Below, in pieces: positions 1-64,000 of a stretch of DNA of 64,000 nt. The notes beneath the pieces are model-generated. The model had not been told where the DNA came from and ran no database searches. It saw only the letters and a program-made list of their open reading frames with translations. The stretch spans positions 1 to 64,000 of the forward strand of contig JAATGM010000032.1 in the NCBI GenBank assembly GCA_015654675.1, read 5' to 3'. The number at the start of each line of letters is the position of its first letter. Position 1 is the stretch's first letter. This DNA comes from Planctomycetota bacterium (GTDB lineage Bacteria; Planctomycetota; Phycisphaerae; UBA1845; UTPLA1). Made by a program: the position numbers and the translations under genes.

Positions 1-513
<513 letters not shown>

Positions 514-530
514 GAGGATTATCTAGATCG

Positions 531-600
531 TCAATCCTTCGGGATTGATGACTCAGTCAGCACATCTTTGGGTTGCCAAACCACCTTCGGGTGGTTCGGC
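531..600 (+). other. UUCG-capped hairpins in the 16S trailer
   Basis: Two consecutive inverted repeats follow the 16S. One pairs TCAATCC (531-537) with GGATTGA (542-548). The other pairs 575-585 with 590-600, 11 bp with one mismatch. Both are closed by a TTCG tetraloop, the very stable UUCG cap. A shorter TCTAGA/TCTAGA pairing (510-515 with 522-527) lies directly at the 16S end. They probably act in rRNA 3' processing or trailer stability; neither has a U-tract, so they are not read as terminators. Confidence 0.6.
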
Positions 601-656
601 AGCCGTGGCGGTTAGAAATAACCCCCCGAACGATCCCTGTTTTCTTTTGTATCACG

Positions 657-691
657 AACGCCCGATGCGTCATTGCGTCGGGCGTTTTTTT
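657..691 (+). terminator. Rho-independent terminator of the 16S transcript
   Basis: A 12-bp stem (657-668 with 675-686, one G-U pair) with a six-base loop is followed by seven consecutive T residues (685-691). This is a textbook intrinsic terminator, oriented to stop transcription leaving the 16S gene before the convergent gene that ends at 721. Its presence means the 16S is transcribed without a linked 23S/5S. Confidence 0.92.
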
Positions 692-720
692 GCGCGCACT
701 TTTTCGATCAACACCGGCTG

Positions 721-2598
721 CTACACGCGGCTTTCGAGAATCGCGCCGCTCCTCCGCAAATGCACTTCCTGGTCCGGCGTGTATTTCGCATCGCGAAGAT
801 CAACCAGGTAAAAATCAGTCTTTTCGATCTTCGCCCCGCGCAGGTCGGCGCCCCGCAGGTTGGCCTTGCGGATGTCTTCCACCGATCGAAACTCCTGCTC
901 GACGAATTCGTCGGTATAGAAACCGGTTCGCGTCCCCTCCGACGCTAAGGGACTACCGACCAGCCCGCTGCGAGTCGAACCGAGATGAAACGAAGCGCCG
1001 CTTAGGTCAGCGTCGCGCAAATCCGCCCATTCCCATTCAATCTCCGCCAGACCGGCCTCCGACAGATTGGCTTCGCGAAAGTTCGCGCGTGGCATGACGG
1101 TCCCCGTGAGCAACGCGCCATGCAGATCGGCCGCGGAGAAATCGGCCCCCGGGATTTGCTGGCCTTCCAGGTTGCAGTTGCGCAAACTTGCGCCCCGGAA
1201 CAACGCACCGGCCAGAACCACCTCAGTCAAGTCCGCGCTGGCGAGCGTTACCTTCTCCATCAGTGCGGAGGAAAAATCGCAGTCTCCAAACGTGGCGCGC
1301 TCCATGTTCGCTTCAGTCAAATCGGCTCGAACAAACTTCGCATGGGCCAGTTTGGCGCCCGTCAGCGTCACGCCGCACAACCGCGCCCCATCGAGCCGGG
1401 CCCCCGCCAGGTTAGCCCGGGAAAAATTTGCATGATCGGCGCGTACATGCGTCAGGTCGGCGTTTCCGAAGTCGGCGCGATTGGCCATCAGCCGCTCAAG
1501 TCGGGCGCCATGTAGACATGCCCCCGCGAAGTTTGCATGGGTCGCGGTAGTTCCACTCACAAGGGCATCCGTCAGGTCAGCTCCGCACAACAGCACTTCG
1601 GACAGCAGGGCCCTTTGGAGATCGACGCCGGCCCACTGGATTCGCGCCAACCGCGCCCCGATCAGGTTCGTAGCCCGACCTGGTTTGGGCCGCCAGTTGG
1701 CTCCCATGGCGTGCAACAACGACACCGCGGTGGGGTGGTATATTCCGACGCGCCCGTGCGCGTGGCGCGTCAGCCGCCTGATTGCATACGACATGCCATG
1801 CAGGCGACGTCCGCAGAACTCGACGGTATCTGGCGTCCACGGCCGGCCAAGGTAATCAGGCGGATGCGCCGAGCGAAGGTCGTGAGCGAGCCGCTGGCAT
1901 ACCAATAGTTGTTGAATCGCGTTCAGGCGGAGCATTTGCGCCATTCGCGGATCACAGCATTCATTCGACAATTCGCCAAAGTCGTCGGCTCTCACGAAGC
2001 CGTCGCAGTGCGCGGCGATACACGCGTCGGCAATGTCCGCGCGATCCGCCTCCGACACTGGTTGAGAATCGACAAACTTAGTTAGGGCCGCAAAAACATC
2101 CGAGAGCTGCTCGTCGTCCGCAAACCTGTCCAGGACGATCCCCAGCAGCAGCGGCGACCCGTCAAGCCGCTCGATGTCCGCATTGGCCGGAAGACGCTGC
2201 ATGACCGACCGGCATTTCGCCCGGTGCCGCGCGAGCAGGTACTCGATCCAATCGTCCTGGGTCCAGGGCGCCAGCGATAGCCGCAGCTGCTCGTCCTTGG
2301 TCGAACGCGGGGCATGCGTGGGGTCGAAGGTCGCCACAACCAGTGACCTCCCACGGTGCGCATCCAGGTCGGATTCCGATGGCTCGTCGAGCAACACGAC
2401 GCCGCTCGTTGGCTTGCATACCGCCGCGAGATGCTCAAGCGCCGTCGTCTTTCCGGCGGCATCGTCGCCAATAATTACGATCCGTCCGGGGCGCGGCGCA
2501 GCCAGATAGGGCGCCACCACCTGCTCGAGCGCCAGGCGCTGCCCTGATCCATGCGTGAATACATAAGGGCGGACGGCGGCCGCCCGAGCCATAATCAC
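721..2598 (-). CDS. STAND/NACHT-like P-loop NTPase with C-terminal pentapeptide repeats
   Basis: A protein of 625 residues. The N-terminal part holds a Walker A motif GDDAAGKTT (44-52), a Walker B-like VVLLDE (67-72) and a GSPLLL motif (147-152) of the kind seen after the ATPase core in NACHT/STAND proteins. A helical region of about 170 residues follows. From about residue 325 to 545 there is a long run of A(D/N)LXX pentapeptide repeats, then a non-repeat insert and two or three more repeats near 585-605. Pentapeptide repeats form a right-handed beta-helix, often used for binding. No signal peptide or membrane segment is visible, so it is probably cytoplasmic. The GTG start is chosen because AGGAG lies six bases upstream; an ATG two codons later is the alternative. 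The gene stands alone, divergent from the sigma-factor gene. Its role is unknown; a sensor or defence NTPase is only an inference. Confidence 0.8.
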   Translation of the reverse strand: MIMARAAAVRPYVFTHGSGQRLALEQVVAPYLAAPRPGRIVIIGDDAAGKTTALEHLAAVCKPTSGVVLLDEPSESDLDAHRGRSLVVATFDPTHAPRSTKDEQLRLSLAPWTQDDWIEYLLARHRAKCRSVMQRLPANADIERLDGSPLLLGIVLDRFADDEQLSDVFAALTKFVDSQPVSEADRADIADACIAAHCDGFVRADDFGELSNECCDPRMAQMLRLNAIQQLLVCQRLAHDLRSAHPPDYLGRPWTPDTVEFCGRRLHGMSYAIRRLTRHAHGRVGIYHPTAVSLLHAMGANWRPKPGRATNLIGARLARIQWAGVDLQRALLSEVLLCGADLTDALVSGTTATHANFAGACLHGARLERLMANRADFGNADLTHVRADHANFSRANLAGARLDGARLCGVTLTGAKLAHAKFVRADLTEANMERATFGDCDFSSALMEKVTLASADLTEVVLAGALFRGASLRNCNLEGQQIPGADFSAADLHGALLTGTVMPRANFREANLSEAGLAEIEWEWADLRDADLSGASFHLGSTRSGLVGSPLASEGTRTGFYTDEFVEQEFRSVEDIRKANLRGADLRGAKIEKTDFYLVDLRDAKYTPDQEVHLRRSGAILESRV

Positions 2599-2733
2599 CT
2601 GCGTCTCCTGTTGCGTTTCCCCTATTCTAACGGGCCGGTGCGTCGTTTCCGGTCCGGCAGACCAAAGAATTCCGGCTCGGTGCGTGGGGTTGGCCCCTGT
2701 CGCGCATTTATCAATGAGGAGACCCCGGTCCTC

Positions 2734-2737
2734 GGAG
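2734..2737 (+). promoter_or_regulatory. Ribosome binding site of the ECF sigma gene
   Basis: GGAG seven bases before the ATG at 2745 fixes this start. The 146-bp divergent gap to the NTPase gene must carry both promoters; I found no convincing -35/-10 pair in it. Confidence 0.5.
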
Positions 2738-2744
2738 CGATCTG

Positions 2745-3326
2745 ATGTCCTCAGCCCTCAGCCAGACTCTCAGTGCCCCCATCGAGATCGCCCCGGCCGC
2801 CGCCGAACCCCTGCTCGGTGCGTTCGACCGCAATGCCCGTGGCCTCTACCGCTTCATTCATCTCCGCACCGGCCGCGACCAGCACCTTGCCGACGACCTC
2901 ATGCAGCAGCTCTGGCTCGCCTGCCGTGCTGCTCCCGCCGACGCCCCGCCGGAGCCGGCTGCCTGGCTCTGGACCGTCGCCCGAAACCTGATCACCGCCC
3001 ACTGGCGCCGACACTCGACGCGCCCGATCCATATTCCGATCGCCGACCCGCGAATTGCCGCCGAATTGGCTGAGCGTCTTGCGCACGACGACCTCCCGGA
3101 CGCCTTCCTGCAGAAGAAAGAAATCCACGACCAACTCCTTCTGGCCCTCACCGCCCTCGACGGCGAGGCCCAGGATCTCATCGTCGATCACTACTTCCAC
3201 GCTCTATCGCACGATGCCTTGGCCGGCCGGCTGGGCATCGGCGTCCGGGCCGTGGAAGGTCGTTTGTACCGGGCGCGGCAGCAGCTCCGTGAGCGGCTGG
3301 CCCGCCTCGAGCTTCAGGAGATTTGA
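2745..3326 (+). CDS. ECF-family RNA polymerase sigma factor
   Basis: A 193-residue protein with the two-domain layout of extracytoplasmic-function sigma factors. Region 2 is at about 25-95, with DDLMQQLWLACR and the TVARNLITAHWRR helix that would melt and contact the -10 element. Region 4 is at about 125-185, with the helix-turn-helix SHDALAGRLGIGVRAVEGRLYRARQQLRE reading the -35. Length is normal for the family. The next gene starts one base after the stop, with its ribosome binding site inside this gene, so the two are almost certainly co-translated. That arrangement and the membrane protein behind it suggest a sigma/anti-sigma pair responding to an envelope signal. The regulon cannot be read from the sequence. 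Confidence 0.9.
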   Translation: MSSALSQTLSAPIEIAPAAAEPLLGAFDRNARGLYRFIHLRTGRDQHLADDLMQQLWLACRAAPADAPPEPAAWLWTVARNLITAHWRRHSTRPIHIPIADPRIAAELAERLAHDDLPDAFLQKKEIHDQLLLALTALDGEAQDLIVDHYFHALSHDALAGRLGIGVRAVEGRLYRARQQLRERLARLELQEI

Positions 3327-3327
3327 C

Positions 3328-4617
3328 ATGAACCCGAATCACGACGCCGCCGACGCGGCCACCGACCGCAATCTGCGCCGCCTGGTGCAGAGCGTGTCAC
3401 TGCCGGCCGAACCAACGCTGCAACAAACTCAGGCATGGAAAGCCGGGCGCGATGCCAGCGCCCGCCGTCGCCCACTGCTGGCCTTCTTTGGCGGCGGCAC
3501 GGCCATCGCGGCCTGTCTGGCGCTCTCGGCCATGCTGTTCGTCTCGCCGTCCCAGCCGCGCGTCCAGGCCGCCACCATCCTCCAGAATCTGAACGAAGCC
3601 ATGGGCCGCGCGTTCCGCCTCGTCCTGAATGACCTGCCCGATCGCGACGGCGGCAAGATGGACGGCGAATTCACCGTCGCCTTCGACCCCCAATCCGCCG
3701 GCGACCAGGCCGAATCCATCTTCTGTGAGGGCTGGCAGCGCAGCGATGTCACTGCCGGCCAGTCACCGCCAATTGATATCCGCTTCGCCTTCGCCGGGTT
3801 GCCCGATCAAGCGTGGGTCTTTCTTCGGACGGCCGCCGTTCCAGACGGGCTTCTGAAGGACTCTCCGCTCGCGCAAATGCTCGTGCAGTGGGCCAGCGGC
3901 GGCGTGCTGATCGACCTCAGCGGCCTGCCGCGCACGCACACCACCCAGACCGCTGTCGCGCCCGACGAGAAGGGCGGCCTCAAAGTCATCAAGAGTCACG
4001 ATGCAATTGTCGAATTGCACAGACTCCTCGGCATCGGCAAGCATCAGGGAAAGCAGCGGCTTGAAATCGGCCTGAGCACCGGCACGCCCAATCCGAAAGA
4101 TCCAGATAAGTCGAAGACCCGGCACTCGCCCATCTTTTCGTTCGAAGTGAAAACTTCCGACCCCTCCAGCACCGAGGCCACCCGCGCAGCCGTCGGCGAC
4201 GTCAACCAACTCGCCGGCCGCCTCCTTCACGGACGAGCGGGCGCGGCCGACATCCGCCATTTCTTCGAAGTGCTGCAGAAGTCGGCCACCAACGTCTCCG
4301 TCGAGGAGCGCGAACCGGGCTTGCACGTCCTCACTGCGAGCGGCTTCAACAACGACGATCCCAATCTCGCGATCTGGCTGGGCCCCAACACCACCTACTC
4401 CGTCGTCTATCGCGAAGGATCCGGCGTCGAGTCCGCCTCGGTCGAAAACATCGGCGCGACCAACGGCTCGATCCATTTCGAAACGATCGACTTCAAATAC
4501 GACGAGGCCACGCATGGCCGGCAGCGCTTCGCGGGCGACGGTCAGACCCACGTGCTCGATTTCGCCGCGTTGCTCAAGGCCATCGAGCCGTTCTTCAACA
4601 GCGAATCGAAGCCCTGA
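3328..4617 (+). CDS. Membrane-anchored putative anti-sigma factor
   Basis: The start at 3328 is chosen because AGGAG (3316-3320) lies seven bases before it and the sigma gene stops at 3326; the frame is open further upstream but overlaps the sigma gene. The 429-residue protein has about 48 cytoplasmic residues, a single membrane helix (about 49-72) and a large C-terminal domain of about 355 residues outside the membrane. The short N-terminus after a sigma gene and the one-helix topology fit an anti-sigma factor. There is no HxxxCxxC zinc finger, unlike the second pair at 54040. The large outer domain resembles nothing I recognise and could be the signal sensor. Assignment rests on context. 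Confidence 0.6.
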   Translation: MNPNHDAADAATDRNLRRLVQSVSLPAEPTLQQTQAWKAGRDASARRRPLLAFFGGGTAIAACLALSAMLFVSPSQPRVQAATILQNLNEAMGRAFRLVLNDLPDRDGGKMDGEFTVAFDPQSAGDQAESIFCEGWQRSDVTAGQSPPIDIRFAFAGLPDQAWVFLRTAAVPDGLLKDSPLAQMLVQWASGGVLIDLSGLPRTHTTQTAVAPDEKGGLKVIKSHDAIVELHRLLGIGKHQGKQRLEIGLSTGTPNPKDPDKSKTRHSPIFSFEVKTSDPSSTEATRAAVGDVNQLAGRLLHGRAGAADIRHFFEVLQKSATNVSVEEREPGLHVLTASGFNNDDPNLAIWLGPNTTYSVVYREGSGVESASVENIGATNGSIHFETIDFKYDEATHGRQRFAGDGQTHVLDFAALLKAIEPFFNSESKP

Positions 4618-4629
4618 TCGCGGCGTCGA

Positions 4630-5280
4630 TCAATCGTCGTCATCCTCGCCGTTGATTCGCCGCTCAAAGTGGCGGCGCCACGAGGCCGACAACTCCTCCG
4701 CCCCGGCCAGACGCTCGATCTCTCCGGGGCGGATTTCTGCGCCGAGCCGAATGCGCATCATCCGCTCAACCGTCATGTCCCCATGCGGCCGTTCAACCAG
4801 CTCGAACGAGTCGCCTCGGCCGACATCGCCGGCCTGGAGCACGCGAAAATAGAATCCGCAGAACGCCCGCTCGTTTACCCACTCAATCATTCGCGGTTCG
4901 ATGTGTTTTCCGGCCAGCTTCGAACATGGCTGCCGCGGCTGGGTCACCTGCAACATCGCCGTGCCCACGCGATAGATGTCCCCCAGACACACGCTCGACT
5001 CGAGCATCCCCTCGGTGGTGAAGTTTTCGCCGAACGAAGGCGCGCTGAGCGCATGCCCGAGCTTCGCGGCGAAGTAGGGATAGTGCTCGCGAGAATAGCA
5101 GCAGATCGCCTTGTCAGGACCGCCATGCACATTACGGTCCGAGACGCGATCATCGGCGAGCCCCTCAACGCTCAGCGCCACGCGTCCCTCAAACGGCCGC
5201 CGATTGATCGAAGTGCTGTACTGCCTGCCGCCCGAGAAAACGATCTGCGGCCGGCCGATGTTGAGCGACGCGATGGTCAT
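4630..5280 (-). CDS. MOSC domain protein, YiiM type
   Basis: About 216 residues matching YiiM-like MOSC proteins: an N-terminal SLNIGRPQ strand, NVHGGPDKAICCYSREHYP, SFGENFTTEG, CLGDIYRVG and QPRQPCSKL. The Cys of the last motif is the conserved position proposed to bind the molybdenum-cofactor sulfur. MOSC proteins carry sulfur or molybdopterin in the cytoplasm; YiiM reduces N-hydroxylated bases. The ATG at 5280 is preferred over one 57 bases upstream because it overlaps the stop of the upstream lipoprotein gene as ATGA, indicating translational coupling. No molybdopterin enzyme is nearby. Confidence 0.88.
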   Translation of the reverse strand: MTIASLNIGRPQIVFSGGRQYSTSINRRPFEGRVALSVEGLADDRVSDRNVHGGPDKAICCYSREHYPYFAAKLGHALSAPSFGENFTTEGMLESSVCLGDIYRVGTAMLQVTQPRQPCSKLAGKHIEPRMIEWVNERAFCGFYFRVLQAGDVGRGDSFELVERPHGDMTVERMMRIRLGAEIRPGEIERLAGAEELSASWRRHFERRINGEDDDD

Positions 5281-6035
5281 CGAACAACGGACGCCTGCCG
5301 GGTCGTCGCCGAGTATTGCTCGACAACCCCCTTCCATGTCTTCTCCACTTCATCGAGCATCTGGTCAAATGCCTTGCTCTCGGCCTTAGCGCGTGAAGCA
5401 TCGGCCGCCTCCTGCGTCGTCCAGTAGCTGGCAATCTGAGTCTCCTTCGCCGTCGCCTCGGCCAGCCCGTAGACGTACCCGGTTCGGACATCCAGCAGCA
5501 CCGCCGACGCCGTCGATGTTACGCGCGCCTCCTTGTTCGGCAGGAACCCCAGACTAATCAGCGCCAGCGGTCCGATCTCGTGATTCTCAATGTAGAACGT
5601 CGTGTCAATCGTGTAGGCCAGCAGGATGTCGGTCTTGAGCGAGGCCGCTGCAAGACGCAACTCGCGATTATTGTGGAGATCGGGCGGGATGATCATCCGG
5701 TTGAGCGTCGCCACGTCGGCGATCATGGGCTGCTTTTTGAGCCGGTCGAAGTGCTCGTCTTTCTCGATGTCGCGTGCGGTCACCACCGAATAATCGCCGC
5801 GGCCGTAGCTTTCGCATCGATAAGATCGGTAACCCGGCGCCTGAATCCGCGCGATGGCCATGCGGGCCGGAAATGGCGACGCCGGCGATCGATCATACTG
5901 CGCCTGTATGTCGCCCTCGGTCATCCGCGACATCGCGGCCCCTTTTCCCGGGGTGACGTAGCTTTGAGAACACCCGGCGACGCCAGCGGCCATCGCGCTT
6001 GCCACCAGAATGGATATAAGTCTGCCGCGATTCAC
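5277..6035 (-). CDS. Predicted lipoprotein of unknown function
   Basis: A 252-residue protein with a hydrophobic signal segment ending in a lipobox VAGC (Cys22), so it should be lipid-anchored after export. The GTG start at 6035 is chosen because GGAGG lies eight bases before it and the signal peptide then begins at the right place; an upstream ATG would add 20 hydrophilic residues. The mature part is mixed alpha/beta, with a central stretch ending in TTFYIENHEIGPLALISLG and an Ala/Lys-rich C-terminal helix. It is translationally coupled (ATGA) to the MOSC gene. I do not recognise the family. Confidence 0.75.
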   Translation of the reverse strand: MNRGRLISILVASAMAAGVAGCSQSYVTPGKGAAMSRMTEGDIQAQYDRSPASPFPARMAIARIQAPGYRSYRCESYGRGDYSVVTARDIEKDEHFDRLKKQPMIADVATLNRMIIPPDLHNNRELRLAAASLKTDILLAYTIDTTFYIENHEIGPLALISLGFLPNKEARVTSTASAVLLDVRTGYVYGLAEATAKETQIASYWTTQEAADASRAKAESKAFDQMLDEVEKTWKGVVEQYSATTRQASVVR

Positions 6036-6112
6036 GATTTGTCCCTCCCCTGTGTGATTTTCACCCGCGGAGCACTCGCCGCAGATGGCCCGCATTCTAT
6101 CACCGCATCCGA

Positions 6113-7957
6113 TTACGTACGCTTGAACTGCCGCTCCAGATCGCGCAAGGACAAGCTCAGCGACGTCGGCCGGCCATGCGGACAGTTGCTGCTGCGGTCG
6201 ATCAGGTGTCGCTGCGCCAGCAAGGCGTCGATTTCGTCCGCCGTCAGCGGGTCGCCGGCCTTCACGGCCGCCTTGCAGGCCATCATGTCCAGCACGCGGT
6301 GCACCAGCGTCTCTTCGCTCTCGGTGTGCCCGGCCTCTGCCAGCCGGTCGAGCAGGTCGCGCGCGAACGACCGTACGTCGACGTTGCCCATGAAGCTCGG
6401 AAACGCCTGCACGGCCAGACTGTTCGGGCCAAAGGCCGACATCTCAATCCCCACGCGACTCAGCAATTCAACGTGCTGCTCGGCGGCGGCCTTTTGCGCC
6501 GTCGACACATCCAGCGTCTCGGGCAACAGCAGCCGCTGCGCCTCCAGCGGCCCGGACAGAATCCGCGTCCGAAGCTGCTCATAAAGCACGCGCTCATGCA
6601 GCGCATGCTGATCCACAATGATCACGCCCTCGGTCGATTCGACGACCAGGTAGGTATTGTGAATCTGCAGCGCCCGCGTCGGCGCCGAATCCGCCGCGGC
6701 CGCCGTCATCGGCGTTGTTTCCGCTTCTGCCCGTGGCGTCGCAACGACAGCGGGCTCCGCCGGATGCATCGCAGCCGGAGGAGTCGCTTCCTCAAACCGA
6801 TCAATCCGCGGCGCTACCGGTCGCGGCGGCGCTGGATACTCAATCATCCGCTGCGGCGGGGGGGCACTGCGGAGAAAGTCCGCAATCGCCTCGCGCACCC
6901 GCTGCGCCCGCTCGGGATCATCCGTCGAAGTTGTCGTCGCCGCCGGCACCGCCATTCTGGGCGTCAGATCGCGCGACAGCAGCGTTTCGCGCAAGATGGC
7001 CAGCACCTGCGACTGCACCAGCCCCGCCTCGCGCCAGCGCACCTCGATCTTGGTCGGATGCACGTTGACGTCGTAAGCGGCCGGGTCGATCGTCAGAAAC
7101 AGGAACACGACCGGCGATCGGCTCGGCTCGACCAGCCCGCGATACGCCTCGCGAATCGCATAGTTGATCGCCCGATCATTGATGTACCGCCCGTTGAGCA
7201 TCACATACTGCCACTTCGACGTGGCCCGCGCCGCCGCCGGCGGGGCGATCAATCCCTCGATCGTCAACCCGCGCTCTTGCCTCCGCACGACGAACAGATC
7301 GGCCGCCAGCTCGGGTCCGTAGAAATCGGCGATTCGCTCGCGGCGGTCGCCCGTGGCCGGCAGGTTGCGGACCTCGCGCCCCTGGTTCACCTGTCTGAAC
7401 GCAATGTGCGGATGAGCCAGCGCGACCCGTGCGATCTGCTCGGTCACGTGCCCGGTCTCGGTGCCCGTCTGTCGCAGGAACTTTCGCCGCGCCGGAACGT
7501 TGAAGAAAAGGTTGCGGATCTCGATCGTTGTACCCAGAGGCGCCGCCGCCGGATGCGGCCCCTCGACATCGCCGTCGCTGGCGCGAATCTCGGCTCCGCC
7601 CGGCTGGTCGGCCGGCCGCGAGACGAGCCGCAATTGTGAAACTGCCGCGATGCTCGCCAGCGCCTCGCCGCGAAAGCCGAAGGTCGCGACCCGAAACAAG
7701 TCGTCGACCGACGCGATCTTGCTCGTGGCATGCGGGGCGATCGCCAGCGGAAGTTCGTCGGACGGCATGCCGCGGCCGTCGTCGCTGACGCGAATCAGCG
7801 TTGCGCCGCCGTCCGCCAGCTCGATTTCGATCGTCCGTGCCCCGGCGTCGATGGCGTTCTCGAGCAGCTCTTTCACGACCGAGGCGGGGCGCTCGATCAC
7901 CTCGCCGGCGGCGATCTTATTCACAAGCGAAGCGTCGAGTCGGTGGATTCGCGTCAC
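6113..7957 (-). CDS. mutL: DNA mismatch repair protein MutL, endonuclease type
   Basis: A 614-residue MutL. The N-terminal GHKL ATPase shows the four motifs: IAAGEVIERP, ELLENAIDAGA (the E/N that binds Mg-ATP), DDGRGM and TFGFRGEALASI. The transducer domain carries NGRYI and the DVNVHPTK motif. The C-terminal dimerisation domain holds DQHALHERVLYE starting at D449, which fits the DQHA(X)2E(X)4E metal-binding nuclease motif, plus ACKAAVKAGD and CPHGRPT (C592). These mark a MutL that nicks DNA itself, as in bacteria without MutH. The GTG start gives the canonical N-terminus MTRIHRLD. No ribosome binding site precedes it; a TACAAT box lies eight bases upstream. MutS is not in the window. Confidence 0.97.
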   Translation of the reverse strand: MTRIHRLDASLVNKIAAGEVIERPASVVKELLENAIDAGARTIEIELADGGATLIRVSDDGRGMPSDELPLAIAPHATSKIASVDDLFRVATFGFRGEALASIAAVSQLRLVSRPADQPGGAEIRASDGDVEGPHPAAAPLGTTIEIRNLFFNVPARRKFLRQTGTETGHVTEQIARVALAHPHIAFRQVNQGREVRNLPATGDRRERIADFYGPELAADLFVVRRQERGLTIEGLIAPPAAARATSKWQYVMLNGRYINDRAINYAIREAYRGLVEPSRSPVVFLFLTIDPAAYDVNVHPTKIEVRWREAGLVQSQVLAILRETLLSRDLTPRMAVPAATTTSTDDPERAQRVREAIADFLRSAPPPQRMIEYPAPPRPVAPRIDRFEEATPPAAMHPAEPAVVATPRAEAETTPMTAAAADSAPTRALQIHNTYLVVESTEGVIIVDQHALHERVLYEQLRTRILSGPLEAQRLLLPETLDVSTAQKAAAEQHVELLSRVGIEMSAFGPNSLAVQAFPSFMGNVDVRSFARDLLDRLAEAGHTESEETLVHRVLDMMACKAAVKAGDPLTADEIDALLAQRHLIDRSSNCPHGRPTSLSLSLRDLERQFKRT

Positions 7958-7965
7958 GCGCGGCG

Positions 7966-7971
7966 ATTGTA
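7966..7971 (-). promoter_or_regulatory. Candidate -10 box immediately upstream of mutL
   Basis: TACAAT on the reverse strand ends eight bases before the mutL GTG. No good -35 is seen at 16-18 bp. If used, transcription would start at or next to the start codon, giving a leaderless mRNA, which fits the lack of a Shine-Dalgarno. Confidence 0.4.
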
Positions 7972-8054
7972 GGGATTCGGCGCCACTCGCGGAACGTGTC
8001 TAACTATCATGTGTGGGTCGGTGTTTCGCACGACTTTAGAAAAAATGCTGCGAC

Positions 8055-8085
8055 TTGCAATTTTTTCTGGACTTGCTAGCATAAT
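8055..8085 (+). promoter_or_regulatory. Possible promoter in the mutL-upstream AT-rich stretch
   Basis: TTGCAA (8055-8060) and CATAAT (8080-8085) are separated by 19 bp in an unusually AT-rich patch for this genome. The spacing is long, so this is tentative. It would read toward the small gene at 8272. Confidence 0.3.
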
Positions 8086-8271
8086 TTACCGAATCCAATG
8101 AGAGATGGGTTGAGATCGCCCTCGCGCGATCGCGGTCCGTTGGATTTACCACTCGGCAAGCGTATCGATTTTACGTCAGTTGACGATGGTTTCTTTCCGC
8201 TCGCGTTCGCGAGCCGGTCGGAAATTTGTTCCCGATACGCGGGGGCCGGGGGTGGTTTCTTAGAGGGAAGT

Positions 8272-8469
8272 ATGTACAAGGAAATGGTGGTCGAAGGAAA
8301 GTCACGCTACGAAATTATCATGCGCGCGCTCGTTAGCTTTCGAGAGGCCGGCGCGCGAACGTCGCAGCGAGACTGGGTCAATCGCGAATTGGCCGAAATC
8401 GGGATGGGGGCACTCAGCGAGGACGAAATCAAAACACACACCATCGTCGTGGCCCCGCGCCTTCTTTAG
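8272..8469 (+). CDS. Small hypothetical protein
   Basis: A 65-residue product beginning MYKEMVVEGKSRYEI, charged and probably helical, with no signal or membrane segment. The start at 8272 is chosen because GAGG lies five bases upstream; the frame is open back to an ATG at 8098, but the added residues have unlike composition. The stretch from 7958 to 8271 otherwise holds only promoter-like sequence. I do not recognise the family; the isolated position and short length keep confidence moderate. Confidence 0.5.
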   Translation: MYKEMVVEGKSRYEIIMRALVSFREAGARTSQRDWVNRELAEIGMGALSEDEIKTHTIVVAPRLL

Positions 8470-8623
8470 TCCCGCCGCAACGGTATCGTTCTCTATTAAC
8501 TGACACGTAGCGGTCGGTGCGCTGTGCATCCGTGCACGCAGCCGCGCAATCTCGGACCGGGTTTTCCCCAGCCGGCTCGATTCCTGACCTGTTTGTTTGT
8601 TTGGCGATTATCATCCCGGTAGA

Positions 8624-8640
8624 ATCCCTAATATAGGGAT
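8624..8640. promoter_or_regulatory. 17-bp palindrome in the 8470-8787 gap
   Basis: ATCCCTA-ATA-TAGGGAT is a perfect 7-bp inverted repeat with a 3-bp spacer, about 150 bp before the secreted dehydrogenase-like gene. It lacks a U-tract, so an operator for a dimeric regulator is more likely than a terminator. I see no gene in the rest of this 318-bp gap. Confidence 0.35.
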
Positions 8641-8787
8641 GGAGGAAGGAAAGAGGCCCTCCGCCCATATTCTCCCGGCGGATGTGGACCGCTTTCCCTG
8701 CCCCATTGAATTTGCGAAACCGGCCGAATGAGCCGCCCAAAGCCCGCCTGTGAATTCCGGCGAGCCGGGTTTTGAACCGAAGAAAAA

Positions 8788-10773
8788 ATGAGGTGCAATT
8801 TGAATCAACTCACGTCGTCCAGACTCGCGCTGTTGGTCGCCCTATCGGCATCGACAGTCGCGCTCGCCCAAACACCCATTACGACGATCCGCGTCTACCC
8901 TCCGCCGGCCACCATCTCGGCACTCAGCCGTCCGGTCTTCGCGACCTCGCCGCCCGGCGACACGACGCGATTCTTCGTCGTGGATCAGCGAACCTCAACG
9001 TCCACGCAGGGTCGCATCCAAATCCTGGACCTGACGACCAACACCCTGATGGCCACGCCATTCCTCCTGACCTCGGGCCAGAGCACCGGCAATGAAGAAG
9101 GCCTGCTTGGCCTGGCCTTTCACCCTGACTTTTTCGCCGCTCCGGGAAATGTCAATCGCGGCGCCTTTTTCATTTACATCACACAGGGCGGAAACAATCA
9201 CGTAATCCGGTACACGACCACCGGCCAGGATCCAAACGCGAATACCGCGGATGCGGCCAGCGCTCAGACTGTCATCGATTTCAATCACCCGACGAACACG
9301 AATCACAACGGCGGCTGGATCGCCTTCGGTCCCGATCGCCAGCTTTACATCGACACGGGCGACGGCGGCAGTGGTTGTGATCCGCCGGGCAATGCCCAGA
9401 ACATCAACTCATACCTCGGAAAGATGCATCGATTGAATGTCGACGTCGATCAAAATCCCGGCAGCGCGACGATTTGGGGTTACACCGCATCGGTCGGAAA
9501 TCCATTCATCGGCGTCGCCGGCCTCGATGAAATCTGGCTCTATGGCTTGCGGAACCCGTGGCGATCCAGTTTTGATCGCCTCACCGGCGACATCTACATC
9601 GGGGACGTCGGCCAGGATGCCTGGGAAGAAGTCGACTTCGTGCCCGCCGGAGCCAGCGGCATCAATTTTGGTTGGGACGTCCGTGAGGGCAAGCACTGTT
9701 CAACAGATAGCGGATGCCCGAGCACGTGCAGCACCGCCGGCTTCACCGATCCGATTTGGGACTACGACCAGCGATTGGGAGTCAACCGTCAGGCCGTGAC
9801 CGGCGGGTACGTTTACCGCGGCGCAAAGATTCCCGACCTGCAGGGCACCTATTTCTTCGGGGACTACACGTCGGGCGAGATTTGGAGCTTCAAGTATACC
9901 GGCGTGCCGTTGACCGCCGGCGATGTGACGCTCCGATCATCCGAACTGGCTCCGGGCCCTGGCCTGTCAATCGGGCTGGTCGTCTCCTTCGCCGAAGACC
10001 AGAACGGCGAGGAATACATTATCGATCAGAATGGCAACGAAATCTTCAAAATCGTCGTCAATTGCACTGGCGCGGCCATCTCATACAACTCGCATCCGGC
10101 CACGCAGACCAAATGCGTCGGCGATACGGTCAATTTTTCCGTTACCACCACCGGCACCCGCGGCGCAGTCAGCTATGACTGGCAGCGAAACGGTTCGAGC
10201 ATCGGCGCCCCGAGCTTGAGCACGCTGACGCTGAACAACGTGCAACTCACCGACGCCGGCTCTTATACCGTCGTGATCAAGGATCAGTGCAATCTGGCCG
10301 GAATCACCAGCAACCCCGGCGTCCTGACCGTCAATGACGATCCGGCCATCTCCGATCAGCCAGACAGCCAGACCGTCTGTGCCGGCTCGAACGTCTCGTT
10401 CACCGTCGCGGCCGGCGGTGGGGATTTGTCGTACGACTGGCAGCTTGGCGGTTCGTCGCTCGGCGCTCCGAATAGCCCGACGCTCAATCTCTCGAACGTC
10501 CAGGCCGGCGACATCGGGGCCTACACCGTGGTCATCACCAACAACTGCGGAAATGCAACGAGTGATCCCGCGAATCTGAACGTGGTGGCCTTCCCGCCCC
10601 AGGGCGACATCAGCGGCGATTGCATCCTGCAGAGCAGCGACCGCACGCTGTTCGTCAACGTGTTGCTCGGCATCGACACCGACGCGGGGCACGTATCGCG
10701 CTCCGACTTGAACAGTTCCGGCGCGGTGAACGGCGACGACGTGCAGCTCTTCGTCGCACTGCCCGTTCCCTGA
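8788..10773 (+). CDS. Secreted glucose/sorbosone dehydrogenase-like protein with Ig-like and dockerin-like domains
   Basis: A 661-residue protein. A signal peptide ends near ALAQ (about residue 28). A six-bladed beta-propeller of the soluble PQQ glucose/sorbosone dehydrogenase (GSDH) family follows, with GLLGLAFHPDF, NHNGGWIAFGPD, YGLRNPWRSSFD and YIGDVGQDAWEEVD (about 35-425). Two immunoglobulin-like repeats follow (about 430-515 and 520-602), each with a YDWQ core and a GxYTVVI strand. The C-terminus is a dockerin-like pair of EF-hand loops (GDISGDC and SDLNSSGAVNGDD). Family members oxidise sugars in the periplasm or outside, but many homologues are catalytically untested, so the activity is inferred. 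The tail matches that of the protein at 37689 and may be a common surface-attachment module. Confidence 0.85.
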   Translation: MRCNLNQLTSSRLALLVALSASTVALAQTPITTIRVYPPPATISALSRPVFATSPPGDTTRFFVVDQRTSTSTQGRIQILDLTTNTLMATPFLLTSGQSTGNEEGLLGLAFHPDFFAAPGNVNRGAFFIYITQGGNNHVIRYTTTGQDPNANTADAASAQTVIDFNHPTNTNHNGGWIAFGPDRQLYIDTGDGGSGCDPPGNAQNINSYLGKMHRLNVDVDQNPGSATIWGYTASVGNPFIGVAGLDEIWLYGLRNPWRSSFDRLTGDIYIGDVGQDAWEEVDFVPAGASGINFGWDVREGKHCSTDSGCPSTCSTAGFTDPIWDYDQRLGVNRQAVTGGYVYRGAKIPDLQGTYFFGDYTSGEIWSFKYTGVPLTAGDVTLRSSELAPGPGLSIGLVVSFAEDQNGEEYIIDQNGNEIFKIVVNCTGAAISYNSHPATQTKCVGDTVNFSVTTTGTRGAVSYDWQRNGSSIGAPSLSTLTLNNVQLTDAGSYTVVIKDQCNLAGITSNPGVLTVNDDPAISDQPDSQTVCAGSNVSFTVAAGGGDLSYDWQLGGSSLGAPNSPTLNLSNVQAGDIGAYTVVITNNCGNATSDPANLNVVAFPPQGDISGDCILQSSDRTLFVNVLLGIDTDAGHVSRSDLNSSGAVNGDDVQLFVALPVP

Positions 10774-10795
10774 AAGCTCTAGACTGACAGTCAAT

Positions 10796-10835
10796 ACGGG
10801 CGGCGTGACCGAGTGTCGCGCCGCCCGTTTCATTT
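10796..10835 (+). terminator. Hairpin terminator after the secreted propeller gene
   Basis: ACGGGCGGCG (10796-10805) pairs perfectly with CGCCGCCCGT (10819-10828), followed by TTTCATTT. The 10-bp GC stem is strong but the U-tract is interrupted, so it is a plausible but not ideal intrinsic terminator. Confidence 0.65.
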
Positions 10836-10898
10836 CCGAAGCGACAATTTCGCGCTTAATAGCGTGCGGGTACGATGACCGCACGGAAAGGATGCCTG

Positions 10899-12617
10899 AT
10901 GCGCGAGAATTCGGAATTCGCGCCGAACATCGGGGAGTTGAACGCGGAGACTGCGACCGCTCAATCCGCTGCTCGGATGCCCCGTGCATCGTTGTATCTT
11001 CTGCTTATCCTGATCATTTCCGCGGGAGTCCGCCTGCCGGCCCTCACGCTCAGCCCGCCCGGATTCAACCAGGACGAGGCCGCCAATACCTGGACCTCCT
11101 GGTGTCTTCTAAAAGTCGGGAAGACCCCTTCCGGCGATCCCTGGCCTGTCTTTTATTTCCGCGCTATCGGGGAGAGTTCCACGCTCTTCGTCTACTTGCT
11201 CATGCCATTTCAGGCCGCATTCGGCCTGAGCCCCTGGAGCGCTCGGCTTCCAGGCGCCGTCTTCGGAGTCGCCAGCGTCGCGCTGATCTATTACGTCGGT
11301 TGCCGGATGCGCGATCAACCCACCGGCCTCCTTGCCGCCGGACTGATGGCCATCGATCCGTGGAGCATTCAGCTATCGCGCACTGGCCACGAGGCGTCGA
11401 TCATGCCGTTTCTAATTCTGCTGCCGTGGGCGGCCGCCATCGCCGCTGGCCTGCCGTTCGCGATCGATCGCGCGAAAGTGCGTCCGCTCCTCGCAGGTGT
11501 CGCCGGTTTGCTCGCTGGAATCGCCTGCTACGGCTATCCGGCCGTGCGTCTCTGCCTGCCGCCCTTCCTACTGCTCTGTGTACTATTCAATCTGCGCGCC
11601 TGGCTCGCGCTCCTCACCGATCGGCGCGGCGCGCTGGCCGCAGCCGCCTGTTTTCTCGGCCTGATGATTGCATTGGGCCCTTTGGTTGCGCAACATTTCA
11701 CAAGCGGCGATGGAATCGGGCGGCGCTATGAAATGCTCTACGCCTGGGGCGCAAACGATTCGATCGCCTCGGCCGCCGGCAAGCTGGCTTGGCGATATGT
11801 ATTGCACTTTGGGCCGGAGTTCCTGTTTGTCCGTGGCGACTATTACGAGCTTCAGCACGCCCAATACTTTGGACAGCTTCTCCCCGCGCTCGGCCCGCTG
11901 TTTTACGCGGGGCTTTTTGTCGTCGTCGCGCGTGCCCGCTCATCCGTATCATGTCGAGTGCTGCTCGCGGGGCTCCTGACCTATCCGCTGGCTGATACGC
12001 TTTTTGCACACGTCACGGGGCATGCCCTCCGCGCCGCGCCCGGTTTACCGGTAATCCTGCTTACCAGTGCCCTCGGCGGTGTCGAGTCCGTCCGCTGGCT
12101 GCGACGTTACTCACCGAAGTTTGCACGGGCTGCCGTCGCGGCCTGGGCAGTGGCCTGCCTCGCGCTGGCTGGTGGATTTGTTCGCTACTTTCTGTTCGTT
12201 TTTCCGGAGCGACCCGCGATTGTCGACAACTATCATGCCGACCTCGCCGCCGTCTGCCGCTGGCTCAGGCCACGCCTGGATGGGCTCGATCGCGTCGTTT
12301 GCACCGTCAGGAATCTGAATCACCCCGACATGATCGTTCCGGTCGAGGTCGAATTGCCTCCGGCTATCTGGTTCGAAAAACCGCTCGATCGGCATCGCGA
12401 TGCAGAATGGCAATTCTTCGATTCGTACGGGAAATTCGTTTTCTTGTACGATCCATTACGAGTTGAATGGGTCCGCCGCGAAATCGCCGCCACCGGAAAG
12501 CCGGCCAGGGTCGCCTTTATCTTTCGGCCCGGCGAAACCGGACTCGACCACCCCGACTTTGTTGCCACCGCGCCCGATGGTACCCCCAGACTGCTGGTCT
12601 TCATTCGCGATGTGTAG
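10899..12617 (+). CDS. ArnT/PMT-like integral membrane glycosyltransferase
   Basis: About 572 residues with roughly ten membrane helices. The first periplasmic loop carries PGFNQDEAANTW, where the acidic residues match the catalytic Asp/Glu of the GT-C fold (PMT_2/ArnT superfamily). Such enzymes move a sugar from a polyprenyl-phosphate donor to a lipid or protein outside the membrane. The C-terminal 150 residues form a non-membrane domain. The start at 10899 is preferred because AAAGGA lies a few bases upstream; an ATG 24 bases earlier has no ribosome binding site. Acceptor and sugar cannot be told from sequence. The gene stands alone between two terminal regions. Confidence 0.75.
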   Translation: MRENSEFAPNIGELNAETATAQSAARMPRASLYLLLILIISAGVRLPALTLSPPGFNQDEAANTWTSWCLLKVGKTPSGDPWPVFYFRAIGESSTLFVYLLMPFQAAFGLSPWSARLPGAVFGVASVALIYYVGCRMRDQPTGLLAAGLMAIDPWSIQLSRTGHEASIMPFLILLPWAAAIAAGLPFAIDRAKVRPLLAGVAGLLAGIACYGYPAVRLCLPPFLLLCVLFNLRAWLALLTDRRGALAAAACFLGLMIALGPLVAQHFTSGDGIGRRYEMLYAWGANDSIASAAGKLAWRYVLHFGPEFLFVRGDYYELQHAQYFGQLLPALGPLFYAGLFVVVARARSSVSCRVLLAGLLTYPLADTLFAHVTGHALRAAPGLPVILLTSALGGVESVRWLRRYSPKFARAAVAAWAVACLALAGGFVRYFLFVFPERPAIVDNYHADLAAVCRWLRPRLDGLDRVVCTVRNLNHPDMIVPVEVELPPAIWFEKPLDRHRDAEWQFFDSYGKFVFLYDPLRVEWVRREIAATGKPARVAFIFRPGETGLDHPDFVATAPDGTPRLLVFIRDV

Positions 12618-12692
12618 TGCGCGCGGACTTTGCCCGCGATGATCCGCCTGACCTGAATTGTTCGTAGGATTTCTCGCCCGGAAGGGACGCGC

Positions 12693-13916
12693 CTAGCCCT
12701 TCTTCGCCTTGGCCTTCTTCTCTTTGGGGGCCTTGGCCGGTTTCGCAGGCTTGGGCTTCTTCGGGGCCGATGGCTTGCCCACCATCCAGCCGACCATCCA
12801 CGCAACGCCCGCCAGCAACACCACGCCGCCGGCAAAGAAGTACAGGTTGGTCCCCGAATCGATCAGCCGCATGAAGCTCGGCCAGACGCCCTGAATCTGG
12901 CTCGTGGCCGCAAGCCCGACGATGCACAATGCCGCCATCGCAACGGCCGCCAACCCGGTGAAGGCCGGCCCCATCGGATCGAATACCATGTCGCCCGCGA
13001 CAGCCATGGTCGGCCCCGCGGAGACGACCGGCATTTCCTCTTCCTCGGCGCCGGAATCGTCCGCAGCCGGATACTCGTCGCTCGAAACCGTCTCGACCGC
13101 CTCGGCCTCGAGCGTCCCCGTGTCGCTCTCGATCGGCTCGGCAGCCGTCTCAGTTTCCGATCCTTCGCTCGGCGAAATAACGTCGAGCAGCTCGGCTCCC
13201 AGACTGGTGTCGTCGCTCTCGCGCGTCAGGTCGAGCAGGCCGCTGCCGCTCCCCACCGTCGCCATCTGCAGCTCTTCTTCGGCGACCGGCGAGATCTGGG
13301 TCTTTGCCAGCGGATCGGCCTCGCCATGCAGGTCGGCCTCTTCGAATACGCTGATACCACTTCCGGCCTTTGAGCCGGTCTTGCCCTTGGGTGGCGGCGC
13401 GATCGGCGCCGACGATTTCATTGACGAATCGTCGAGGGCAATCACGTCCGAGGCCGAAAGCCCGATGTCCAACTCGCTCGAATCGGTCAGCGCGATGGAG
13501 CTGCCCTCGCCGCTAAGATCGGCCGCAATCAGCGGCTCAGGAGCGGGCGGCGGTGCTTCCTTCTTCTTTGCAGCCGGCTTCGGCGCCGGTGTGGTGTCAA
13601 TGGCGGGTGACGGACCCAGATCCAGATCGATGCTCGATTCATCCAGTCCGAGCAGATTGATGTCTGAGGTCGGCTCAGGAACTGCCAGCTCGAGTTCCTC
13701 GGCCTGCGGCTCCTGGCCCGGTGCGCCGATATCCAGATCGACGATCGAGCTGCCCTCGTTTGCCACGATGCGCTCGATATCTTCGATCTTGAACACCATT
13801 GACCCGTCCTGGTCGTAACCCTGGACGCGGCCCTGGTTCACCATCTCGCTGACTTCGTCGGCCCCCACTCCGAGCACGTCAGCCGCTTCGTCCAGCGAAT
13901 AGAACTCTTTGGCCAT
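12693..13916 (-). CDS. HTH-domain protein with acidic linker and C-terminal membrane helices
   Basis: A 407-residue protein. Residues 1-52 (EFYSLDEAADVLGVGADEV) look like a MerR/excisionase-type winged helix, as used for DNA binding. A long acidic, Ser/Pro/Ala-rich linker with repeated SSxxDL motifs runs from about 55 to 310 and includes the block GLLDLTRESDDTSLGAELLD. Two membrane helices follow (about 318-338 and 357-380), then a Lys-rich tail of 27 residues. I recall the N-terminal domain and the LDLTRESDDTS block from planctomycete hypothetical proteins, but no function is established. The topology puts the HTH domain and basic tail on the same (cytoplasmic) side. It lies 12 bases downstream of the single-helix protein gene, so the two form an operon. 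Confidence 0.75.
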   Translation of the reverse strand: MAKEFYSLDEAADVLGVGADEVSEMVNQGRVQGYDQDGSMVFKIEDIERIVANEGSSIVDLDIGAPGQEPQAEELELAVPEPTSDINLLGLDESSIDLDLGPSPAIDTTPAPKPAAKKKEAPPPAPEPLIAADLSGEGSSIALTDSSELDIGLSASDVIALDDSSMKSSAPIAPPPKGKTGSKAGSGISVFEEADLHGEADPLAKTQISPVAEEELQMATVGSGSGLLDLTRESDDTSLGAELLDVISPSEGSETETAAEPIESDTGTLEAEAVETVSSDEYPAADDSGAEEEEMPVVSAGPTMAVAGDMVFDPMGPAFTGLAAVAMAALCIVGLAATSQIQGVWPSFMRLIDSGTNLYFFAGGVVLLAGVAWMVGWMVGKPSAPKKPKPAKPAKAPKEKKAKAKKG

Positions 13917-13928
13917 GAGCAGCGCTCC

Positions 13929-14624
13929 CTATGGATTCTTCGCCTGTCCCGGAGCCGTTTCAACCGCGCTATCGCGCTGTGACCCCACGGTCTCGATTTT
14001 CGCATCGTCGCCCAGTGCGTCTGCCGCCGCTGCGTCAGGGTCCTGAACATCGGGACGCGGCGCTAGAGGCGATGCCGAAACGGGCCCGTTCGGCATCGCA
14101 GAAGCGGCTGGCATGGTGTCATCCAGATCCTCCGTCCCAACAGTTGGGTTGCGTGCAGGCATCGCGGTCGCGGCGGGCGTTACTGTCGGAACGGGCGGCG
14201 CCGAGAAGCCCGTGTTCTGGCGGTTCTGTTGCCGCTCGAGCATTTCCCGGATTCTTTCGGGAGCCGTCACGTCGTCGTTATTGTGGTTCTCGAGATAGCG
14301 GTCGTACTTGAACGTTCGGGCACAGGCGAGCTTGAGCCGGTGCTTTGTCGGGTAATATTCATAAACCCAGACTGTCGAGTTATCCATGTCCATCATGAAC
14401 AGCCCATATTTGTCCCGGTCGAGCTGTCCGGTGAAGGCATGAATCCCATGCGTCCCCGTCATCGCCGTCTGCCCGAACGCCGCCCCCGAGAAACTCGGGT
14501 CGGGTCGCAGGAGTAGACAGGTCGCGATCACCGACAGGGCCACCGCGATAATCCAAGTCGCCACCGACCGCTGCGGTTGGATGACAATGGGACGCACGTC
14601 GTGCGAATGCTGCTCAGTTGTCAT
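13929..14624 (-). CDS. Single-helix membrane protein, planctomycete-type
   Basis: A 231-residue protein with about 20 cytoplasmic residues, one membrane helix (about 22-42) and an outer domain. Residues about 58-118 form a compact conserved-looking unit (GIHAFTGQLDRDKYGLFMMD, then VWVYEYYP and FKYDRYLENHN); the rest is low-complexity Pro/Ala/Asp. The conserved unit resembles a family I associate with planctomycete genomes, but its function is unknown. It is the first gene of a two-gene operon with the HTH/membrane protein; the pairing suggests a shared membrane complex. Confidence 0.7.
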   Translation of the reverse strand: MTTEQHSHDVRPIVIQPQRSVATWIIAVALSVIATCLLLRPDPSFSGAAFGQTAMTGTHGIHAFTGQLDRDKYGLFMMDMDNSTVWVYEYYPTKHRLKLACARTFKYDRYLENHNNDDVTAPERIREMLERQQNRQNTGFSAPPVPTVTPAATAMPARNPTVGTEDLDDTMPAASAMPNGPVSASPLAPRPDVQDPDAAAADALGDDAKIETVGSQRDSAVETAPGQAKNP

Positions 14625-14715
14625 GGCGAAATTCCCTGATGCCCCACCCGCCGTATTCTAGCAAAACGCCCGCTTTTCACAAGGCGTCGGAGCCGTCCCC
14701 GGCCCCGACCACGGT

Positions 14716-14721
14716 TATACT
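14716..14721 (+). promoter_or_regulatory. Candidate -10 box just before pabB
   Basis: TATACT ends nine bases before the GTG start of pabB, with no recognisable -35. It would place the transcription start within about three bases of the start codon. Confidence 0.4.
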
Positions 14722-14730
14722 CCAAGGCCC

Positions 14731-16131
14731 GTGTCTCCCGTGGAATCCATCATCGAGCCCTCGCATCAACTGGACGCCGATCCGGTCATCCGGCCGATCG
14801 CCGCACCCGTGGATCGGATCGCGCTCCGCACCGCGGTGGCCAACCTTCCCGGCGGCTTCATCCTCGAATCCGTCGCCGCCGACCAGCGCCACGGCCGCTT
14901 CAGCTACTTCGGCTTCGATCCGCTCGAAGTGCTCGAAGTGCCGGCTGGCGCCGATCCATTCGCGCCGCTGGCCGCCGCCGTCCGGTCCCGGATTCAGCCG
15001 CGGCATGCGCGCCATATCCCATTTATCGGCGGTTGGTTGGGATATCTGGCGTATGAGGCCGGCTCTGCCATTGAGCCCACCGCACCGTCCCGGCGGGTTC
15101 TGCCGGGCCTGCCGATCGCCCGCTTCGCCCTGCACGACGCCGTCATCGTCGCCGACCACGCAACCAGCCGCTGGTATGTCGCCGGCCAGTCCCTGACGAG
15201 CGACCCGAACCGCCTTCCCAGCATGCTGGATAGATTGGCGGCCATTGCCTCCGACGCCCGCCCGGCAGCGAAAATGCCGACTCGCGCGATTCCTGCGCCA
15301 TCCCCCACCCGCGACATGACCCCCGACGAATACCGCCGCCGGGTCCGCCGCATCCTCGACTACATCGCCGCCGGCGACATTTTCCAGGTCAACTTCGCCC
15401 AGCGGTTCACCATCGCCTCGGCCGAGCCGGCCCCCGACCTCTACGCCCGCCTTTGCGATGCCAATCCGGCCAGCTTCGCCGCCTTTATCCCCACGGGGCA
15501 CGGCGCGGTGCTGTCGTCCTCGCCCGAACTCCTCATCGAATTGACCGGTCGCCGCGCCATCACCCGCCCGATCAAAGGCACGCGCCGCCGCACCGGCCGC
15601 GCCCCGGCCGACACCGCCGCGGCCGACGATCTCGCCCGCTCGGCCAAGGACGCCGCCGAACTGGCCATGATTGTCGACCTCGTCCGCAACGACCTCGGCC
15701 GCGTCTGCGAATTCGGCTCCGTCCGTGTCGACGACCCCGGCTCCATCGAAACCATGTCCACGGTCATGCATCGCGTCGCCACCGTCTCGGGCACGCTTCG
15801 CCAAGACCTCGACGCCATCGACCTGCTCCGCGCGCTGTTCCCCGGCGGCTCCGTCACCGGTGCCCCCAAGGTCCGCGCAATGCAGATCATCGACGAACTC
15901 GAAAACTCCCCGCGCGGCCCCTATTGCGGCGCCATCGGCTACATCGGCCTCGACGGCGACATGATGCTCAACCTCGCCATCCGCACGCTCGTCGCCATCG
16001 ACGGCCATGTCCACCTCTCCGTCGGCGGCGGCATCGTGGCCGACTCCGACCCCGACAAAGAGTACGATGAGACGCTCGCCAAGGCCGCCGGTATGCTGAC
16101 GGCCCTCGGCTGCCAACAGGATCCAAAATGA
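14731..16131 (+). CDS. pabB: Aminodeoxychorismate synthase component I
   Basis: A 466-residue chorismate-utilising enzyme. The C-terminal catalytic core shows GDIFQVNFAQRF, SSSPELLI, PIKGTRRR, ELAMIVDLVRNDLGRV, FPGGSVTGAPK and the glycine-rich VGGGIVADSDP. The PIKGT motif (Lys282) is the marker that separates PabB, which has this nucleophilic lysine, from anthranilate synthase TrpE, which has PIAGT. It makes 4-amino-4-deoxychorismate for p-aminobenzoate and folate, with ammonia from a PabA amidotransferase that is not in this window. The four-base overlap with pabC (ATGA at 16128) supports the assignment and shows translational coupling. Start is a GTG with AAGG a few bases upstream. Confidence 0.93.
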   Translation: MSPVESIIEPSHQLDADPVIRPIAAPVDRIALRTAVANLPGGFILESVAADQRHGRFSYFGFDPLEVLEVPAGADPFAPLAAAVRSRIQPRHARHIPFIGGWLGYLAYEAGSAIEPTAPSRRVLPGLPIARFALHDAVIVADHATSRWYVAGQSLTSDPNRLPSMLDRLAAIASDARPAAKMPTRAIPAPSPTRDMTPDEYRRRVRRILDYIAAGDIFQVNFAQRFTIASAEPAPDLYARLCDANPASFAAFIPTGHGAVLSSSPELLIELTGRRAITRPIKGTRRRTGRAPADTAAADDLARSAKDAAELAMIVDLVRNDLGRVCEFGSVRVDDPGSIETMSTVMHRVATVSGTLRQDLDAIDLLRALFPGGSVTGAPKVRAMQIIDELENSPRGPYCGAIGYIGLDGDMMLNLAIRTLVAIDGHVHLSVGGGIVADSDPDKEYDETLAKAAGMLTALGCQQDPK

Positions 16132-17003
16132 ACGAACTGGTCTTTCTGAACGGTGAAATCGTCGAGGCCTCGGCCGCCCGGCTGCCCGTCTCCGACGCGG
16201 GCCTCAGCCACGGCGCCGGCCTCTTCGAAACGGTTCGCGTCTACAACGCCAACCCTTTCAAGCTCGACGACCACCTCCGCCGCATGCGCCACTCGGGCAA
16301 AAAGCTCGGCATCGCCGTCCCGTGGGACGACGCCGAAATCACCCGCTCCGCCAGCCGCATCCTCCAGGCCAACGAGCTCCGCGAAGCTCGCCTCCGCATC
16401 ACCGTCACGCCCGGCGACCTCCGCGCCGGCCTGGCCGCCGAAGACGGAATCCCGCCCGCGACTCTGCTCATCACAGCCCAGAAGTTCGAGGCCTACTCCG
16501 CCGACTACTACCGAAAAGGCATGACCGTCTGCGTCAGCTCCTACAAGCAGAACAAGCACGACCCCACCACCGGCCACAAGACCGTCTCCTACTTCCCGCG
16601 CCTGCTCGCCCTCCGCGAGGCCCACGGCAAGCAATGCGGCGAAGCCCTCTGGTTCACGACCGACAATCAGCTCGCCGAGGGCTGCGTCAGCAACGTCTTC
16701 ATCATCAGCAAGGACAAGCTCCGCACCCCGCCGCTCGATACGCCCGTGCTGCCCGGCATCGCGCGGGCCATCACGCTGCAGTGCGCCGCCGCCCGCCAGA
16801 TCGAAGTCGTCGAGGAGCCGCTAACCATCAACGACCTGCTCGAAGCCGAGGAGGTCTTCCTCACCAATACCATCATGGAAATCCTGCCCGTCTGCCGCAT
16901 CGAGCGCCACCCAGTCAGCGACGAAACCGTCGGCGACTTCACCCGTACCCTTCGCGAGGCCTACTTCGAAGTCGTCCAGCAGGAGTGCCGCATCGGTGGC
17001 TAA
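16128..17003 (+). CDS. pabC: Aminodeoxychorismate lyase (class IV aminotransferase fold)
   Basis: A 291-residue fold-type IV PLP enzyme. Visible are GAGLFETVRVYN near the N-terminus, the PLP-binding Lys151 in HKTVSYFPRLLALREA, AEGCVSNVF and FLTNTIMEILPV near the C-terminus. PabC removes pyruvate from aminodeoxychorismate to give p-aminobenzoate. D-amino-acid and branched-chain aminotransferases share the fold; the direct overlap with pabB decides for PabC. It overlaps the next gene by eight bases. Confidence 0.9.
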   Translation: MNELVFLNGEIVEASAARLPVSDAGLSHGAGLFETVRVYNANPFKLDDHLRRMRHSGKKLGIAVPWDDAEITRSASRILQANELREARLRITVTPGDLRAGLAAEDGIPPATLLITAQKFEAYSADYYRKGMTVCVSSYKQNKHDPTTGHKTVSYFPRLLALREAHGKQCGEALWFTTDNQLAEGCVSNVFIISKDKLRTPPLDTPVLPGIARAITLQCAAARQIEVVEEPLTINDLLEAEEVFLTNTIMEILPVCRIERHPVSDETVGDFTRTLREAYFEVVQQECRIGG

Positions 17004-18144
17004 AGCGCGGTCGAGGCCGACCGAAACCATCTGGTCGGTCTCGCAGACTCTCGGCCAGATCGCGCCGGTCCGCTTGGCGGCGGAATGGGATAACGTCGGA
17101 TTGCTCGTGGGATCAGCGCGATGGCCCTGTCGTCGCGCCCTCGTGACGGTGGATCTGACGCCGCTCGTCCTGAACGAAGCTCGCAAACTGAAGTGCGATT
17201 TGATCGTTTCTTACCATCCGCCGATTTTCAAACCGGTAAAGTCCATGCTTGCCGGAGAGTGGACGTCAGAAGGTCTCGCTGCGGAGGCGCTCGCCAACAA
17301 AATCGCCATTTACTCTCCGCACACCGCCTGGGACGCGGCCGCCGGCGGGACGAACGACACACTCGCCGCCCTGTGCGGAGTTCAAGCCAGTCGGCCATTC
17401 ACCTTCGCCCGAGCCACGCCATTCAAAGAATGCAAATTCGTCGTCTTCGTTCCGTCCGAGCATGTCGATCGTGTTGCTGACGCGATGTTCGGGGCGGGTG
17501 CCGGAGATATCGGCAACTACACGCACTGCAGCTTCCGATCTCCGGGTGAGGGCTCGTTCTTCGGCAACGAGTCAACCGATCCCAAAGTTGGCCAGCGCGG
17601 CCGGCTCGAGCGTGTCAGCGAGATTCGCTTGGAGGCGATCGCGCCCGAGCATCTGGTAACTGAAATCACGCAGGCGCTTCGCCGGAGCCATCCTTATGAA
17701 GAGCCCGCATTCGATATCTTTCCGTTGAGTGCCCGTGCCTCTCCCAGACTCGGTCAGGGTCGGATCGGCCGGCTGCCCCGCGCAATGTCGCTAGCGAATC
17801 TCGCGGCACTGCTTCGGCGAAAGGCAAACGCGAAGACCGTGTCGTTTGTCGGCAGCCCGCGCTCGCAGGCGCACCAAATCTACGTTTGCGTCGGCGCGGC
17901 CGGTTCGCTGCCGTTCGATATTCAGGATGATGTGCTTGAGCCGGGAGACGTCGTCATCACCGGCGAAATCCGCCACCACGACGCCCTCCGCTACCTTCGC
18001 GAAGGCACCTCCGCCATCGCCCTCGGCCACTGGGCCAGCGAGCGCCCTGGCGTGGCCGAGCTCGCTCGCCGGCTCAAGCTGGAATTGCCCCGACTCGATG
18101 TCCGCCTCTCAAAGGCCGACCGCGACCCGTTTTCACCCGCGTGA
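16996..18144 (+). CDS. NIF3-family dinuclear metal protein (GTP cyclohydrolase 1 type 2 homologue)
   Basis: A 382-residue NIF3/YqfO-type protein. The metal-site motifs are present: AAEWDNVGLLVG, VTVDLTPLVLNEA, DLIVSYHPPIF, YSPHTAWDAAAGGTNDTLA, GDVVITGEIRHHDAL and ALGHWASERPG. A central PII/CutA-like insert (about 140-250, with RRSHPYEEPAFDI) matches the long Bacillus-type members of about 370 residues. The family is usually of unknown role, though some members are annotated as GTP cyclohydrolase homologues. Here the GTG start lies inside pabC, eight bases before its end, tying the gene to p-aminobenzoate synthesis. AGGAG sits ten bases before the start. Confidence 0.92.
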   Translation: MAKARSRPTETIWSVSQTLGQIAPVRLAAEWDNVGLLVGSARWPCRRALVTVDLTPLVLNEARKLKCDLIVSYHPPIFKPVKSMLAGEWTSEGLAAEALANKIAIYSPHTAWDAAAGGTNDTLAALCGVQASRPFTFARATPFKECKFVVFVPSEHVDRVADAMFGAGAGDIGNYTHCSFRSPGEGSFFGNESTDPKVGQRGRLERVSEIRLEAIAPEHLVTEITQALRRSHPYEEPAFDIFPLSARASPRLGQGRIGRLPRAMSLANLAALLRRKANAKTVSFVGSPRSQAHQIYVCVGAAGSLPFDIQDDVLEPGDVVITGEIRHHDALRYLREGTSAIALGHWASERPGVAELARRLKLELPRLDVRLSKADRDPFSPA

Positions 18145-18155
18145 GGGTTTTCTGC

Positions 18156-19319
18156 ATGCGCCGATCGCCGCTCATTTCCGCCTCGCTCGCCGCCACCGCC
18201 GCATTGCTCGCGCTGTCAGCGGGCTGCGAACAACCCAAGCCCGACACGTCAGTCACGCAGGCCTGGTCCGACCTCCGCCGCAACGAAGCCAACGCCGGCA
18301 CCGAGTCGCAGCCCGCCGAATCGCAAACTGCTGCAAACGGCGCCGCACCGAACGCCGGCGGCAATCCCTCTGCTCTCCCCCCGGCCGGTAACCCATCGCC
18401 CGTCTCTCAATTCACGACCGGCGCCGCGAAAAAATCCGAGCCAATCGCCTACGTCAACGGCAAACCCATCGAACGCGAAGCCGTCGTCAGCATCCTCATC
18501 GAAGGCCACGGCCTCGGCGTATTGCAGCAGGTGGTCGCGCTCGAAGCGGTTCGGCAGGCAGCCGAGAAACGCGGCATCCGCATCCGCGAAGTCGATATCG
18601 ACAACGAATATGACTACACGATCTACAGCCCCCAATTGCAGGGCGACAGCAGCGCGCTCCTTAGCCCAATCCGCAAAAAGGAACTGATCCAACTCTGGCT
18701 GCGGCGCACCGGTGTCTCGGCCTCCGAGCTCCGCCTCGCCATGGTCCGCCAGGCCTACCTTCGCAAGCTGGCCGCCGATCGCGTGACGATCAGCGAAGAC
18801 GCCATCCGCCTCGAATACGAACGCCAGTGCGGCGAAAAGGTCATCGCGCGGCACATCCAGCTGGCCGCCCTCAGGGACTACGACCAACTCCACGCCCGCA
18901 TTGTCGCCGGCGACGACTTCGCCGCGCTCGCCGCGCGGTTCAGCATCAACGAGGCCACCAGCCGCGACGGCGGCCTGCTTCCACCCTTCTCCGCCGGTGA
19001 TCTTCGCGTTCCCAAGACGCTCCGCGAGGCCGCGTTCCAGTTAAAGGTCGGCCAGACCAGCGACCCGATCGCCTTCGAAGGCCACTACCACGTCATCCGC
19101 GTCGAGCAGCGCACCCCGCGTTGCAATCAAACCATCGACGCCATGCGCGAGCAGCTCATGCGCAGCATTCGCAACCGGCAAACCGCCGATCAGATGGATC
19201 AGATTTCGCTCGATCTTCAAAGCCAGTCGCGGCTCAAAATCACCGACAAGGCCCTGCGCGAGCGCTACGATTCCGAACGTGCCGCCGGTAAAGTCACCGG
19301 TCCCGCGCTGGAGCGCTGA
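18156..19319 (+). CDS. Parvulin-type peptidyl-prolyl isomerase lipoprotein
   Basis: About 387 residues. A signal segment ends in LSAGC, a lipobox, so the protein should be anchored at the outer face of a membrane. A Pro/Ala-rich linker (about 25-95) precedes a SurA-like helical N-domain, then a parvulin domain at about 230-330 (KVIARHIQLAAL, FAALAARFS, SRDGGLLPPF, GHYHVIRVEQR). It probably helps fold exported proteins. The ATG at 18156 is chosen because GAGGG lies eight bases before it; a GTG at 18141 overlapping the upstream stop as GTGA is the alternative. Confidence 0.85.
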   Translation: MRRSPLISASLAATAALLALSAGCEQPKPDTSVTQAWSDLRRNEANAGTESQPAESQTAANGAAPNAGGNPSALPPAGNPSPVSQFTTGAAKKSEPIAYVNGKPIEREAVVSILIEGHGLGVLQQVVALEAVRQAAEKRGIRIREVDIDNEYDYTIYSPQLQGDSSALLSPIRKKELIQLWLRRTGVSASELRLAMVRQAYLRKLAADRVTISEDAIRLEYERQCGEKVIARHIQLAALRDYDQLHARIVAGDDFAALAARFSINEATSRDGGLLPPFSAGDLRVPKTLREAAFQLKVGQTSDPIAFEGHYHVIRVEQRTPRCNQTIDAMREQLMRSIRNRQTADQMDQISLDLQSQSRLKITDKALRERYDSERAAGKVTGPALER

Positions 19320-19366
19320 CCTGCTCGCAGCTTCGCTCTTGTATCGCGGGACCGCCCCCGCATAGG

Positions 19367-20485
19367 ATGTGTACTGACTCGCACGGCTCGCCGCCCGTGA
19401 TCGTCCAGATGATACCCCGCATGATAAAGGTCGCGTCCTTGCCCGACATTCCCGCTGTCGTCAACAACCTCCCCGAGGCATGGGCCTTCTGCCACGCGAT
19501 TCTCCCCGATGTCTCGCGCACATTCGCGCTCAACATCCCCGTCCTGCCGCCCCGCCTGCGCGACAGCGTCTGCTGCGCCTATCTGCTCTGCCGTATCGCC
19601 GACACCATCGAGGATACCGAGACACTGCCGGCGCCCACGCGCCGCGCGCTCTACGACGCGCTGAACCGTGCCGTCGATCCGGCTCGCCCCCAGCCGACCG
19701 ACCTGCCCGGCTTCGCGCAACACGCCGCCAGCGCCGCCGAGGCCTATGCCCGGCTCATCGCCGGCGCGCCGCTGGTCCTGAGCGCCTTCGCCAGTCTTCC
19801 GCCCGCGTCGCGCGCCGCGATTGCCGAATGCGTCCGCGAAATGATCGCCGGAATGCGATCCCCGACGGCTCGCGGCCGCGAGGCCGGCATCCGCTTCATC
19901 GCGGCCGACTTCGCCGATCTTGATACCTATTGCCACTTCGTCGCCGGCACCGTCGGCGTCATGCTGACGCGTCTCTTCTCGAGCGAGCTGGGCGAGCCAC
20001 CCGGCCTCGCCACCGCCCGCACGCGTGAACTCGGTCGGCGGTTCGGATTGGGGCTTCAGGCCACCAACATCATCAAAGATCACGCCGATGACGTCGCCCG
20101 CGGCGTCTGCTTCGTCCCGCGCACCAGCGTCGGGCCGGCCGCCGATCGCTGCCCCATCACCCAGCCCCAGAGAGACGTTCTCATTCGGCACGCCGTCGAT
20201 CACCTCGACCGCGCCATGGAATTCGTCCTGCTCATTCCGCATCAGGCCGACGGCATTCGGCTCTTTTGCCTCTGGGCCCTGATGCTCGCGCTCGGCACGC
20301 TGCGCGAAGCCGCCAAAGCCGAGTCGCCGACCCCCAAGGTCGCCCGCTCCGAAGTGGCTAAAATCCTCTCCGACAGCCGCCGGTTCGTCGCCGACGATAC
20401 CCGGCTGCTCGCCTGGTTTGGCGACTATCGCAACCAGGTTGCCGCGGCCCTGAGCGCCGCCGCCAATGGAGCGACGCACGCATGA
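19367..20485 (+). CDS. Squalene synthase-type head-to-head prenyl synthase
   Basis: A trans-isoprenyl diphosphate synthase of the squalene/phytoene family. SRTFALNIPVLP, the first Asp-rich motif RIADTIEDT, YCHFVAGTVG, and the second motif TNIIKDHADDVARG with the following CFVP are seen. The YCHFVAG and LQATNII forms resemble eukaryote-type squalene synthase more than the bacterial HpnC/HpnD pair. It would condense two farnesyl diphosphates to squalene, a hopanoid or sterol precursor. The start is uncertain: the N-terminal 40 residues before LPEAWAFCHAILP are poorly family-like, and ATGs at 19409 and 19421 are alternatives. The ispH gene overlaps its end by four bases. Confidence 0.85.
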   Translation: MCTDSHGSPPVIVQMIPRMIKVASLPDIPAVVNNLPEAWAFCHAILPDVSRTFALNIPVLPPRLRDSVCCAYLLCRIADTIEDTETLPAPTRRALYDALNRAVDPARPQPTDLPGFAQHAASAAEAYARLIAGAPLVLSAFASLPPASRAAIAECVREMIAGMRSPTARGREAGIRFIAADFADLDTYCHFVAGTVGVMLTRLFSSELGEPPGLATARTRELGRRFGLGLQATNIIKDHADDVARGVCFVPRTSVGPAADRCPITQPQRDVLIRHAVDHLDRAMEFVLLIPHQADGIRLFCLWALMLALGTLREAAKAESPTPKVARSEVAKILSDSRRFVADDTRLLAWFGDYRNQVAAALSAAANGATHA

Positions 20486-21459
20486 GAGTGGTCCTTGCCG
20501 AACCCCGCGGCTTCTGTGCCGGCGTCGAACGCGCCGTCAAAATTGTCGAGCTCGCCCTCGAGCTCTATGGCCCGCCGGTCTACGTCCGCCGCGAAATCGT
20601 CCACAACAGCCACGTCGTCCGCCGCCTGCGCGAACTCGGCGCCGTTTTCGTCGACGAAGTGCAGGAGGTCCCCGATGGCGGACACGTCATCTTCTCGGCC
20701 CACGGCGTCGCCCCGGGCGTCTTCGACGCGGCCAAGGCGCGAAAGCTCAACATCATCGACGCTACTTGCCCGCTCGTGGCCAAGGTTCATCTGGAAGTCG
20801 ATCGCTTCGTCCGTCACGGCTATCACATCATCCTGATTGGCCATGCCGGCCACGACGAAGTCGTCGGCACCGTCGGCCACGCGCCGAACGCCATCACCCT
20901 CGTTTCAGATGTCGAGCAAGCTCGCACTCGCCCCGTCCCAGCGCATGAAAAGCTGATCGTGCTCACGCAGACCACCCTTGGCATCGACGACACCGCCGAC
21001 ATCCTCGCCGCCCTGCGGCAGCGCTTCCCCGAACTCGAACTGCCCCCGACCGACGACATCTGCTATGCCACGCAGAATCGCCAAAATTCCGTCAAGGCCA
21101 TGGCCCAGGACGGTGTCGACGTCGTCCTGGTGGTCGGTTCGCAAAATTCGTCAAACGCCCAGCGCCTGGTCGAGGTCGCCAAGGCCCGCGGCATGCGCGG
21201 CTACCTCATCGACGCCGCCGCCGACATCCAAGCCGACTGGCTCGAAAACGCCCGCACCGTCGGCGTCACGGCCGGCGCGTCAACGCCTGAAGCTGTTGTT
21301 CAGGATGTTCTTGCTCGGCTGCAAGCACTGGGTGGCACCGATGTCGTCCGGCTGACGACGGTGGAAGAAGACACTGTTTTTTCCCTGCCCCCGGGTCTTC
21401 GACATGTCGCGCTGAACGTCTCTCCCCGCCTTCAAAATATCACCGCCGGCAAGCGTTGA
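20482..21459 (+). CDS. ispH: 4-hydroxy-3-methylbut-2-enyl diphosphate reductase
   Basis: A 325-residue IspH (LytB), the last enzyme of the MEP pathway, which makes IPP and DMAPP. The three cluster-binding cysteines are at 12 (EPRGFCAGVERA), 96 (DATCPLV) and 194 (DICYATQNRQ). Substrate-binding motifs include REIVHNSHVV, FSAHGVAP, GHAGHDEVVG, TQTTLGIDDT and VGSQNSSN. The ATG overlaps the squalene synthase stop as ATGA. The pair thus joins the final step of C5 precursor synthesis with a C30 product step. Confidence 0.97.
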   Translation: MRVVLAEPRGFCAGVERAVKIVELALELYGPPVYVRREIVHNSHVVRRLRELGAVFVDEVQEVPDGGHVIFSAHGVAPGVFDAAKARKLNIIDATCPLVAKVHLEVDRFVRHGYHIILIGHAGHDEVVGTVGHAPNAITLVSDVEQARTRPVPAHEKLIVLTQTTLGIDDTADILAALRQRFPELELPPTDDICYATQNRQNSVKAMAQDGVDVVLVVGSQNSSNAQRLVEVAKARGMRGYLIDAAADIQADWLENARTVGVTAGASTPEAVVQDVLARLQALGGTDVVRLTTVEEDTVFSLPPGLRHVALNVSPRLQNITAGKR

Positions 21460-21462
21460 GTT

Positions 21463-22854
21463 TCACTTGGCCGTCAGAAACATGTCCCCCTGCTCGGCAT
21501 CGCCGTTGTCGTGTACCCGCATGACGCCGATGGCCACCTGCCGCTTCGACGGAATCAATTCCAGCGTTGACCCAAGCTCATCCATCGACCGCACGTAGAT
21601 CTGCCCGATCCGCACCACGTAGTCTCCCGGCGACAAACCCTTCGACGCCGCCTCCGTGCCTTTCGCCACGCTCGTCACCACCAGCCCGATCGGCCCGTTC
21701 AGCCGCAGCCGGCGAATCTCGGCCTGCGTCATCTCGCGCACTTCAATTCCAAACCGCTCCGCCATCAGCTTCGCAGAATACTGCTTCATCGCGATCATCG
21801 TGACCGGGATTTTGAGCGTCTTGCCGCCGCGCTGCAGCGTGAACGCAATCGGCTTTCCGATCGGCGCCTTCTCAAGCACCGAGAAGGCGTCGAGATAGTT
21901 CGGTGTCGGCGTGTCGTTGATCGCCTTGACGATGTCGCCGACGCGCACCCCTGCTTCGGCCGCCGGAGACCCGGTGTCGACCCGCCCCACGCGCAGGTCC
22001 GAACCTGCCGCGCTGGTCGACTTGTCAAAATCGGCCTCCATGTGCAAGCCCAGCGCGACGCGCCGCACGCGCTCGATATCGAGGTAGTTCGGAAGGAGCT
22101 TCCGAAGCTTATCCACCGGAATGGCGAATCCGATGTTCTGCGCATCGCCGCGGATCGCGCTGTTCACCCCGATCAATTCGCTGTTCACGTTGAGAAGCGG
22201 ACCGCCCGAGTTACCCGGATTGATGCTCGCGTCAGTCTGAATCAATCCCGTGTAGGTGATGCTGTTCTGAAACCGCAACTCGCGGTTGAGCGCCGAAATA
22301 ATTCCCGCGGTACAGGTGTGCTGAAGCCCCAGCGGATTGCCGATCGCCACCACCGTTTCGCCGATCATCAGGTCGTCCGATCGCCCCAGCGGCAGGTAGG
22401 GCAGCGGCTTGTCGGCCTCGACCTTCAGGATGGCCAGGTCGTTCGCCGGGTCAGACGCAATGATCTCGGCCGGTAGCTCGCGCTTGTCGGAAAAAATGAT
22501 CTTTCGTTGCATCGTCTGCGCCACAACGTGCGCATTGGTCACGATGTATCCGTCCGGATGAATGACGAATCCCGACCCGACGCTCTGCTGCGTCACGGCC
22601 TGCGGCGGAAGGTTGAACAGATCGCCCAGCGATGCATCGAATCCGCCCAGTCCCCGCTGGATGGTGAAGCGCCGCGTCGAGGAGATGTTCACCACCGCCG
22701 CCTTAGATGTCTCGAAGACATCCACCACCGGCGTCCGCCGCCGCTCGCGCGCCGTGGGCGATTCCTTTCCGCGCAAGTCGTCGCCGCGCGTCCCGGCCGA
22801 TCCCGCCAGTACGGTCGCGACCCACACACCCATTCCGATCAATCCGGTCTTCAA
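21463..22854 (-). CDS. HtrA/Do-like serine protease with PDZ domains
   Basis: About 463 residues with an N-terminal export signal, a trypsin-like protease and two C-terminal PDZ domains. The catalytic triad is His109 (TNAHVV), Asp139 (NDLAIL) and Ser216 in NPGNSGGP. PDZ1 (about 275-365) contains SPAAEAGVRVGDIV; PDZ2 contains GLSPGDYVV. These proteins degrade or hold misfolded periplasmic proteins. A TTG start at 22854 is preferred: GAGG lies five bases before it, it leaves seven bases after the upstream gene stop, and it starts the signal sequence cleanly. Longer forms would overlap the phosphoesterase gene. Confidence 0.9.
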   Translation of the reverse strand: MKTGLIGMGVWVATVLAGSAGTRGDDLRGKESPTARERRRTPVVDVFETSKAAVVNISSTRRFTIQRGLGGFDASLGDLFNLPPQAVTQQSVGSGFVIHPDGYIVTNAHVVAQTMQRKIIFSDKRELPAEIIASDPANDLAILKVEADKPLPYLPLGRSDDLMIGETVVAIGNPLGLQHTCTAGIISALNRELRFQNSITYTGLIQTDASINPGNSGGPLLNVNSELIGVNSAIRGDAQNIGFAIPVDKLRKLLPNYLDIERVRRVALGLHMEADFDKSTSAAGSDLRVGRVDTGSPAAEAGVRVGDIVKAINDTPTPNYLDAFSVLEKAPIGKPIAFTLQRGGKTLKIPVTMIAMKQYSAKLMAERFGIEVREMTQAEIRRLRLNGPIGLVVTSVAKGTEAASKGLSPGDYVVRIGQIYVRSMDELGSTLELIPSKRQVAIGVMRVHDNGDAEQGDMFLTAK

Positions 22855-22861
22855 GTTCGCC

Positions 22862-23734
22862 TCACTCGACGTCCAGCACGTCAAACACCTTCTCCGTATA
22901 CGTCGATCCAATGCACGTCGCTGTCAACGCCCCGCGCTGCACCTGCTTTCGCCGGTGCGCATGGCCGCAATAGACATCGCGAACCTGCGGATATTTCTCA
23001 ATCAGCGCGCCGAACGACTCGCTCCCCATAAAGGCCGATACAAACGCAAAATTCAGCACGATCGGCCGCGGCACCAGTTCCGCAAACGGCACATGATGAA
23101 TCGCGACGACGATCCGCTCGGCTCGTTTCGACGCGTCATCCAGATGTTGCCGCAGTCGGTCGACCAGCATGCCCGTGAATTCCACATCCGACATCCCAAG
23201 ATTCGCCCGCACCCCGTCCATCCAGCGCACAATGATGTCCGTCGACCCGGGCGGCAAATCGTCATAGCCATCGATCAGATGCCGATAGTGCTCGTCCGCC
23301 TCGGCCCGCCCCGGCGCTACCTTGGCCTCATAGAATCGCAGCGGCACTTTCAACGCCGGCGATCGAAACGAGTAGTCATACCAGCCCACGCTGCCCACCA
23401 CCGCCACGCCGTTTGCGTAATAGGGCCCCGCGTCGAGATAGTGAACGCCGTGCTTCACGCAGACACTCGCCAGCTCCACCTCGTATCGCCGGAACGAATC
23501 CCCGCCCTTCGGCACCCACATTTCGTGATTGCCCGGCGTGAACAATTTCGGACCGCGAAATCCCTCGAATAGCCCGAATAGCTGTTCCAGGACCGTCAGG
23601 TCGATCGACGCCGAATCGCCCACGAGCACGAGCAAATCGCCCCCGGCCGCCGCGATCTTCCGTGCGATCTCCTCAGTGGGCCCCTTGCTTCGTGGGACGT
23701 CGTAATGCAGGTCCGACGTCAGAATGACGCGCAT
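22862..23734 (-). CDS. Calcineurin-like metallophosphoesterase
   Basis: A 290-residue protein with the five metal-site motifs of the superfamily in order: SDLHYD (7-12), VGDSASID, GNHEMW, IHHVP and GHAHR. Two metal ions are expected. There is no signal peptide, so it acts in the cytoplasm; the substrate is unknown. It lies seven bases upstream of the HtrA-like gene in the same direction. A TAGAAT box ends six bases before the ATG and no Shine-Dalgarno is present. Confidence 0.88.
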   Translation of the reverse strand: MRVILTSDLHYDVPRSKGPTEEIARKIAAAGGDLLVLVGDSASIDLTVLEQLFGLFEGFRGPKLFTPGNHEMWVPKGGDSFRRYEVELASVCVKHGVHYLDAGPYYANGVAVVGSVGWYDYSFRSPALKVPLRFYEAKVAPGRAEADEHYRHLIDGYDDLPPGSTDIIVRWMDGVRANLGMSDVEFTGMLVDRLRQHLDDASKRAERIVVAIHHVPFAELVPRPIVLNFAFVSAFMGSESFGALIEKYPQVRDVYCGHAHRRKQVQRGALTATCIGSTYTEKVFDVLDVE

Positions 23735-23740
23735 GGCCTG

Positions 23741-23746
23741 ATTCTA
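23741..23746 (-). promoter_or_regulatory. Candidate -10 box before the metallophosphoesterase
   Basis: TAGAAT on the reverse strand, six bases from the ATG; no -35 at normal spacing. Another member of the close-spaced -10 class in this window. Confidence 0.35.
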
Positions 23747-23842
23747 TTCGCGCCGGCCGCGCAAGGCGAAACCGCGCGATCAGTTGCGGCCGCCGCCCCG
23801 TTCCTCCACCATAGACGTGCGCATGCCGCGCCAAAAGAAAAA

Positions 23843-24583
23843 ATGTCCGATCTGGTCCGTGTCGACAACCTGCACAAGCGTTACCGCCTCAACAAGGAAA
23901 ACGTCCACGCCCTGCGCGGAGTATCGCTCACCGTCCGCCAGGGCGAATTCGTCGCCATCATGGGCCGCAGCGGTTCCGGAAAGACCACCCTCCTGCATCT
24001 GATCGGCGGACTCGACCTCCCCGACTCCGGTTCGATCACCGTTGCCGGCCTCGACATCGCCCGCATGTCCGACCGCCAACGCACCCTCTTCCGCCGCCGT
24101 CGCGTCGGCATCGTCTTCCAGGCTTACAACCTGCTCCCCACGCTCACTGCCTTCGAAAACGTCATGCTTCCGCTCATGGTAGACGGCCAGGCCCTCCCCG
24201 AAATCGAATCCCGCGCCCACGAGCTGCTCTCCCTTGTCCATCTCTCAGATCGCGAGGCCCACCAGCCGAGCGCCCTTTCCGGAGGCGAGCAACAGCGTGT
24301 CGCCATCGCCCGCTCGCTCCTGAACCGCCCCGACCTGCTCCTCGCCGACGAGCCCACCGGAAACCTCGACCCGGCCGCCGCCGCCGAAATCTGGCAACTC
24401 CTCCGAAACCTCGCCAACGAAAAACAGACCACGATCGTCATGGTGACACACGAGGCCGCCGCTGCGGCCAACGCCGACCGCGTCCTCGTCCTTCGCGAGG
24501 GTTCGCTGGTCGGTGAAATCGAGTCACAGGGATCACGCGATGCGGCATTGGTGGCAAGTCGGTACGCGGAACTGGCGCGCTAA
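23843..24583 (+). CDS. ABC transporter ATPase, LolD/MacB type
   Basis: A 246-residue ATPase. Walker A GRSGSGKTT is at 41-49, the Q-loop is in IVFQAYNLLPTLT, the signature LSGGEQQR starts at 145, Walker B LLLADEPTGNLD has Asp169/Glu170, and VTHE is the switch. The FQAYNLLP and DEPTGNLD forms are typical of the LolD/MacB/FtsE group, which drive periplasmic lipoprotein release or export without moving substrate through the membrane. The ATG at 23843 gives the usual N-terminus SDLVRVDNLHKRY. Its 3' end overlaps the permease gene by 44 bases. Confidence 0.95.
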   Translation: MSDLVRVDNLHKRYRLNKENVHALRGVSLTVRQGEFVAIMGRSGSGKTTLLHLIGGLDLPDSGSITVAGLDIARMSDRQRTLFRRRRVGIVFQAYNLLPTLTAFENVMLPLMVDGQALPEIESRAHELLSLVHLSDREAHQPSALSGGEQQRVAIARSLLNRPDLLLADEPTGNLDPAAAAEIWQLLRNLANEKQTTIVMVTHEAAAAANADRVLVLREGSLVGEIESQGSRDAALVASRYAELAR

Positions 24584-27299
24584 GCCCGTCCGCACCCTGC
24601 TGGCGACGGCGTCGATCGCGCTCGGCGTCGCCCTCGTCACGTGGGTCACCTGCTGCTACGAATCCGTCCGCCGCAGCGTCACCGATGCCGTCGTCGAATG
24701 GATCGGACATGCCCAGATCAGCGTCGAGCCCATCGCCGGCCGCTGGTCTCTCTTCCCTGAAGCCGTCGCCGCCGGGCTTGAAGCGGTGCCCAACGTCACC
24801 CGTGTCGCCCGCCGCACCATCGAAACCGTGCTCATTTTCCCGCCCGAGGTAGCCGAACGTCGCGAGTCCCGCCCGCTAAACGTCCTGCGGCTCGATCTGG
24901 TCGGGCTCGACCTCCCCATCGAACGCGACTTCCGCAATTACAAGCTGGTCGAAGGCCGCATGCTCAAGCCCGGCGAAGACCACGCCCTCATGGTCGAGGA
25001 GCTGCTTGCCCGCGAGTGGAACCTCCACGTCGGCGACCGCGTTCCCCTTCAATATCAGGGCGCTCGCACCCCGCCCGAACCGTTCGAGATCGTCGGCCTG
25101 GTCGATCGCCGCCGCGTCAGCGCCTATCAGCTCCCCATGGCCTGGACCACCATCGCCGCCGTCCAGCGCCTCAGCGATTTCCCCGGAAAAATCAAAGCCA
25201 TCGACATCATCGTGGCCGACGACACGGAACGCGCCCTCGCCGATACCGCCGACGCCATCCGCAAGCTCGTCCGCAAGCGCGATCGCACCCTCAAAGTCGC
25301 CACGACCAAGCTTCAACTTCAGCAGCTCCGCACCGCCCAGAGCCAGCTTCAGTTCGTCCTCATGCTCATCTCTTGCGTCGCCTTGCTCACGGCCTTTTTC
25401 ATCATCCTCTCAACCATGACCATGGGCGTCTCCGAGCGCATCAACCAGCTCGGCCTCCTCCGCTGCGTCGGCGTCACGCGCGCTCAGGTTCTCGCCCTCG
25501 TGCTCATCGAAGTCATCCCCATGAGTGCCCTCGGCGTCATCGCCGGCGTTCCCATCGGTATCGGCCTGCAATTTGCCACTATGTCCTACGTGCACGAGTA
25601 CATCGGCCAGTTCGCCCTCAGCCCGGTCGGCATCGCCCTGGCCGTCGCCGGCGGTTTCGGAACCGCTCTCCTTGGCGCGCTCGGCCCTGCCATCCGCGCA
25701 GCGTTTGTCTCACCCATCGTCGCCTCGCGCACCGCCTCCCAGCGCCACTCCATCGTCGTCGAAATCGCCGCTGCCGCCGGCGGTGCTGCCTTCCTCCTCC
25801 TGCATTACTTCATCAATCATCGCATCACCGCCGAAACGCCTTACTTCATCCCGCTCGCCCTCACCGGCCTCGTCGCCATGTACGCCGGCTACACGCTGAT
25901 CGTCCCGCTGCTCGTCGTCGTCATCGGCGAGCCCGCCGTCACCGTCGCCGCGGCCCTGCTCAACATCCGCCGCCAGCTCGTCGCCGACCAGGTCGGCCGC
26001 CGCCCATGGCGCTCCGCCGCCGTCTGCTGCGGCCTTATGGTCGGCCTGTCGCTCATCGTCGCGCTTCAGGTCCACAGCGAATCAGTCAAGGCCGGCTGGG
26101 AGTTCCCCAAGCAATTCCCCGAAGCCCTCATCTACTCCTGGCGCGACGTCCCAATCGATCGCATGCGCGCCGCCGCCGAAGACCCCGGCATCTCCGCCGC
26201 CACCATCGCCGACGACGCCAGTTGCAAGCTCGTCAACAAGCGCACCGGCTTCCTCAGCGTCCTCGACCCGTTCTACCGCTTCATCGCCGGCGATCCCGAC
26301 ACCTTCCCCAAACTCATCAAGCTCGCCTATCTCGAAGGCAACGAACTCGACGCCCTGCGCCGCCTCAAGGCCGGCAGCCACGTCCTCGTCACGCGCGAGT
26401 TCTCGCTCGCACGCAAGATCCACCTCAACGACCAGGTCACGCTCTCAATCGGCGACGTCGAACACACCTTCACCGTCGCCGGCGTGGTCGCCTCGCCCGC
26501 TATCGACATTGCCGTCAGTTTCTTCAACGCCGGCGGCGAGTTTCAGGTCTATGCCGTTGGCTCCTTCATCGGCACCCTCGACGACGCCCAGAAAATCTTC
26601 GGCCGTGAGTCCGCCCGGCTCTTCCTCTTCAACTTCAAACAGCCCGACCAGAAGGCCGATGGCGGCTACCGCTTCTCTCGACTCCATTCGCGCCCCGCCC
26701 GCGATCAGCCCCTCCCCTCCGAGTCCGCCGACGCCGTACCCGGCTCGCGCGGCCACTTCACCACCGACGAAGCCGACCCCGGCACCACCGACCAGCAGGC
26801 CATCGCCGACCGCATCAAGGCCACCATGCGCAGCCCTTCGGCCGCCTTCGTCAATTCGTTTCAGCTCAAGCAGTCGATCGACGACAACATCGACCGCGTC
26901 ACCCTGCTGCTGGCCGGCATCCCCGCCGTCGGCCTGATCGTCGCCGCCCTTGGCGTCGCCAACCTCATGATGGCCAACGTCGCCAGCCGCCAGCGCCAGA
27001 TCGCCGTGCTCCGCGCCGTCGGCGCCACCCAGTGGCAGATGATCCGCCTCGTCTGCGCCGAAGCCCTCATCCTCGGCCTCATCGGCAGCGCGCTCGGCCT
27101 CGTCATGGGCCTCCACCTCGGCCAGGCCAGCACCTACGTCACCTCGACCCTCTCCGGCTTCGAGCCCAAGTTCACAGTCCCGTGGCCCATGGTCATTTCC
27201 GGCGCATCGGTCGCCATGCTCCTCTGCCTGCTCGCCGGCCTCGGCCCCGCCCGCGTCGCCAGCCGCAGCAACATCGTCTCGGTGCTGCAGTCCGCCTGA
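24540..27299 (+). CDS. Large FtsX/MacB-like ABC permease
   Basis: About 919 residues. A membrane helix near the N-terminus (VRTLLATASIALGVALVTW) is followed by a periplasmic MacB-type domain. The first FtsX permease core (about 280-400) includes MGVSERINQLGLLRCVGVT. A central membrane region, a second periplasmic domain and a second FtsX core (about 800-915, with VASRQRQIAVLRAVGAT) follow. The duplicated core in one chain means a single permease could form the transporter with the upstream ATPase. The ATG at 24540 is chosen because AGGG lies eight bases upstream and WWQVGTRNWRAKPVRT is a typical start; a GTG at 24513 is possible. Probable substrates are lipoproteins or envelope components. 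Confidence 0.92.
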   Translation: MRHWWQVGTRNWRAKPVRTLLATASIALGVALVTWVTCCYESVRRSVTDAVVEWIGHAQISVEPIAGRWSLFPEAVAAGLEAVPNVTRVARRTIETVLIFPPEVAERRESRPLNVLRLDLVGLDLPIERDFRNYKLVEGRMLKPGEDHALMVEELLAREWNLHVGDRVPLQYQGARTPPEPFEIVGLVDRRRVSAYQLPMAWTTIAAVQRLSDFPGKIKAIDIIVADDTERALADTADAIRKLVRKRDRTLKVATTKLQLQQLRTAQSQLQFVLMLISCVALLTAFFIILSTMTMGVSERINQLGLLRCVGVTRAQVLALVLIEVIPMSALGVIAGVPIGIGLQFATMSYVHEYIGQFALSPVGIALAVAGGFGTALLGALGPAIRAAFVSPIVASRTASQRHSIVVEIAAAAGGAAFLLLHYFINHRITAETPYFIPLALTGLVAMYAGYTLIVPLLVVVIGEPAVTVAAALLNIRRQLVADQVGRRPWRSAAVCCGLMVGLSLIVALQVHSESVKAGWEFPKQFPEALIYSWRDVPIDRMRAAAEDPGISAATIADDASCKLVNKRTGFLSVLDPFYRFIAGDPDTFPKLIKLAYLEGNELDALRRLKAGSHVLVTREFSLARKIHLNDQVTLSIGDVEHTFTVAGVVASPAIDIAVSFFNAGGEFQVYAVGSFIGTLDDAQKIFGRESARLFLFNFKQPDQKADGGYRFSRLHSRPARDQPLPSESADAVPGSRGHFTTDEADPGTTDQQAIADRIKATMRSPSAAFVNSFQLKQSIDDNIDRVTLLLAGIPAVGLIVAALGVANLMMANVASRQRQIAVLRAVGATQWQMIRLVCAEALILGLIGSALGLVMGLHLGQASTYVTSTLSGFEPKFTVPWPMVISGASVAMLLCLLAGLGPARVASRSNIVSVLQSA

Positions 27300-27376
27300 T
27301 TTTCCGCAACATCCCCGCGCAGCCCGTCGCTACAATTCGGCCGATCCGCGTCGGACCCGCGGAACAAGGAGTTCAC

Positions 27377-27526
27377 ATGCGTCGCATCCCCCAGTTGCTC
27401 GTTTGCCTCGGCCTCGCTCTCCCTCTCACCTCGGGCTGCGAGAAAAAGGAAACCAGCAAAGCCACCCTCGAAACCCCCAGCAAGAAGTACGAACTCAAGC
27501 TCGAGAAGACGGAAAAGAAGGACTGA
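27377..27526 (+). CDS. Small predicted lipoprotein
   Basis: A 49-residue product with a perfect AAGGAG six bases before the ATG. A short signal sequence ends in the lipobox LTSGC at Cys21, followed by a highly charged Lys/Glu-rich tail of 28 residues ending KLEKTEKKD. The gene is too short for most annotation cut-offs but its ribosome binding site and lipobox make it convincing. It lies 77 bases after the permease gene and may be part of that operon, possibly as a partner or cargo of the transporter (inference). Confidence 0.8.
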   Translation: MRRIPQLLVCLGLALPLTSGCEKKETSKATLETPSKKYELKLEKTEKKD

Positions 27527-27571
27527 TGCCACCGGGCTGCCGGCGACAACAGTCGTCGGGTCACGCGCTGC

Positions 27572-28807
27572 CTAGCGGTACTCGCTAAACAAATCCACGC
27601 TCGGCCACTGCTTCACTTCCTCGATCGCCCGCCGCACTGCCTTCTGCGTATCACCCAGCAGCGGCGTCTCGCCACTCTCCTTCGCCTGCCGCGAGTTGAA
27701 CAGCACCACCCAGTCCACTCCGCCCGGCATGTGCTCGATGTACGTGCAGATCCCCGGCAGCCCGCCGTTCTTGCCATACTCGAACCCCTTCGCCCCCGGC
27801 CGCACCGTGTCCCACCCCAGCCCGAAATACGATCCATTCCTGCGTGGCTTCTGCGGGGCCGGAGGCGCCGCCAGCATCTGCTTCATCATCGCCTCGCTTA
27901 GAAATGCCTCGCCGCGCGACCCATCCATCGCGGTCAGAAACCGCGCCATCTCGACCGCCGACGCTTCCCACCCGCCGGCCGCTGCCGTCATGACCGGGTG
28001 CCCGCCCGGCAGCGGATGGTCCGTCTCCGGCGAATAGCGATGCGCCTCGCCCGCCAGATACTCGCGCCCCGGCGGATCGATCCGCACGCGCCCGATTCCC
28101 ATCGGCCGCAGCGTGATGCGATGCACCGCCTCGCCAAATCGCTCCCCCGTCACCCGCTCGATGATCGCCCCCAGCACCACGTAGCCAAAGTTCGAATACG
28201 CCGCCCGTGTCCCCGGATCAAAGTCCAGCGGCTCGCGCATCATGAAGCGGATCAGGTCGTCCGCCGTGACCGCCCCGCGAACCCGCAGCGCCCGCGCCAC
28301 GCGTCGCCCAAAGCCCGACGGGTCGCCGCTAATCTTCCGATCCCACCCGCCCGAGTGGTTCAGCAGCATCCGCACCGTGATCTTCCGCAGCCGCGGGTCC
28401 ATCCCGCGCCCGCCCGGCGGCATCAGCTCGGCCAGCCGCGCAAACGCCGGCTCGTCGAGCGTCAGTTTGCCCTGCTCCACCAGCTTCAGCACCGTCGCCG
28501 CCGTGATCGACTTCGACACGCTCGCCAGCACAAACGTCGTCTCCGGCCGCATCGGCGCATTGTCGGAAATGTCGGCCAGCCCATACCCCTTGGCGAGCAC
28601 CAGCTTGCCGTCCTTTGCAATCGCCAGCGTCGCCCCCGGCACCGAGTGCTTCTCCAGCACCCGCGCCATGATCCCGTCAAACGCCTCCAACCCCGCCCCG
28701 GCCTTCCCGACTGTGGAAAGCGAATCTTTGGGCACATCCTGCGCAAACGAGCGCGAACAAACCCCGATCAGGACCAAACCAACAAACCGCCATGCACCGG
28801 CTCGCAT
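27572..28807 (-). CDS. Secreted beta-lactamase-family serine hydrolase (class C-like)
   Basis: A 411-residue protein with an N-terminal signal peptide ending near RSFAQ. The serine-lysine tetrad is SVSK (Ser96, Lys99); the tyrosine motif is YSNFGYVVLG; the third motif appears as YGKNGG rather than the classical KTG/HTG. LLNHSGGWD is the usual conserved loop. Such enzymes include esterases, D-amino peptidases and true class C beta-lactamases; the substrate cannot be assigned. The ATG at 28807 is fixed by GGAGG six bases upstream; a start 78 bases further up would add unrelated residues. Confidence 0.88.
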   Translation of the reverse strand: MRAGAWRFVGLVLIGVCSRSFAQDVPKDSLSTVGKAGAGLEAFDGIMARVLEKHSVPGATLAIAKDGKLVLAKGYGLADISDNAPMRPETTFVLASVSKSITAATVLKLVEQGKLTLDEPAFARLAELMPPGGRGMDPRLRKITVRMLLNHSGGWDRKISGDPSGFGRRVARALRVRGAVTADDLIRFMMREPLDFDPGTRAAYSNFGYVVLGAIIERVTGERFGEAVHRITLRPMGIGRVRIDPPGREYLAGEAHRYSPETDHPLPGGHPVMTAAAGGWEASAVEMARFLTAMDGSRGEAFLSEAMMKQMLAAPPAPQKPRRNGSYFGLGWDTVRPGAKGFEYGKNGGLPGICTYIEHMPGGVDWVVLFNSRQAKESGETPLLGDTQKAVRRAIEEVKQWPSVDLFSEYR

Positions 28808-28893
28808 CGCAATCCTCCAGAATGAATCTGTGCGTGAGATGATATCAAGCAATGTGCCGGGAGTGATTCGATGACGAGTGGACAAGCCGCGCG

Positions 28894-29154
28894 CTACGCT
28901 CGGCCGAGGAGCTTGTCATAATCGGCGTGGGATCCGATCCAGAACCAGACAAGTCCTCCGTCGCCCTCCACTGCAAGCGCCCGATAGTGCAACCCGACGC
29001 GTACTGAGCAGTAGCGTCCGACGCGCTTGAAATGCAGCGATGGGTGGCGTGTGTTGAGTTTGAGCTGTGCGAAACTCTGATCAGCGAGTTGTTGAATCGC
29101 CACGGGAAGTGCGCGGTAGCAGTCCCAGAATCGCGGCGTGGCCCAGTGCTTCAC
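28894..29154 (-). CDS. RelE/ParE-type toxin
   Basis: About 86 residues with the compact ParE/HigB fold pattern: FWDCYRALPVAIQQLADQSF helices, then HPSLHFKRV, YCSVRVGLHYRALAV and a final WFWIGSHADYDKLL. RelE/ParE toxins cut mRNA on the ribosome or block gyrase; which applies is unknown. The GTG at 29154 overlaps the antitoxin stop as GTGA; a TTG 12 bases upstream is the alternative. Gene order antitoxin-toxin with overlap is usual for such pairs. Confidence 0.85.
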   Translation of the reverse strand: MKHWATPRFWDCYRALPVAIQQLADQSFAQLKLNTRHPSLHFKRVGRYCSVRVGLHYRALAVEGDGGLVWFWIGSHADYDKLLGRA

Positions 29155-29351
29155 AGTTCTGTGCAATGGCCTTGCTGATGTGTTCGGATCGCGTCGTCCG
29201 CCAGGGCGTCGAGCTTCCCCGCGGCAGCGTCGCGATCGAACTGGTTGTCCCAGCTCGTCGCGTCGAAATCGGCGAACCAGGCGCGAAACGCCTCCAACTC
29301 GCTAGGGGCGAGCTTGCGAACGGCCTCCTCGATTTCTTGGATCGTGCTCAT
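29151..29351 (-). CDS. Antitoxin of the RelE/ParE pair
   Basis: A 66-residue protein of the common form MSTIQEIEEAVRKL, LEAFRAWFADFDATSWDNQF, DALADDAIRTHQQG and CTEL. These small acidic proteins accompany ParE-like toxins in many genomes and form a tight neutralising complex; no separate DNA-binding domain is evident. A TATACT box lies 12 bases upstream of the ATG and no Shine-Dalgarno is present. Confidence 0.85.
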   Translation of the reverse strand: MSTIQEIEEAVRKLAPSELEAFRAWFADFDATSWDNQFDRDAAAGKLDALADDAIRTHQQGHCTEL

Positions 29352-29363
29352 GTTGGCTGTCTA

Positions 29364-29369
29364 AGTATA
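29364..29369 (-). promoter_or_regulatory. Candidate -10 box of the toxin-antitoxin operon
   Basis: TATACT on the reverse strand 12 bases before the antitoxin ATG. No clear -35 at 16-18 bp. Confidence 0.45.
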
Positions 29370-29471
29370 CCGCGTGAAGCTCGTCGCGGCGACGTGCGGT
29401 CTTTGCGTCTGCAGGACCGAATAACTTGCATCGCTCGACGTCCGCACGATAGCATGCATCGGAGAGCACTC

Positions 29472-30275
29472 ATGACACGCCGCCGACGCGATCGGATCTT
29501 CTTGTTCGCCAGCGCCGCTGCCGGCTTCGGCGGCATCGTTGTCCTTCCCGTCCTGTCTCTCATGCTCGGTGGCCTCTTCGCCGCCCGCTTCCTGGGCTGG
29601 CAAGCTACCAACGAGGGCGACGAGCGAGTCACGTTGACATGCCTTCTCGTCGGCCTCGCTCTGGGCCTTCTCGTCGGTCCGGCCGTCCATTTCGTCCTTA
29701 GCGGGCCCACGCAGCGCCGCAGCCCCTATCACTGGTGGCGGCTCGTTCGCGTCTATCTGCTCGCAACGATTCCAGTGGCGGCGCTTTGCACCATCGGCAT
29801 TTGGAGTGATTCGAGAATGCCCTGGTCGTCGTGGGACGTCGGCATGATGTCATGGATCGTTCTCGTCCCGCTGATCTGCTGGCTCCCCGATCTCTATCGG
29901 AGCGAAATGCCGAAGATCCGAACCGGCTTCTACCGCCGCGCTCACTGGGTCCGCCGCAACAACCGGCCCGCCTGGTTCAACGCCGTGCTGGCGCTTCTGA
30001 TGTTCGGTTGCCTGTCGCTCCTGATGGTCCTCGCGGTCGGTGGAATCCTGCACGATCCGCTCAGTATCGTGCGCCTCAGCTATTCCAATACCAGAGCCCC
30101 GCTGATCATCACGATTGCCCTGTGCCTGGCGGTCCCCTATATCGCCGCCCGTTCCGCCTACTCGCTGCTCACTTGGCGCCTCGTAGACGATGGCCGGCGC
30201 CGGTGCCCCGGTTGCGGCTTCGACCTCACCACCGACAAACATGGCAATTGCGCCGAATGCGGAACACCGCGATGA
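29472..30275 (+). CDS. Four-helix membrane protein with C-terminal zinc ribbon
   Basis: About 267 residues with four probable membrane helices (about 9-35, 55-76, 90-110, 160-185 and possibly a fifth near 205). The C-terminal cytoplasmic tail is RCPGCGFDLTTDKHGNCAEC, a four-cysteine zinc ribbon. This CxxCG(Y/F)DL...CxECG tail on small membrane proteins is a planctomycete hallmark; the function is unknown. The ATG is preceded by GGAG at seven bases. The stop overlaps the start of the next gene (ATGA), and the next product carries the same tail. Confidence 0.8.
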   Translation: MTRRRRDRIFLFASAAAGFGGIVVLPVLSLMLGGLFAARFLGWQATNEGDERVTLTCLLVGLALGLLVGPAVHFVLSGPTQRRSPYHWWRLVRVYLLATIPVAALCTIGIWSDSRMPWSSWDVGMMSWIVLVPLICWLPDLYRSEMPKIRTGFYRRAHWVRRNNRPAWFNAVLALLMFGCLSLLMVLAVGGILHDPLSIVRLSYSNTRAPLIITIALCLAVPYIAARSAYSLLTWRLVDDGRRRCPGCGFDLTTDKHGNCAECGTPR

Positions 30276-30859
30276 AATCAGCTCGCCGCCTCGTTCAAGT
30301 GTGTCTCGCGATCAGCGTGCTGCTTTGGATCGCGAGCCTTTTCGTCGGTATAGCCTACGTCCCGCAGAGCGGACGGTTTCGATTCAGTTGCTTCGCGGGT
30401 GTGGTCTTGGTCCATTTTCTCGACATCGCCAACAACCATCCGCCGCCCGACGCGCTTCAGCCCGGCGCGCTCAAACAGTACCCTCGTGGTGCCTATGTAT
30501 TCGGGGAGGCGCCACTCAACCATCATTACATCCTTCCCGTTCCCGGCTATGAGGTGGTGTTCGCTCCGTTCAATCTCTTTCAAATCTCCGTCGTAAAGCT
30601 GTGGCTTCCCCAAATAAGCCCAAGCGGGAAGAAGCCCGCGTGGCACATCAAGCTGCCAACCATTGCCCCGGCCCTGATCTTGAGCCTGATCTCGCTCTAC
30701 TGGCTCTTGCCGTTCCATCGACGCCGCGTCAGGCACCGATTAGGTCAGTGCGTTGCCTGCGGCTACGACCTCACCGGGAACCAATCCGGCAAATGCCCTG
30801 AGTGCGGAATACCTACACCCCAATCAGAACCGGCCGCGCCAGCCGGAGAGTCGCCTTAG
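30272..30859 (+). CDS. Two-helix membrane protein with C-terminal zinc ribbon
   Basis: A 195-residue protein with an N-terminal helix (about 8-28), an outer domain of about 100 residues, a second helix (about 130-150) and a cytoplasmic tail with CVACGYDLTGNQSGKCPECG. It starts inside the stop of the preceding gene, so the two ribbon proteins are translationally coupled and probably work together. Same family of tails as its neighbour, but the bodies are unlike. Function unknown. Confidence 0.8.
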   Translation: MKSARRLVQVCLAISVLLWIASLFVGIAYVPQSGRFRFSCFAGVVLVHFLDIANNHPPPDALQPGALKQYPRGAYVFGEAPLNHHYILPVPGYEVVFAPFNLFQISVVKLWLPQISPSGKKPAWHIKLPTIAPALILSLISLYWLLPFHRRRVRHRLGQCVACGYDLTGNQSGKCPECGIPTPQSEPAAPAGESP

Positions 30860-30973
30860 CAACCGCCGCCGGCGAACCTTAAGCGGTCCGCCGATCCTCG
30901 GTGCAGAGTCCGATTGATGTCCGCAATCTGCTCATGTGGTGCCCACGACAGCGCTACATTCACGCGCGGTGCC

Positions 30974-31684
30974 TCATCGCCGCCGACGAGCGATCCCCAT
31001 ACCCACAACGCACAAAATCAAGCTCCCCGGCTCCGGCGTAAGGGTAAACGTAAAGTTGATACTGCCCCCCGACATGCCGTACGGATATCCCGAGTTGTTG
31101 GAATAGCCGACTCCGTAGCAATCCATGAAGATTGTGTACTGCCCCGCTGCGAGCGTCCCGGATGACGATATCGGTGGCGAACCGCCATAACTGTGCGAAT
31201 ACGAATAGATCGAATTGCCGCCCGAATCCAACAGTTTGAAGTTTTGCGACGGAATGGCATCGAATCCAATGTTTCCCGTCGCCGAACCCGTAACCGAATA
31301 CTGGCGCGAACTGGGCAGGTTGATCACCACCGAAAGCCATGTTTTTCCTGTACCCGTGCTGGTGCCCGATGGTGGCGGCGTGCCCCCTTGTCCAAATGAC
31401 GACGCACTGGCGGAAATGACGTTCGCCAGCAGGTTGGAAGTTTGCGACGTATGACTGGCCCCAAGACTGATCGACCTCACCCACGGTCCAAAATCCGGAG
31501 CCGAAGCGCTGGCCGGGCTGGATCCCGTCAATGTCGCCTCGACGACACGCTCCTGACTGACATACTCCATCAACTGCGCTGAGAGCGGCGCACTGCAAGA
31601 CAACAGTGCGGTCAGACCGACGATGACGCCGGGCCTGAATCTTGAGTATTCGTTCGGTTTGCCGACAATGCGTTGTGCTGACAT
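30974..31684 (-). CDS. Secreted protein with PEP-CTERM sorting signal
   Basis: A 236-residue protein with a signal peptide (about 18-37, ending APLSAQ) and a Ser/Gly/Thr-rich beta-type body. Its C-terminus is PEPGSLILCVVGMGIARRRR: the PEP motif, a hydrophobic helix and a basic end that define PEP-CTERM proteins. These are processed by an exosortase, usually with exopolysaccharide or envelope assembly; no exosortase is in the window. GGAGG lies seven bases before the ATG. Alone between two convergent/divergent neighbours. Confidence 0.82.
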   Translation of the reverse strand: MSAQRIVGKPNEYSRFRPGVIVGLTALLSCSAPLSAQLMEYVSQERVVEATLTGSSPASASAPDFGPWVRSISLGASHTSQTSNLLANVISASASSFGQGGTPPPSGTSTGTGKTWLSVVINLPSSRQYSVTGSATGNIGFDAIPSQNFKLLDSGGNSIYSYSHSYGGSPPISSSGTLAAGQYTIFMDCYGVGYSNNSGYPYGMSGGSINFTFTLTPEPGSLILCVVGMGIARRRR

Positions 31685-31756
31685 GAGAGTGCCTCCGAGA
31701 ATAAGACCCAGAGATTTCCGCTTTGAACGCCGGTTCGAGCGGACGTCATAAGCTTA

Positions 31757-31774
31757 CCGAGATTGCATTCTCGG
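31757..31774. repeat. Short inverted repeat in the 31685-32411 gap
   Basis: CCGAGA and TCTCGG are separated by six bases. No U-tract follows, so it is not called a terminator. The surrounding sequence up to 31920 holds no gene I can support. Confidence 0.3.
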
Positions 31775-31924
31775 CATCAAGCGGAGAACTCACCATATTG
31801 GCTGAGTTCCGCGCTTGTCTTATGAGCGATTGGCCGCCCGGACGACAGAATGATGAAAAATGCGGCGGACCGAAAAACAGCAAATCATTAATTTCCACTG
31901 GCTAATCATTATTGGTATCCCGCC

Positions 31925-31952
31925 TTGACTTAGTAAAACATATACCTAACAT
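31925..31952 (+). promoter_or_regulatory. Sigma-70-type promoter with a long leader
   Basis: TTGACT (31925-31930) and TAACAT (31947-31952) are 16 bp apart in an AT-rich patch. Transcription would begin near 31959, about 450 bases before the TMTC-like gene at 32412. The leader contains the repeated octamer-like motif listed separately. This is one of the best-matching promoters in the window. Confidence 0.6.
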
Positions 31953-32121
31953 CAGTCCGGCCGCACCTGGGAGATCGGGGACCGAAGGCCGACCACAGTC
32001 TTAATGCGCAATCGCCTGAAAACGGCGCCGCGCTCAGGGTGCGCCGGCTCTTGATCGCCGACGATCTAAGGGTCGACCATCGTTCGCGTAGGGGGAATCC
32101 ATGCGTCGCGTTCCGCTGCAA

Positions 32122-32303
32122 TCTCACAAATCTCATCCAACCGCAGACTGCGCTATCACCCGGCGTTCCCGTCTCACGCATCTCAGTAGTCCCATGAAGC
32201 GGTCTCCGTCGCCGTACCCCAAATTCGCGGCCAACCCCAGACAATCCAAAAGCTTAAGCCGAATTAACGACAAACAGTGTCTGATGAAGTCTCACGAATC
32301 TCA
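32122..32303 (+). repeat. Three copies of a 14-base motif in the 32412-gene leader
   Basis: TCTCACAAATCTCA (32122-32135), TCTCACGCATCTCA (32172-32185) and TCTCACGAATCTCA (32290-32303) differ at only two positions. Spacing is 50 and 118 bases. No coding sequence explains them convincingly, though the frame starting at 32101 is open. They could be binding sites in the leader or the remains of a duplication. Confidence 0.5.
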
Positions 32304-32411
32304 CCACGCCGCGAACGTCCGAATAACGGATTATCACTTTTATCACCGCGCGTCTCAGCCGCTCACTGTCACCTCTGACCACCCGGCCCACGCCCCACCC
32401 ATCCAGCCAGG

Positions 32412-34616
32412 GTGTCAATTTCGCGTTTTGACCTTTCCGCGTTTCATCGTGATTCTTCCCCCGTGCCGACCACTATCCGCCGCCAGCCGACCGCCCCAGC
32501 CATCCCGCCCGCCGAACGGGCCGCCTCAATTCTCACCCCGCTCCTCGTCGCCGCCCTTACCGTCGCCGCCTTCCTGCCCGCCGTCCGCAACGAATTTATC
32601 AACTGGGACGACATCCAGAACTTCGCCGACAACCCCCACTATCGCACGTTTTCCGACACCGACCTCCGCTGGATGTTCACCACCTTCCACCTCGGCCCCT
32701 ATCAGCCCCTCAGTTGGCTCTCCCTCGCCCTCGACTGCCGCCTCATCGGCCCCACCGCCGCCGCCCATCACACCTTCAACCTCGTCTATCAGACCCTCGC
32801 CGCCATCACCCTCTACTTCGTCGCTGTCCGCCTCCTCGCCCTCGCCACCCGCCGGTCCCGTTCCGACCTGCGTCTCAAGCTCGCCGCCGCCTTCGGTGCG
32901 CTGGTCTTCGCCGTCCACCCGCTCCGAGTCGAGTCGGTCGCCTGGGCCTCTGAACGCCGCGACGTCCTCTCCGGCTTCCTCATCGCCCTCACCGTTCTGC
33001 TCTACCTCCGCGCCATGGACCGTCCTCCGGGCCATCGCCGTTGGCGGCTCGCGCTCTGTGTCGCCGCCTACGCCCTCGCCCTGCTCGCCAAGGCCGCCGG
33101 CATGTCGCTGCCCGTCGTCCTGCTCCTGCTCGACGCATGGCCGCTCCGCCGCTTCGAAAAGTCGCCGCAGGCCGAGCCGCCCCAGTCAGAACCACCTCGC
33201 CGTGTCCTGCTCGAAAAGCTCCCCTTCGTCATCCTCGCCGTCGCCGCCGCGGTCGTCGCCTTCTTTGGCCAGCGCGAGCAATCCGCCTTCCAATCGCTCG
33301 CCGACCTCTCGATTCTCGATCGCATTCGCGTCGCCTCGTTCGGCGTCTGGTTCTATCTCTTCAAATCGCTCTGGCCCGCCGGCCTCCGCCCCATCTACTC
33401 CATGCCGTCCGGTGCCGCCCTCGCCGCGCCGCGCTTCTGGTTCGCCGTCGGCGGCATCCTCATCGCTTCCGGCCTCGCCCTCGCCCAATGGCAGAAGCGC
33501 CCGTGGCTCGCCGTCGCCTGGTTCTCGATCCTCGCCCTGCTTGCACCGGTCTCCGGCCTCGCCCAGGCCGGCCCGCAACTCGCCGCCGACCGCTACGCCT
33601 ACCTGCCCGGCATGGTCATCGGCCTGCTCGCGGCCGGCGCGCTGCTGGCGATCACCGCCCGCGCCAAGTCGACGTCGCTCTCATTCGGCGCCACGATTGC
33701 CGCCGCCGTCATCGTTCTGCTGCTCGCCGCGACCACCTCGCGCCAGACGCGTTTCTGGCATGACTCCATCGCCGTCTGGCATCGCGTTCTCGCCTTCGAG
33801 CCGGCCAACCGCTTCGCCCGCGCCAACCTCGCCGCCGCCCACCTTCGCCGCGGCGAAGTCGCCCCCGCCATCGAGCAGCTCGAGATCAACGCCCGCAATC
33901 ACCCCGACCAGCTCCAGCAGCAGATCAGTCTCGCCACCACGCTTCGCCAGACCGGCCGCGCCAACGACTCACTCGCCCCGGCCCGCCGCGCGGTGGAGAT
34001 CGATCCCAGGTCGCCCGACGCACAGCGCGCCCTCGGCGAAGCCCTGCTGCTCACCGATCGTGTCAACGAATCCGTCGCCCCGCTCGGAATGCTCTGCCAA
34101 CTCGCCCCGAACGACGCCTTCGCCCGCGTCCGGCTCGCCGAGGCCCTCATGCGTCAGAGTAAACCGCAGCGCGCCGGCGAGTTACTCATCGTGGCCCTGC
34201 AGCTCGCGCCAAACGATCCGCGCGTGTACGACGATGTCTCCCACATCTATGGCCGCATGCGCCAAATGCGCCCAGCCGCCGACGCCGCGCGGCGGGGCCT
34301 CTCTGTCAGCCCCAACGACGCCATTCTCGCCCAGCGCCTGGCCTGGCTACTCGCCACTTCGCTCGATGACTCGGTCCGCGACGGCAACGCCGCCCTCGCC
34401 CTGGCCGACCGGCTGGCCACCGTCGCCCCGCCAACAGACTGTCGCATGCTCGTCACGCGCGCCGCCGCACTCGGCGAACTGGGCCGGTTTGAAGAGGCCC
34501 GCCGCCTGATCGCCGACGCCCTCAAGCTCTGCCCCAACGACGACTGGATCGGCTCGAAGGGCAAGATGATGGACCTGATGTTCGGTTCGCACGAGCGTTT
34601 TCAGGACGTCGAATAG
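32412..34616 (+). CDS. TMTC-like polytopic membrane protein with TPR repeats
   Basis: A protein of about 734 residues. The N-terminal half has about ten membrane helices, with a first outer loop NEFINWDDIQNFADNPHYR, where the DD pair matches the acidic site of GT-C glycosyltransferases, and HPLRVESVAWASERRDVLSG, a block typical of TMTC/O-mannosyltransferase-like proteins. The C-terminal 270 residues are tetratricopeptide repeats (NRFARANLAAAHLRRGEV, AQRALGEALLL, ALMRQSKPQRAGELL). Eukaryotic TMTCs O-mannosylate cadherins; bacterial members are untested. The start is uncertain: a GTG at 32412 or at 32463, neither with a strong ribosome binding site. Confidence 0.82.
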   Translation: MSISRFDLSAFHRDSSPVPTTIRRQPTAPAIPPAERAASILTPLLVAALTVAAFLPAVRNEFINWDDIQNFADNPHYRTFSDTDLRWMFTTFHLGPYQPLSWLSLALDCRLIGPTAAAHHTFNLVYQTLAAITLYFVAVRLLALATRRSRSDLRLKLAAAFGALVFAVHPLRVESVAWASERRDVLSGFLIALTVLLYLRAMDRPPGHRRWRLALCVAAYALALLAKAAGMSLPVVLLLLDAWPLRRFEKSPQAEPPQSEPPRRVLLEKLPFVILAVAAAVVAFFGQREQSAFQSLADLSILDRIRVASFGVWFYLFKSLWPAGLRPIYSMPSGAALAAPRFWFAVGGILIASGLALAQWQKRPWLAVAWFSILALLAPVSGLAQAGPQLAADRYAYLPGMVIGLLAAGALLAITARAKSTSLSFGATIAAAVIVLLLAATTSRQTRFWHDSIAVWHRVLAFEPANRFARANLAAAHLRRGEVAPAIEQLEINARNHPDQLQQQISLATTLRQTGRANDSLAPARRAVEIDPRSPDAQRALGEALLLTDRVNESVAPLGMLCQLAPNDAFARVRLAEALMRQSKPQRAGELLIVALQLAPNDPRVYDDVSHIYGRMRQMRPAADAARRGLSVSPNDAILAQRLAWLLATSLDDSVRDGNAALALADRLATVAPPTDCRMLVTRAAALGELGRFEEARRLIADALKLCPNDDWIGSKGKMMDLMFGSHERFQDVE

Positions 34617-34654
34617 CCCGCGGCGGCCCATTTCTCAGCCACCGGGTCGAGGGC

Positions 34655-34660
34655 TATCAT
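34655..34660 (+). promoter_or_regulatory. Candidate -10 box before the RDD gene
   Basis: TATCAT ends seven bases before the ATG at 34668, with neither a -35 nor a Shine-Dalgarno. The 52-bp gap after the TMTC-like gene could carry this promoter. Confidence 0.3.
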
Positions 34661-34667
34661 CCTCGCC

Positions 34668-35399
34668 ATGGACTCAATTGAACTCGTCTGGTTTCGCCCC
34701 GAAGACTATGCCCCACTGGCCCGCCGCCTGGCGGCCTGCATCATCGACAACGCCATTATCGTCGTCGGGCTATTTGTGCTTCCATGGCTGCTCACCAAAT
34801 TGCTGCCGACCCCACCGACCACGCAGCCGGCCCACAAGGTCATTCCAATCGGCCTGCTGATTGGCGCGGCCATCTTCTGGGTGATCATCGCCATTCCCTA
34901 TCATCTCGGCATGCGCCGCACCCACCGCGGAACCATCGGCTATCGCCTGATGGGCCTGCGCATCATCGACATGCGCAATGCCATTCCCGAAACCGGTGTC
35001 CTCTTCAAGCGGCTCCTCCTATCGCTGATCTTCCCGGCCGGGTTTTTTGTTTTGATCGCGTTTTCGACCGCGTCGTCCGGCGCCAAGCCGCCCACCCACA
35101 CCCAACCGGCGGTCTCTGCCGGGCAGATGGTCATGAATCTGGTCATGTTGGTGATCGTCATCACCATCGTCTTCGGCAACTACTGGAGCATCTCGCGCAG
35201 CCCCCGTCGCCAGGCGCAGCACGATCGTTTTTCAGCCACCTGGGTGGTTCGCGCCAACGCCCAGCCGGCCGGCGTCGGAGTTCCCGTTGAGCGGGCATGG
35301 ATCGTTGGCCCGGTTGTTCTCGCATACTGGGATGTCGATGCCGGCACAGCCCCGGTGAACCACCCCTGCGGCGGCGTCATCGAGGAAAAGCCCGCGTGA
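34668..35399 (+). CDS. RDD-family membrane protein
   Basis: A 243-residue protein with the RDD family marks: PLARRLAACIIDN at the first helix, RGTIGYRLMGLRIID after the second, and a final RRQAQHDRFSATWVV. Four membrane helices are likely. RDD proteins are small integral membrane proteins, some acting as Na+/H+ antiporters, most uncharacterised. The C-terminal 60 residues after the family domain are soluble. The stop overlaps the dapF start as GTGA, coupling the two genes. Confidence 0.82.
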   Translation: MDSIELVWFRPEDYAPLARRLAACIIDNAIIVVGLFVLPWLLTKLLPTPPTTQPAHKVIPIGLLIGAAIFWVIIAIPYHLGMRRTHRGTIGYRLMGLRIIDMRNAIPETGVLFKRLLLSLIFPAGFFVLIAFSTASSGAKPPTHTQPAVSAGQMVMNLVMLVIVITIVFGNYWSISRSPRRQAQHDRFSATWVVRANAQPAGVGVPVERAWIVGPVVLAYWDVDAGTAPVNHPCGGVIEEKPA

Positions 35400-36280
35400 A
35401 GCCCGCCGCATCGATTCGATTCACCAAGATGCACGGGCTGGGCAACGACTACATCTACGTCGACTGCTTCGAACAGCCCTGTGCCGCCCGCAACTGGCCG
35501 GCTGTCTGTCGCGCGATCAGTGATCGACACCGTGGCGTCGGCAGCGACGGCCTGATCCTCATCTGCCCGCCGGCAGGCGGCGCCGCGGCCGACGTCCGCA
35601 TGGAGATGTACAACGCCGACGGCTCGCGCGGCGAGATGTGCGGCAACGGCATTCGCTGTGTCGCCAAGTACGCCGTCCGCACCGGCCGCGCCGGGCCGCC
35701 CTCAAACAATCCGACACGCATCCGCGTTCAGACCGACTGCGGGATCTCCGTGATTGATGTTCAAGCGGCGTGCGAGCGGACCGCGCAAGCGCGAGTCGAA
35801 ATGGGAAGGCCGACGCTCGTGCCGAAGGAAATACCGGTGGACGCCCCGGGCGATCGCTGCATTCGCGTCCCGCTCGAAGTCGGTGGCGAGCGATTGACGA
35901 TGACAGCTGTGTCGATGGGCAATCCGCATGCGGTCTTTTTCGTCCACGACGTCGCGAGCGTCGACCTGGCGCGCCTTGGCCCGCTGATCGAACACCATCG
36001 ACGCTTCCCGCGCCGCGTGAATGCCCATTTCGTGCAAGTCGCCGGCCGATCGGAGGCGACCATGCGGACGTGGGAGCGGGGGGCAGGCGCCACGCAGGCC
36101 TGCGGCAGCGGCGCATGCGCCGTTCTGGTTGCCGGAGTCCTGGAGGGACATCTGGAACGAGCCGCAACCCTGCATCTGCCGGGCGGGGATTTGAAAATCG
36201 AGTGGCCGGAAGACGATGCATCCGTCTTCATGACGGGTCCGGCCGAGGAAGTCTGCACGGGGGAGTGGCCGCTCGCCTAA
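35396..36280 (+). CDS. dapF: Diaminopimelate epimerase
   Basis: A 294-residue DapF, slightly longer than the usual 270-280. It converts LL- to meso-diaminopimelate, the step feeding lysine and peptidoglycan. The two catalytic cysteines are in EMCGNGIRCVAKY and ACGSGACA; FTKMHGLGNDYIYVD, GVGSDGLI, MGNPHAVFFV and WERGAGATQ are all present. The GTG at 35396 overlaps the RDD stop; the frame extends upstream but would lose the clean N-terminus. The presence of dapF suggests a peptidoglycan or lysine route via meso-DAP. It meets the next gene tail to tail, overlapping by four bases. Confidence 0.96.
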   Translation: MKPAASIRFTKMHGLGNDYIYVDCFEQPCAARNWPAVCRAISDRHRGVGSDGLILICPPAGGAAADVRMEMYNADGSRGEMCGNGIRCVAKYAVRTGRAGPPSNNPTRIRVQTDCGISVIDVQAACERTAQARVEMGRPTLVPKEIPVDAPGDRCIRVPLEVGGERLTMTAVSMGNPHAVFFVHDVASVDLARLGPLIEHHRRFPRRVNAHFVQVAGRSEATMRTWERGAGATQACGSGACAVLVAGVLEGHLERAATLHLPGGDLKIEWPEDDASVFMTGPAEEVCTGEWPLA

Positions 36281-37692
36281 CGCTCGGCAGGTTTGGGCGT
36301 CGCGGTTGTAATCGTCTTGTGCCGAGGGGCGATGACCGGCGCGGGCGGTGGGGGATTCGCCAGCATGTGATCCAGCAGATTGCGGAGCATCCGCCGCCCG
36401 ATCTGATTGTCGGGATCACTATCTCGGAACATGGTGCAGAACGTTTGCGTTCCGGCCGAAAAGACCTCGCCGCCTTTTCCGTTGGGAAAGCCGTAGGCGG
36501 GGGAGTCTTCGTAATAGATCGCCCCAACCGCCTCGAACGGTTGCGGCGGCGCCTGAGCGACGGCCGGACGCGAAAGCCGCGCGGCAAGCAGGATGTCCAC
36601 CACCGGCGGCGACGCGCGTCCGATGAAATCGGTTTCTCCGCCTGCAATCCCCTGTCCGATGGTCTGTCCATTCTGGACGCCGGTGCCGGCGAAGATCCAG
36701 TGCGACGCTTTGCGCACCTTGAAGTTCTCCGGCAGGAAAAACCCGCCGGAGTTCGCGAGGAAAGTGATGCCCTGCAGTGATTCGCCCGGACGGTTGACCA
36801 GCGGGTCGTACCAGTGCGTCGTCAGCAGCGAATTGTTGACGCCATACATCGGATCAGCCGGAACGGCCGTCGACTTGTAGCCCACCATGGTCGCGCCGCC
36901 ATCGTCGAATCGAACCTGCCACCAGAGGTCGTTCGCCGAGAAAAACGCCATGTGCCCACCGCGATCGTGGTGCGCCTGAATGGCGTCGAAGAACTCACGC
37001 GAGTTGTATTCCGCATGCGCCGAGAAGATCACGACGTCGTACGCCTGCAGGAGCGATGGATTCTGATGAATGTCCGACTCAGTGATGTATTCGAGCGGAT
37101 AGCCCTCGGCTTCGATTCGGCCGTGGCATTGTGGCGGAAGGTATGAGCCCTTGCCGAGGCCGTTCTCGACCGCGAATGGCCGCAGAATTGAAACTTTGAT
37201 GGCGATGGGCGAGCCGGTATAGAGACTCGCCCCGCCCCAATAGTTGTATGCATTGCGCGTGTTGTAATCGAGGCAGAATGCAATCCGGCTGGACGAACCC
37301 GGAACGGTGGGTCGAATCGTGAAGGGATGAAAGTGAGTCGTCGAATCGGTCGTCACGAACCGAGCGTAATAGCTGCCCGTTGACCAATTGGCCGGAATGA
37401 CCCACGTGTGACTCAGGGGCCAATTTGCGCCGAGCCAGCCGAAAGGCGTGGCCGGACGAAGCGCTCCGGTCAGCCCGCTCACCGACGCGATGGTCTGGGG
37501 CGTCAGTCCGTCTCGAACAATGTCGATTTGATAGGTCGGAGAATCGGTCGATACGTAGAAAGAAATCGTGTCACCGGCGACGTAGCTCTTTCGATCGGTG
37601 TATGCCTCGATCTTTTGCGCGGCATTAGCAGGCGTCGCGCCAAGTATGGCGAGAAGCAATTGGGCCAAAAGCATGAAGCGAGTCGATTTCAT
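36277..37692 (-). CDS. Secreted N,N-dimethylformamidase large-subunit-like protein
   Basis: A 471-residue protein with a signal peptide ending near ANAAQ. A beta-rich N-terminal domain (about 30-125, [26 protein letters not shown]) is followed by a domain resembling the C-terminal region of the DMF hydrolase large subunit: [40 protein letters not shown] and [20 protein letters not shown], a glutamine-amidotransferase-like fold. Most homologues are untested, so DMF hydrolysis should not be assumed. The ATG at 37692 overlaps the stop of the upstream gene (ATGA). Confidence 0.8.
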
Positions 37693-40238
37693 GGTCCGAA
37701 CCAAATGCCCTCAAACCCGGGGATATCGGCGCCATCGCATTTCCCGTCGCCATTGAAGTCGCCGACGGCGACGTGGCAGGGATCCTGCGGTGCGCCCAGC
37801 AACGCGGCGACAAATGCCTGCATGTCGCTCGCATCGCGCTGCCCATCAAGATTGAAGTCGGCGGCCGCAAATACCGGGACGATGTACGGCGATACCGGCA
37901 GGTTTTGAAGCTGGACATTGGACGCGAGGAGAATCGTTGTCCCGTTGACCCGGAAGCGGATCGTCACGGTTGTCGTAGGGTCAACGCCGGGCCTCGGGCT
38001 GACCAGCGCGCGATATGTCCCCGGCGTGTACATCACGACCTGCAGGCCGACATCGAGCCGTTGATCGTTGTTCACGTCATACTCAACCAATGCCGCTCCC
38101 GGAATGGGAGCTCCTGGGCCACCCGAGACGCGGCCGAGCGGATCTGTGACGACCAGCTTGACCGGAGCGGGTGAGCCGATTGTTCCGTTCGCCCCGGTGA
38201 GCGCCTCGATGGCCAGACAAATCGGAGCTCGGCCGGTTCCCTGCCAGGTGGCGCGCAGCGCAAGTCCGTCCGCGAAGTCCGCGTCACCGTCGCCATCGAG
38301 GTCCGCGTCGGAGCAGTTCGGCAAGAGCGGCACACCCGGCCCACTCAGCCCCGCGCAATCCCTGAACGGTTTCCAGTCCGTGAAATTGACTGTTCCATCG
38401 TGATTTAGATCGCCTTTGCCGTCGCACGCATCGCCAAACCCGTCGCCATCAGTGTCGGCCTGATTTGAATTCGCGATCGAGACGCAGTTGTCGCAGGCGT
38501 TGCCGACGCCATCACCGTCGGTATCGAGCTGATTGGAGTTGGCTATGGTGGGGCAGTTGTCGCAGGCGTTGCCGCGCCCGTCTCCGTCCGAGTCGAGCTG
38601 GTCGGTGTTGGCAATTGTTGGGCAATTATCACAGACATTTCCGACGCCATCGCCGTCCGTGTCGACCTGATTCGCGTTTGCAATGGTCGGACAATTGTCG
38701 GTCGCGCACGTATTCAGGGCGAATCCAGGATTGCCGAATCCATCGCCGTCCGTGTCCGTACAGGTATCGCACGCATCCCCGATACCATCGCCGTCCGCGT
38801 CTGCCTGCGACGGGTTTGATACTGTCGGGCAGTTGTCCATGCCGACGAGCGCGCCGTCCTGATCCGGATCGAGATCGGGTGTGTAGGCCCGGCCGGCCCG
38901 CGCCGGGGCCGGTGAGGGATTTGCGAGGAACGCACCGATCGTCGGCGCGACAGTGCCGTTGGTGTTGGGGATGCCCGTCACGGCGCAACCGAAGTTTGCG
39001 CCGTCTTCCGGGAACGGCGAGTCGATTCCCGCCAGGCGAGCCCCGTTTGAGCCGGAATGAAGGTAAGCGCGTCCGCCTTCGAAGGCCTGTTCGCCCAAGT
39101 CTTCGCGCGCAGCTCCGATCAGGATTTCGCCGCGGCCATCGCCGTTGAGGTCAGGCAATCCTGCGATGCTGGATCCGAACTCACCGTCGTTCTCAGGATT
39201 CTGCGACGAGAGCCGGTACAGCATGGACCCGCTCGCTCCGGAAAACACGAAGACGAATCCGGCGTCGTAGGGTCCCGGTCCTCCCGAATCCGAGCCGTAG
39301 TTCAGCGCGGTGACGGCGATGTCGCCCTTTCCGTCGCCATTCACATCCGGAATTCCCGCGACCACGCGCCCCAGGAGCTGATATTGCTGAGCCGCCGGCG
39401 AAACGGACAACGTTCGGATATATGTGCCGGCGGCGCCTGAAAAGACATGCGCCCGGCCGGAAAGACGCAGCGTGCCGGCCGGACTCTCGCCCGGCGCGCC
39501 GATGACGACGTCTCCAAACGAATCAGCGTCCAGAGATGCCGTTCCCGCCACGCTTATTCCAAACTGGCCGCCGGGTTGTGGAGAGGGTGACGTGAACGTC
39601 GCCCGCAGCGCGCCCGTCGCGCCGGAGAAAAGATAGGCGCGCCCGGTCTCGTCGGGCGTTGCCGCCGGACCTTCGCGGTAAGCCCCGACAACGACGTCCG
39701 CGATGCCATCGCCGTCCGTGTCCGGCGTCGCGGCGACCGATCTCCCGAACATTCCGCCATCCTGGCCATTGGGAGAGGTCAGCGTTCCGATCAACTGCCC
39801 GGTTGACGCGGAGAACACATAGGCCCGGCCTGTCCGAGGTCCGCCCTGTGAAACGGACTCATTCCACGCACCGACCGCAATCGAGTCCGGCCCGCTTGCG
39901 TTTGTAATCCGCGCGACGCTCCAGCCGAATTGACGGCCAGCGGTTTCATTGGGTGACGCGATGCTGCGAATGATCGCCCCGGTCGCGCCGTTCAGAATGT
40001 GAACCCGTCCCGCGAACGCCGGATGTCCCGCCGCGCTTTCATTGGGCGCGCCGACGACCAGTTCGCCCTTTCCATCGCCCGTCAGGTCGCCGATACCGGC
40101 AATTGACCGGCCGAAGAATCCCGATGCCTGCTGCGACGGCGACTGAAAGGAGACCACCTGTGCGAGCAACGGACGCGCCGCGCCAGGCACGATCGTGCAT
40201 AACGCAATCAGCGCAAGATGTGGGCGGCGGAGCCGCAT
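37689..40238 (-). CDS. Secreted FG-GAP protein with thrombospondin type 3 and dockerin-like repeats
   Basis: An 849-residue protein. A signal peptide ends near PLLAQ (about residue 27). Seven or so FG-GAP/integrin-alpha-like repeats ([26 protein letters not shown] pattern, about 35-450) form a beta-propeller with Ca-binding DxDxDG loops. Five thrombospondin type 3 units follow ([18 protein letters not shown] form, about 460-610). EF-hand-rich segments ([26 protein letters not shown]) come next, and a final dockerin-like unit with [16 protein letters not shown] and [13 protein letters not shown]. It probably binds many calcium ions at the cell surface. It is translationally coupled to the downstream DMFase-like gene. 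Confidence 0.88.
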
Positions 40239-40332
40239 TCATTTCCCCTTCAGACTCAATTCTACGCGTTCGACGACGCCGGGCGAAGCCCGATTGAAGC
40301 GCGCGCGGCAAACGCTTATCGGAGCGGGCTTT

Positions 40333-41481
40333 TCAATCGGTCAGGACTGCGGTCGCGAGTGGTTTGGCCTTCAGCGAGAGCATTCGATCCAGGGCAATCC
40401 GCGCCAATGCGCGCGTCTCGGGATCGACCTTGATCTGGTTCACGATGCGACCTTCTACGAGATTGTCGAGCACCCACAGCAGGTGTTTGAGGTCTATCCG
40501 GTACATCGTCGTACAGAGGCACTGGATTCCCGACAGCGACCGGACCGTGATGCGATCCGCCAGTCGCGTGGCCAATCGATTGATAAGGTGCACCTCGGTT
40601 CCGACCGCCCATTTCGATCCTGCCGGGGCCGCCTCGAGCGTCTGGATGATGAACTCCGTGCTGCCGACCAGATCGGCCTTTGCGACAACGCTCGCGTCGC
40701 ACTCGGGATGAACGATGATCTTGAACTCCGGATCGATGCGGCGGATATCGTCTGCCTGCTTGGCTGTGAAAAGTTGGTGGACGCTGCAATGGCCTTTCCA
40801 CAGGATGAGACGCGCTGCACGAATCGAATCCGGCGTCAGGCCACCCAACTCTTCGCGCGGATCCCAGACCACCATCGACTCGAACGGCCAGCCCATGGCA
40901 TGGGCGGTGTTTCTGCCCAGATGCTGATCGGGCAGAAACATGATCTTGCGATCGTTGCTCGGAGCGACGGGGGTGGCCCCGTCCAGTGCCCACTCAAGCA
41001 CGGTCCGGGCATTTGACGACGTGCAGCAGGCGCCTCCGTGGCCTCCCACAAACGCTTTCACTGCCGCCGACGAATTAACATAGGTGATGGGAACGATTGT
41101 GGAGGAAGTGATGTTTTCGATCTGCGACCACGCCACTTCGACCTGATCTATCTGGGCCATGTCGGCCATGCTGCAGCCGGCGGCGAGGTCCGGCAGGATG
41201 ACGACCACGCGCTCCTCGGTCAGAACGTCTGCCGACTCGGCCATGAAGTGGACGCCGCAGAAAACCACAAAGTCCGCATCTTTTTGTGCCGCCGCAAGTT
41301 GTGAGAGCTTCAGACTGTCTCCGGTCAGGTCGGCGAATTGAATGACGTCGTCCTGCTGATAGTGGTGACCGAGGATGACCAGTCTTCGTCCGAGCTGGGC
41401 CTTTCGAGTGGCAATGGCAGCAGCCAATTCCGAGTCGGTGAGCTTCGCGTACTTCGGGGGAAGGGGAGGTTGATAGAGCAT
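40333..41481 (-). CDS. nadA: Quinolinate synthase A
   Basis: A 382-residue NadA, which joins iminoaspartate and dihydroxyacetone phosphate to quinolinate for NAD. Seen are GHHYQQDDVIQFADLTGDSL, VFCGVHFMAESADVL, AAGCSMADM, YVNSSAAVKA, CTSSNA, FLPDQHLGRNTA, HPECDASVV, and IQCLCTTMYRI. The cysteines in VFCGV, HPEC and IQCLC are the likely 4Fe-4S ligands. Length fits the longer NadA type. nadB and nadC are not here. There is no Shine-Dalgarno, but a good -10 box is nine bases upstream. Confidence 0.96.
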   Translation of the reverse strand: MLYQPPLPPKYAKLTDSELAAAIATRKAQLGRRLVILGHHYQQDDVIQFADLTGDSLKLSQLAAAQKDADFVVFCGVHFMAESADVLTEERVVVILPDLAAGCSMADMAQIDQVEVAWSQIENITSSTIVPITYVNSSAAVKAFVGGHGGACCTSSNARTVLEWALDGATPVAPSNDRKIMFLPDQHLGRNTAHAMGWPFESMVVWDPREELGGLTPDSIRAARLILWKGHCSVHQLFTAKQADDIRRIDPEFKIIVHPECDASVVAKADLVGSTEFIIQTLEAAPAGSKWAVGTEVHLINRLATRLADRITVRSLSGIQCLCTTMYRIDLKHLLWVLDNLVEGRIVNQIKVDPETRALARIALDRMLSLKAKPLATAVLTD

Positions 41482-41490
41482 TGTGAACGG

Positions 41491-41520
41491 ATTCTATGAA
41501 CGCATAGGGTCCGCCCGCAA
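41491..41520 (-). promoter_or_regulatory. Promoter of nadA
   Basis: On the reverse strand TTGCGG (41515-41520) and TAGAAT (41491-41496) are 18 bp apart. The -10 ends nine bases before the ATG, so transcription would start at or within three bases of it. A leaderless or near-leaderless mRNA is expected. The rest of the 41482-41755 gap shows no other gene. Confidence 0.5.
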
Positions 41521-41731
41521 CGGAGCTCTGGTTTCCGTTCGCCCCGATCGGCTGCAGGCGCGAATTTAGGTAGTTTGCCTCAAACCGCGAAAGGGGAGCA
41601 GCGTATAAGGTGCGTCGAGCGAAGTGAATGGTTTGATGGCACCAGAGCCACCGACGATGACGCATAACCTATTGTGCGTAATGCAGATGCGTGTGCAATT
41701 CGAAGAGCTAATCAGCGACGGTACATTTTCG

Positions 41732-41761
41732 TTGCCGGTGCCGGATCGCGTTCATTATAAT
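41732..41761 (+). promoter_or_regulatory. Promoter of the DUF2617-like gene
   Basis: TTGCCG (41732-41737) and a perfect TATAAT (41756-41761) are 18 bp apart. The -10 overlaps the first possible ATG at 41760, so transcription would begin near 41768 and translation must start further down. Confidence 0.55.
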
Positions 41762-41813
41762 GGCACACAGCGTGCGTGAAAGAGAACGAAAACCCGAAAC
41801 GAGGCCGGCCGCA

Positions 41814-42371
41814 GTGGAACTCGGCATCACCAAACAAACCAGCAGCGACCTCAATTTTTACCTCTACAAGCGCGCGCTGCACCCGGAACTGTTTCGAATC
41901 TACCTCGACCGGCACCTCGACTCCACGAACTACACCGCTGATCTGTGGATTGTCGGCCTAAGCCATCTAGTGAGCTTCCAGAGCGGCGGGTCGATCATCA
42001 CCGAGTTGACCGGCGCATCAAGCGAGCTTCTCACCGATCGAAATCTGGTGACGCAGTTTAAGTTTCGTGGCGAACGGGACTTTCAGCACCGATTTGATGA
42101 CGGCACGCGTTACATTTTCAGCAGCCAGGTCGAGGAGATGACGGAGCACATCTTCCGCACGACGTACCGCGACCTGGTCCGCTACGCGAAAAAGAAGGGG
42201 CTGTTTGTTCCGTACAAGCAATGGGCCAGCAACGGCCTGGAGCCCTTCTCATTCCTCGATTACGAGACACGCGATCGGGAACTGCACGTGCACGCCTATC
42301 ACGCCTTCCCGGGCGAGTGGCGCATCCTTCGCACGCAGTCGATCTTCGAGCTCCCCGGCTCGAAGAGCTAG
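41814..42371 (+). CDS. DUF2617-like protein
   Basis: About 185 residues, soluble, without signal peptide. Recognisable blocks are DLNFYLYKRALHPELFRIYL near the N-terminus and a C-terminal YETRDRELHVHAYHAFPGEWRILRTQS. These resemble a planctomycete family I associate with DUF2617; function unknown. The GTG at 41814 is preferred over ATG 41760 because a perfect TATAAT overlaps that ATG and GAGG lies nine bases before the GTG; a GTG at 41772 is another option. It is convergent with sppA, 36 bases apart. Confidence 0.7.
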   Translation: MELGITKQTSSDLNFYLYKRALHPELFRIYLDRHLDSTNYTADLWIVGLSHLVSFQSGGSIITELTGASSELLTDRNLVTQFKFRGERDFQHRFDDGTRYIFSSQVEEMTEHIFRTTYRDLVRYAKKKGLFVPYKQWASNGLEPFSFLDYETRDRELHVHAYHAFPGEWRILRTQSIFELPGSKS

Positions 42372-42407
42372 AGCTTTCAACTATCCAAAATTTGATCGGC
42401 GCTGCGG

Positions 42408-44357
42408 TTACGGTCGCAGCATGGGCGACATCGGAATGCCAAGCATTTCCGCGATGGTCTCTTGCGCCCCCGCGGGTGTCAGGAGCTCATGGACTTCGGG
42501 GATCGGCATCCAGCACAACGTCTGCGGACGCTTGGAGAACAGCCGCAACTGCATGTCGAATGACACGCTGTTGATCGGCGATCGCATCGCGGCCGACGCC
42601 TGAACCGGCGAAGAGACGCCGCCGAGGATATTTTCGAAGAGCTCACCCAGCGACGTGGGTCGCGGATACTGAACCAGCCGGATCTCGGCGCTGGCGGGTA
42701 TGTTCGCGAACTCGCGCGCCGAGGCGATGGCGTCCTTAAGCCCGCCGAGACGGTCGACCAATCCGATCTTGAGCGCCTGTCGCCCCGTATAGATACGGCC
42801 CTCCGCAATCTTGCGCACTTCGTCTTTAGGCATTTTGCGCGCGACGGACACGCGATCGAGAAACACTTCGTAGAAGTCGAGGATCATTTTCTGGAGAAAC
42901 TCGCGATCCTCGACCTTCAGATCGCGGTAGCCCGCGCCCAGGAGCGAGCGCTGTCCGCGTTTCATCTCGGCGATGTTTACATCCATTCGATTCAGCGCCG
43001 AGGCCTGCGTCGCCAGAATGGTCAGCACGCCGATCGAGCCGGTGATGGTCGTTGGTTCGGCGAAGATCAGCCGGCCGGGGCAGGCGATGTAATAGCCGCC
43101 TGAGCCGGCGACCGTGCCCATGCTGACGACGATGGGCTTTTCCTCATCGAGCTCGCGCAGCTTCTTCCAGATGATGTCAGACGCGTACCCGGATCCGCCG
43201 GGGCTGTCGATCCGCAGGACGACGGCTTTGACGGTCTTGTTCTTTCTGATTTCCTCGATGGTCTTGACGAAATCGTCGCGCATGATGAGTTGCGACGAGA
43301 ATGCCCCTCCCAGACTCATGTCAACGATTGGGCCACGGGCGTAGAGCACGGCGATCTTCGGGCCGACCGCCTTATAGCTTTCCTGTGCGTCGCGAAAGCT
43401 CTTGTTGATCGCATTAAGGATGTCCTGGAATGAAGTGAGGTTGCGGAAATCGGCGCCGTAACCGTCACCCTTGGCGAACTTGTAATGCCGCAGCGAGCGG
43501 TCGCGGTAGTCGTCGTAGTATGCGATCTGGTCGACCAATCCGCGGGCCTTCGCCTCCTCGGCATTGAACATGGCCACGTCGATCGCCTGCTTCACCTTCT
43601 CAGGCGAAAGCTTGCGGCCCTTGACGATCATGTCGACGTAGTCGCCGAACCAACTATCCAGTATTTCGTTGAATTCGACGGTGAATGCTTCGTTCGGTTC
43701 GCGGCGATTCATGAAACCGGGATATTTGAATCGACCGGCAGTAATGACATCGAACTCGATTCCCTGAAGCTGATACATACCGCGCATGAATGGAAATGCT
43801 CGACCCAGGCCGGGGATGGACATGCTGCCGGTCGGCGCGATCGCGATCTCGTCGGCTTGGCAGGCCAGCAAATAGTCGGTCGGGTCGCCCGAGTTCAAGT
43901 AGGCGAGAACCTTCTTGCCGGATTTTCGGAAGTCTCCGATGGCCGAGCGCACTTCCTCGACGTCTGGAATCCCGAGTGTGACGCCGTCGAGGTTCATGAG
44001 AATGGCCCCGACTTCGTCGTCCTTTCCGAGCTTCTCGAGGCGGCCGAGCAGGTCGCGCACCTCCTGGGTGCGTCCGATTGACGGAATATTCAGGCCACGC
44101 GAAGCGACCAGAAAAGGATCGAGCTTGAGCTCAATCATTTTCTTGATGGGCGACAACCTGCCCTTCTTATCCCTAGATTTGTCTTTGTCGGCGGGCTTGT
44201 CGTCATCGCCCTTGACGTCCTTTTTGACCTCGCGGTCGGACGTGTCTTTTGCTTCGGTCTGAGTCGGCGAATCGTCTCCCGGCTCGTCGTCGTCGGCGAA
44301 GACAGGCAGAGGAATCAGGGCAAGCATCAGCAGGAAGGCCGGAAAAATCCGTCGCAT
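42408..44357 (-). CDS. sppA: Signal peptide peptidase SppA (protease IV, long form)
   Basis: A 649-residue tandem-domain SppA with a signal peptide (to about residue 22) and a charged, Asp/Lys-rich linker of about 50 residues before the first domain. The N-half has the general-base lysine in TAGRFKYPGFMNRREP; the C-half has the nucleophilic serine in MGTVAGSGGYYIA, preceded by VLRIDSPGGSGYASD. The long form combines both residues across two domains, as in E. coli. It degrades cleaved signal peptides at the membrane. It lies 30 bases after the secreted-protein gene at 44388, so probably one operon. Confidence 0.9.
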   Translation of the reverse strand: MRRIFPAFLLMLALIPLPVFADDDEPGDDSPTQTEAKDTSDREVKKDVKGDDDKPADKDKSRDKKGRLSPIKKMIELKLDPFLVASRGLNIPSIGRTQEVRDLLGRLEKLGKDDEVGAILMNLDGVTLGIPDVEEVRSAIGDFRKSGKKVLAYLNSGDPTDYLLACQADEIAIAPTGSMSIPGLGRAFPFMRGMYQLQGIEFDVITAGRFKYPGFMNRREPNEAFTVEFNEILDSWFGDYVDMIVKGRKLSPEKVKQAIDVAMFNAEEAKARGLVDQIAYYDDYRDRSLRHYKFAKGDGYGADFRNLTSFQDILNAINKSFRDAQESYKAVGPKIAVLYARGPIVDMSLGGAFSSQLIMRDDFVKTIEEIRKNKTVKAVVLRIDSPGGSGYASDIIWKKLRELDEEKPIVVSMGTVAGSGGYYIACPGRLIFAEPTTITGSIGVLTILATQASALNRMDVNIAEMKRGQRSLLGAGYRDLKVEDREFLQKMILDFYEVFLDRVSVARKMPKDEVRKIAEGRIYTGRQALKIGLVDRLGGLKDAIASAREFANIPASAEIRLVQYPRPTSLGELFENILGGVSSPVQASAAMRSPINSVSFDMQLRLFSKRPQTLCWMPIPEVHELLTPAGAQETIAEMLGIPMSPMLRP

Positions 44358-44387
44358 GATTAGTCTCCTCGCATCCCCCTCAGGGGC

Positions 44388-46496
44388 TTATCGCTCATTC
44401 GCAGCGGCCGGCGATCCGACGCCGACGATTTTGTTCTTGGTCTTGTCCTTCGGCACGCGGTGAATCTCGCCATCGGCGTCGATTGCGATGGTCTTGTAGT
44501 CTCGGAATTCGCCGTCTCGGAAGCGCAATTGCCACTCGGTCGGTGTCCATTCGATTTCATAAATGGCGTCGTCGACTTTTTCGCGATCGGCCTCCGGGTA
44601 GGCGCGGCCGCCGACGGCCGTGCTAACGATTCCGGCGATCAGGCCGCGATCACGCTCGGGAAGCCAGAGCAGGTGCCGGTGCTCGTTAAAGTCTACATAC
44701 CCGTCGAGTTCCGCGACGGTGGCCGGCCAGCGACCGTAGTCCTTGTTGAAGAGCTTGGCGTGGTGGTAGAGCACGCGCAGATTTCGGCACGCCAGACGTT
44801 CACGCTCGGATTCGGAAGAAGCACTGCCGCGCGACATGATTGCTTCCGCAACGACCGTGGGTACGAGGAACATGCCGAGTGGGATCGGGCCGAGATGCGT
44901 GACGCGGACTCCCGATGTCTCGATGCGGATATTGATTGTGGAATCGGAGAGTGCGTCGTTAAGCGATTCGGCGCTGGGGAGCGGCCGAGTGTCCTCGCCG
45001 AAGGCAGTCGCCAAGCCGAGGTAGGGTTCGATCTGGGCGTAAATCCTCCGCCAGGAAATTCGCGCCTGCCAGTGCGCGTCGGCGCCATCGGGAAGTCGCA
45101 CGGTCTGCCGGCGACAGAGCTTTCGCCACTGGGCAACCGCTTCCTCGGCGAACGAAGTTGTCTCCGCGACGATCATGCGGTCCTCGGTTTTTCGCTCCGG
45201 ATCGCCCGGCTGAAAGAAGATGACCGTGCGGAAATTGGCGAACGCCATGCCCGAACCGCCGTCACTCGATGGATCGCGCCAGAAAATCGGACGCTCGCCG
45301 GACTTGATCTCATGCCATGCCGGCTCGAGATCGTCCTCGGCGCGCGTGTCTCGATCCTCATCGATGAACTTGCGAATCGCGTCAATGACTTTCTTTTCGC
45401 TCTTCAGGGCGAATTGGTAGTAAAGATCGGGGACGGGGAAGAAGCCATCACCCGGGGCGACGGTAACGGCCATTTCGCCGTACGTGGACTGCCCTGTGGT
45501 TCCGTTGGGGAGGTCCGCGATGCCGTCGGCGAGGCCGCCGCCCATATCCACATGGACCGCCGCGACGAGGTAGGCATCGGCCGGGCAATCGAACTGCTTC
45601 TTGACCCGCTTGACCGAGCCCTTGATGAAAATGCCGATCGCCGGATTCCAATTGAACGAGATTCGCTCGGTCCAATCGCCCGATGCGGTCAGGCCGCCCG
45701 TATAGCGCAAGCTTCGAATGCCGAGCAGCGAGGAAAGAACCGAAGACTGTCCCTCGTCGTCGGCAGCCGCGAGGTTTACCCGGCAGAACACAAGCGACGG
45801 CGTGTCTGAATCGTTCGACGCACCCGCGGCCTTCCTGCCGTAGAGCTTTTCGGGAAGCTCGACTGTTTCCGACGAACCAATGATCGAGCCGGATCCATCC
45901 GCGCGGAGGACGGCCAGTTGCATTTCAGGAAGTTCGAGCGAGAAGGTGCCGTCTTCGCGTTTTCGCAATTGAACGTTGGCGAGGATTTTGCGGGATGTCT
46001 CCAGATCCAGGAGACCTTGCACTCGTCGCGCCAGTTGCTCGATCGGCCAATCGGTTCGCAAGACCCATCGCGGACGGCCTTCCGAGTCCTGCATGAAAAT
46101 CGCAGCGGCCAATGATGTCTCCGGCCACGAGCGGATTTCGGTGACGACCTTGTAGAGGGCCGCGAGATCGAACTGCTCGCCGGACTCGTTGTTGGGAAGT
46201 TGAATGGCTCCGCTGACGGCGTCAAAAATCGCGGCCAGATGCGACTTCGCCGTCGCGTGTCCCAGCCGCTCTGTCGATGGAATGAAGACTTCGACGCGGG
46301 CGGCGGGACCGGATTCGCCGCGGGCCGACGTTGGCTCTTTCTTTTCAGCCGTCGGGGGCTCCGCGGCAGCTGATATGATCTTGACGGGTTTTCGTGGAAC
46401 GACGCCTTCGGCGTTTGCGACGCTCAGCAGTGCAAGCGCTGCTCCGAGCACCCAATACCCGGTGCGAATCGGTACGAATCTGTGAGGCGACGGCAC
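44388..46496 (-). CDS. Large secreted protein of unknown function
   Basis: A 702-residue protein with a signal peptide (about 10-29, ending VANAEG). The body is a mixed alpha/beta repeat-free sequence with no motif I recognise. The last 200 residues contain a region with ERERLACRNLRVLYHHAKLFN, RWPATVAELDGYVD and WTPTEWQLRFRDGEFRD, reminiscent of the processed end of type II secretion pseudopilin-like proteins, but this is weak. The GTG at 46496 is chosen because GGAGG lies eight bases before it; an ATG 60 bases upstream lies inside the TATAAT box. It precedes sppA in the same operon. Confidence 0.7.
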   Translation of the reverse strand: MPSPHRFVPIRTGYWVLGAALALLSVANAEGVVPRKPVKIISAAAEPPTAEKKEPTSARGESGPAARVEVFIPSTERLGHATAKSHLAAIFDAVSGAIQLPNNESGEQFDLAALYKVVTEIRSWPETSLAAAIFMQDSEGRPRWVLRTDWPIEQLARRVQGLLDLETSRKILANVQLRKREDGTFSLELPEMQLAVLRADGSGSIIGSSETVELPEKLYGRKAAGASNDSDTPSLVFCRVNLAAADDEGQSSVLSSLLGIRSLRYTGGLTASGDWTERISFNWNPAIGIFIKGSVKRVKKQFDCPADAYLVAAVHVDMGGGLADGIADLPNGTTGQSTYGEMAVTVAPGDGFFPVPDLYYQFALKSEKKVIDAIRKFIDEDRDTRAEDDLEPAWHEIKSGERPIFWRDPSSDGGSGMAFANFRTVIFFQPGDPERKTEDRMIVAETTSFAEEAVAQWRKLCRRQTVRLPDGADAHWQARISWRRIYAQIEPYLGLATAFGEDTRPLPSAESLNDALSDSTINIRIETSGVRVTHLGPIPLGMFLVPTVVAEAIMSRGSASSESERERLACRNLRVLYHHAKLFNKDYGRWPATVAELDGYVDFNEHRHLLWLPERDRGLIAGIVSTAVGGRAYPEADREKVDDAIYEIEWTPTEWQLRFRDGEFRDYKTIAIDADGEIHRVPKDKTKNKIVGVGSPAAANER

Positions 46497-46554
46497 GTCG
46501 TTCCCCTCCGTTTGGCTCTTCGCTGAGCGATCGGTACGTCCGTGTAGTGGGTGC

Positions 46555-46560
46555 ATTATA
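46555..46560 (-). promoter_or_regulatory. -10 box of the 44388-sppA operon
   Basis: A perfect TATAAT on the reverse strand. Transcription would begin near 46548, giving a 50-base leader with a GGAGG before the GTG at 46496. It rules out the ATG at 46556 as start. Confidence 0.5.
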
Positions 46561-46658
46561 GGATGCTCACTGCGAAAACCGAAATCGACCGCTAACTGCC
46601 CTACGCGGGCGCGATCGCACTGCTCTTAGTTAATGTCGCCCGGGCAGGCCCCCGGCTG

Positions 46659-46686
46659 AACTTAGGCCGGTAAACTTAGGACCTAA
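46659..46686. repeat. Direct repeat and palindrome upstream of 46728
   Basis: AACTTAGG occurs at 46659-46666 and 46673-46680, 14 bases apart, and the second copy is part of the palindrome TTAGG-A-CCTAA (46676-46686). The spacing of about one and a half turns suggests binding sites for a regulator. No assignment possible. Confidence 0.3.
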
Positions 46687-46727
46687 ACGGACGCAGTTCG
46701 CGCGTCTTTCGATGGGAGCTGGCCGGC

Positions 46728-47324
46728 GTGGTTCGCTGGAATGATCGATTTATTGCGCTTTGTCAGGCCGCCGAGGCGGCGCGTGCGGCATTGCCTCCCA
46801 TTTATCAGGCGCCGGAGCGGGCATTCGCCGCCGCCAATCCGCTACTGATATTCGGTGAACTGCGAAAGTACGCGAATCAGCAGCTGAAGTTCGTGGAGTG
46901 GGGCAGCGGCGTGGGCACGATCACGATCATGGCGGACTTGCTCGGATATCGGGCGTTTGGAATTGAGCGAGATGTTCGACTCGTTTCTGTCGCGCAGCGG
47001 TTAGCCGAACAGGTCGGAAGCGACGCGGTGTTTGGCGCAGGGAACTTCGTGCCGCCCGCACATCTCCCGACCGCTGCGCCGAGCGTGCCCGCCGAGTTTG
47101 CGCTCGATGGTGGAGGCGCGGACGGCTACGCCGCAATCTCCTGTTTGCCGACCGACATCGATCTGTTTTATGTGTTTCCACATCCGGAAATGATTGATGT
47201 GTTTCACGAACTGTTTACGCGGGTGGCGAAGCCGGGAGCTCGACTTTTGATTTACAGCCAGTTGATGGAAGTTCTCACTTCGGTTCGAACGCTGATGGGC
47301 GCGACTGCACTCGTGCTGGCCTGA
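46728..47324 (+). CDS. SAM-dependent methyltransferase-like protein
   Basis: A 198-residue protein with the class I methyltransferase motif I ([19 protein letters not shown], about 55-72) and motif II acid (AFGIE). The later strand [20 protein letters not shown], ending GARLLIY, fits motifs IV-V. No substrate can be inferred. The start is GTG with no strong ribosome binding site; a small family or a partial domain is possible. Its 3' end is followed by the fusA promoter. Confidence 0.7.
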
Positions 47325-47338
47325 ATCGCGCGGCCGCG

Positions 47339-47367
47339 TTGACGGCTTCACAGGCATTTCGTATAAA
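47339..47367 (+). promoter_or_regulatory. Promoter of the EF-G gene
   Basis: TTGACG (47339-47344) and TATAAA (47362-47367) are exactly 17 bp apart, one of the best sigma-70 matches in the window. Transcription would begin near 47374, about 20 bases before the ATG at 47395. Confidence 0.65.
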
Positions 47368-47394
47368 ACCTCAAGGATTTCACGGAAAAACACG

Positions 47395-49524
47395 ATGCCG
47401 CCAACCGCCGCTGCCACCGAGTCCTCGGAGGACCCCGACACCGAACCATCCGGCTTGCGCCGCGTCCGCAACATCGGCATCGCCGCCCACATTGACGCCG
47501 GCAAAACCACCACCACCGAGCGCATTCTCTTTTACACCGGCCGTACACACAAAATGGGCGAAGTCGACGACGGCACCACCATCACCGATTTTGATGAACA
47601 GGAGCAGGCGCGCGGAATCACGATCTTTTCGGCCGCCGTCACTTGTCCGTGGCGCGACCACACCATCAACCTGATCGACACGCCGGGTCACGTCGATTTC
47701 ACGGCCGAAGTCGAACGCAGTCTTCGAGTGCTCGATGGGGCGGTCGTCGTATTCGACGCAAAGGAGGGCGTGGAGGCCCAGTCCGAGACCGTCTGGCGGC
47801 AGGCCGACAAATATCGCGTCCCGCGTATCTGCTTCGTGAACAAGATGGACAAGCTCGGGGCCGACTTCTTCACCACGGTCTCCGAAATCCGCGACAAGCT
47901 GGCCGGCCAGCCCGTGCCGGTCATGCTCCCGATCGGGGCCGAGTCGACCTTCGAGGGCATCATCGACCTGCTGGCGATGAAGGCCGTCTATTTCGACGCG
48001 AACAAGTTCGGCGCGACGATGGCCGAAAAAGAAATCCCTGATTCGATGAAGGAAGACGCTGCCCACTGGCGGCACCATCTCGAAGAGAAGGTCGCCGAAA
48101 CCGACGACGCGCTGATGGCCCGCTACGTCGAGGGACATTCGCTGACGCCCGACGAAATCCGTCCGGCACTGCGAAAAGCCGCTACGGGTTACAAGCTCCA
48201 GCCGGTTTTCTGCGGGTCGTCGCTCAAGTATGTCGGTGTGCAGCGATTGCTGGACGGTGTAATCGACTACCTGCCTTCGCCGCTGGACCGGCCGCCGGTA
48301 CACGGCGTCCGCTCGCGCGATGATAAGAAGGAAGAAACGCGGCGGCCCACTGAGGACGATCCATTCTCGGCCCTGGTCTTTAAGATCGTGGCCGAGAAGC
48401 CGATGGACCTTTACTACCTCCGCATTTACAGCGGCTCATTGCGAACCGGCACGCGGCTGCTGAACACCAATCGCAATGAAAAGGAAAATCTCAGCCGCAT
48501 GTTCCGCATGTTCGCCAAGCGGCGCGAGGCGATCGACAAGGCCGGTCCCGGCGACATTGTGGCGGTGGTCGGACTGAAGGACTCGCTGACGGGTGATACG
48601 CTCTGCGACGCGAAACACCCGATCATGCTGGAACATATCGAGTTCCCTGCTACCGTCATCAGCGTCGCAATTGAGCCGAAGTCGAGCGCCGACAGAGATT
48701 CGCTGGCCGAGTGTCTCCACAAGCTGTCGCGTCAGGACCCGACGTTCAAGTACCGCGTCGATGAGAACACCGCCCAGACGCTTATTTCAGGCATGGGCGA
48801 ATTGCATCTTGAGGTGCTCGTCCGCAAGCTCGAAAAGGACTTCGGCGTCGGCGTGAACGTCGGCAAGCCGCGCGTCGCCTACCGCGAAACCATTACGAAG
48901 CCGGCCGAGGCGACCGGTCAGTTCATTCGACAACTCGGAGGGCGCGGACAGTACGCGGTCGTGTCGCTCCGCATCGAGCCGTATCACTCTGATCATCGCG
49001 ATGAGACGGTGGCGTTTTCAAATCAGATGCGCGGCGACGGGATCGACTTCAAATATATCCCGTCCATCGAGGCCGGATGCCGCGACGCGGCGCTGCAGGG
49101 CATCCTTGCCGGCTACGAAATGATGAACGTGCAGTCTATTCTGCTGGATGGGAAGCAGCACGATGTCGACAGTTCCGAGCTGGCGTTTGAGAACGCGGCC
49201 CGCATAGCATTCGAGGAGGCCTGCAAGTCGGCCGGCCCGGCGCTGATGGAGCCGATCATGAAGCTCCAGCTTGTCTGCGCGGAAGAGCATTTGGGTGTGC
49301 TGCTGGGCGATGTCTCGGCTCGCCGTGGGGTCATCACGGACACCGAGCAACGTGGTAATGCCCGCGTAATCCACGCCGAGGCACCGTTGGCTGAGATGTT
49401 CGGTTACGCGACGACGCTGCGAAGTCTCACGCAGGGGCGGGCGAGCTGGACGATGGAGCCGCTCGCGTACCGACCTGTCCCCGCAAATGTGCAGAAACAA
49501 TTTCTCGGCGAAGTCGAATACTGA
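47395..49524 (+). CDS. Elongation factor G, second (EF-G2/mitochondrial-type) paralogue
   Basis: A full-length 709-residue EF-G. The GTPase motifs are AHIDAGKT (31-38), RGITI switch I, DTPGHVDF and NKMD. Domains II-V follow, ending with [19 protein letters not shown]. Several segments (the [14 protein letters not shown] switch I region, [28 protein letters not shown] and the [13 protein letters not shown] end) resemble mitochondrial EF-G2 and its spirochaete/planctomycete relatives more than the str-operon EF-G. That group was proposed to work in ribosome recycling rather than translocation; here this is an inference. No tuf, rpsL or rpsG is nearby, which fits a second copy. It ends one base before the convergent nitrilase gene. 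Confidence 0.85.
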
Positions 49525-50334
49525 TCATTCCGTCGGAATGAGCCCGACGGATTTTCGATAGTCTCGAAATGCTGCCACTGCCTCCAGATCGATAGCAGCC
49601 ACAATCGACCCAGCCCCATCTAGTTTTCGTTGCAACCGAAGGACATCCGGCCGCGCAGACGGATCGACCATGCTCGAACCTCCGCTCGTCCAGTGCGCCT
49701 TGCCATCGATTTCATGTCGCCCGGCCGCCCAGTCCGAGACAATCACCGGCATCCCATTTTCCATTGCGCGCGTCAGTGCGAGATTCCGCCACAGCATGCG
49801 GGCATATTCGACGTGCGTCTCCGTTGTAACTCCGGTTCGCGCCGGCACGCACAGCACGTCGATACGACCGATCAGTTCGCGTGCCAACTGCGGCCACCAA
49901 AGATCTCCGCAGATCAGCACACCGAGGCGGATGCCGTCGACTTCGACGACGCCTTCGGCCTGGCCAGGCGAGACCGTTCCCTGCTCATGCCCAAACGGCA
50001 TCCGTTTCGCGTATTGCCCGACCTCGCGCCCCGATTGGTCCGCAATGAAGCAGACATTCGAGCGAGTCGCTCCGTCTGTCCATCCCATGCTTCCGCCGAC
50101 GACCCGAGTCCGAAACTGTAGCGCCAAATAGCTTACGAACGCCCGCGAAGCCGCTGCATCGATATCCTCGCGCGCGGCGGGCCAGCCGGTGAAAATCTCA
50201 GGCAGCACCAGCACATCAATCGCCCGCTCGCCGACGATCCCCGCGACTTGTTCTTCAATTTTCTGGCGATTCACTGCCGCATCGAGCATGACCAGCGCCG
50301 GTTGAAGGGTCGCGACGGTCAGTTGATGGCTCAC
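49525..50334 (-). CDS. Nitrilase-superfamily carbon-nitrogen hydrolase
   Basis: A 269-residue protein with the Glu-Lys-Cys triad of the family: LPEIFTGWP, AKRMPFGHEQ and VLICGDLWWPQLA. Such enzymes hydrolyse amides or nitriles in the cytoplasm; the substrate is unknown. It overlaps the oxidoreductase gene by four bases (ATGA at 50331), so the two are co-translated. It ends against the stop of the EF-G gene with no gap for a terminator. Confidence 0.87.
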   Translation of the reverse strand: MSHQLTVATLQPALVMLDAAVNRQKIEEQVAGIVGERAIDVLVLPEIFTGWPAAREDIDAAASRAFVSYLALQFRTRVVGGSMGWTDGATRSNVCFIADQSGREVGQYAKRMPFGHEQGTVSPGQAEGVVEVDGIRLGVLICGDLWWPQLARELIGRIDVLCVPARTGVTTETHVEYARMLWRNLALTRAMENGMPVIVSDWAAGRHEIDGKAHWTSGGSSMVDPSARPDVLRLQRKLDGAGSIVAAIDLEAVAAFRDYRKSVGLIPTE

Positions 50335-51338
50335 GATGTCGCGATCCGGACGGCCACACCGGACTTCGCCGACTCATACGCGCCCAGAACCACGCGCATG
50401 ACCTCCAGCCCATCCATCGATGAAACGGTGGGCTCGCGCCCCGCGGAGATGGCCCCGCAAAAATCTTCGATCGCCGCCCCAAAGCAATCGCGGTGCTCAC
50501 CCTCCTTCGCCTCCGACGGTGTGCGTGACGGACCGGACATGAGTGCGCTTCGATATCGTTCGGCTGCCATCAGTGAACCGTCCGCGACGAATGAGCCCTC
50601 GTCGCCGCAGATTTCGAGGCGGCCGCCGTAGGAATGCGAACAGTAGGTCATCTCAACCAAGCCGACTGCGCCGGATTCGAAGTCGATCTGGGCATGAAAG
50701 AAATCTTCCACTTCGAAGTCAAATCGTACGTTTGCCACGCGGCCCACGACTGACTTTGCCGGCCCCGCGGCCTTCAGCAGAATGTCCACCGCATGCGGTG
50801 CAAGGTCCATCCCGGGACCGCCACCTGCATGATTAGGCCTTAGCCGCCATGCATCGGCGGGTCGGAACAAGAATCCCATTTCGGCGCGAAGGATCGTCAA
50901 TCGCCCCAGCGCGCCCGCCTTGATCAGGCGAAAGCAATCGGCGTGCGCAGGATGAAATCGCTGCTGATGACAGACCCCGAGTATGCGCCCGGCACGTGAT
51001 GCCGCGGCACGCATGTCCTCGCATTGGCTGATCGAAAGCGCCATGGGTTTGTCCGTCAGGACATGCTTTCCGGCCTTTAGGCACGTAATGACTTGATCGG
51101 CGTGCTGATCATTCGGCGTGGCGACATAGACGGCATGGACGCGGTCGTCGTTTAGAAATGAGTCGATCGAATCGTACGCGCCCGGCGCTTCGAACCGTCG
51201 CGCGAAGTCGGCGGCGCGGGTCGCATTCCTGGAGCAGAACGCGGCCATCCGCGCTCCGCTGGTCCTCCGGATCGCAGGCACAACCCGATGTTCGGCCACC
51301 CGCCCGCAGCCGATGACGCCCCATCCGATCGGCTGCAT
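50331..51338 (-). CDS. Gfo/Idh/MocA-family oxidoreductase
   Basis: A 335-residue NAD(P)-dependent oxidoreductase. The Rossmann motif is GVIGCGRVAEH (about 8-18); ATPNDQHADQVI, GKHVLTDKPMALS with the family EKP/DKP motif, and CHQQRFHPAH follow, then the C-terminal alpha/beta domain with GLVEMTYCSHSYGG. Most members oxidise or reduce sugars or cyclitols. The coupling to a nitrilase-family gene suggests a catabolic pair acting on an amidated sugar derivative, but this is only a guess. gpsA lies six bases upstream. Confidence 0.9.
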   Translation of the reverse strand: MQPIGWGVIGCGRVAEHRVVPAIRRTSGARMAAFCSRNATRAADFARRFEAPGAYDSIDSFLNDDRVHAVYVATPNDQHADQVITCLKAGKHVLTDKPMALSISQCEDMRAAASRAGRILGVCHQQRFHPAHADCFRLIKAGALGRLTILRAEMGFLFRPADAWRLRPNHAGGGPGMDLAPHAVDILLKAAGPAKSVVGRVANVRFDFEVEDFFHAQIDFESGAVGLVEMTYCSHSYGGRLEICGDEGSFVADGSLMAAERYRSALMSGPSRTPSEAKEGEHRDCFGAAIEDFCGAISAGREPTVSSMDGLEVMRVVLGAYESAKSGVAVRIATS

Positions 51339-51344
51339 GGCCGG

Positions 51345-52400
51345 CTACTCCTCGCCTTTAAGGTCGCGCGACATCAACTCGCTCAAAGCGACGATGACGT
51401 CTTTTCCGTCAAATAGGACCGAGTGAACGGCCTCGGTAATGGGCATGCTTACCTTGTGTCGGCGGGCCAGCTCGACGACGCTCTTGGCGGTCGGAATTCC
51501 CTCGATAACGGAAGGCGTGGCCGCAATGACCTCCGCCAGCTTTTGACCCTTGCCGATGGCTTCGCCCGCCGAGCGATTGCGTCCGAGCGGCGAGATACAA
51601 GTCGTCACCAGGTCGCCCAATCCGGCCAGTCCTGCGAATGTCTCTCGTTTTGCGCCCATTGCGGCGCCAAGCCGCGTGATCTCGACAAGACCGCGCGACA
51701 GCAGAGCTGCCTTGGCATTATCGCCGGCCTTGAGCCCGTCAATGATTCCAGCCGCCAGCGCAATAACGTTTTTCATTGCGCCGGCCAGTTCGACGCCCAG
51801 GACGTCGGTGTTCGTGTAAATGCGGAACCACTTCGTCGAAAAAGTCTGCTGGACCAGCGAGGCAATTTCTACATTGGGTGCCGCGGCGACAGCGGTGGCC
51901 GGCAATCGTTTTGCCAGCTCGGCCGCGATCGTCGGTCCGGACAGCGCCGCATACGGTCCGTCGCCTAGGACCTCGGCAATAATCTGAGTCGGTCGTCGCA
52001 GCGTCTCGTTTTCGATGCCCTTCGATACGCTCACTATGAGTGCATTGCGCGGGGCATCCGGGGCCAGGCGTTGCCAGACGCTTTGGATGAATTGGCACGG
52101 GACCGCGGAGACGATAAGGCCGGCGCCGTCGAACGCCTGCCGAGCGTCGCTGGTGAACGACATGAGTGGTGGCAGTTTGATTCCGGGCAGATAGCGGCGG
52201 TTTTCTCTTGCTCCGCGCATCGCCTCGATCTGGTCGCCGAAAACCGACCACATCCGCGACGAGACGCCGCGTTCGGCGAGCAGCAGCCCGCACACGGTCG
52301 CCATTTGCCCATCGCCGATGATGCAAACGTGATCAATCTGGCTGAGTGAACCTGCACCTAGCACGCCCGAGATTAGAACTCTCGGCGCACGGTGCGGCAA
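51345..52400 (-). CDS. gpsA: Glycerol-3-phosphate dehydrogenase, NAD(P)-dependent
   Basis: About 330-351 residues. It supplies glycerol-3-phosphate for phospholipids. Motifs present are SVSKGIEN, ALSGPTIAAELAKRLPAT, ELAGAMKNVIALAAGIIDGLKAGDNAKA (catalytic Lys), GLAGLGDLVTTC and RNRSAGEAIGKG, then the PITEAVHSVL end. The nucleotide-binding loop reads GDGQMATVC instead of the usual GAGSWGTA. The start is uncertain: a TTG at 52400 or a GTG at 52364, neither with a good ribosome binding site; the family N-terminus would begin near IDHVCIIGDG. In one direction with the two downstream genes. Confidence 0.93.
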   Translation of the reverse strand: MPHRAPRVLISGVLGAGSLSQIDHVCIIGDGQMATVCGLLLAERGVSSRMWSVFGDQIEAMRGARENRRYLPGIKLPPLMSFTSDARQAFDGAGLIVSAVPCQFIQSVWQRLAPDAPRNALIVSVSKGIENETLRRPTQIIAEVLGDGPYAALSGPTIAAELAKRLPATAVAAAPNVEIASLVQQTFSTKWFRIYTNTDVLGVELAGAMKNVIALAAGIIDGLKAGDNAKAALLSRGLVEITRLGAAMGAKRETFAGLAGLGDLVTTCISPLGRNRSAGEAIGKGQKLAEVIAATPSVIEGIPTAKSVVELARRHKVSMPITEAVHSVLFDGKDVIVALSELMSRDLKGEE

Positions 52401-52433
52401 GAACGCCCCCGCGAACCACCCGGACCAGTTGAA

Positions 52434-52565
52434 TTAGAGTCCGATGTTCTGGAACAGCTCGTAAATTGGATTAAGGAATGCGACAATTACGTCGGCAAAC
52501 CCTGGCACCGGATAACGCTGGATGAGGGCCAACGTCAGGTTCTCCACGAGGAGAGAAAAGAACAT
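52434..52565 (-). CDS. Possible micro-ORF, 43 residues, upstream of gpsA
   Basis: An ATG start with GAGGA eight bases upstream opens a 43-residue frame, hydrophobic in the first and last thirds (MFFSLLVENL, IVAFLNPIYELF), co-oriented with smpB and gpsA and separated from gpsA by 33 bases. Only weak codon bias favours it. The complementary strand is open in the same codon register (52392-52571, GTG start, 59 residues, highly charged). Only one, at most, is likely to be real; the reverse frame has the better start signal. The 52566-52797 remainder shows no other gene. Confidence 0.4.
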   Translation of the reverse strand: MFFSLLVENLTLALIQRYPVPGFADVIVAFLNPIYELFQNIGL

Positions 52566-52797
52566 GGCTGAGGTCCTCGGCTAATTTGTGGAAACACACT
52601 TCCCGTCGCCGCGCAGCGACGCGCACCGCCCCCGGAGGGCCTCAATCAGCGTGCCGCTCGAAAGTTTTCAGCGTGCGCAATGGCGACTGACCCCCATGAG
52701 TGAAAACGTCGATGGCGGGACAAAGGGGCGGGAATCTCCGAGAATTCTCGCCCAGGGTGGGCAAACCGCGCTGGGTAATAGTGCCAAGCAAATGGCG

Positions 52798-53271
52798 TTA
52801 TCGGTGCTTCTGGCGGGCTTGCTGTATCTCGCGGCGATCGTCCTTCGCACGAAGATCCTGTCGTTTGTCGCGATGCGTCTTTCCCCGGGCGACGGCCAGC
52901 TCCACCTTGGCCTTGCCGGATTCGTTGAAATAAATCGCGGTTGGAATCACCGTAAGGCCACGGAGTTGCACTTTGGCCGCAAGTCGCTTGATTTCTCGAC
53001 GATGTAATAACAATTGCCGCGCGCGTTTCGGCTCGTGATTGAAGGCGGAACCATGGCTGTACGGCTCGATCTGGCAACCGATCAACTCAACCTTGCCATC
53101 CTTGAATCGGGCGAAGGCCTCGGCCAACGAGGCATTTCCGGCGCGCAAACTCTTTACTTCACTGCCTTTAAGTGCGATTCCGGCTTCCACTCGCTCAAGC
53201 AGCTCGTATTCAAACGACGCCCGCTTGTTCGCGATTCGTCGCCCTCCATCGGATGGACTCTTCTTTGCCAT
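52798..53271 (-). CDS. smpB: SsrA-binding protein SmpB
   Basis: A 157-residue SmpB, which carries tmRNA into stalled ribosomes. Conserved blocks are IANKRASFEYELLERVEAGIAL, GSEVKSLRAGNASLAEAF, IEPYSHGSAFNHEPKRARQLLLHRREI, PTAIYFNESGKAKVELAVARGKT and HRDKRQDLRAKD; a short basic tail follows. Length is normal. There is no Shine-Dalgarno; a TAGCAT box ends nine bases before the ATG. The tmRNA gene (ssrA), often adjacent, is not recognisable here. Confidence 0.96.
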   Translation of the reverse strand: MAKKSPSDGGRRIANKRASFEYELLERVEAGIALKGSEVKSLRAGNASLAEAFARFKDGKVELIGCQIEPYSHGSAFNHEPKRARQLLLHRREIKRLAAKVQLRGLTVIPTAIYFNESGKAKVELAVARGKTHRDKRQDLRAKDDRREIQQARQKHR

Positions 53272-53280
53272 GGTGGGGTG

Positions 53281-53286
53281 ATGCTA
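53281..53286 (-). promoter_or_regulatory. Candidate -10 box before smpB
   Basis: TAGCAT on the reverse strand, nine bases before the ATG at 53271; no clear -35. Shares the divergent 74-bp gap with the sigma-factor promoter. Confidence 0.3.
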
Positions 53287-53328
53287 TCGGACGCACTGAA
53301 TGCCGCAACCGCGTTTCCCTCAGTCACG

Positions 53329-53334
53329 TATAAT
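53329..53334 (+). promoter_or_regulatory. Candidate -10 box of the second ECF sigma operon
   Basis: A perfect TATAAT ends 11 bases before the ATG at 53346. No TTGACA-like -35 at 16-18 bp. AGGTGG five bases before the start is a partial ribosome binding site. Confidence 0.45.
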
Positions 53335-53345
53335 CAGGTGGCCGT

Positions 53346-53990
53346 ATGAACCAGTCCAATGAGACCGGTGATGGACGGCTGGACTTCACGGAGGAACGCC
53401 GGCTGATCAAGGCCGCTCAAGGCGGTTGCGCTGTAAGTGCGCACCGACTGATTTCGGCCCATCAGGATCGGCTGCACGCATTCGTTTGGCGAATGCTGCG
53501 AAACGAACATGATACCGACGAGGTCTGTCAGGAAGCGTTTTTGCGGGCCTTTGGGGCGCTGGCGGGTTTTGATTTCAATTACCGATTCAGTACCTGGTTG
53601 TTCACGATCGGCTATCGCCTGTGCCTCAACCAGATGCGCCGGCGAAGCGATCACGGCGGCTCAATCGACTTTGCGGCGATCAGCGCCACGCGGCGCGAGA
53701 CCGACGCTCCAACCGATGCGTCAGAAGCGGTAGCGAACTCTGACCAGGCCCGGCAGCTCAAGGACGCCATTTGGGGCGCCGTGGACGACCTGGCGCCGCC
53801 GCAACGGGCAACCGTGCTGTTGTTTTACCGCGAGCAGATGAGTTGCCAGGAAATTGGCGAAGTCCTGAAAATGCCGGCGGCGACCGTTAAGAGCCATCTG
53901 CATCGGGCAAGGGCAAAATTACGTGAGAATCTTTCCGGATCCGTCGCCGAACAGTGGGCAGACGTCCGATTTAATACGGAGGCCGGATAA
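53346..53990 (+). CDS. ECF-family RNA polymerase sigma factor
   Basis: A 214-residue sigma factor unlike the one at 2745. Region 2 (about 35-105) contains LHAFVWRMLRNEHDTDEVCQEAFLRAFGAL and YRFSTWLFTIGYRLCLNQMRR. Region 4 (about 145-195) has DLAPPQRATVLLFYREQMSCQEIGEVLKMPAATVKSHLHRARAKLRE. The form resembles RpoE-like sigmas. A zinc-finger anti-sigma gene follows 49 bases on, then a secreted PDZ protein whose start overlaps it, so a three-gene signalling unit is likely. Confidence 0.92.
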   Translation: MNQSNETGDGRLDFTEERRLIKAAQGGCAVSAHRLISAHQDRLHAFVWRMLRNEHDTDEVCQEAFLRAFGALAGFDFNYRFSTWLFTIGYRLCLNQMRRRSDHGGSIDFAAISATRRETDAPTDASEAVANSDQARQLKDAIWGAVDDLAPPQRATVLLFYREQMSCQEIGEVLKMPAATVKSHLHRARAKLRENLSGSVAEQWADVRFNTEAG

Positions 53991-54039
53991 TCGGCGCACG
54001 CTGCGACCCCGTACGGGGATCGCGGATTGGAGCAAGATC

Positions 54040-54759
54040 GTGGCCCTCACCTGTCGAAACGTTCAGCACTTGCACGATGCATATCTCGATTCCGATCTGT
54101 CGGCGTCGATGATCGCCGAGGTTGACGCCCATCTGCTGCAATGCCCTGAGTGCCAGCGGCAGATCGACATGGTTCGCGTGTGCGGCAATGTAATTTCACG
54201 CGACCAGAGCGAGCCGCGCGCTGCGGACGATTTTGCGGCACGTGTCTTGTCCGCTCTGCCGCGGCAGCGGGCCGCTGCGCCGGCTCCGGTGGTTCTGCTG
54301 ACACGGCGCCAGAGCCGCCGTGTCGTGCTCGAGCGCGTGGCGGCGGGTTTCATTCCCGCGATGGCCGCGATGATCGGGCTTTCCCTGCTCGTATTTCCTG
54401 CGGCCACCGACCACTCGACTTCCCCTGATCGTCAAGTCGGACGCGTTCTCGGCGAATCCGCGACCCGCACGGCCGTCTCACCGACTCTCGCGCTCGGCGT
54501 TCAGGATATCGTTAGCCCGACTCTCAGTTCGATTGACAACGCCAGTCGGGCCGTCGGCGATCTTCAAGACTTCGCGGGCCTGACATTGCGTGACGCGCGC
54601 GAGCAGCTTGCCGCGTCCGCCAATCCGCCTGCGGCGCCTGCGGAGGACGCCTTCAGTGGCGCGTTCCTGATGCAGATGCTTCATCCCCTGCTTGGCGTCG
54701 TTTCACCCGTGCCGACCGAACCGGCGCCGGCACAAACTGACGATGTCGTCCGCTTCTAG
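54040..54759 (+). CDS. Zinc-finger anti-sigma factor with one membrane helix
   Basis: About 239 residues. The N-terminal cytoplasmic part has LTCRNVQHLHDAYLDSDLSA and HLLQCPECQRQID, the HxxxCxxC zinc-finger anti-sigma (ZAS) signature that binds ECF sigmas. A membrane helix (about 105-125, GFIPAMAAMIGLSLLVFPA) and an outer domain of about 110 residues follow. The GTG at 54040 is chosen because GGAG lies seven bases before it; a start at 53923 would overlap the sigma gene by 68 bases. Release of the sigma would follow an envelope signal, perhaps via the coupled PDZ protein. Confidence 0.85.
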   Translation: MALTCRNVQHLHDAYLDSDLSASMIAEVDAHLLQCPECQRQIDMVRVCGNVISRDQSEPRAADDFAARVLSALPRQRAAAPAPVVLLTRRQSRRVVLERVAAGFIPAMAAMIGLSLLVFPAATDHSTSPDRQVGRVLGESATRTAVSPTLALGVQDIVSPTLSSIDNASRAVGDLQDFAGLTLRDAREQLAASANPPAAPAEDAFSGAFLMQMLHPLLGVVSPVPTEPAPAQTDDVVRF

Positions 54760-56761
54760 TCGCCGCCTACTCGTCGCAATCTTCTCTATCTCGAGCACCT
54801 TCGCGCCCGGCTGGGGGATATCACGCGCCGATTCTTCGAGTCAGATCGGCGAGTGGACTCCATTTGTTCCGGCCGACGCACGCATGTACGTCGAGTTTCG
54901 GGATCTGGCCAAATCTCGTCAGTACCTGCAGCGGGCCGGCATCTGGCCGGCGATTCGCAAATTGGGGGGCGATTCGAATGACCATCAAAAGATGCAGGCC
55001 TGGCAACAGCGAACCGAGGAACTTCTTTCGCTGACGATTGAGCAGACGATCACGGTTTTGATCGGCACGCGCACAGCCCTCATAGCCACCGACCCGATGC
55101 GTTGGGACCGGGGAGTCGTGCTGGCTGAAGTCGGAAACGTTGCGATTGTGCCACAACTCCTAAAGCGGTGGCGGGCCGTTGCACGTGAGCCGGTCGGCGC
55201 CGTTTCGCGTTATGAGCTGCCAACGGGGCTGTTGGTCGCGCATCGAGATCGCTTGTTGCTGTTCGGGCCCGCATCGGATGACGACGGACTTTGGAGCCGA
55301 ACGGTCTTGCTGCTCGCGGGACGAGGCGGGCCGACGCTGGCCTCTGCGCCTGAATTCGTCCAAATGAGCGGCGACCTGCCTGCCGATTTCGATGGTCTGG
55401 TCTACGTGAAAGGCAAGCCGTTGGATCGCTACCTGAGCGCGCCGAGCGCCGCGGCGAACGCCGACGCCGTCCTGTTGGCGACGGTGAAGGTGAAGTCGGA
55501 AGATCTTTCCGTCGAACTCCGCACTCGACCAGCCCTCACTGCAGTTCCAATTCGCGCGACATCGCAGCCGGTTGCGCCGCTCATGCCCGACGATTCGCTG
55601 TTGGTGTGGAGTGGACGAATCGACGTGGCGGACCTGTTGCGGCCTTCGGCCACAACGCAAGCGGCGGATCGATTCGGACTGTCGGACATATTGCCGCGAG
55701 CGATCGGGTTGCTGGCTGACTTTGGCAAGGCGACGATCGATGCGCTTGCCGATCGCGCGGTCATCGCCGTTGGTCGAACTCCAACGGTCGGAAGCGCAGA
55801 CTTCGAGCAACCTGCCATTGCGCTGGTGCTCGAGACGCGGCTTCCGTTCGAGGCGGGCTCGGCCATGGATGGGATTGTGATGCTTGCGTGGCAGTGGGCC
55901 GTTTCGAATTCGCCCGGGCTTGAGCAGGAGATTAAGCCGAGCTTCGATCGAAAGCGCGTCGGGGACGTGGAGATACATACGTTTCCGCTTGGCGCCATGC
56001 TGGCGCGGCGGACGAAATGTCCATTCTTTATTCGGCTGGACCTTAGCTGGTGCGCGGTTGGCCATTGGCTTGTCGTTTCGACATCCAAAGACCACGCGGA
56101 GCGAATCGTTAATTCCATTCAGGGCCGCGCGCTTCGGCTTCGAGACGATCGCTCGCTTCGGCAGTCGGCGGCCACGATCGTGGACGACACCGATTGGATG
56201 TTCGTGCGCGGGACAGCCGTGGCGTCCATGCTGAGATCATGGCTCGACTATTTGCGTCTGCACCAACCCGCGGCCTTGGAGCCGAAATTCTGGGCGGACT
56301 GGGCCGCGCGTCGCATCGAAAAGGAACGCCGCTTTGGCGCTGGCGTGCGTGCCATCCCGAATCGACCGGGAGAGGCGGAAGTCGTCGAAATTGTCCCGCA
56401 TTCCTTCGCCGATGGTTGGCTCAAGCTTGGCGATGTGATCGTCAGTGTGGAGGGGAAGTCACTAGCGACCTCTCGGCCGGCACAGGAGATCGCGGACGCA
56501 TTTCATGGTGCTCCCGGACGCCCGACCTTGTCGCTCGGAATACGCCGCAGCGGCCGATCCATGACGATTGGGATTCCGGTCGATCCATCGCCTCTGACCA
56601 ATCCCGAGCGATTTGACCCAATTTCAGCGATTCGGCTTGCGATCGAGCTCGCCGAGCATGTCGATACGCTGACGGTGCAACGACGTGGTACACCGGGCGA
56701 TCGATTCAGTGCCCGTATCCTGATTTGCTGGTCTGAGAAGAATTCGCCCGAGTCGAACTAG
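54743..56761 (+). CDS. Secreted PDZ-domain protein coupled to the anti-sigma gene
   Basis: A 672-residue protein. A signal peptide ends near SRADS; the first 400 residues start with EWTPFVPADARMYVEFRDLAKS, a pattern I associate with DUF3352-like planctomycete proteins but cannot confirm. The C-terminal 115 residues form a PDZ domain with a LGDVIVSVEGKSLATSR core. There is no protease triad in front of it, so the PDZ is likely a binding module. The ATG at 54743 overlaps the anti-sigma stop by 17 bases. Its position suggests it senses envelope ligands for the sigma/anti-sigma pair (inference). Confidence 0.75.
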   Translation: MSSASSRRLLVAIFSISSTFAPGWGISRADSSSQIGEWTPFVPADARMYVEFRDLAKSRQYLQRAGIWPAIRKLGGDSNDHQKMQAWQQRTEELLSLTIEQTITVLIGTRTALIATDPMRWDRGVVLAEVGNVAIVPQLLKRWRAVAREPVGAVSRYELPTGLLVAHRDRLLLFGPASDDDGLWSRTVLLLAGRGGPTLASAPEFVQMSGDLPADFDGLVYVKGKPLDRYLSAPSAAANADAVLLATVKVKSEDLSVELRTRPALTAVPIRATSQPVAPLMPDDSLLVWSGRIDVADLLRPSATTQAADRFGLSDILPRAIGLLADFGKATIDALADRAVIAVGRTPTVGSADFEQPAIALVLETRLPFEAGSAMDGIVMLAWQWAVSNSPGLEQEIKPSFDRKRVGDVEIHTFPLGAMLARRTKCPFFIRLDLSWCAVGHWLVVSTSKDHAERIVNSIQGRALRLRDDRSLRQSAATIVDDTDWMFVRGTAVASMLRSWLDYLRLHQPAALEPKFWADWAARRIEKERRFGAGVRAIPNRPGEAEVVEIVPHSFADGWLKLGDVIVSVEGKSLATSRPAQEIADAFHGAPGRPTLSLGIRRSGRSMTIGIPVDPSPLTNPERFDPISAIRLAIELAEHVDTLTVQRRGTPGDRFSARILICWSEKNSPESN

Positions 56762-56776
56762 GGTTGACGCAGGGCA

Positions 56777-56782
56777 TATAAT
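56777..56782 (+). promoter_or_regulatory. -10 box before the lipoprotein gene
   Basis: A perfect TATAAT ends ten bases before the ATG at 56793. The TTGACG at 56764 is only 7 bp away and cannot be its -35. GAAGG five bases before the start may serve as a ribosome binding site. Confidence 0.45.
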
Positions 56783-56792
56783 CGAAGGTCTT

Positions 56793-57503
56793 ATGAAAGC
56801 ATACGTTCCACTGAGTCTCGTGTTTGCGGGCGCGGTTATCGTCGTCAGCGGTTGCTTGATCATGCCGCTTCCGCCTGACGATGGGGGCTCATCCTCCGGC
56901 GGCGGAAACATACCAAATCCGAATCCGCCGAACCCAGCCGGCGAGAGCGATTTTATTTTCTCCAACCAATCGAGCCGTAATCTCGCTCTGACCTATCACA
57001 TCGACTCCGGCTCCGCGCGAACGGCGATCGTCAGTGCGGGGCAGACGCAGGACATCACGGATATTCCGCAGTGCAGTTGCTTCACTGTTGATGCCTTTAC
57101 GCCATCCGGCGGTGTTTCGACCGAAGGTTTTTCCGTCGAAACGTGTTCACAAGCGGAGGCCGACTTCACGAATGCCACAGGACCGTTTCCTGGTGTGACG
57201 ACCACGCTGTCCGGCGGCGGCCCCTCGTCGGGCTTGGTAACTTTCAATATTCAGAATACGTCGACCAAAGTGCTCAACATTTTTCCGGTAGTCAACGGCG
57301 TGACGCGTGCGTCATTTCTCTTCAACCCAGGCGCGACGCAAACCATTTCAGTTGATCGTTGCCAGCGATTGCGTGTGTTGGCTCAGTCGCCAACATTGAG
57401 TTTTGCCGACGTTGCGTGGGTCGAGTCACCTGCGACCACTGGCGCGGTTTACGTCTATTCCGATCTGAATCAAACCCAGGTTCGCGTGCTGAAGCAGCCC
57501 TGA
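56793..57503 (+). CDS. Predicted lipoprotein with beta-rich domain
   Basis: A 236-residue protein. A signal sequence ends in the lipobox VVSGC (Cys21). A Gly/Pro/Asn-rich linker follows to about residue 50, then a beta-sandwich-like domain with four cysteines (CSCF, ETCS, DRCQ) that could form disulfides. No family recognised. Because its own -10 box lies in the 31-base gap after the PDZ gene, it may be transcribed separately from the sigma operon. It is convergent with the pilus ATPase gene, ten bases apart. Confidence 0.75.
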   Translation: MKAYVPLSLVFAGAVIVVSGCLIMPLPPDDGGSSSGGGNIPNPNPPNPAGESDFIFSNQSSRNLALTYHIDSGSARTAIVSAGQTQDITDIPQCSCFTVDAFTPSGGVSTEGFSVETCSQAEADFTNATGPFPGVTTTLSGGGPSSGLVTFNIQNTSTKVLNIFPVVNGVTRASFLFNPGATQTISVDRCQRLRVLAQSPTLSFADVAWVESPATTGAVYVYSDLNQTQVRVLKQP

Positions 57504-57513
57504 CCCGGCCCCA

Positions 57514-58599
57514 TCAACTCGATTTTCCGCCGATTGTCCGAATCCCGCGCATGGCCATTCCGAGGGCCTCTGGGTTTGTCGCGGCGCGAAGCGCCTCCGT
57601 TCCCGAAATGGCTTTCTCGTCCTTGTACATCGTCAGCAAGTGCTGGTCGAAGGTTTGCATGCCGGCCTCACGAGTTTCCATGTAGGCATGCAGGTCGGAC
57701 AGCTTTTTCTGAGCGATAAATTTTTCGGTCACCGGACTGCCGCGAAGGATTTCGACGGCCGGACGCCGCTTGCCGTCTATTCCGACCACGAGCCGCTGCG
57801 AAATGATGGCCTCGATCGATCCGGCCAGCTGGTGCAGCAGCAAATCGTGCTCGGATTGCGGGAACATCGCGATGATGCGCTCCACGGTCTGCGGAGCATT
57901 TGAGCTATGCACCGTTGAGAGTACGCGATGGCCGGTGTCTGCGGCGCGCAGGGCCATGCGCAGCGTTTCGACGTCACGAAGTTCGCCTACGAGAATGACA
58001 TCCGGATCCTGCCTGAGGGCCTGCCGCAACGCCTGGTCGAAAGACGGCGTATCGCCCCCCAGTTCAAGCTGCGAAATAAGCGATTTCTTGTTGGGGTGCA
58101 GGTACTCGATCGGGTCTTCGATCGCGATGATCTTGTGGTGGTAGGAGTCGTTTACCAGATCGATCATCGTTGCGAGCGTTGTGCTCTTGCCGCTGCCGGT
58201 CGTGCCCGTCACGAGCGTCAAACCGCGGTCGACCAGGGCGATGTCTTTTACGACCTTGGGCAGGTTCAAATCGTCGACAGACGGAATCTTTGACTTTACC
58301 AGTCGCATGACCATGCCAAATCGGCCGAGCTGGCTGTAGGCGCTGCAGCGGAATCGCGCCATGGTTGCGACGTCGGCGGAAAAGTCGATGCCGCGCACAA
58401 CGTCTCGGTCGGCAGTGGCGCGAAGTCGCTCCGGCATCATGGACAGGACAAATCCGCGAATCTGCTCGTCGGTCAGCGCCGGCGAGGTCGTGGACCGCAT
58501 GCTGCCGGCGATGCGGACGACGGGCGGCGAACCGGCCTGCAGATGGATGTCGGATGCGCCGTTGTCGACGGCGAACTTAAGCAGCTGCTGAAAATCCAT
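57514..58599 (-). CDS. Type IV pilus retraction ATPase, PilT/PilU type
   Basis: A 361-residue secretion-superfamily ATPase. Walker A is GTTGSGKST, the Asp box is IIAIEDPIEYLH, Walker B is VILVGELRD, and the His box is VLSTVHSSNAPQT. The N-terminal PAS-like domain begins MDFQQLLKFAVDNGASDIHL. The C-terminal segment DLHAYMETREAGMQTFDQHLL and the lack of an AIRNLI-type motif resemble PilU. It would drive pilus retraction or twitching from the cytoplasm. No other pilus genes are near. GGAGG lies 10-15 bases before the ATG. Confidence 0.92.
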   Translation of the reverse strand: MDFQQLLKFAVDNGASDIHLQAGSPPVVRIAGSMRSTTSPALTDEQIRGFVLSMMPERLRATADRDVVRGIDFSADVATMARFRCSAYSQLGRFGMVMRLVKSKIPSVDDLNLPKVVKDIALVDRGLTLVTGTTGSGKSTTLATMIDLVNDSYHHKIIAIEDPIEYLHPNKKSLISQLELGGDTPSFDQALRQALRQDPDVILVGELRDVETLRMALRAADTGHRVLSTVHSSNAPQTVERIIAMFPQSEHDLLLHQLAGSIEAIISQRLVVGIDGKRRPAVEILRGSPVTEKFIAQKKLSDLHAYMETREAGMQTFDQHLLTMYKDEKAISGTEALRAATNPEALGMAMRGIRTIGGKSS

Positions 58600-58666
58600 G
58601 CGCGACGCCTCCGGGCCGCCGCACAGTATATCCGGCGCTGCCGTGGCCGATAGCGCACTCCACCGG

Positions 58667-60961
58667 CTAGGCCTTCGCGGTCAGCCGCTGGGGTTCGGGT
58701 GGGGCGCTGTTCGCGGGCGCGTCGATGAACTCGATCTGCCCCGTTCCAACGTCGTACATCGCGCCGACAATCTCAATTCGGCCTTCTCGCACGAGCCCAT
58801 CGAGGGCAGTGCTCTGTTCGCGAATCTGCCGAACGACGCGAGCAACGTTTCGCCGCGCCACCGAGTCGACATATGCCGACAAATCTGCGTCGGGCGGCGG
58901 CGTGTCCGCTCCGTTATTCGATGTTGCGATCGCCTCCTGGATATCGGTCACGATGAAGTCGATATGCTGGCAACCGGTGAGCTCGGCAGCGGACTTCGGT
59001 GATTTCATGAGCTTGACCGCCTCGGTCACCGCGCCGCACCGCGTATGACCCATGACCAGCACGAGTTTCGCTCCCGCGACAGCGCAGCCGTATTCGATGC
59101 TGCCGAGCACCTTCCGGCTCAGCACGTTGCCGGCGATTCGGACGCTAAAGATATCGCCCACGCCCAGATCGAGGACCAACTCGGCGGGCGTTCGCGAGTC
59201 GATACAGCTCAGGACGACGGCCAGCGGATGCTGCCCGCGCGCGGTCGCGATCATCTGTCGAGTCAGATTTCGCGTCAGTTGCCGTCCAGTGCGGAAGCGG
59301 GCGTTTCCATCCTTCAGGATTTGCAGCACCTGCTGCGGCAAAATCGCGTCCTGAAGTTCCCGCGTCGAATAGTCCACGTACTGTGTCTGGTCCCGAAGCT
59401 CATATCGATTGCGGAAACCCAGCAAGCTGACCTCGACGCCGCGCGCCGGGCCGGTCTTGTTCGTGAACTCGCGGATGAGGTCGAGAACGTCGGGGTCGAT
59501 GTAGTCCGTGCTCTGTGCATCGAGCAGGACGTGGCCGCCGCGGCGCACGGCGCCGAGGGTCTTCGACAGTGCCGCGCGATTCAGAAAGCTCACCTGATTC
59601 GCCAGCTCGATGTGCAGAACATCACCGCCCAGGTGTTTCTCAACGAATACGCGCAGCGGCCGGCGCATGTTGCTGTAGAGAATGAAGGCGACACTGATTG
59701 CCAGACCAATGAGGACTCCGACCAGGAGATCGGTCATCACGATCGCCAGCACGGTCGCGGCGAACGGTAGGAATTGGTAGCGACCCTCGGACCACATCTG
59801 CTTCACCAGCGCTGGGTTGGCCAGCTTAAAGCCGGTGACGAGAAGTATTGCCGCAAGACAGGAAAGCGGGATGAGATTTAGCCAGGTCGGCAGCAGCATC
59901 ACGCTCGACATGAGCAGGAGACCATGCACGATTGCCGACAGCTTCGTGCGGGCCCCGGCGTTGATGTTGACTGAGCTGCGAACGATAACCGAGGTGATGG
60001 GCAAGCCGCCGACCAGTCCGGCCGCGACATTTCCGATTCCCTGAGCGACCAACTCGCGGCTGGCGGGTGAGGTGCGCCGCTGGGGGTCAAGCTGGTCCAC
60101 GGCTTCAAGATTCAAGAGCGTTTCCAGGGAGGCAACGAGCGCGATAGTTACAGCGGCGGTGTAGACGGCCGGATTTGTCCACTGAGTGAAGTCGGGCCAC
60201 TGCAGGAATTTGAAAAACCCTGCCAGACTTTCAGCGACGGGGACCTGCACGAGATGGCTTGGCTCGATAACCCAGGAGCCGCCGAGCAGCTTGAAGAGAG
60301 CGCTCAATCCCACGCCGAGCAGCACCACGACCAACGGGGCTGGAACCGGCGACTGCTTGAGCGGCTTCCACCTGCTCCACGCGACCAACACCGCGAGCGA
60401 AATGAAACCGACCGCGGCCGCGCCGAGTCTGATTCCTCCGAACAGCCGAACAAGCTCTGAGAATGTGTTCTGGTGGTCGGGCTGTTGAAAGGCCATGTCC
60501 CCTTCCGGATCAGGATCATGACCGACAACATGGGGCAATTGCTTCAGGATCAGGATCACGCCAATCGCCGCCAGAAGTCCTTTGATGACGCTGGATGGGA
60601 AAAAGGCCGCGATGAATCCGGCTCGAGCGATCCCCAATCCGATTTGTATCAACCCGGCGATGACGACCGCCAGCAGAAATGCCTGAAAAGATCCGAGTGA
60701 TACGATCTGCGCTGCTACAACCGCAACCAACCCGGCGGCCGGCCCGCTCACGCTGGTGTGAGACCCGCTCACCATTCCCACCAGGATGCCGCCGATCATG
60801 CCGGCCAGAACGCCGGATAAGAGCGGAGCCCCGGAAGCAAGCGCCACGCCAAGGCATAGTGGCAGCGCCACCAGAAATACGACGAGGCCGGCGGTCAGGT
60901 CGCGCGGCAGCGCCGCGGTCAGGGAAAGCGATTCCTGGGGCGTGATTGCTGAAGATTTCAT
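58667..60961 (-). CDS. SulP-family bicarbonate transporter fused to beta-carbonic anhydrase
   Basis: A 764-residue fusion. Residues about 1-430 are a SulP (SLC26) transporter with about 12-14 helices and PRDLTAGLVVFLVALPLCLG and SGSHTSVSGPAAG motifs; a STAS-like segment (about 440-540) follows. Residues 550-764 are a beta-carbonic anhydrase with the zinc ligands Cys586, His639 and Cys642 and the Asp of SCIDSR (588). The fused enzyme would turn transported bicarbonate into CO2 or the reverse, at the inner face of the membrane. Such fusions exist (e.g. mycobacterial Rv3273). All catalytic residues are present, so both parts are probably active. The gene stands alone. Confidence 0.93.
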   Translation of the reverse strand: MKSSAITPQESLSLTAALPRDLTAGLVVFLVALPLCLGVALASGAPLLSGVLAGMIGGILVGMVSGSHTSVSGPAAGLVAVVAAQIVSLGSFQAFLLAVVIAGLIQIGLGIARAGFIAAFFPSSVIKGLLAAIGVILILKQLPHVVGHDPDPEGDMAFQQPDHQNTFSELVRLFGGIRLGAAAVGFISLAVLVAWSRWKPLKQSPVPAPLVVVLLGVGLSALFKLLGGSWVIEPSHLVQVPVAESLAGFFKFLQWPDFTQWTNPAVYTAAVTIALVASLETLLNLEAVDQLDPQRRTSPASRELVAQGIGNVAAGLVGGLPITSVIVRSSVNINAGARTKLSAIVHGLLLMSSVMLLPTWLNLIPLSCLAAILLVTGFKLANPALVKQMWSEGRYQFLPFAATVLAIVMTDLLVGVLIGLAISVAFILYSNMRRPLRVFVEKHLGGDVLHIELANQVSFLNRAALSKTLGAVRRGGHVLLDAQSTDYIDPDVLDLIREFTNKTGPARGVEVSLLGFRNRYELRDQTQYVDYSTRELQDAILPQQVLQILKDGNARFRTGRQLTRNLTRQMIATARGQHPLAVVLSCIDSRTPAELVLDLGVGDIFSVRIAGNVLSRKVLGSIEYGCAVAGAKLVLVMGHTRCGAVTEAVKLMKSPKSAAELTGCQHIDFIVTDIQEAIATSNNGADTPPPDADLSAYVDSVARRNVARVVRQIREQSTALDGLVREGRIEIVGAMYDVGTGQIEFIDAPANSAPPEPQRLTAKA

Positions 60962-61090
60962 ATGGGACTCCTCCGAGCGCGGAATAACGAACCGGCGCGC
61001 GGACGCGAACTCCTGGAATTATCAAAAATGATACCGAAATCGAAGCGATCGAAGGATCATGCGATCGCGTACGCGCGCGGAGGGGTCTGG

Positions 61091-61465
61091 TCAAATCAAC
61101 AGCGGTGCCCCAATGCCGTTACGCTGGCCGGCACCACTTTCACTCATTGGTGCAATGATGGCCTGGCGGACGCTTCGCGGACGGTGCAGCGCGGCCGAGG
61201 CCTTTTGTGCAGTGAAGCGCTCGACAAGTGCCGCCGCTCGTCGCTCGACCTGGATCGGCGAAGCATGATGCTCTTCGTTTTGAGTGGACCGCTGTGGCCG
61301 CGAATCCTCTTCTGACTCGGTCGGTCGGGCGTTCATAGCCCACTTCGGCTGGATGACGGACGGCGGAGGTGCGACGAGGCAAATCAGCGCAAGACAAAGC
61401 GCGACGCATCCGCTGGATGAGGCGCTTCGAGCGATTTTTGTGCCACTATTTGTTGCTAACTTCAT
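61091..61465 (-). CDS. Hypothetical secreted small protein
   Basis: A 124-residue frame with a start at 61465 and a hydrophobic stretch (CVALCLALICLVAPPPSV, about 20-38) that would serve as an export signal or membrane anchor; the rest is hydrophilic. No ribosome binding site precedes it, but a near-consensus promoter lies about 50 bases upstream. The overlapping forward frames look like antisense of a GC-rich sequence. No family recognised; the promoter raises confidence from low to moderate. Confidence 0.45.
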   Translation of the reverse strand: MKLATNSGTKIARSASSSGCVALCLALICLVAPPPSVIQPKWAMNARPTESEEDSRPQRSTQNEEHHASPIQVERRAAALVERFTAQKASAALHRPRSVRQAIIAPMSESGAGQRNGIGAPLLI

Positions 61466-61515
61466 AGGTTGCTTGGTGTTAATTCACGATCCCGCCGTGT
61501 GGAATTCAGACCTAG

Positions 61516-61544
61516 ACTATATGGCTCGTGGGCGTTGATTTCAA
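61516..61544 (-). promoter_or_regulatory. Near-consensus promoter upstream of the 61091 gene
   Basis: On the reverse strand TTGAAA (61539-61544) and TATAGT (61516-61521) are 17 bp apart. Transcription would start near 61509, about 44 bases before the ATG at 61465. It begins only 27 bases beyond the stop of the phosphodiesterase gene. Confidence 0.65.
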
Positions 61545-61570
61545 CGACATCGTCGTCTTCGGCTTGGCAA

Positions 61571-62962
61571 TTACATGAGCGGTTTACCGATCATGTCGCC
61601 CGGAATCGGCTGCCCGAGCATCTTGAGGATCGTCGGCGCAACGTCATACAGGCTCGGCCCGTCGACATGCCCACGAGCGGATAGTGACGGGTGCGAGAGA
61701 ATGTACATCCCGAGTTGCGCGTGGTTGGCGTCGTCTGGGCCGGTGTCGTTTTCGAAGGTGTAAATGCTCGGATTGCCGACGGTTCCCACGCTCCGCCAGT
61801 GGAGGTCTCCGAAAATGGTCACCAGATCCGGCGGCACGCCGTTTACCTTTCGATAGATGTCCTGCGGCTTGTAGACGCGAGTTCCAATCGACTCGCCGTT
61901 GGGGCCGGGAAGCGCCTCGAGCTTAGCGATCAGCTCAGTGCGAACCGTCTCGTAGTCTTCTTTCGCAATCACGCCGTGCGGCTCGCGACCGCGCACGTTG
62001 AGAAAACACCGCCCGTAGTAGCCACCCTCGCCCCATGCCCTGGTCTTCGACCAGTCCACCATGTCGAAACTGAACTTGGTCGGCTTGCTCACCGGCTGCT
62101 TCAGGACCATGTACCCCTCCCGAATCAGCCAGTCGTTGAAGCAGATTCCGCCATCCATTCGTTTCGCGCCATGATCCGAAACGACCATGATTGCAGTTCG
62201 TTGCGGATCGATTGATTCAATCAGGTCGCCGATCAGGCCATCGAGGTGGATGTAGTACTTCTCGATCGCGTGCTCAAACTTGTTTCCGGGTTGGTAGCGG
62301 TGATGTTGCGTGTCGTGATATTGCCAGAATCCATGGTGGATTCGATCGGTGCCCATTTCGACCATCCAGAGCAGGTCCCACGGCTGAGTTCGCGCTAGAT
62401 GATCGACCACCTTGAATCGCCGATCCGTCATCTGGTAAATCTGGTCCAGGAGCGGGGCTTTGTCGTCGCTGCGGAATCCCTTCACATCGACCATGTACTC
62501 GCCGACGAGATCGGCAATCGTCTTCTTGAGTTCTTTGGGAGCGGTGTAGTCGCTGTCGATTCCCGGCGTGAGGAAACACGTCACCATTGAGCCGCGCGGC
62601 GGGCGCGTGATCGGAAACGTTCCGGGAACGCCGACAATGATATTGTTCTTGCCGGCCGTCGAAAGCAGGTCCCAGACGCGCGGCTCCTTGACGGCCGTCG
62701 AGAGCGCAATGTCCAGCCCTTCGTAGGACCAATCGCGGCGATTCCGAAACCCGTAAATTCCGAGCGTTCCCGGGTCCTTGCTCGATGCCATGCACGACCA
62801 TGCCGGGACGGTGATTGGCGGAAGACAGCTGTTCAGTGTGCCCCAGGTTCCGTTCTGGCAGAGCCGGCGAAGATTCGGCATCTGCGCGAGCCAGGGCCCG
62901 AAAGCCAGCGACGGCTCGAAACAGTCCAACCCAATGACCGCGACTCGCTCAATGCGGGGCAT
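61571..62962 (-). CDS. Type I phosphodiesterase/nucleotide pyrophosphatase-like protein
   Basis: A 463-residue protein of the alkaline-phosphatase superfamily. The metal-binding and catalytic positions are visible: GLDCFEP (Asp13), PPITVPAW with the nucleophilic Thr, GTDRIHHGFWQYHD, VVSDHGAKRM and NHAQLGMYI. This matches the AP-endonuclease/NPP-like group which hydrolyses phosphodiesters or pyrophosphates. No signal peptide is apparent, so it may act in the cytoplasm. The ATG at 62962 is fixed by GGAGG eight bases upstream; a start 45 bases further up is less likely. Divergent from rho. Confidence 0.85.
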   Translation of the reverse strand: MPRIERVAVIGLDCFEPSLAFGPWLAQMPNLRRLCQNGTWGTLNSCLPPITVPAWSCMASSKDPGTLGIYGFRNRRDWSYEGLDIALSTAVKEPRVWDLLSTAGKNNIIVGVPGTFPITRPPRGSMVTCFLTPGIDSDYTAPKELKKTIADLVGEYMVDVKGFRSDDKAPLLDQIYQMTDRRFKVVDHLARTQPWDLLWMVEMGTDRIHHGFWQYHDTQHHRYQPGNKFEHAIEKYYIHLDGLIGDLIESIDPQRTAIMVVSDHGAKRMDGGICFNDWLIREGYMVLKQPVSKPTKFSFDMVDWSKTRAWGEGGYYGRCFLNVRGREPHGVIAKEDYETVRTELIAKLEALPGPNGESIGTRVYKPQDIYRKVNGVPPDLVTIFGDLHWRSVGTVGNPSIYTFENDTGPDDANHAQLGMYILSHPSLSARGHVDGPSLYDVAPTILKMLGQPIPGDMIGKPLM

Positions 62963-63044
62963 GCTGACATCCTCCGATGTGAATTGTCGGGCGACGGACA
63001 ACCACACGCAACCCGGCCCGCGATGCGCGGGCCGTGAAATCGGT

Positions 63045-63050
63045 TAGAGT
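63045..63050 (+). promoter_or_regulatory. Candidate -10 box before rho
   Basis: TAGAGT ends seven bases before the ATG at 63058, with no ribosome binding site and no clear -35. Confidence 0.3.
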
Positions 63051-63057
63051 CTTGCAC

Positions 63058-64000
63058 ATGGCAAACCCCCAACCGAACGAGGTCGCCGGTACCTTGGAGA
63101 AGGACGCTCGCGGCGGCGGATTTCTGCGAAGCACCACAAATAACTACGCGGTCATGCAGAATCATGCCTATGTTCCGCCCGAAATGGCCAAGGCCGAGCG
63201 CCTTCGCGGTGGCGAACACGTCGAAGCGATCGCCCGGCCTGATCCGAAAGGCCGCGGCGGGCCGCGCGTCTCGAAATTGCTTCGAGTCAACGGGCTGAAC
63301 CCGGCCGACGCTGCGGCGCATGCCGACTTCGGCGAATTGACCGTGATCGACCCGCGCGAACAGCTCCGTTTTTCAACAGAAGGCGGACCGGGATCCATGC
63401 GGGTGGTCGACCTGCTGACGCCGATCGGCAAGGGGCAGCGCGGCATCATCGTGGCCCCGCCACGCACCGGGAAAACCATACTTCTTCAGCAGTTAGCCAA
63501 GGCCGTGCAGATTAACCATCCCGAAGTTCTGCTGATGATGCTTCTGTTGGATGAGCGACCCGAAGAAGTCACCGAGATGCGCCGCAGCGTCACGGTGGAT
63601 GGAAACGGCTGGCACCTGGGCAAGCCGGAGGTCGTCTGGTCCACCAATGACAAGGATGCGTCCAATCACATTCGCATCGCCCGACTCATGATCGAAAAGG
63701 CCAAGCGGGCCACTGAGGCGGGACGCGACGTTTTGATCCTAATGGACTCTCTCACGCGCCTCAGCCGGGCGTTTAACACGTCCATGGGCAGCAGCGGCCG
63801 TACGATGACCGGCGGCCTCGACATTCGCGCGCTGATCGAACCCAAGGCCATCTTTGGCGCCGCCCGGAAAATCGAAAACGGCGGAAGCTTGACCATCATT
63901 GCTTCAACGCTGATCGAGACCGGCAGCCGGCAGGACGACTTCATCTTTCAGGAGTTCAAAGGAACTGGAAACATGGAGTTGGTTCTGACGCGTGAGCTTT
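63058..64000 (+). CDS. rho: Transcription termination factor Rho, N-terminal part (runs off the window)
   Basis: An open frame that leaves the window after about 314 codons. The RNA-binding CSD-like domain is GTLEKDARGGGFLRSTTNNY (about 11-30) with PPEMAKAERL; the motor domain has IGKGQRGIIVAPPRTGKT (Walker A), LLLDERPEEVTEM, VLILMDSLTRLSRAFNT and FIFQEFKGTGNMELVL. It lacks the helical Rho N-terminal domain (about 50 residues in E. coli); a GTG at 63034 would add only eight residues. Rho terminates untranslated transcripts. No ribosome binding site; a -10-like box lies seven bases before the ATG. Confidence 0.95.
   Translation, partial: MANPQPNEVAGTLEKDARGGGFLRSTTNNYAVMQNHAYVPPEMAKAERLRGGEHVEAIARPDPKGRGGPRVSKLLRVNGLNPADAAAHADFGELTVIDPREQLRFSTEGGPGSMRVVDLLTPIGKGQRGIIVAPPRTGKTILLQQLAKAVQINHPEVLLMMLLLDERPEEVTEMRRSVTVDGNGWHLGKPEVVWSTNDKDASNHIRIARLMIEKAKRATEAGRDVLILMDSLTRLSRAFNTSMGSSGRTMTGGLDIRALIEPKAIFGAARKIENGGSLTIIASTLIETGSRQDDFIFQEFKGTGNMELVLTREL

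Follow-up and report, generated by a model that had tools for sequence, protein, structure and literature searches.

Why should a gene of the DUF34/NIF3 family, which is found in all domains of life, has no agreed function and counts thousands of members labelled with a disputed GTP cyclohydrolase activity, lie in tight overlap behind the two genes for p-aminobenzoate (pABA) synthesis? The question is posed by positions 14731–19319 of the window, i.e. of the whole stretch of 64,000 nucleotides that was analysed. Other bacteria also encode PabB and PabC together, sometimes with folate genes; what distinguishes the present locus from such operons is NIF3 as a third, overlapping gene. A tight link of this kind to the pABA half of folate synthesis, which seems to have formed repeatedly, gives the family a concrete pathway, distinct from the GTP step, in which a role can be tested.

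Anatomy of the locus

Four open reading frames, all on the + strand, make up the segment: pabB (14731–16131; aminodeoxychorismate synthase component I, 466 aa), pabC (16128–17003; a class IV PLP enzyme of 291 aa), a NIF3/DUF34 gene of the YqfO type (16996–18144; 382 aa, with a CutA/PII-like insert) and a gene for a parvulin-type peptidyl-prolyl isomerase (18141–19319; a probable lipoprotein of 392 aa). The overlaps of 4 and 8 bases described in the earlier note were read directly from the sequence, as ATGA at 16128–16131 (pabB/pabC) and GTGGCTAA at 16996–17003 (pabC/NIF3), and the parvulin gene, which had been said to follow closely, even overlaps NIF3 by the 4 bases GTGA at 18141–18144. Inspection also revealed AGGAG at 16981–16985, ahead of the NIF3 start. 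The position of the parvulin gene after NIF3 is conserved in two families (f1 and f5), and it too is coupled here, unless its translation begins at an alternative in-frame start, the ATG at 18156, that leads into a lipoprotein-like signal. At the other end, pabB is divergent from a gene at 13929–14624 (− strand) and lies about 106 bases away from it, so the unit starts with pabB; a promoter scan upstream of pabB gave no + strand promoter match. The segment is thus laid out as a pABA operon of the order pabB-pabC-NIF3(-parvulin).

How firm are these names? The pabB product matches the Chorismate_bind profile of Pfam (6.9e-87) and TIGR00553 (345.7 bits, cut-off 328.4), with aminodeoxychorismate synthase 4grh as its best solved match (5e-81). 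It carries the motif PIKGT, the lysine of which, as opposed to the PIAGT or PLAGT of TrpE, is an established enzymological hallmark of PabB; a second chorismate-binding enzyme in this genome (L215) has the TrpE-like PLAGT, and PIKGT recurs in every pabC-NIF3-linked locus where the available DNA covered the motif. The identities of PabB, of NIF3 and of the parvulin (Rotamase profile of Pfam, 4.5e-11) are firm. The pabC product matches Aminotran_4 (3.8e-59) and scores below the cut-off of every curated class IV model listed, and its name therefore rests on context: given the overlap with pabB, and since the one further class IV enzyme in this genome belongs to the branched-chain aminotransferases (402.8 bits, cut-off 363), it is most likely aminodeoxychorismate lyase.

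The flanks hold a few further features. The genes at 12693–13916 and 13929–14624 (−), divergent from pabB, keep their position within the same family; one of their products has a weak HTH_17 match and the other none in Pfam. Just past the parvulin gene, a squalene/phytoene synthase-like gene (19367–20485, +) overlaps ispH (20482–21459, +) by 4 bases, a pair that was not found beside NIF3 in the relatives whose neighbouring loci were compared, the same family included.

Distribution of the pabC-NIF3 pair

NIF3 and PabC were located genome-wide in 150 Phycisphaerae genomes, and both were found in 130. In 82 of the 130, pabC lies directly upstream of NIF3 on the same strand, a recurrence that places the adjacency beyond chance; the linkage spans 14 of 24 families and is absent from the other ten. 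The survey of NIF3 neighbours that the earlier note had called for has thus turned up the pab linkage in relatives within the class. Upstream DNA sufficed to look for pabB in 37 linked loci, of which 26 have it adjacent, 2 have it nearby and 9 have it in neither place, and family f8, whose examined loci have no adjacent pabB, keeps pabC-NIF3 in 20 of its 22 genomes. The pair pabC-NIF3 is therefore the most persistent part of the locus, outlasting the adjacency of pabB. In the NIF3 tree, one clade holds nearly all linked rows (60 linked, 20 unlinked) and stands beside a clade of unlinked Phycisphaerae, which is consistent with one old gain in the class followed by losses.

Other folate genes come near NIF3 on rare occasions. 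In one genome (G018), folK overlaps pabC ahead of NIF3, with folE and a PTPS homologue about 10 kb away; in another (G149), folK directly follows NIF3 and pabC lies elsewhere. Both are single cases, folK being adjacent only in these two in a genome-wide search, which never placed folP next to NIF3 among the matches listed; folE is unlinked to NIF3 in nearly all genomes. The folK product of G018 (L217:5300-6394) is an HPPK fused to a deoxynucleoside kinase domain, and HPPK open frames of about 360–413 aa in families f16, f18, f20 and f22 suggest that this fusion is common to related families. In f18, f20 and f22, the chromosome segregation gene scpB directly follows NIF3 (16 loci, including L002–L011, L013, L019, L021 and L022).

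What of the linkage outside the class? Among Planctomycetota of other classes, NIF3 was found in 48 of 137 genomes, and forty NIF3 loci of other Planctomycetota all lacked a directly adjacent pabC. The one exception in an organism-named scan is an Isosphaeraceae contig (L211), on which pabB (with PIKGT), pabC and NIF3 follow in tight order, and a further search yielded a second Isosphaeraceae-type genome with pabB-pabC-NIF3 (G494, contig L221). Against a profile of Phycisphaerae PabC, the PabC proteins of these two score 165–174 bits, compared with 231 for the branched-chain aminotransferase of the present genome, and a tree that unites the linked NIF3 proteins of Phycisphaerae and Isosphaeraceae in one clade is rejected (p-AU 2e-6). 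The rejection of one clade also disposes of a single operon transferred between the two groups, and together with the divergent PabC it means that the arrangement is not the product of a single recent transfer. It seems that pabB-pabC-NIF3 was assembled independently at least twice, which is a simpler reading than ancestral presence of the three genes with many losses. No pab linkage was found at the NIF3 loci examined in Bacillota, Bacteroidota and Desulfuromonadota. Apparent linkage in metagenome-assembled genomes titled Deltaproteobacteria or Alphaproteobacteria was set aside as misnamed, their NIF3 grouping with Phycisphaerae in the tree. The same grouping is seen for the NIF3 of L136, L141, L144 and L153, whose records bear the titles Alphaproteobacteria, Deltaproteobacteria, Myxococcales and Blastopirellula marina and are probably misnamed or chimeric bins.

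The protein is of a known kind; its gene context was not found in the literature examined. The main text of the 2021 DUF34 survey (PMC8469502) never mentions pab, COG0115 or COG0147, an earlier mention in its supplementary tables being possible; its follow-up paper mentions neither pabB nor pabC, and titles and abstracts combining NIF3 with aminodeoxychorismate included no relevant paper.

The NIF3 protein and the enzymes of the GTP step

The NIF3 gene is single-copy in the genome, and DUF34_NIF3 (PF01784; 192.8 bits, cut-off 23.4, 1.1e-56) is the sole Pfam match of its product, which also exceeds the cut-off of TIGR00486 (147.4 bits, cut-off 130.55). An AlphaFold2 model (mean pLDDT 89) displays the NIF3 fold, interrupted by an insert of the CutA/PII type; a fold search with it ranks 2gx8 and SA1388 first, with CutA and GlnK next for the insert. 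Judging from this model, the protein is a normal YqfO-type member, whose two NIF3 halves flank a PII/CutA-like insert. The layout of NIF3-N, PII-like insert and NIF3-C is shared with YqfO of Bacillus cereus (2gx8; full-length match 1.9e-61) and SA1388 of S. aureus (3lnl/2nyd; full-length match 1.4e-42). The latter is described as a ring-shaped hexamer with PII-like lids as caps and a two-zinc site of five His, one Glu and one Asp (PMC1779786). E. coli YbgI (1nmo) and M. jannaschii HcgD (3wsd) likewise belong to the NIF3 family and have a dinuclear metal site, but they lack the PII-like insert, match only part of the sequence and occur in other gene contexts.

The predicted metal-site residues H74, H109, D113, H345 and E349 are invariant in the alignment. 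What separates the protein from YqfO and SA1388, besides a pabB-pabC context that none of the examined Bacillota NIF3 loci shares, is the first His of the HH pair, replaced here by Y73 (encoded by 17212–17214 of the window). The same Tyr occurs in 84 of 91 Phycisphaerae loci, a change at the level of the class; most of the other loci examined have HH at this metal site. As a marker of pab linkage it was rejected: the Tyr is nearly class-wide and present in unlinked families, and two linked loci (L012 and L059) keep the His.

The earlier note had proposed checking for FolE. A canonical FolE of type IA is encoded by a separate gene of the same genome (G000:C45:55182-55712), as are FolK and FolP, and the NIF3 protein has no profile match to FolE (PF01227) or FolE2 (PF02649). 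Across the class, FolE or FolE2 occurs in 146 of 150 genomes, the two being nearly complementary in distribution (FolE1 above its curated cut-off in 110, a strong FolE2 match in 42, both in 6), and three of the four genomes with neither are less than 77% complete. The pabC-NIF3 linkage is seen in 62 genomes that have FolE but not FolE2 and in 17 that have FolE2 alone. The folate reading of the locus was to fall if a normal FolE came together with an absence of NIF3-pab linkage in relatives; a normal FolE is indeed present, but the relatives clearly have the linkage.

Possible roles beside the pABA branch

What, then, might NIF3 do next to PabB and PabC? The reading that we prefer, with a probability of roughly 50%, is that it is co-expressed with the pABA/folate branch and serves it as a metal-dependent accessory, more probably through action on a small molecule than through insertion of metal. 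The identities of the genes, their overlaps, the conserved and repeated linkage and the separate FolE are observed; the functional tie, the chemistry and the substrate are what we infer. Judging from the anatomy, translation of NIF3 is most likely coupled to that of PabC through the gene overlap. By homology to solved family members, the product would assemble into a hexameric ring that holds a two-metal site and carries PII/CutA-like lids, which may gate access. It would there perform a metal-dependent accessory step beside the branch, for example by disposing of a side product or intermediate, or by converting it, the substrate being of low certainty. PabB, PabC and HPPK are Mg2+ or PLP enzymes with, to our knowledge, no need for an inserted transition metal, and metal insertion therefore explains the neighbourhood poorly; these metal needs, together with the linkage in both FolE-only and FolE2-only genomes, favour a small-molecule role over metal delivery.

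The accessory reading finds support in the persistence of pabC-NIF3, its repeated formation, the adjacency of folK and a published genetic interaction between ybgI and folE in E. coli, which the survey left unexplained and which a pABA link would fit (Reed et al. 2021, PMC8469502). It is weakened by the ten unlinked families of the class, by the unlinked loci examined in Bacillota, Bacteroidota and Desulfuromonadota, and by the occurrence of NIF3 in only 48 of the 137 other Planctomycetota, so that the pathway can presumably do without it. Of the earlier note, a role near folate may fairly be retained, in view of an old and conserved direct coupling to pABA genes that seems to have arisen at least twice; the hint at a GTP cyclohydrolase is not supported. 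That NIF3 itself catalyses a metal-dependent pABA/folate step in Phycisphaerae and some Isosphaeraceae (e.g. dephosphorylation of a dihydroneopterin phosphate, or the repair of by-products of the pABA pathway) is a long shot; if true, it would assign a pathway-level function to a bacterial DUF34 protein.

Could NIF3 be simply a metal protein with a housekeeping task that entered the pab operon once per group, in Phycisphaerae and in Isosphaeraceae, and was kept there for its expression with no link to the pathway? This is a serious, if tentative, possibility: nearly all linked rows fall into one NIF3 clade, as one gain and many losses would have it, and the neighbours of NIF3 elsewhere are varied (e.g. 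ScpB and short-chain dehydrogenases). Such a history sits less well with a pabC-NIF3 pair that outlasts the loss of other neighbours, with a union with pabB-pabC that apparently formed at least twice, and with a folK adjacency that arises separately.

Compared with the accessory reading, it is improbable that NIF3 acts as the metal chaperone or insertase proposed for the family by Reed et al. (2021), metallating a pathway enzyme such as the zinc-dependent FolE, even though the dinuclear metal site is conserved and the family-level proposal and the ybgI-folE interaction point that way (PMC8469502). The linkage does not track FolE type, an indifference on which FolE-specific metallation was rejected, and folE is hardly ever linked to NIF3. 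PabB and PabC, as is generally known, use Mg2+ and PLP.

The same survey judged a folate role for DUF34 to be precluded, chiefly by way of GTP cyclohydrolase activity tests, and recorded DUF34 proteins in folate auxotrophs as well (Reed et al. 2021, PMC8469502). That NIF3 is the GTP cyclohydrolase opening the folate pathway, or a replacement for it, as the disputed database label has it, is hardly credible and is not supported for this cell: a lone in vitro report on H. pylori HP0959 speaks for it (cited in PMC8469502), but the reading fails because nearly all these bacteria already own FolE or FolE2, ybgI cannot stand in for folE in E. coli (PMC8469502), and the top solved matches of the NIF3 model are NIF3 proteins and CutA/PII only.
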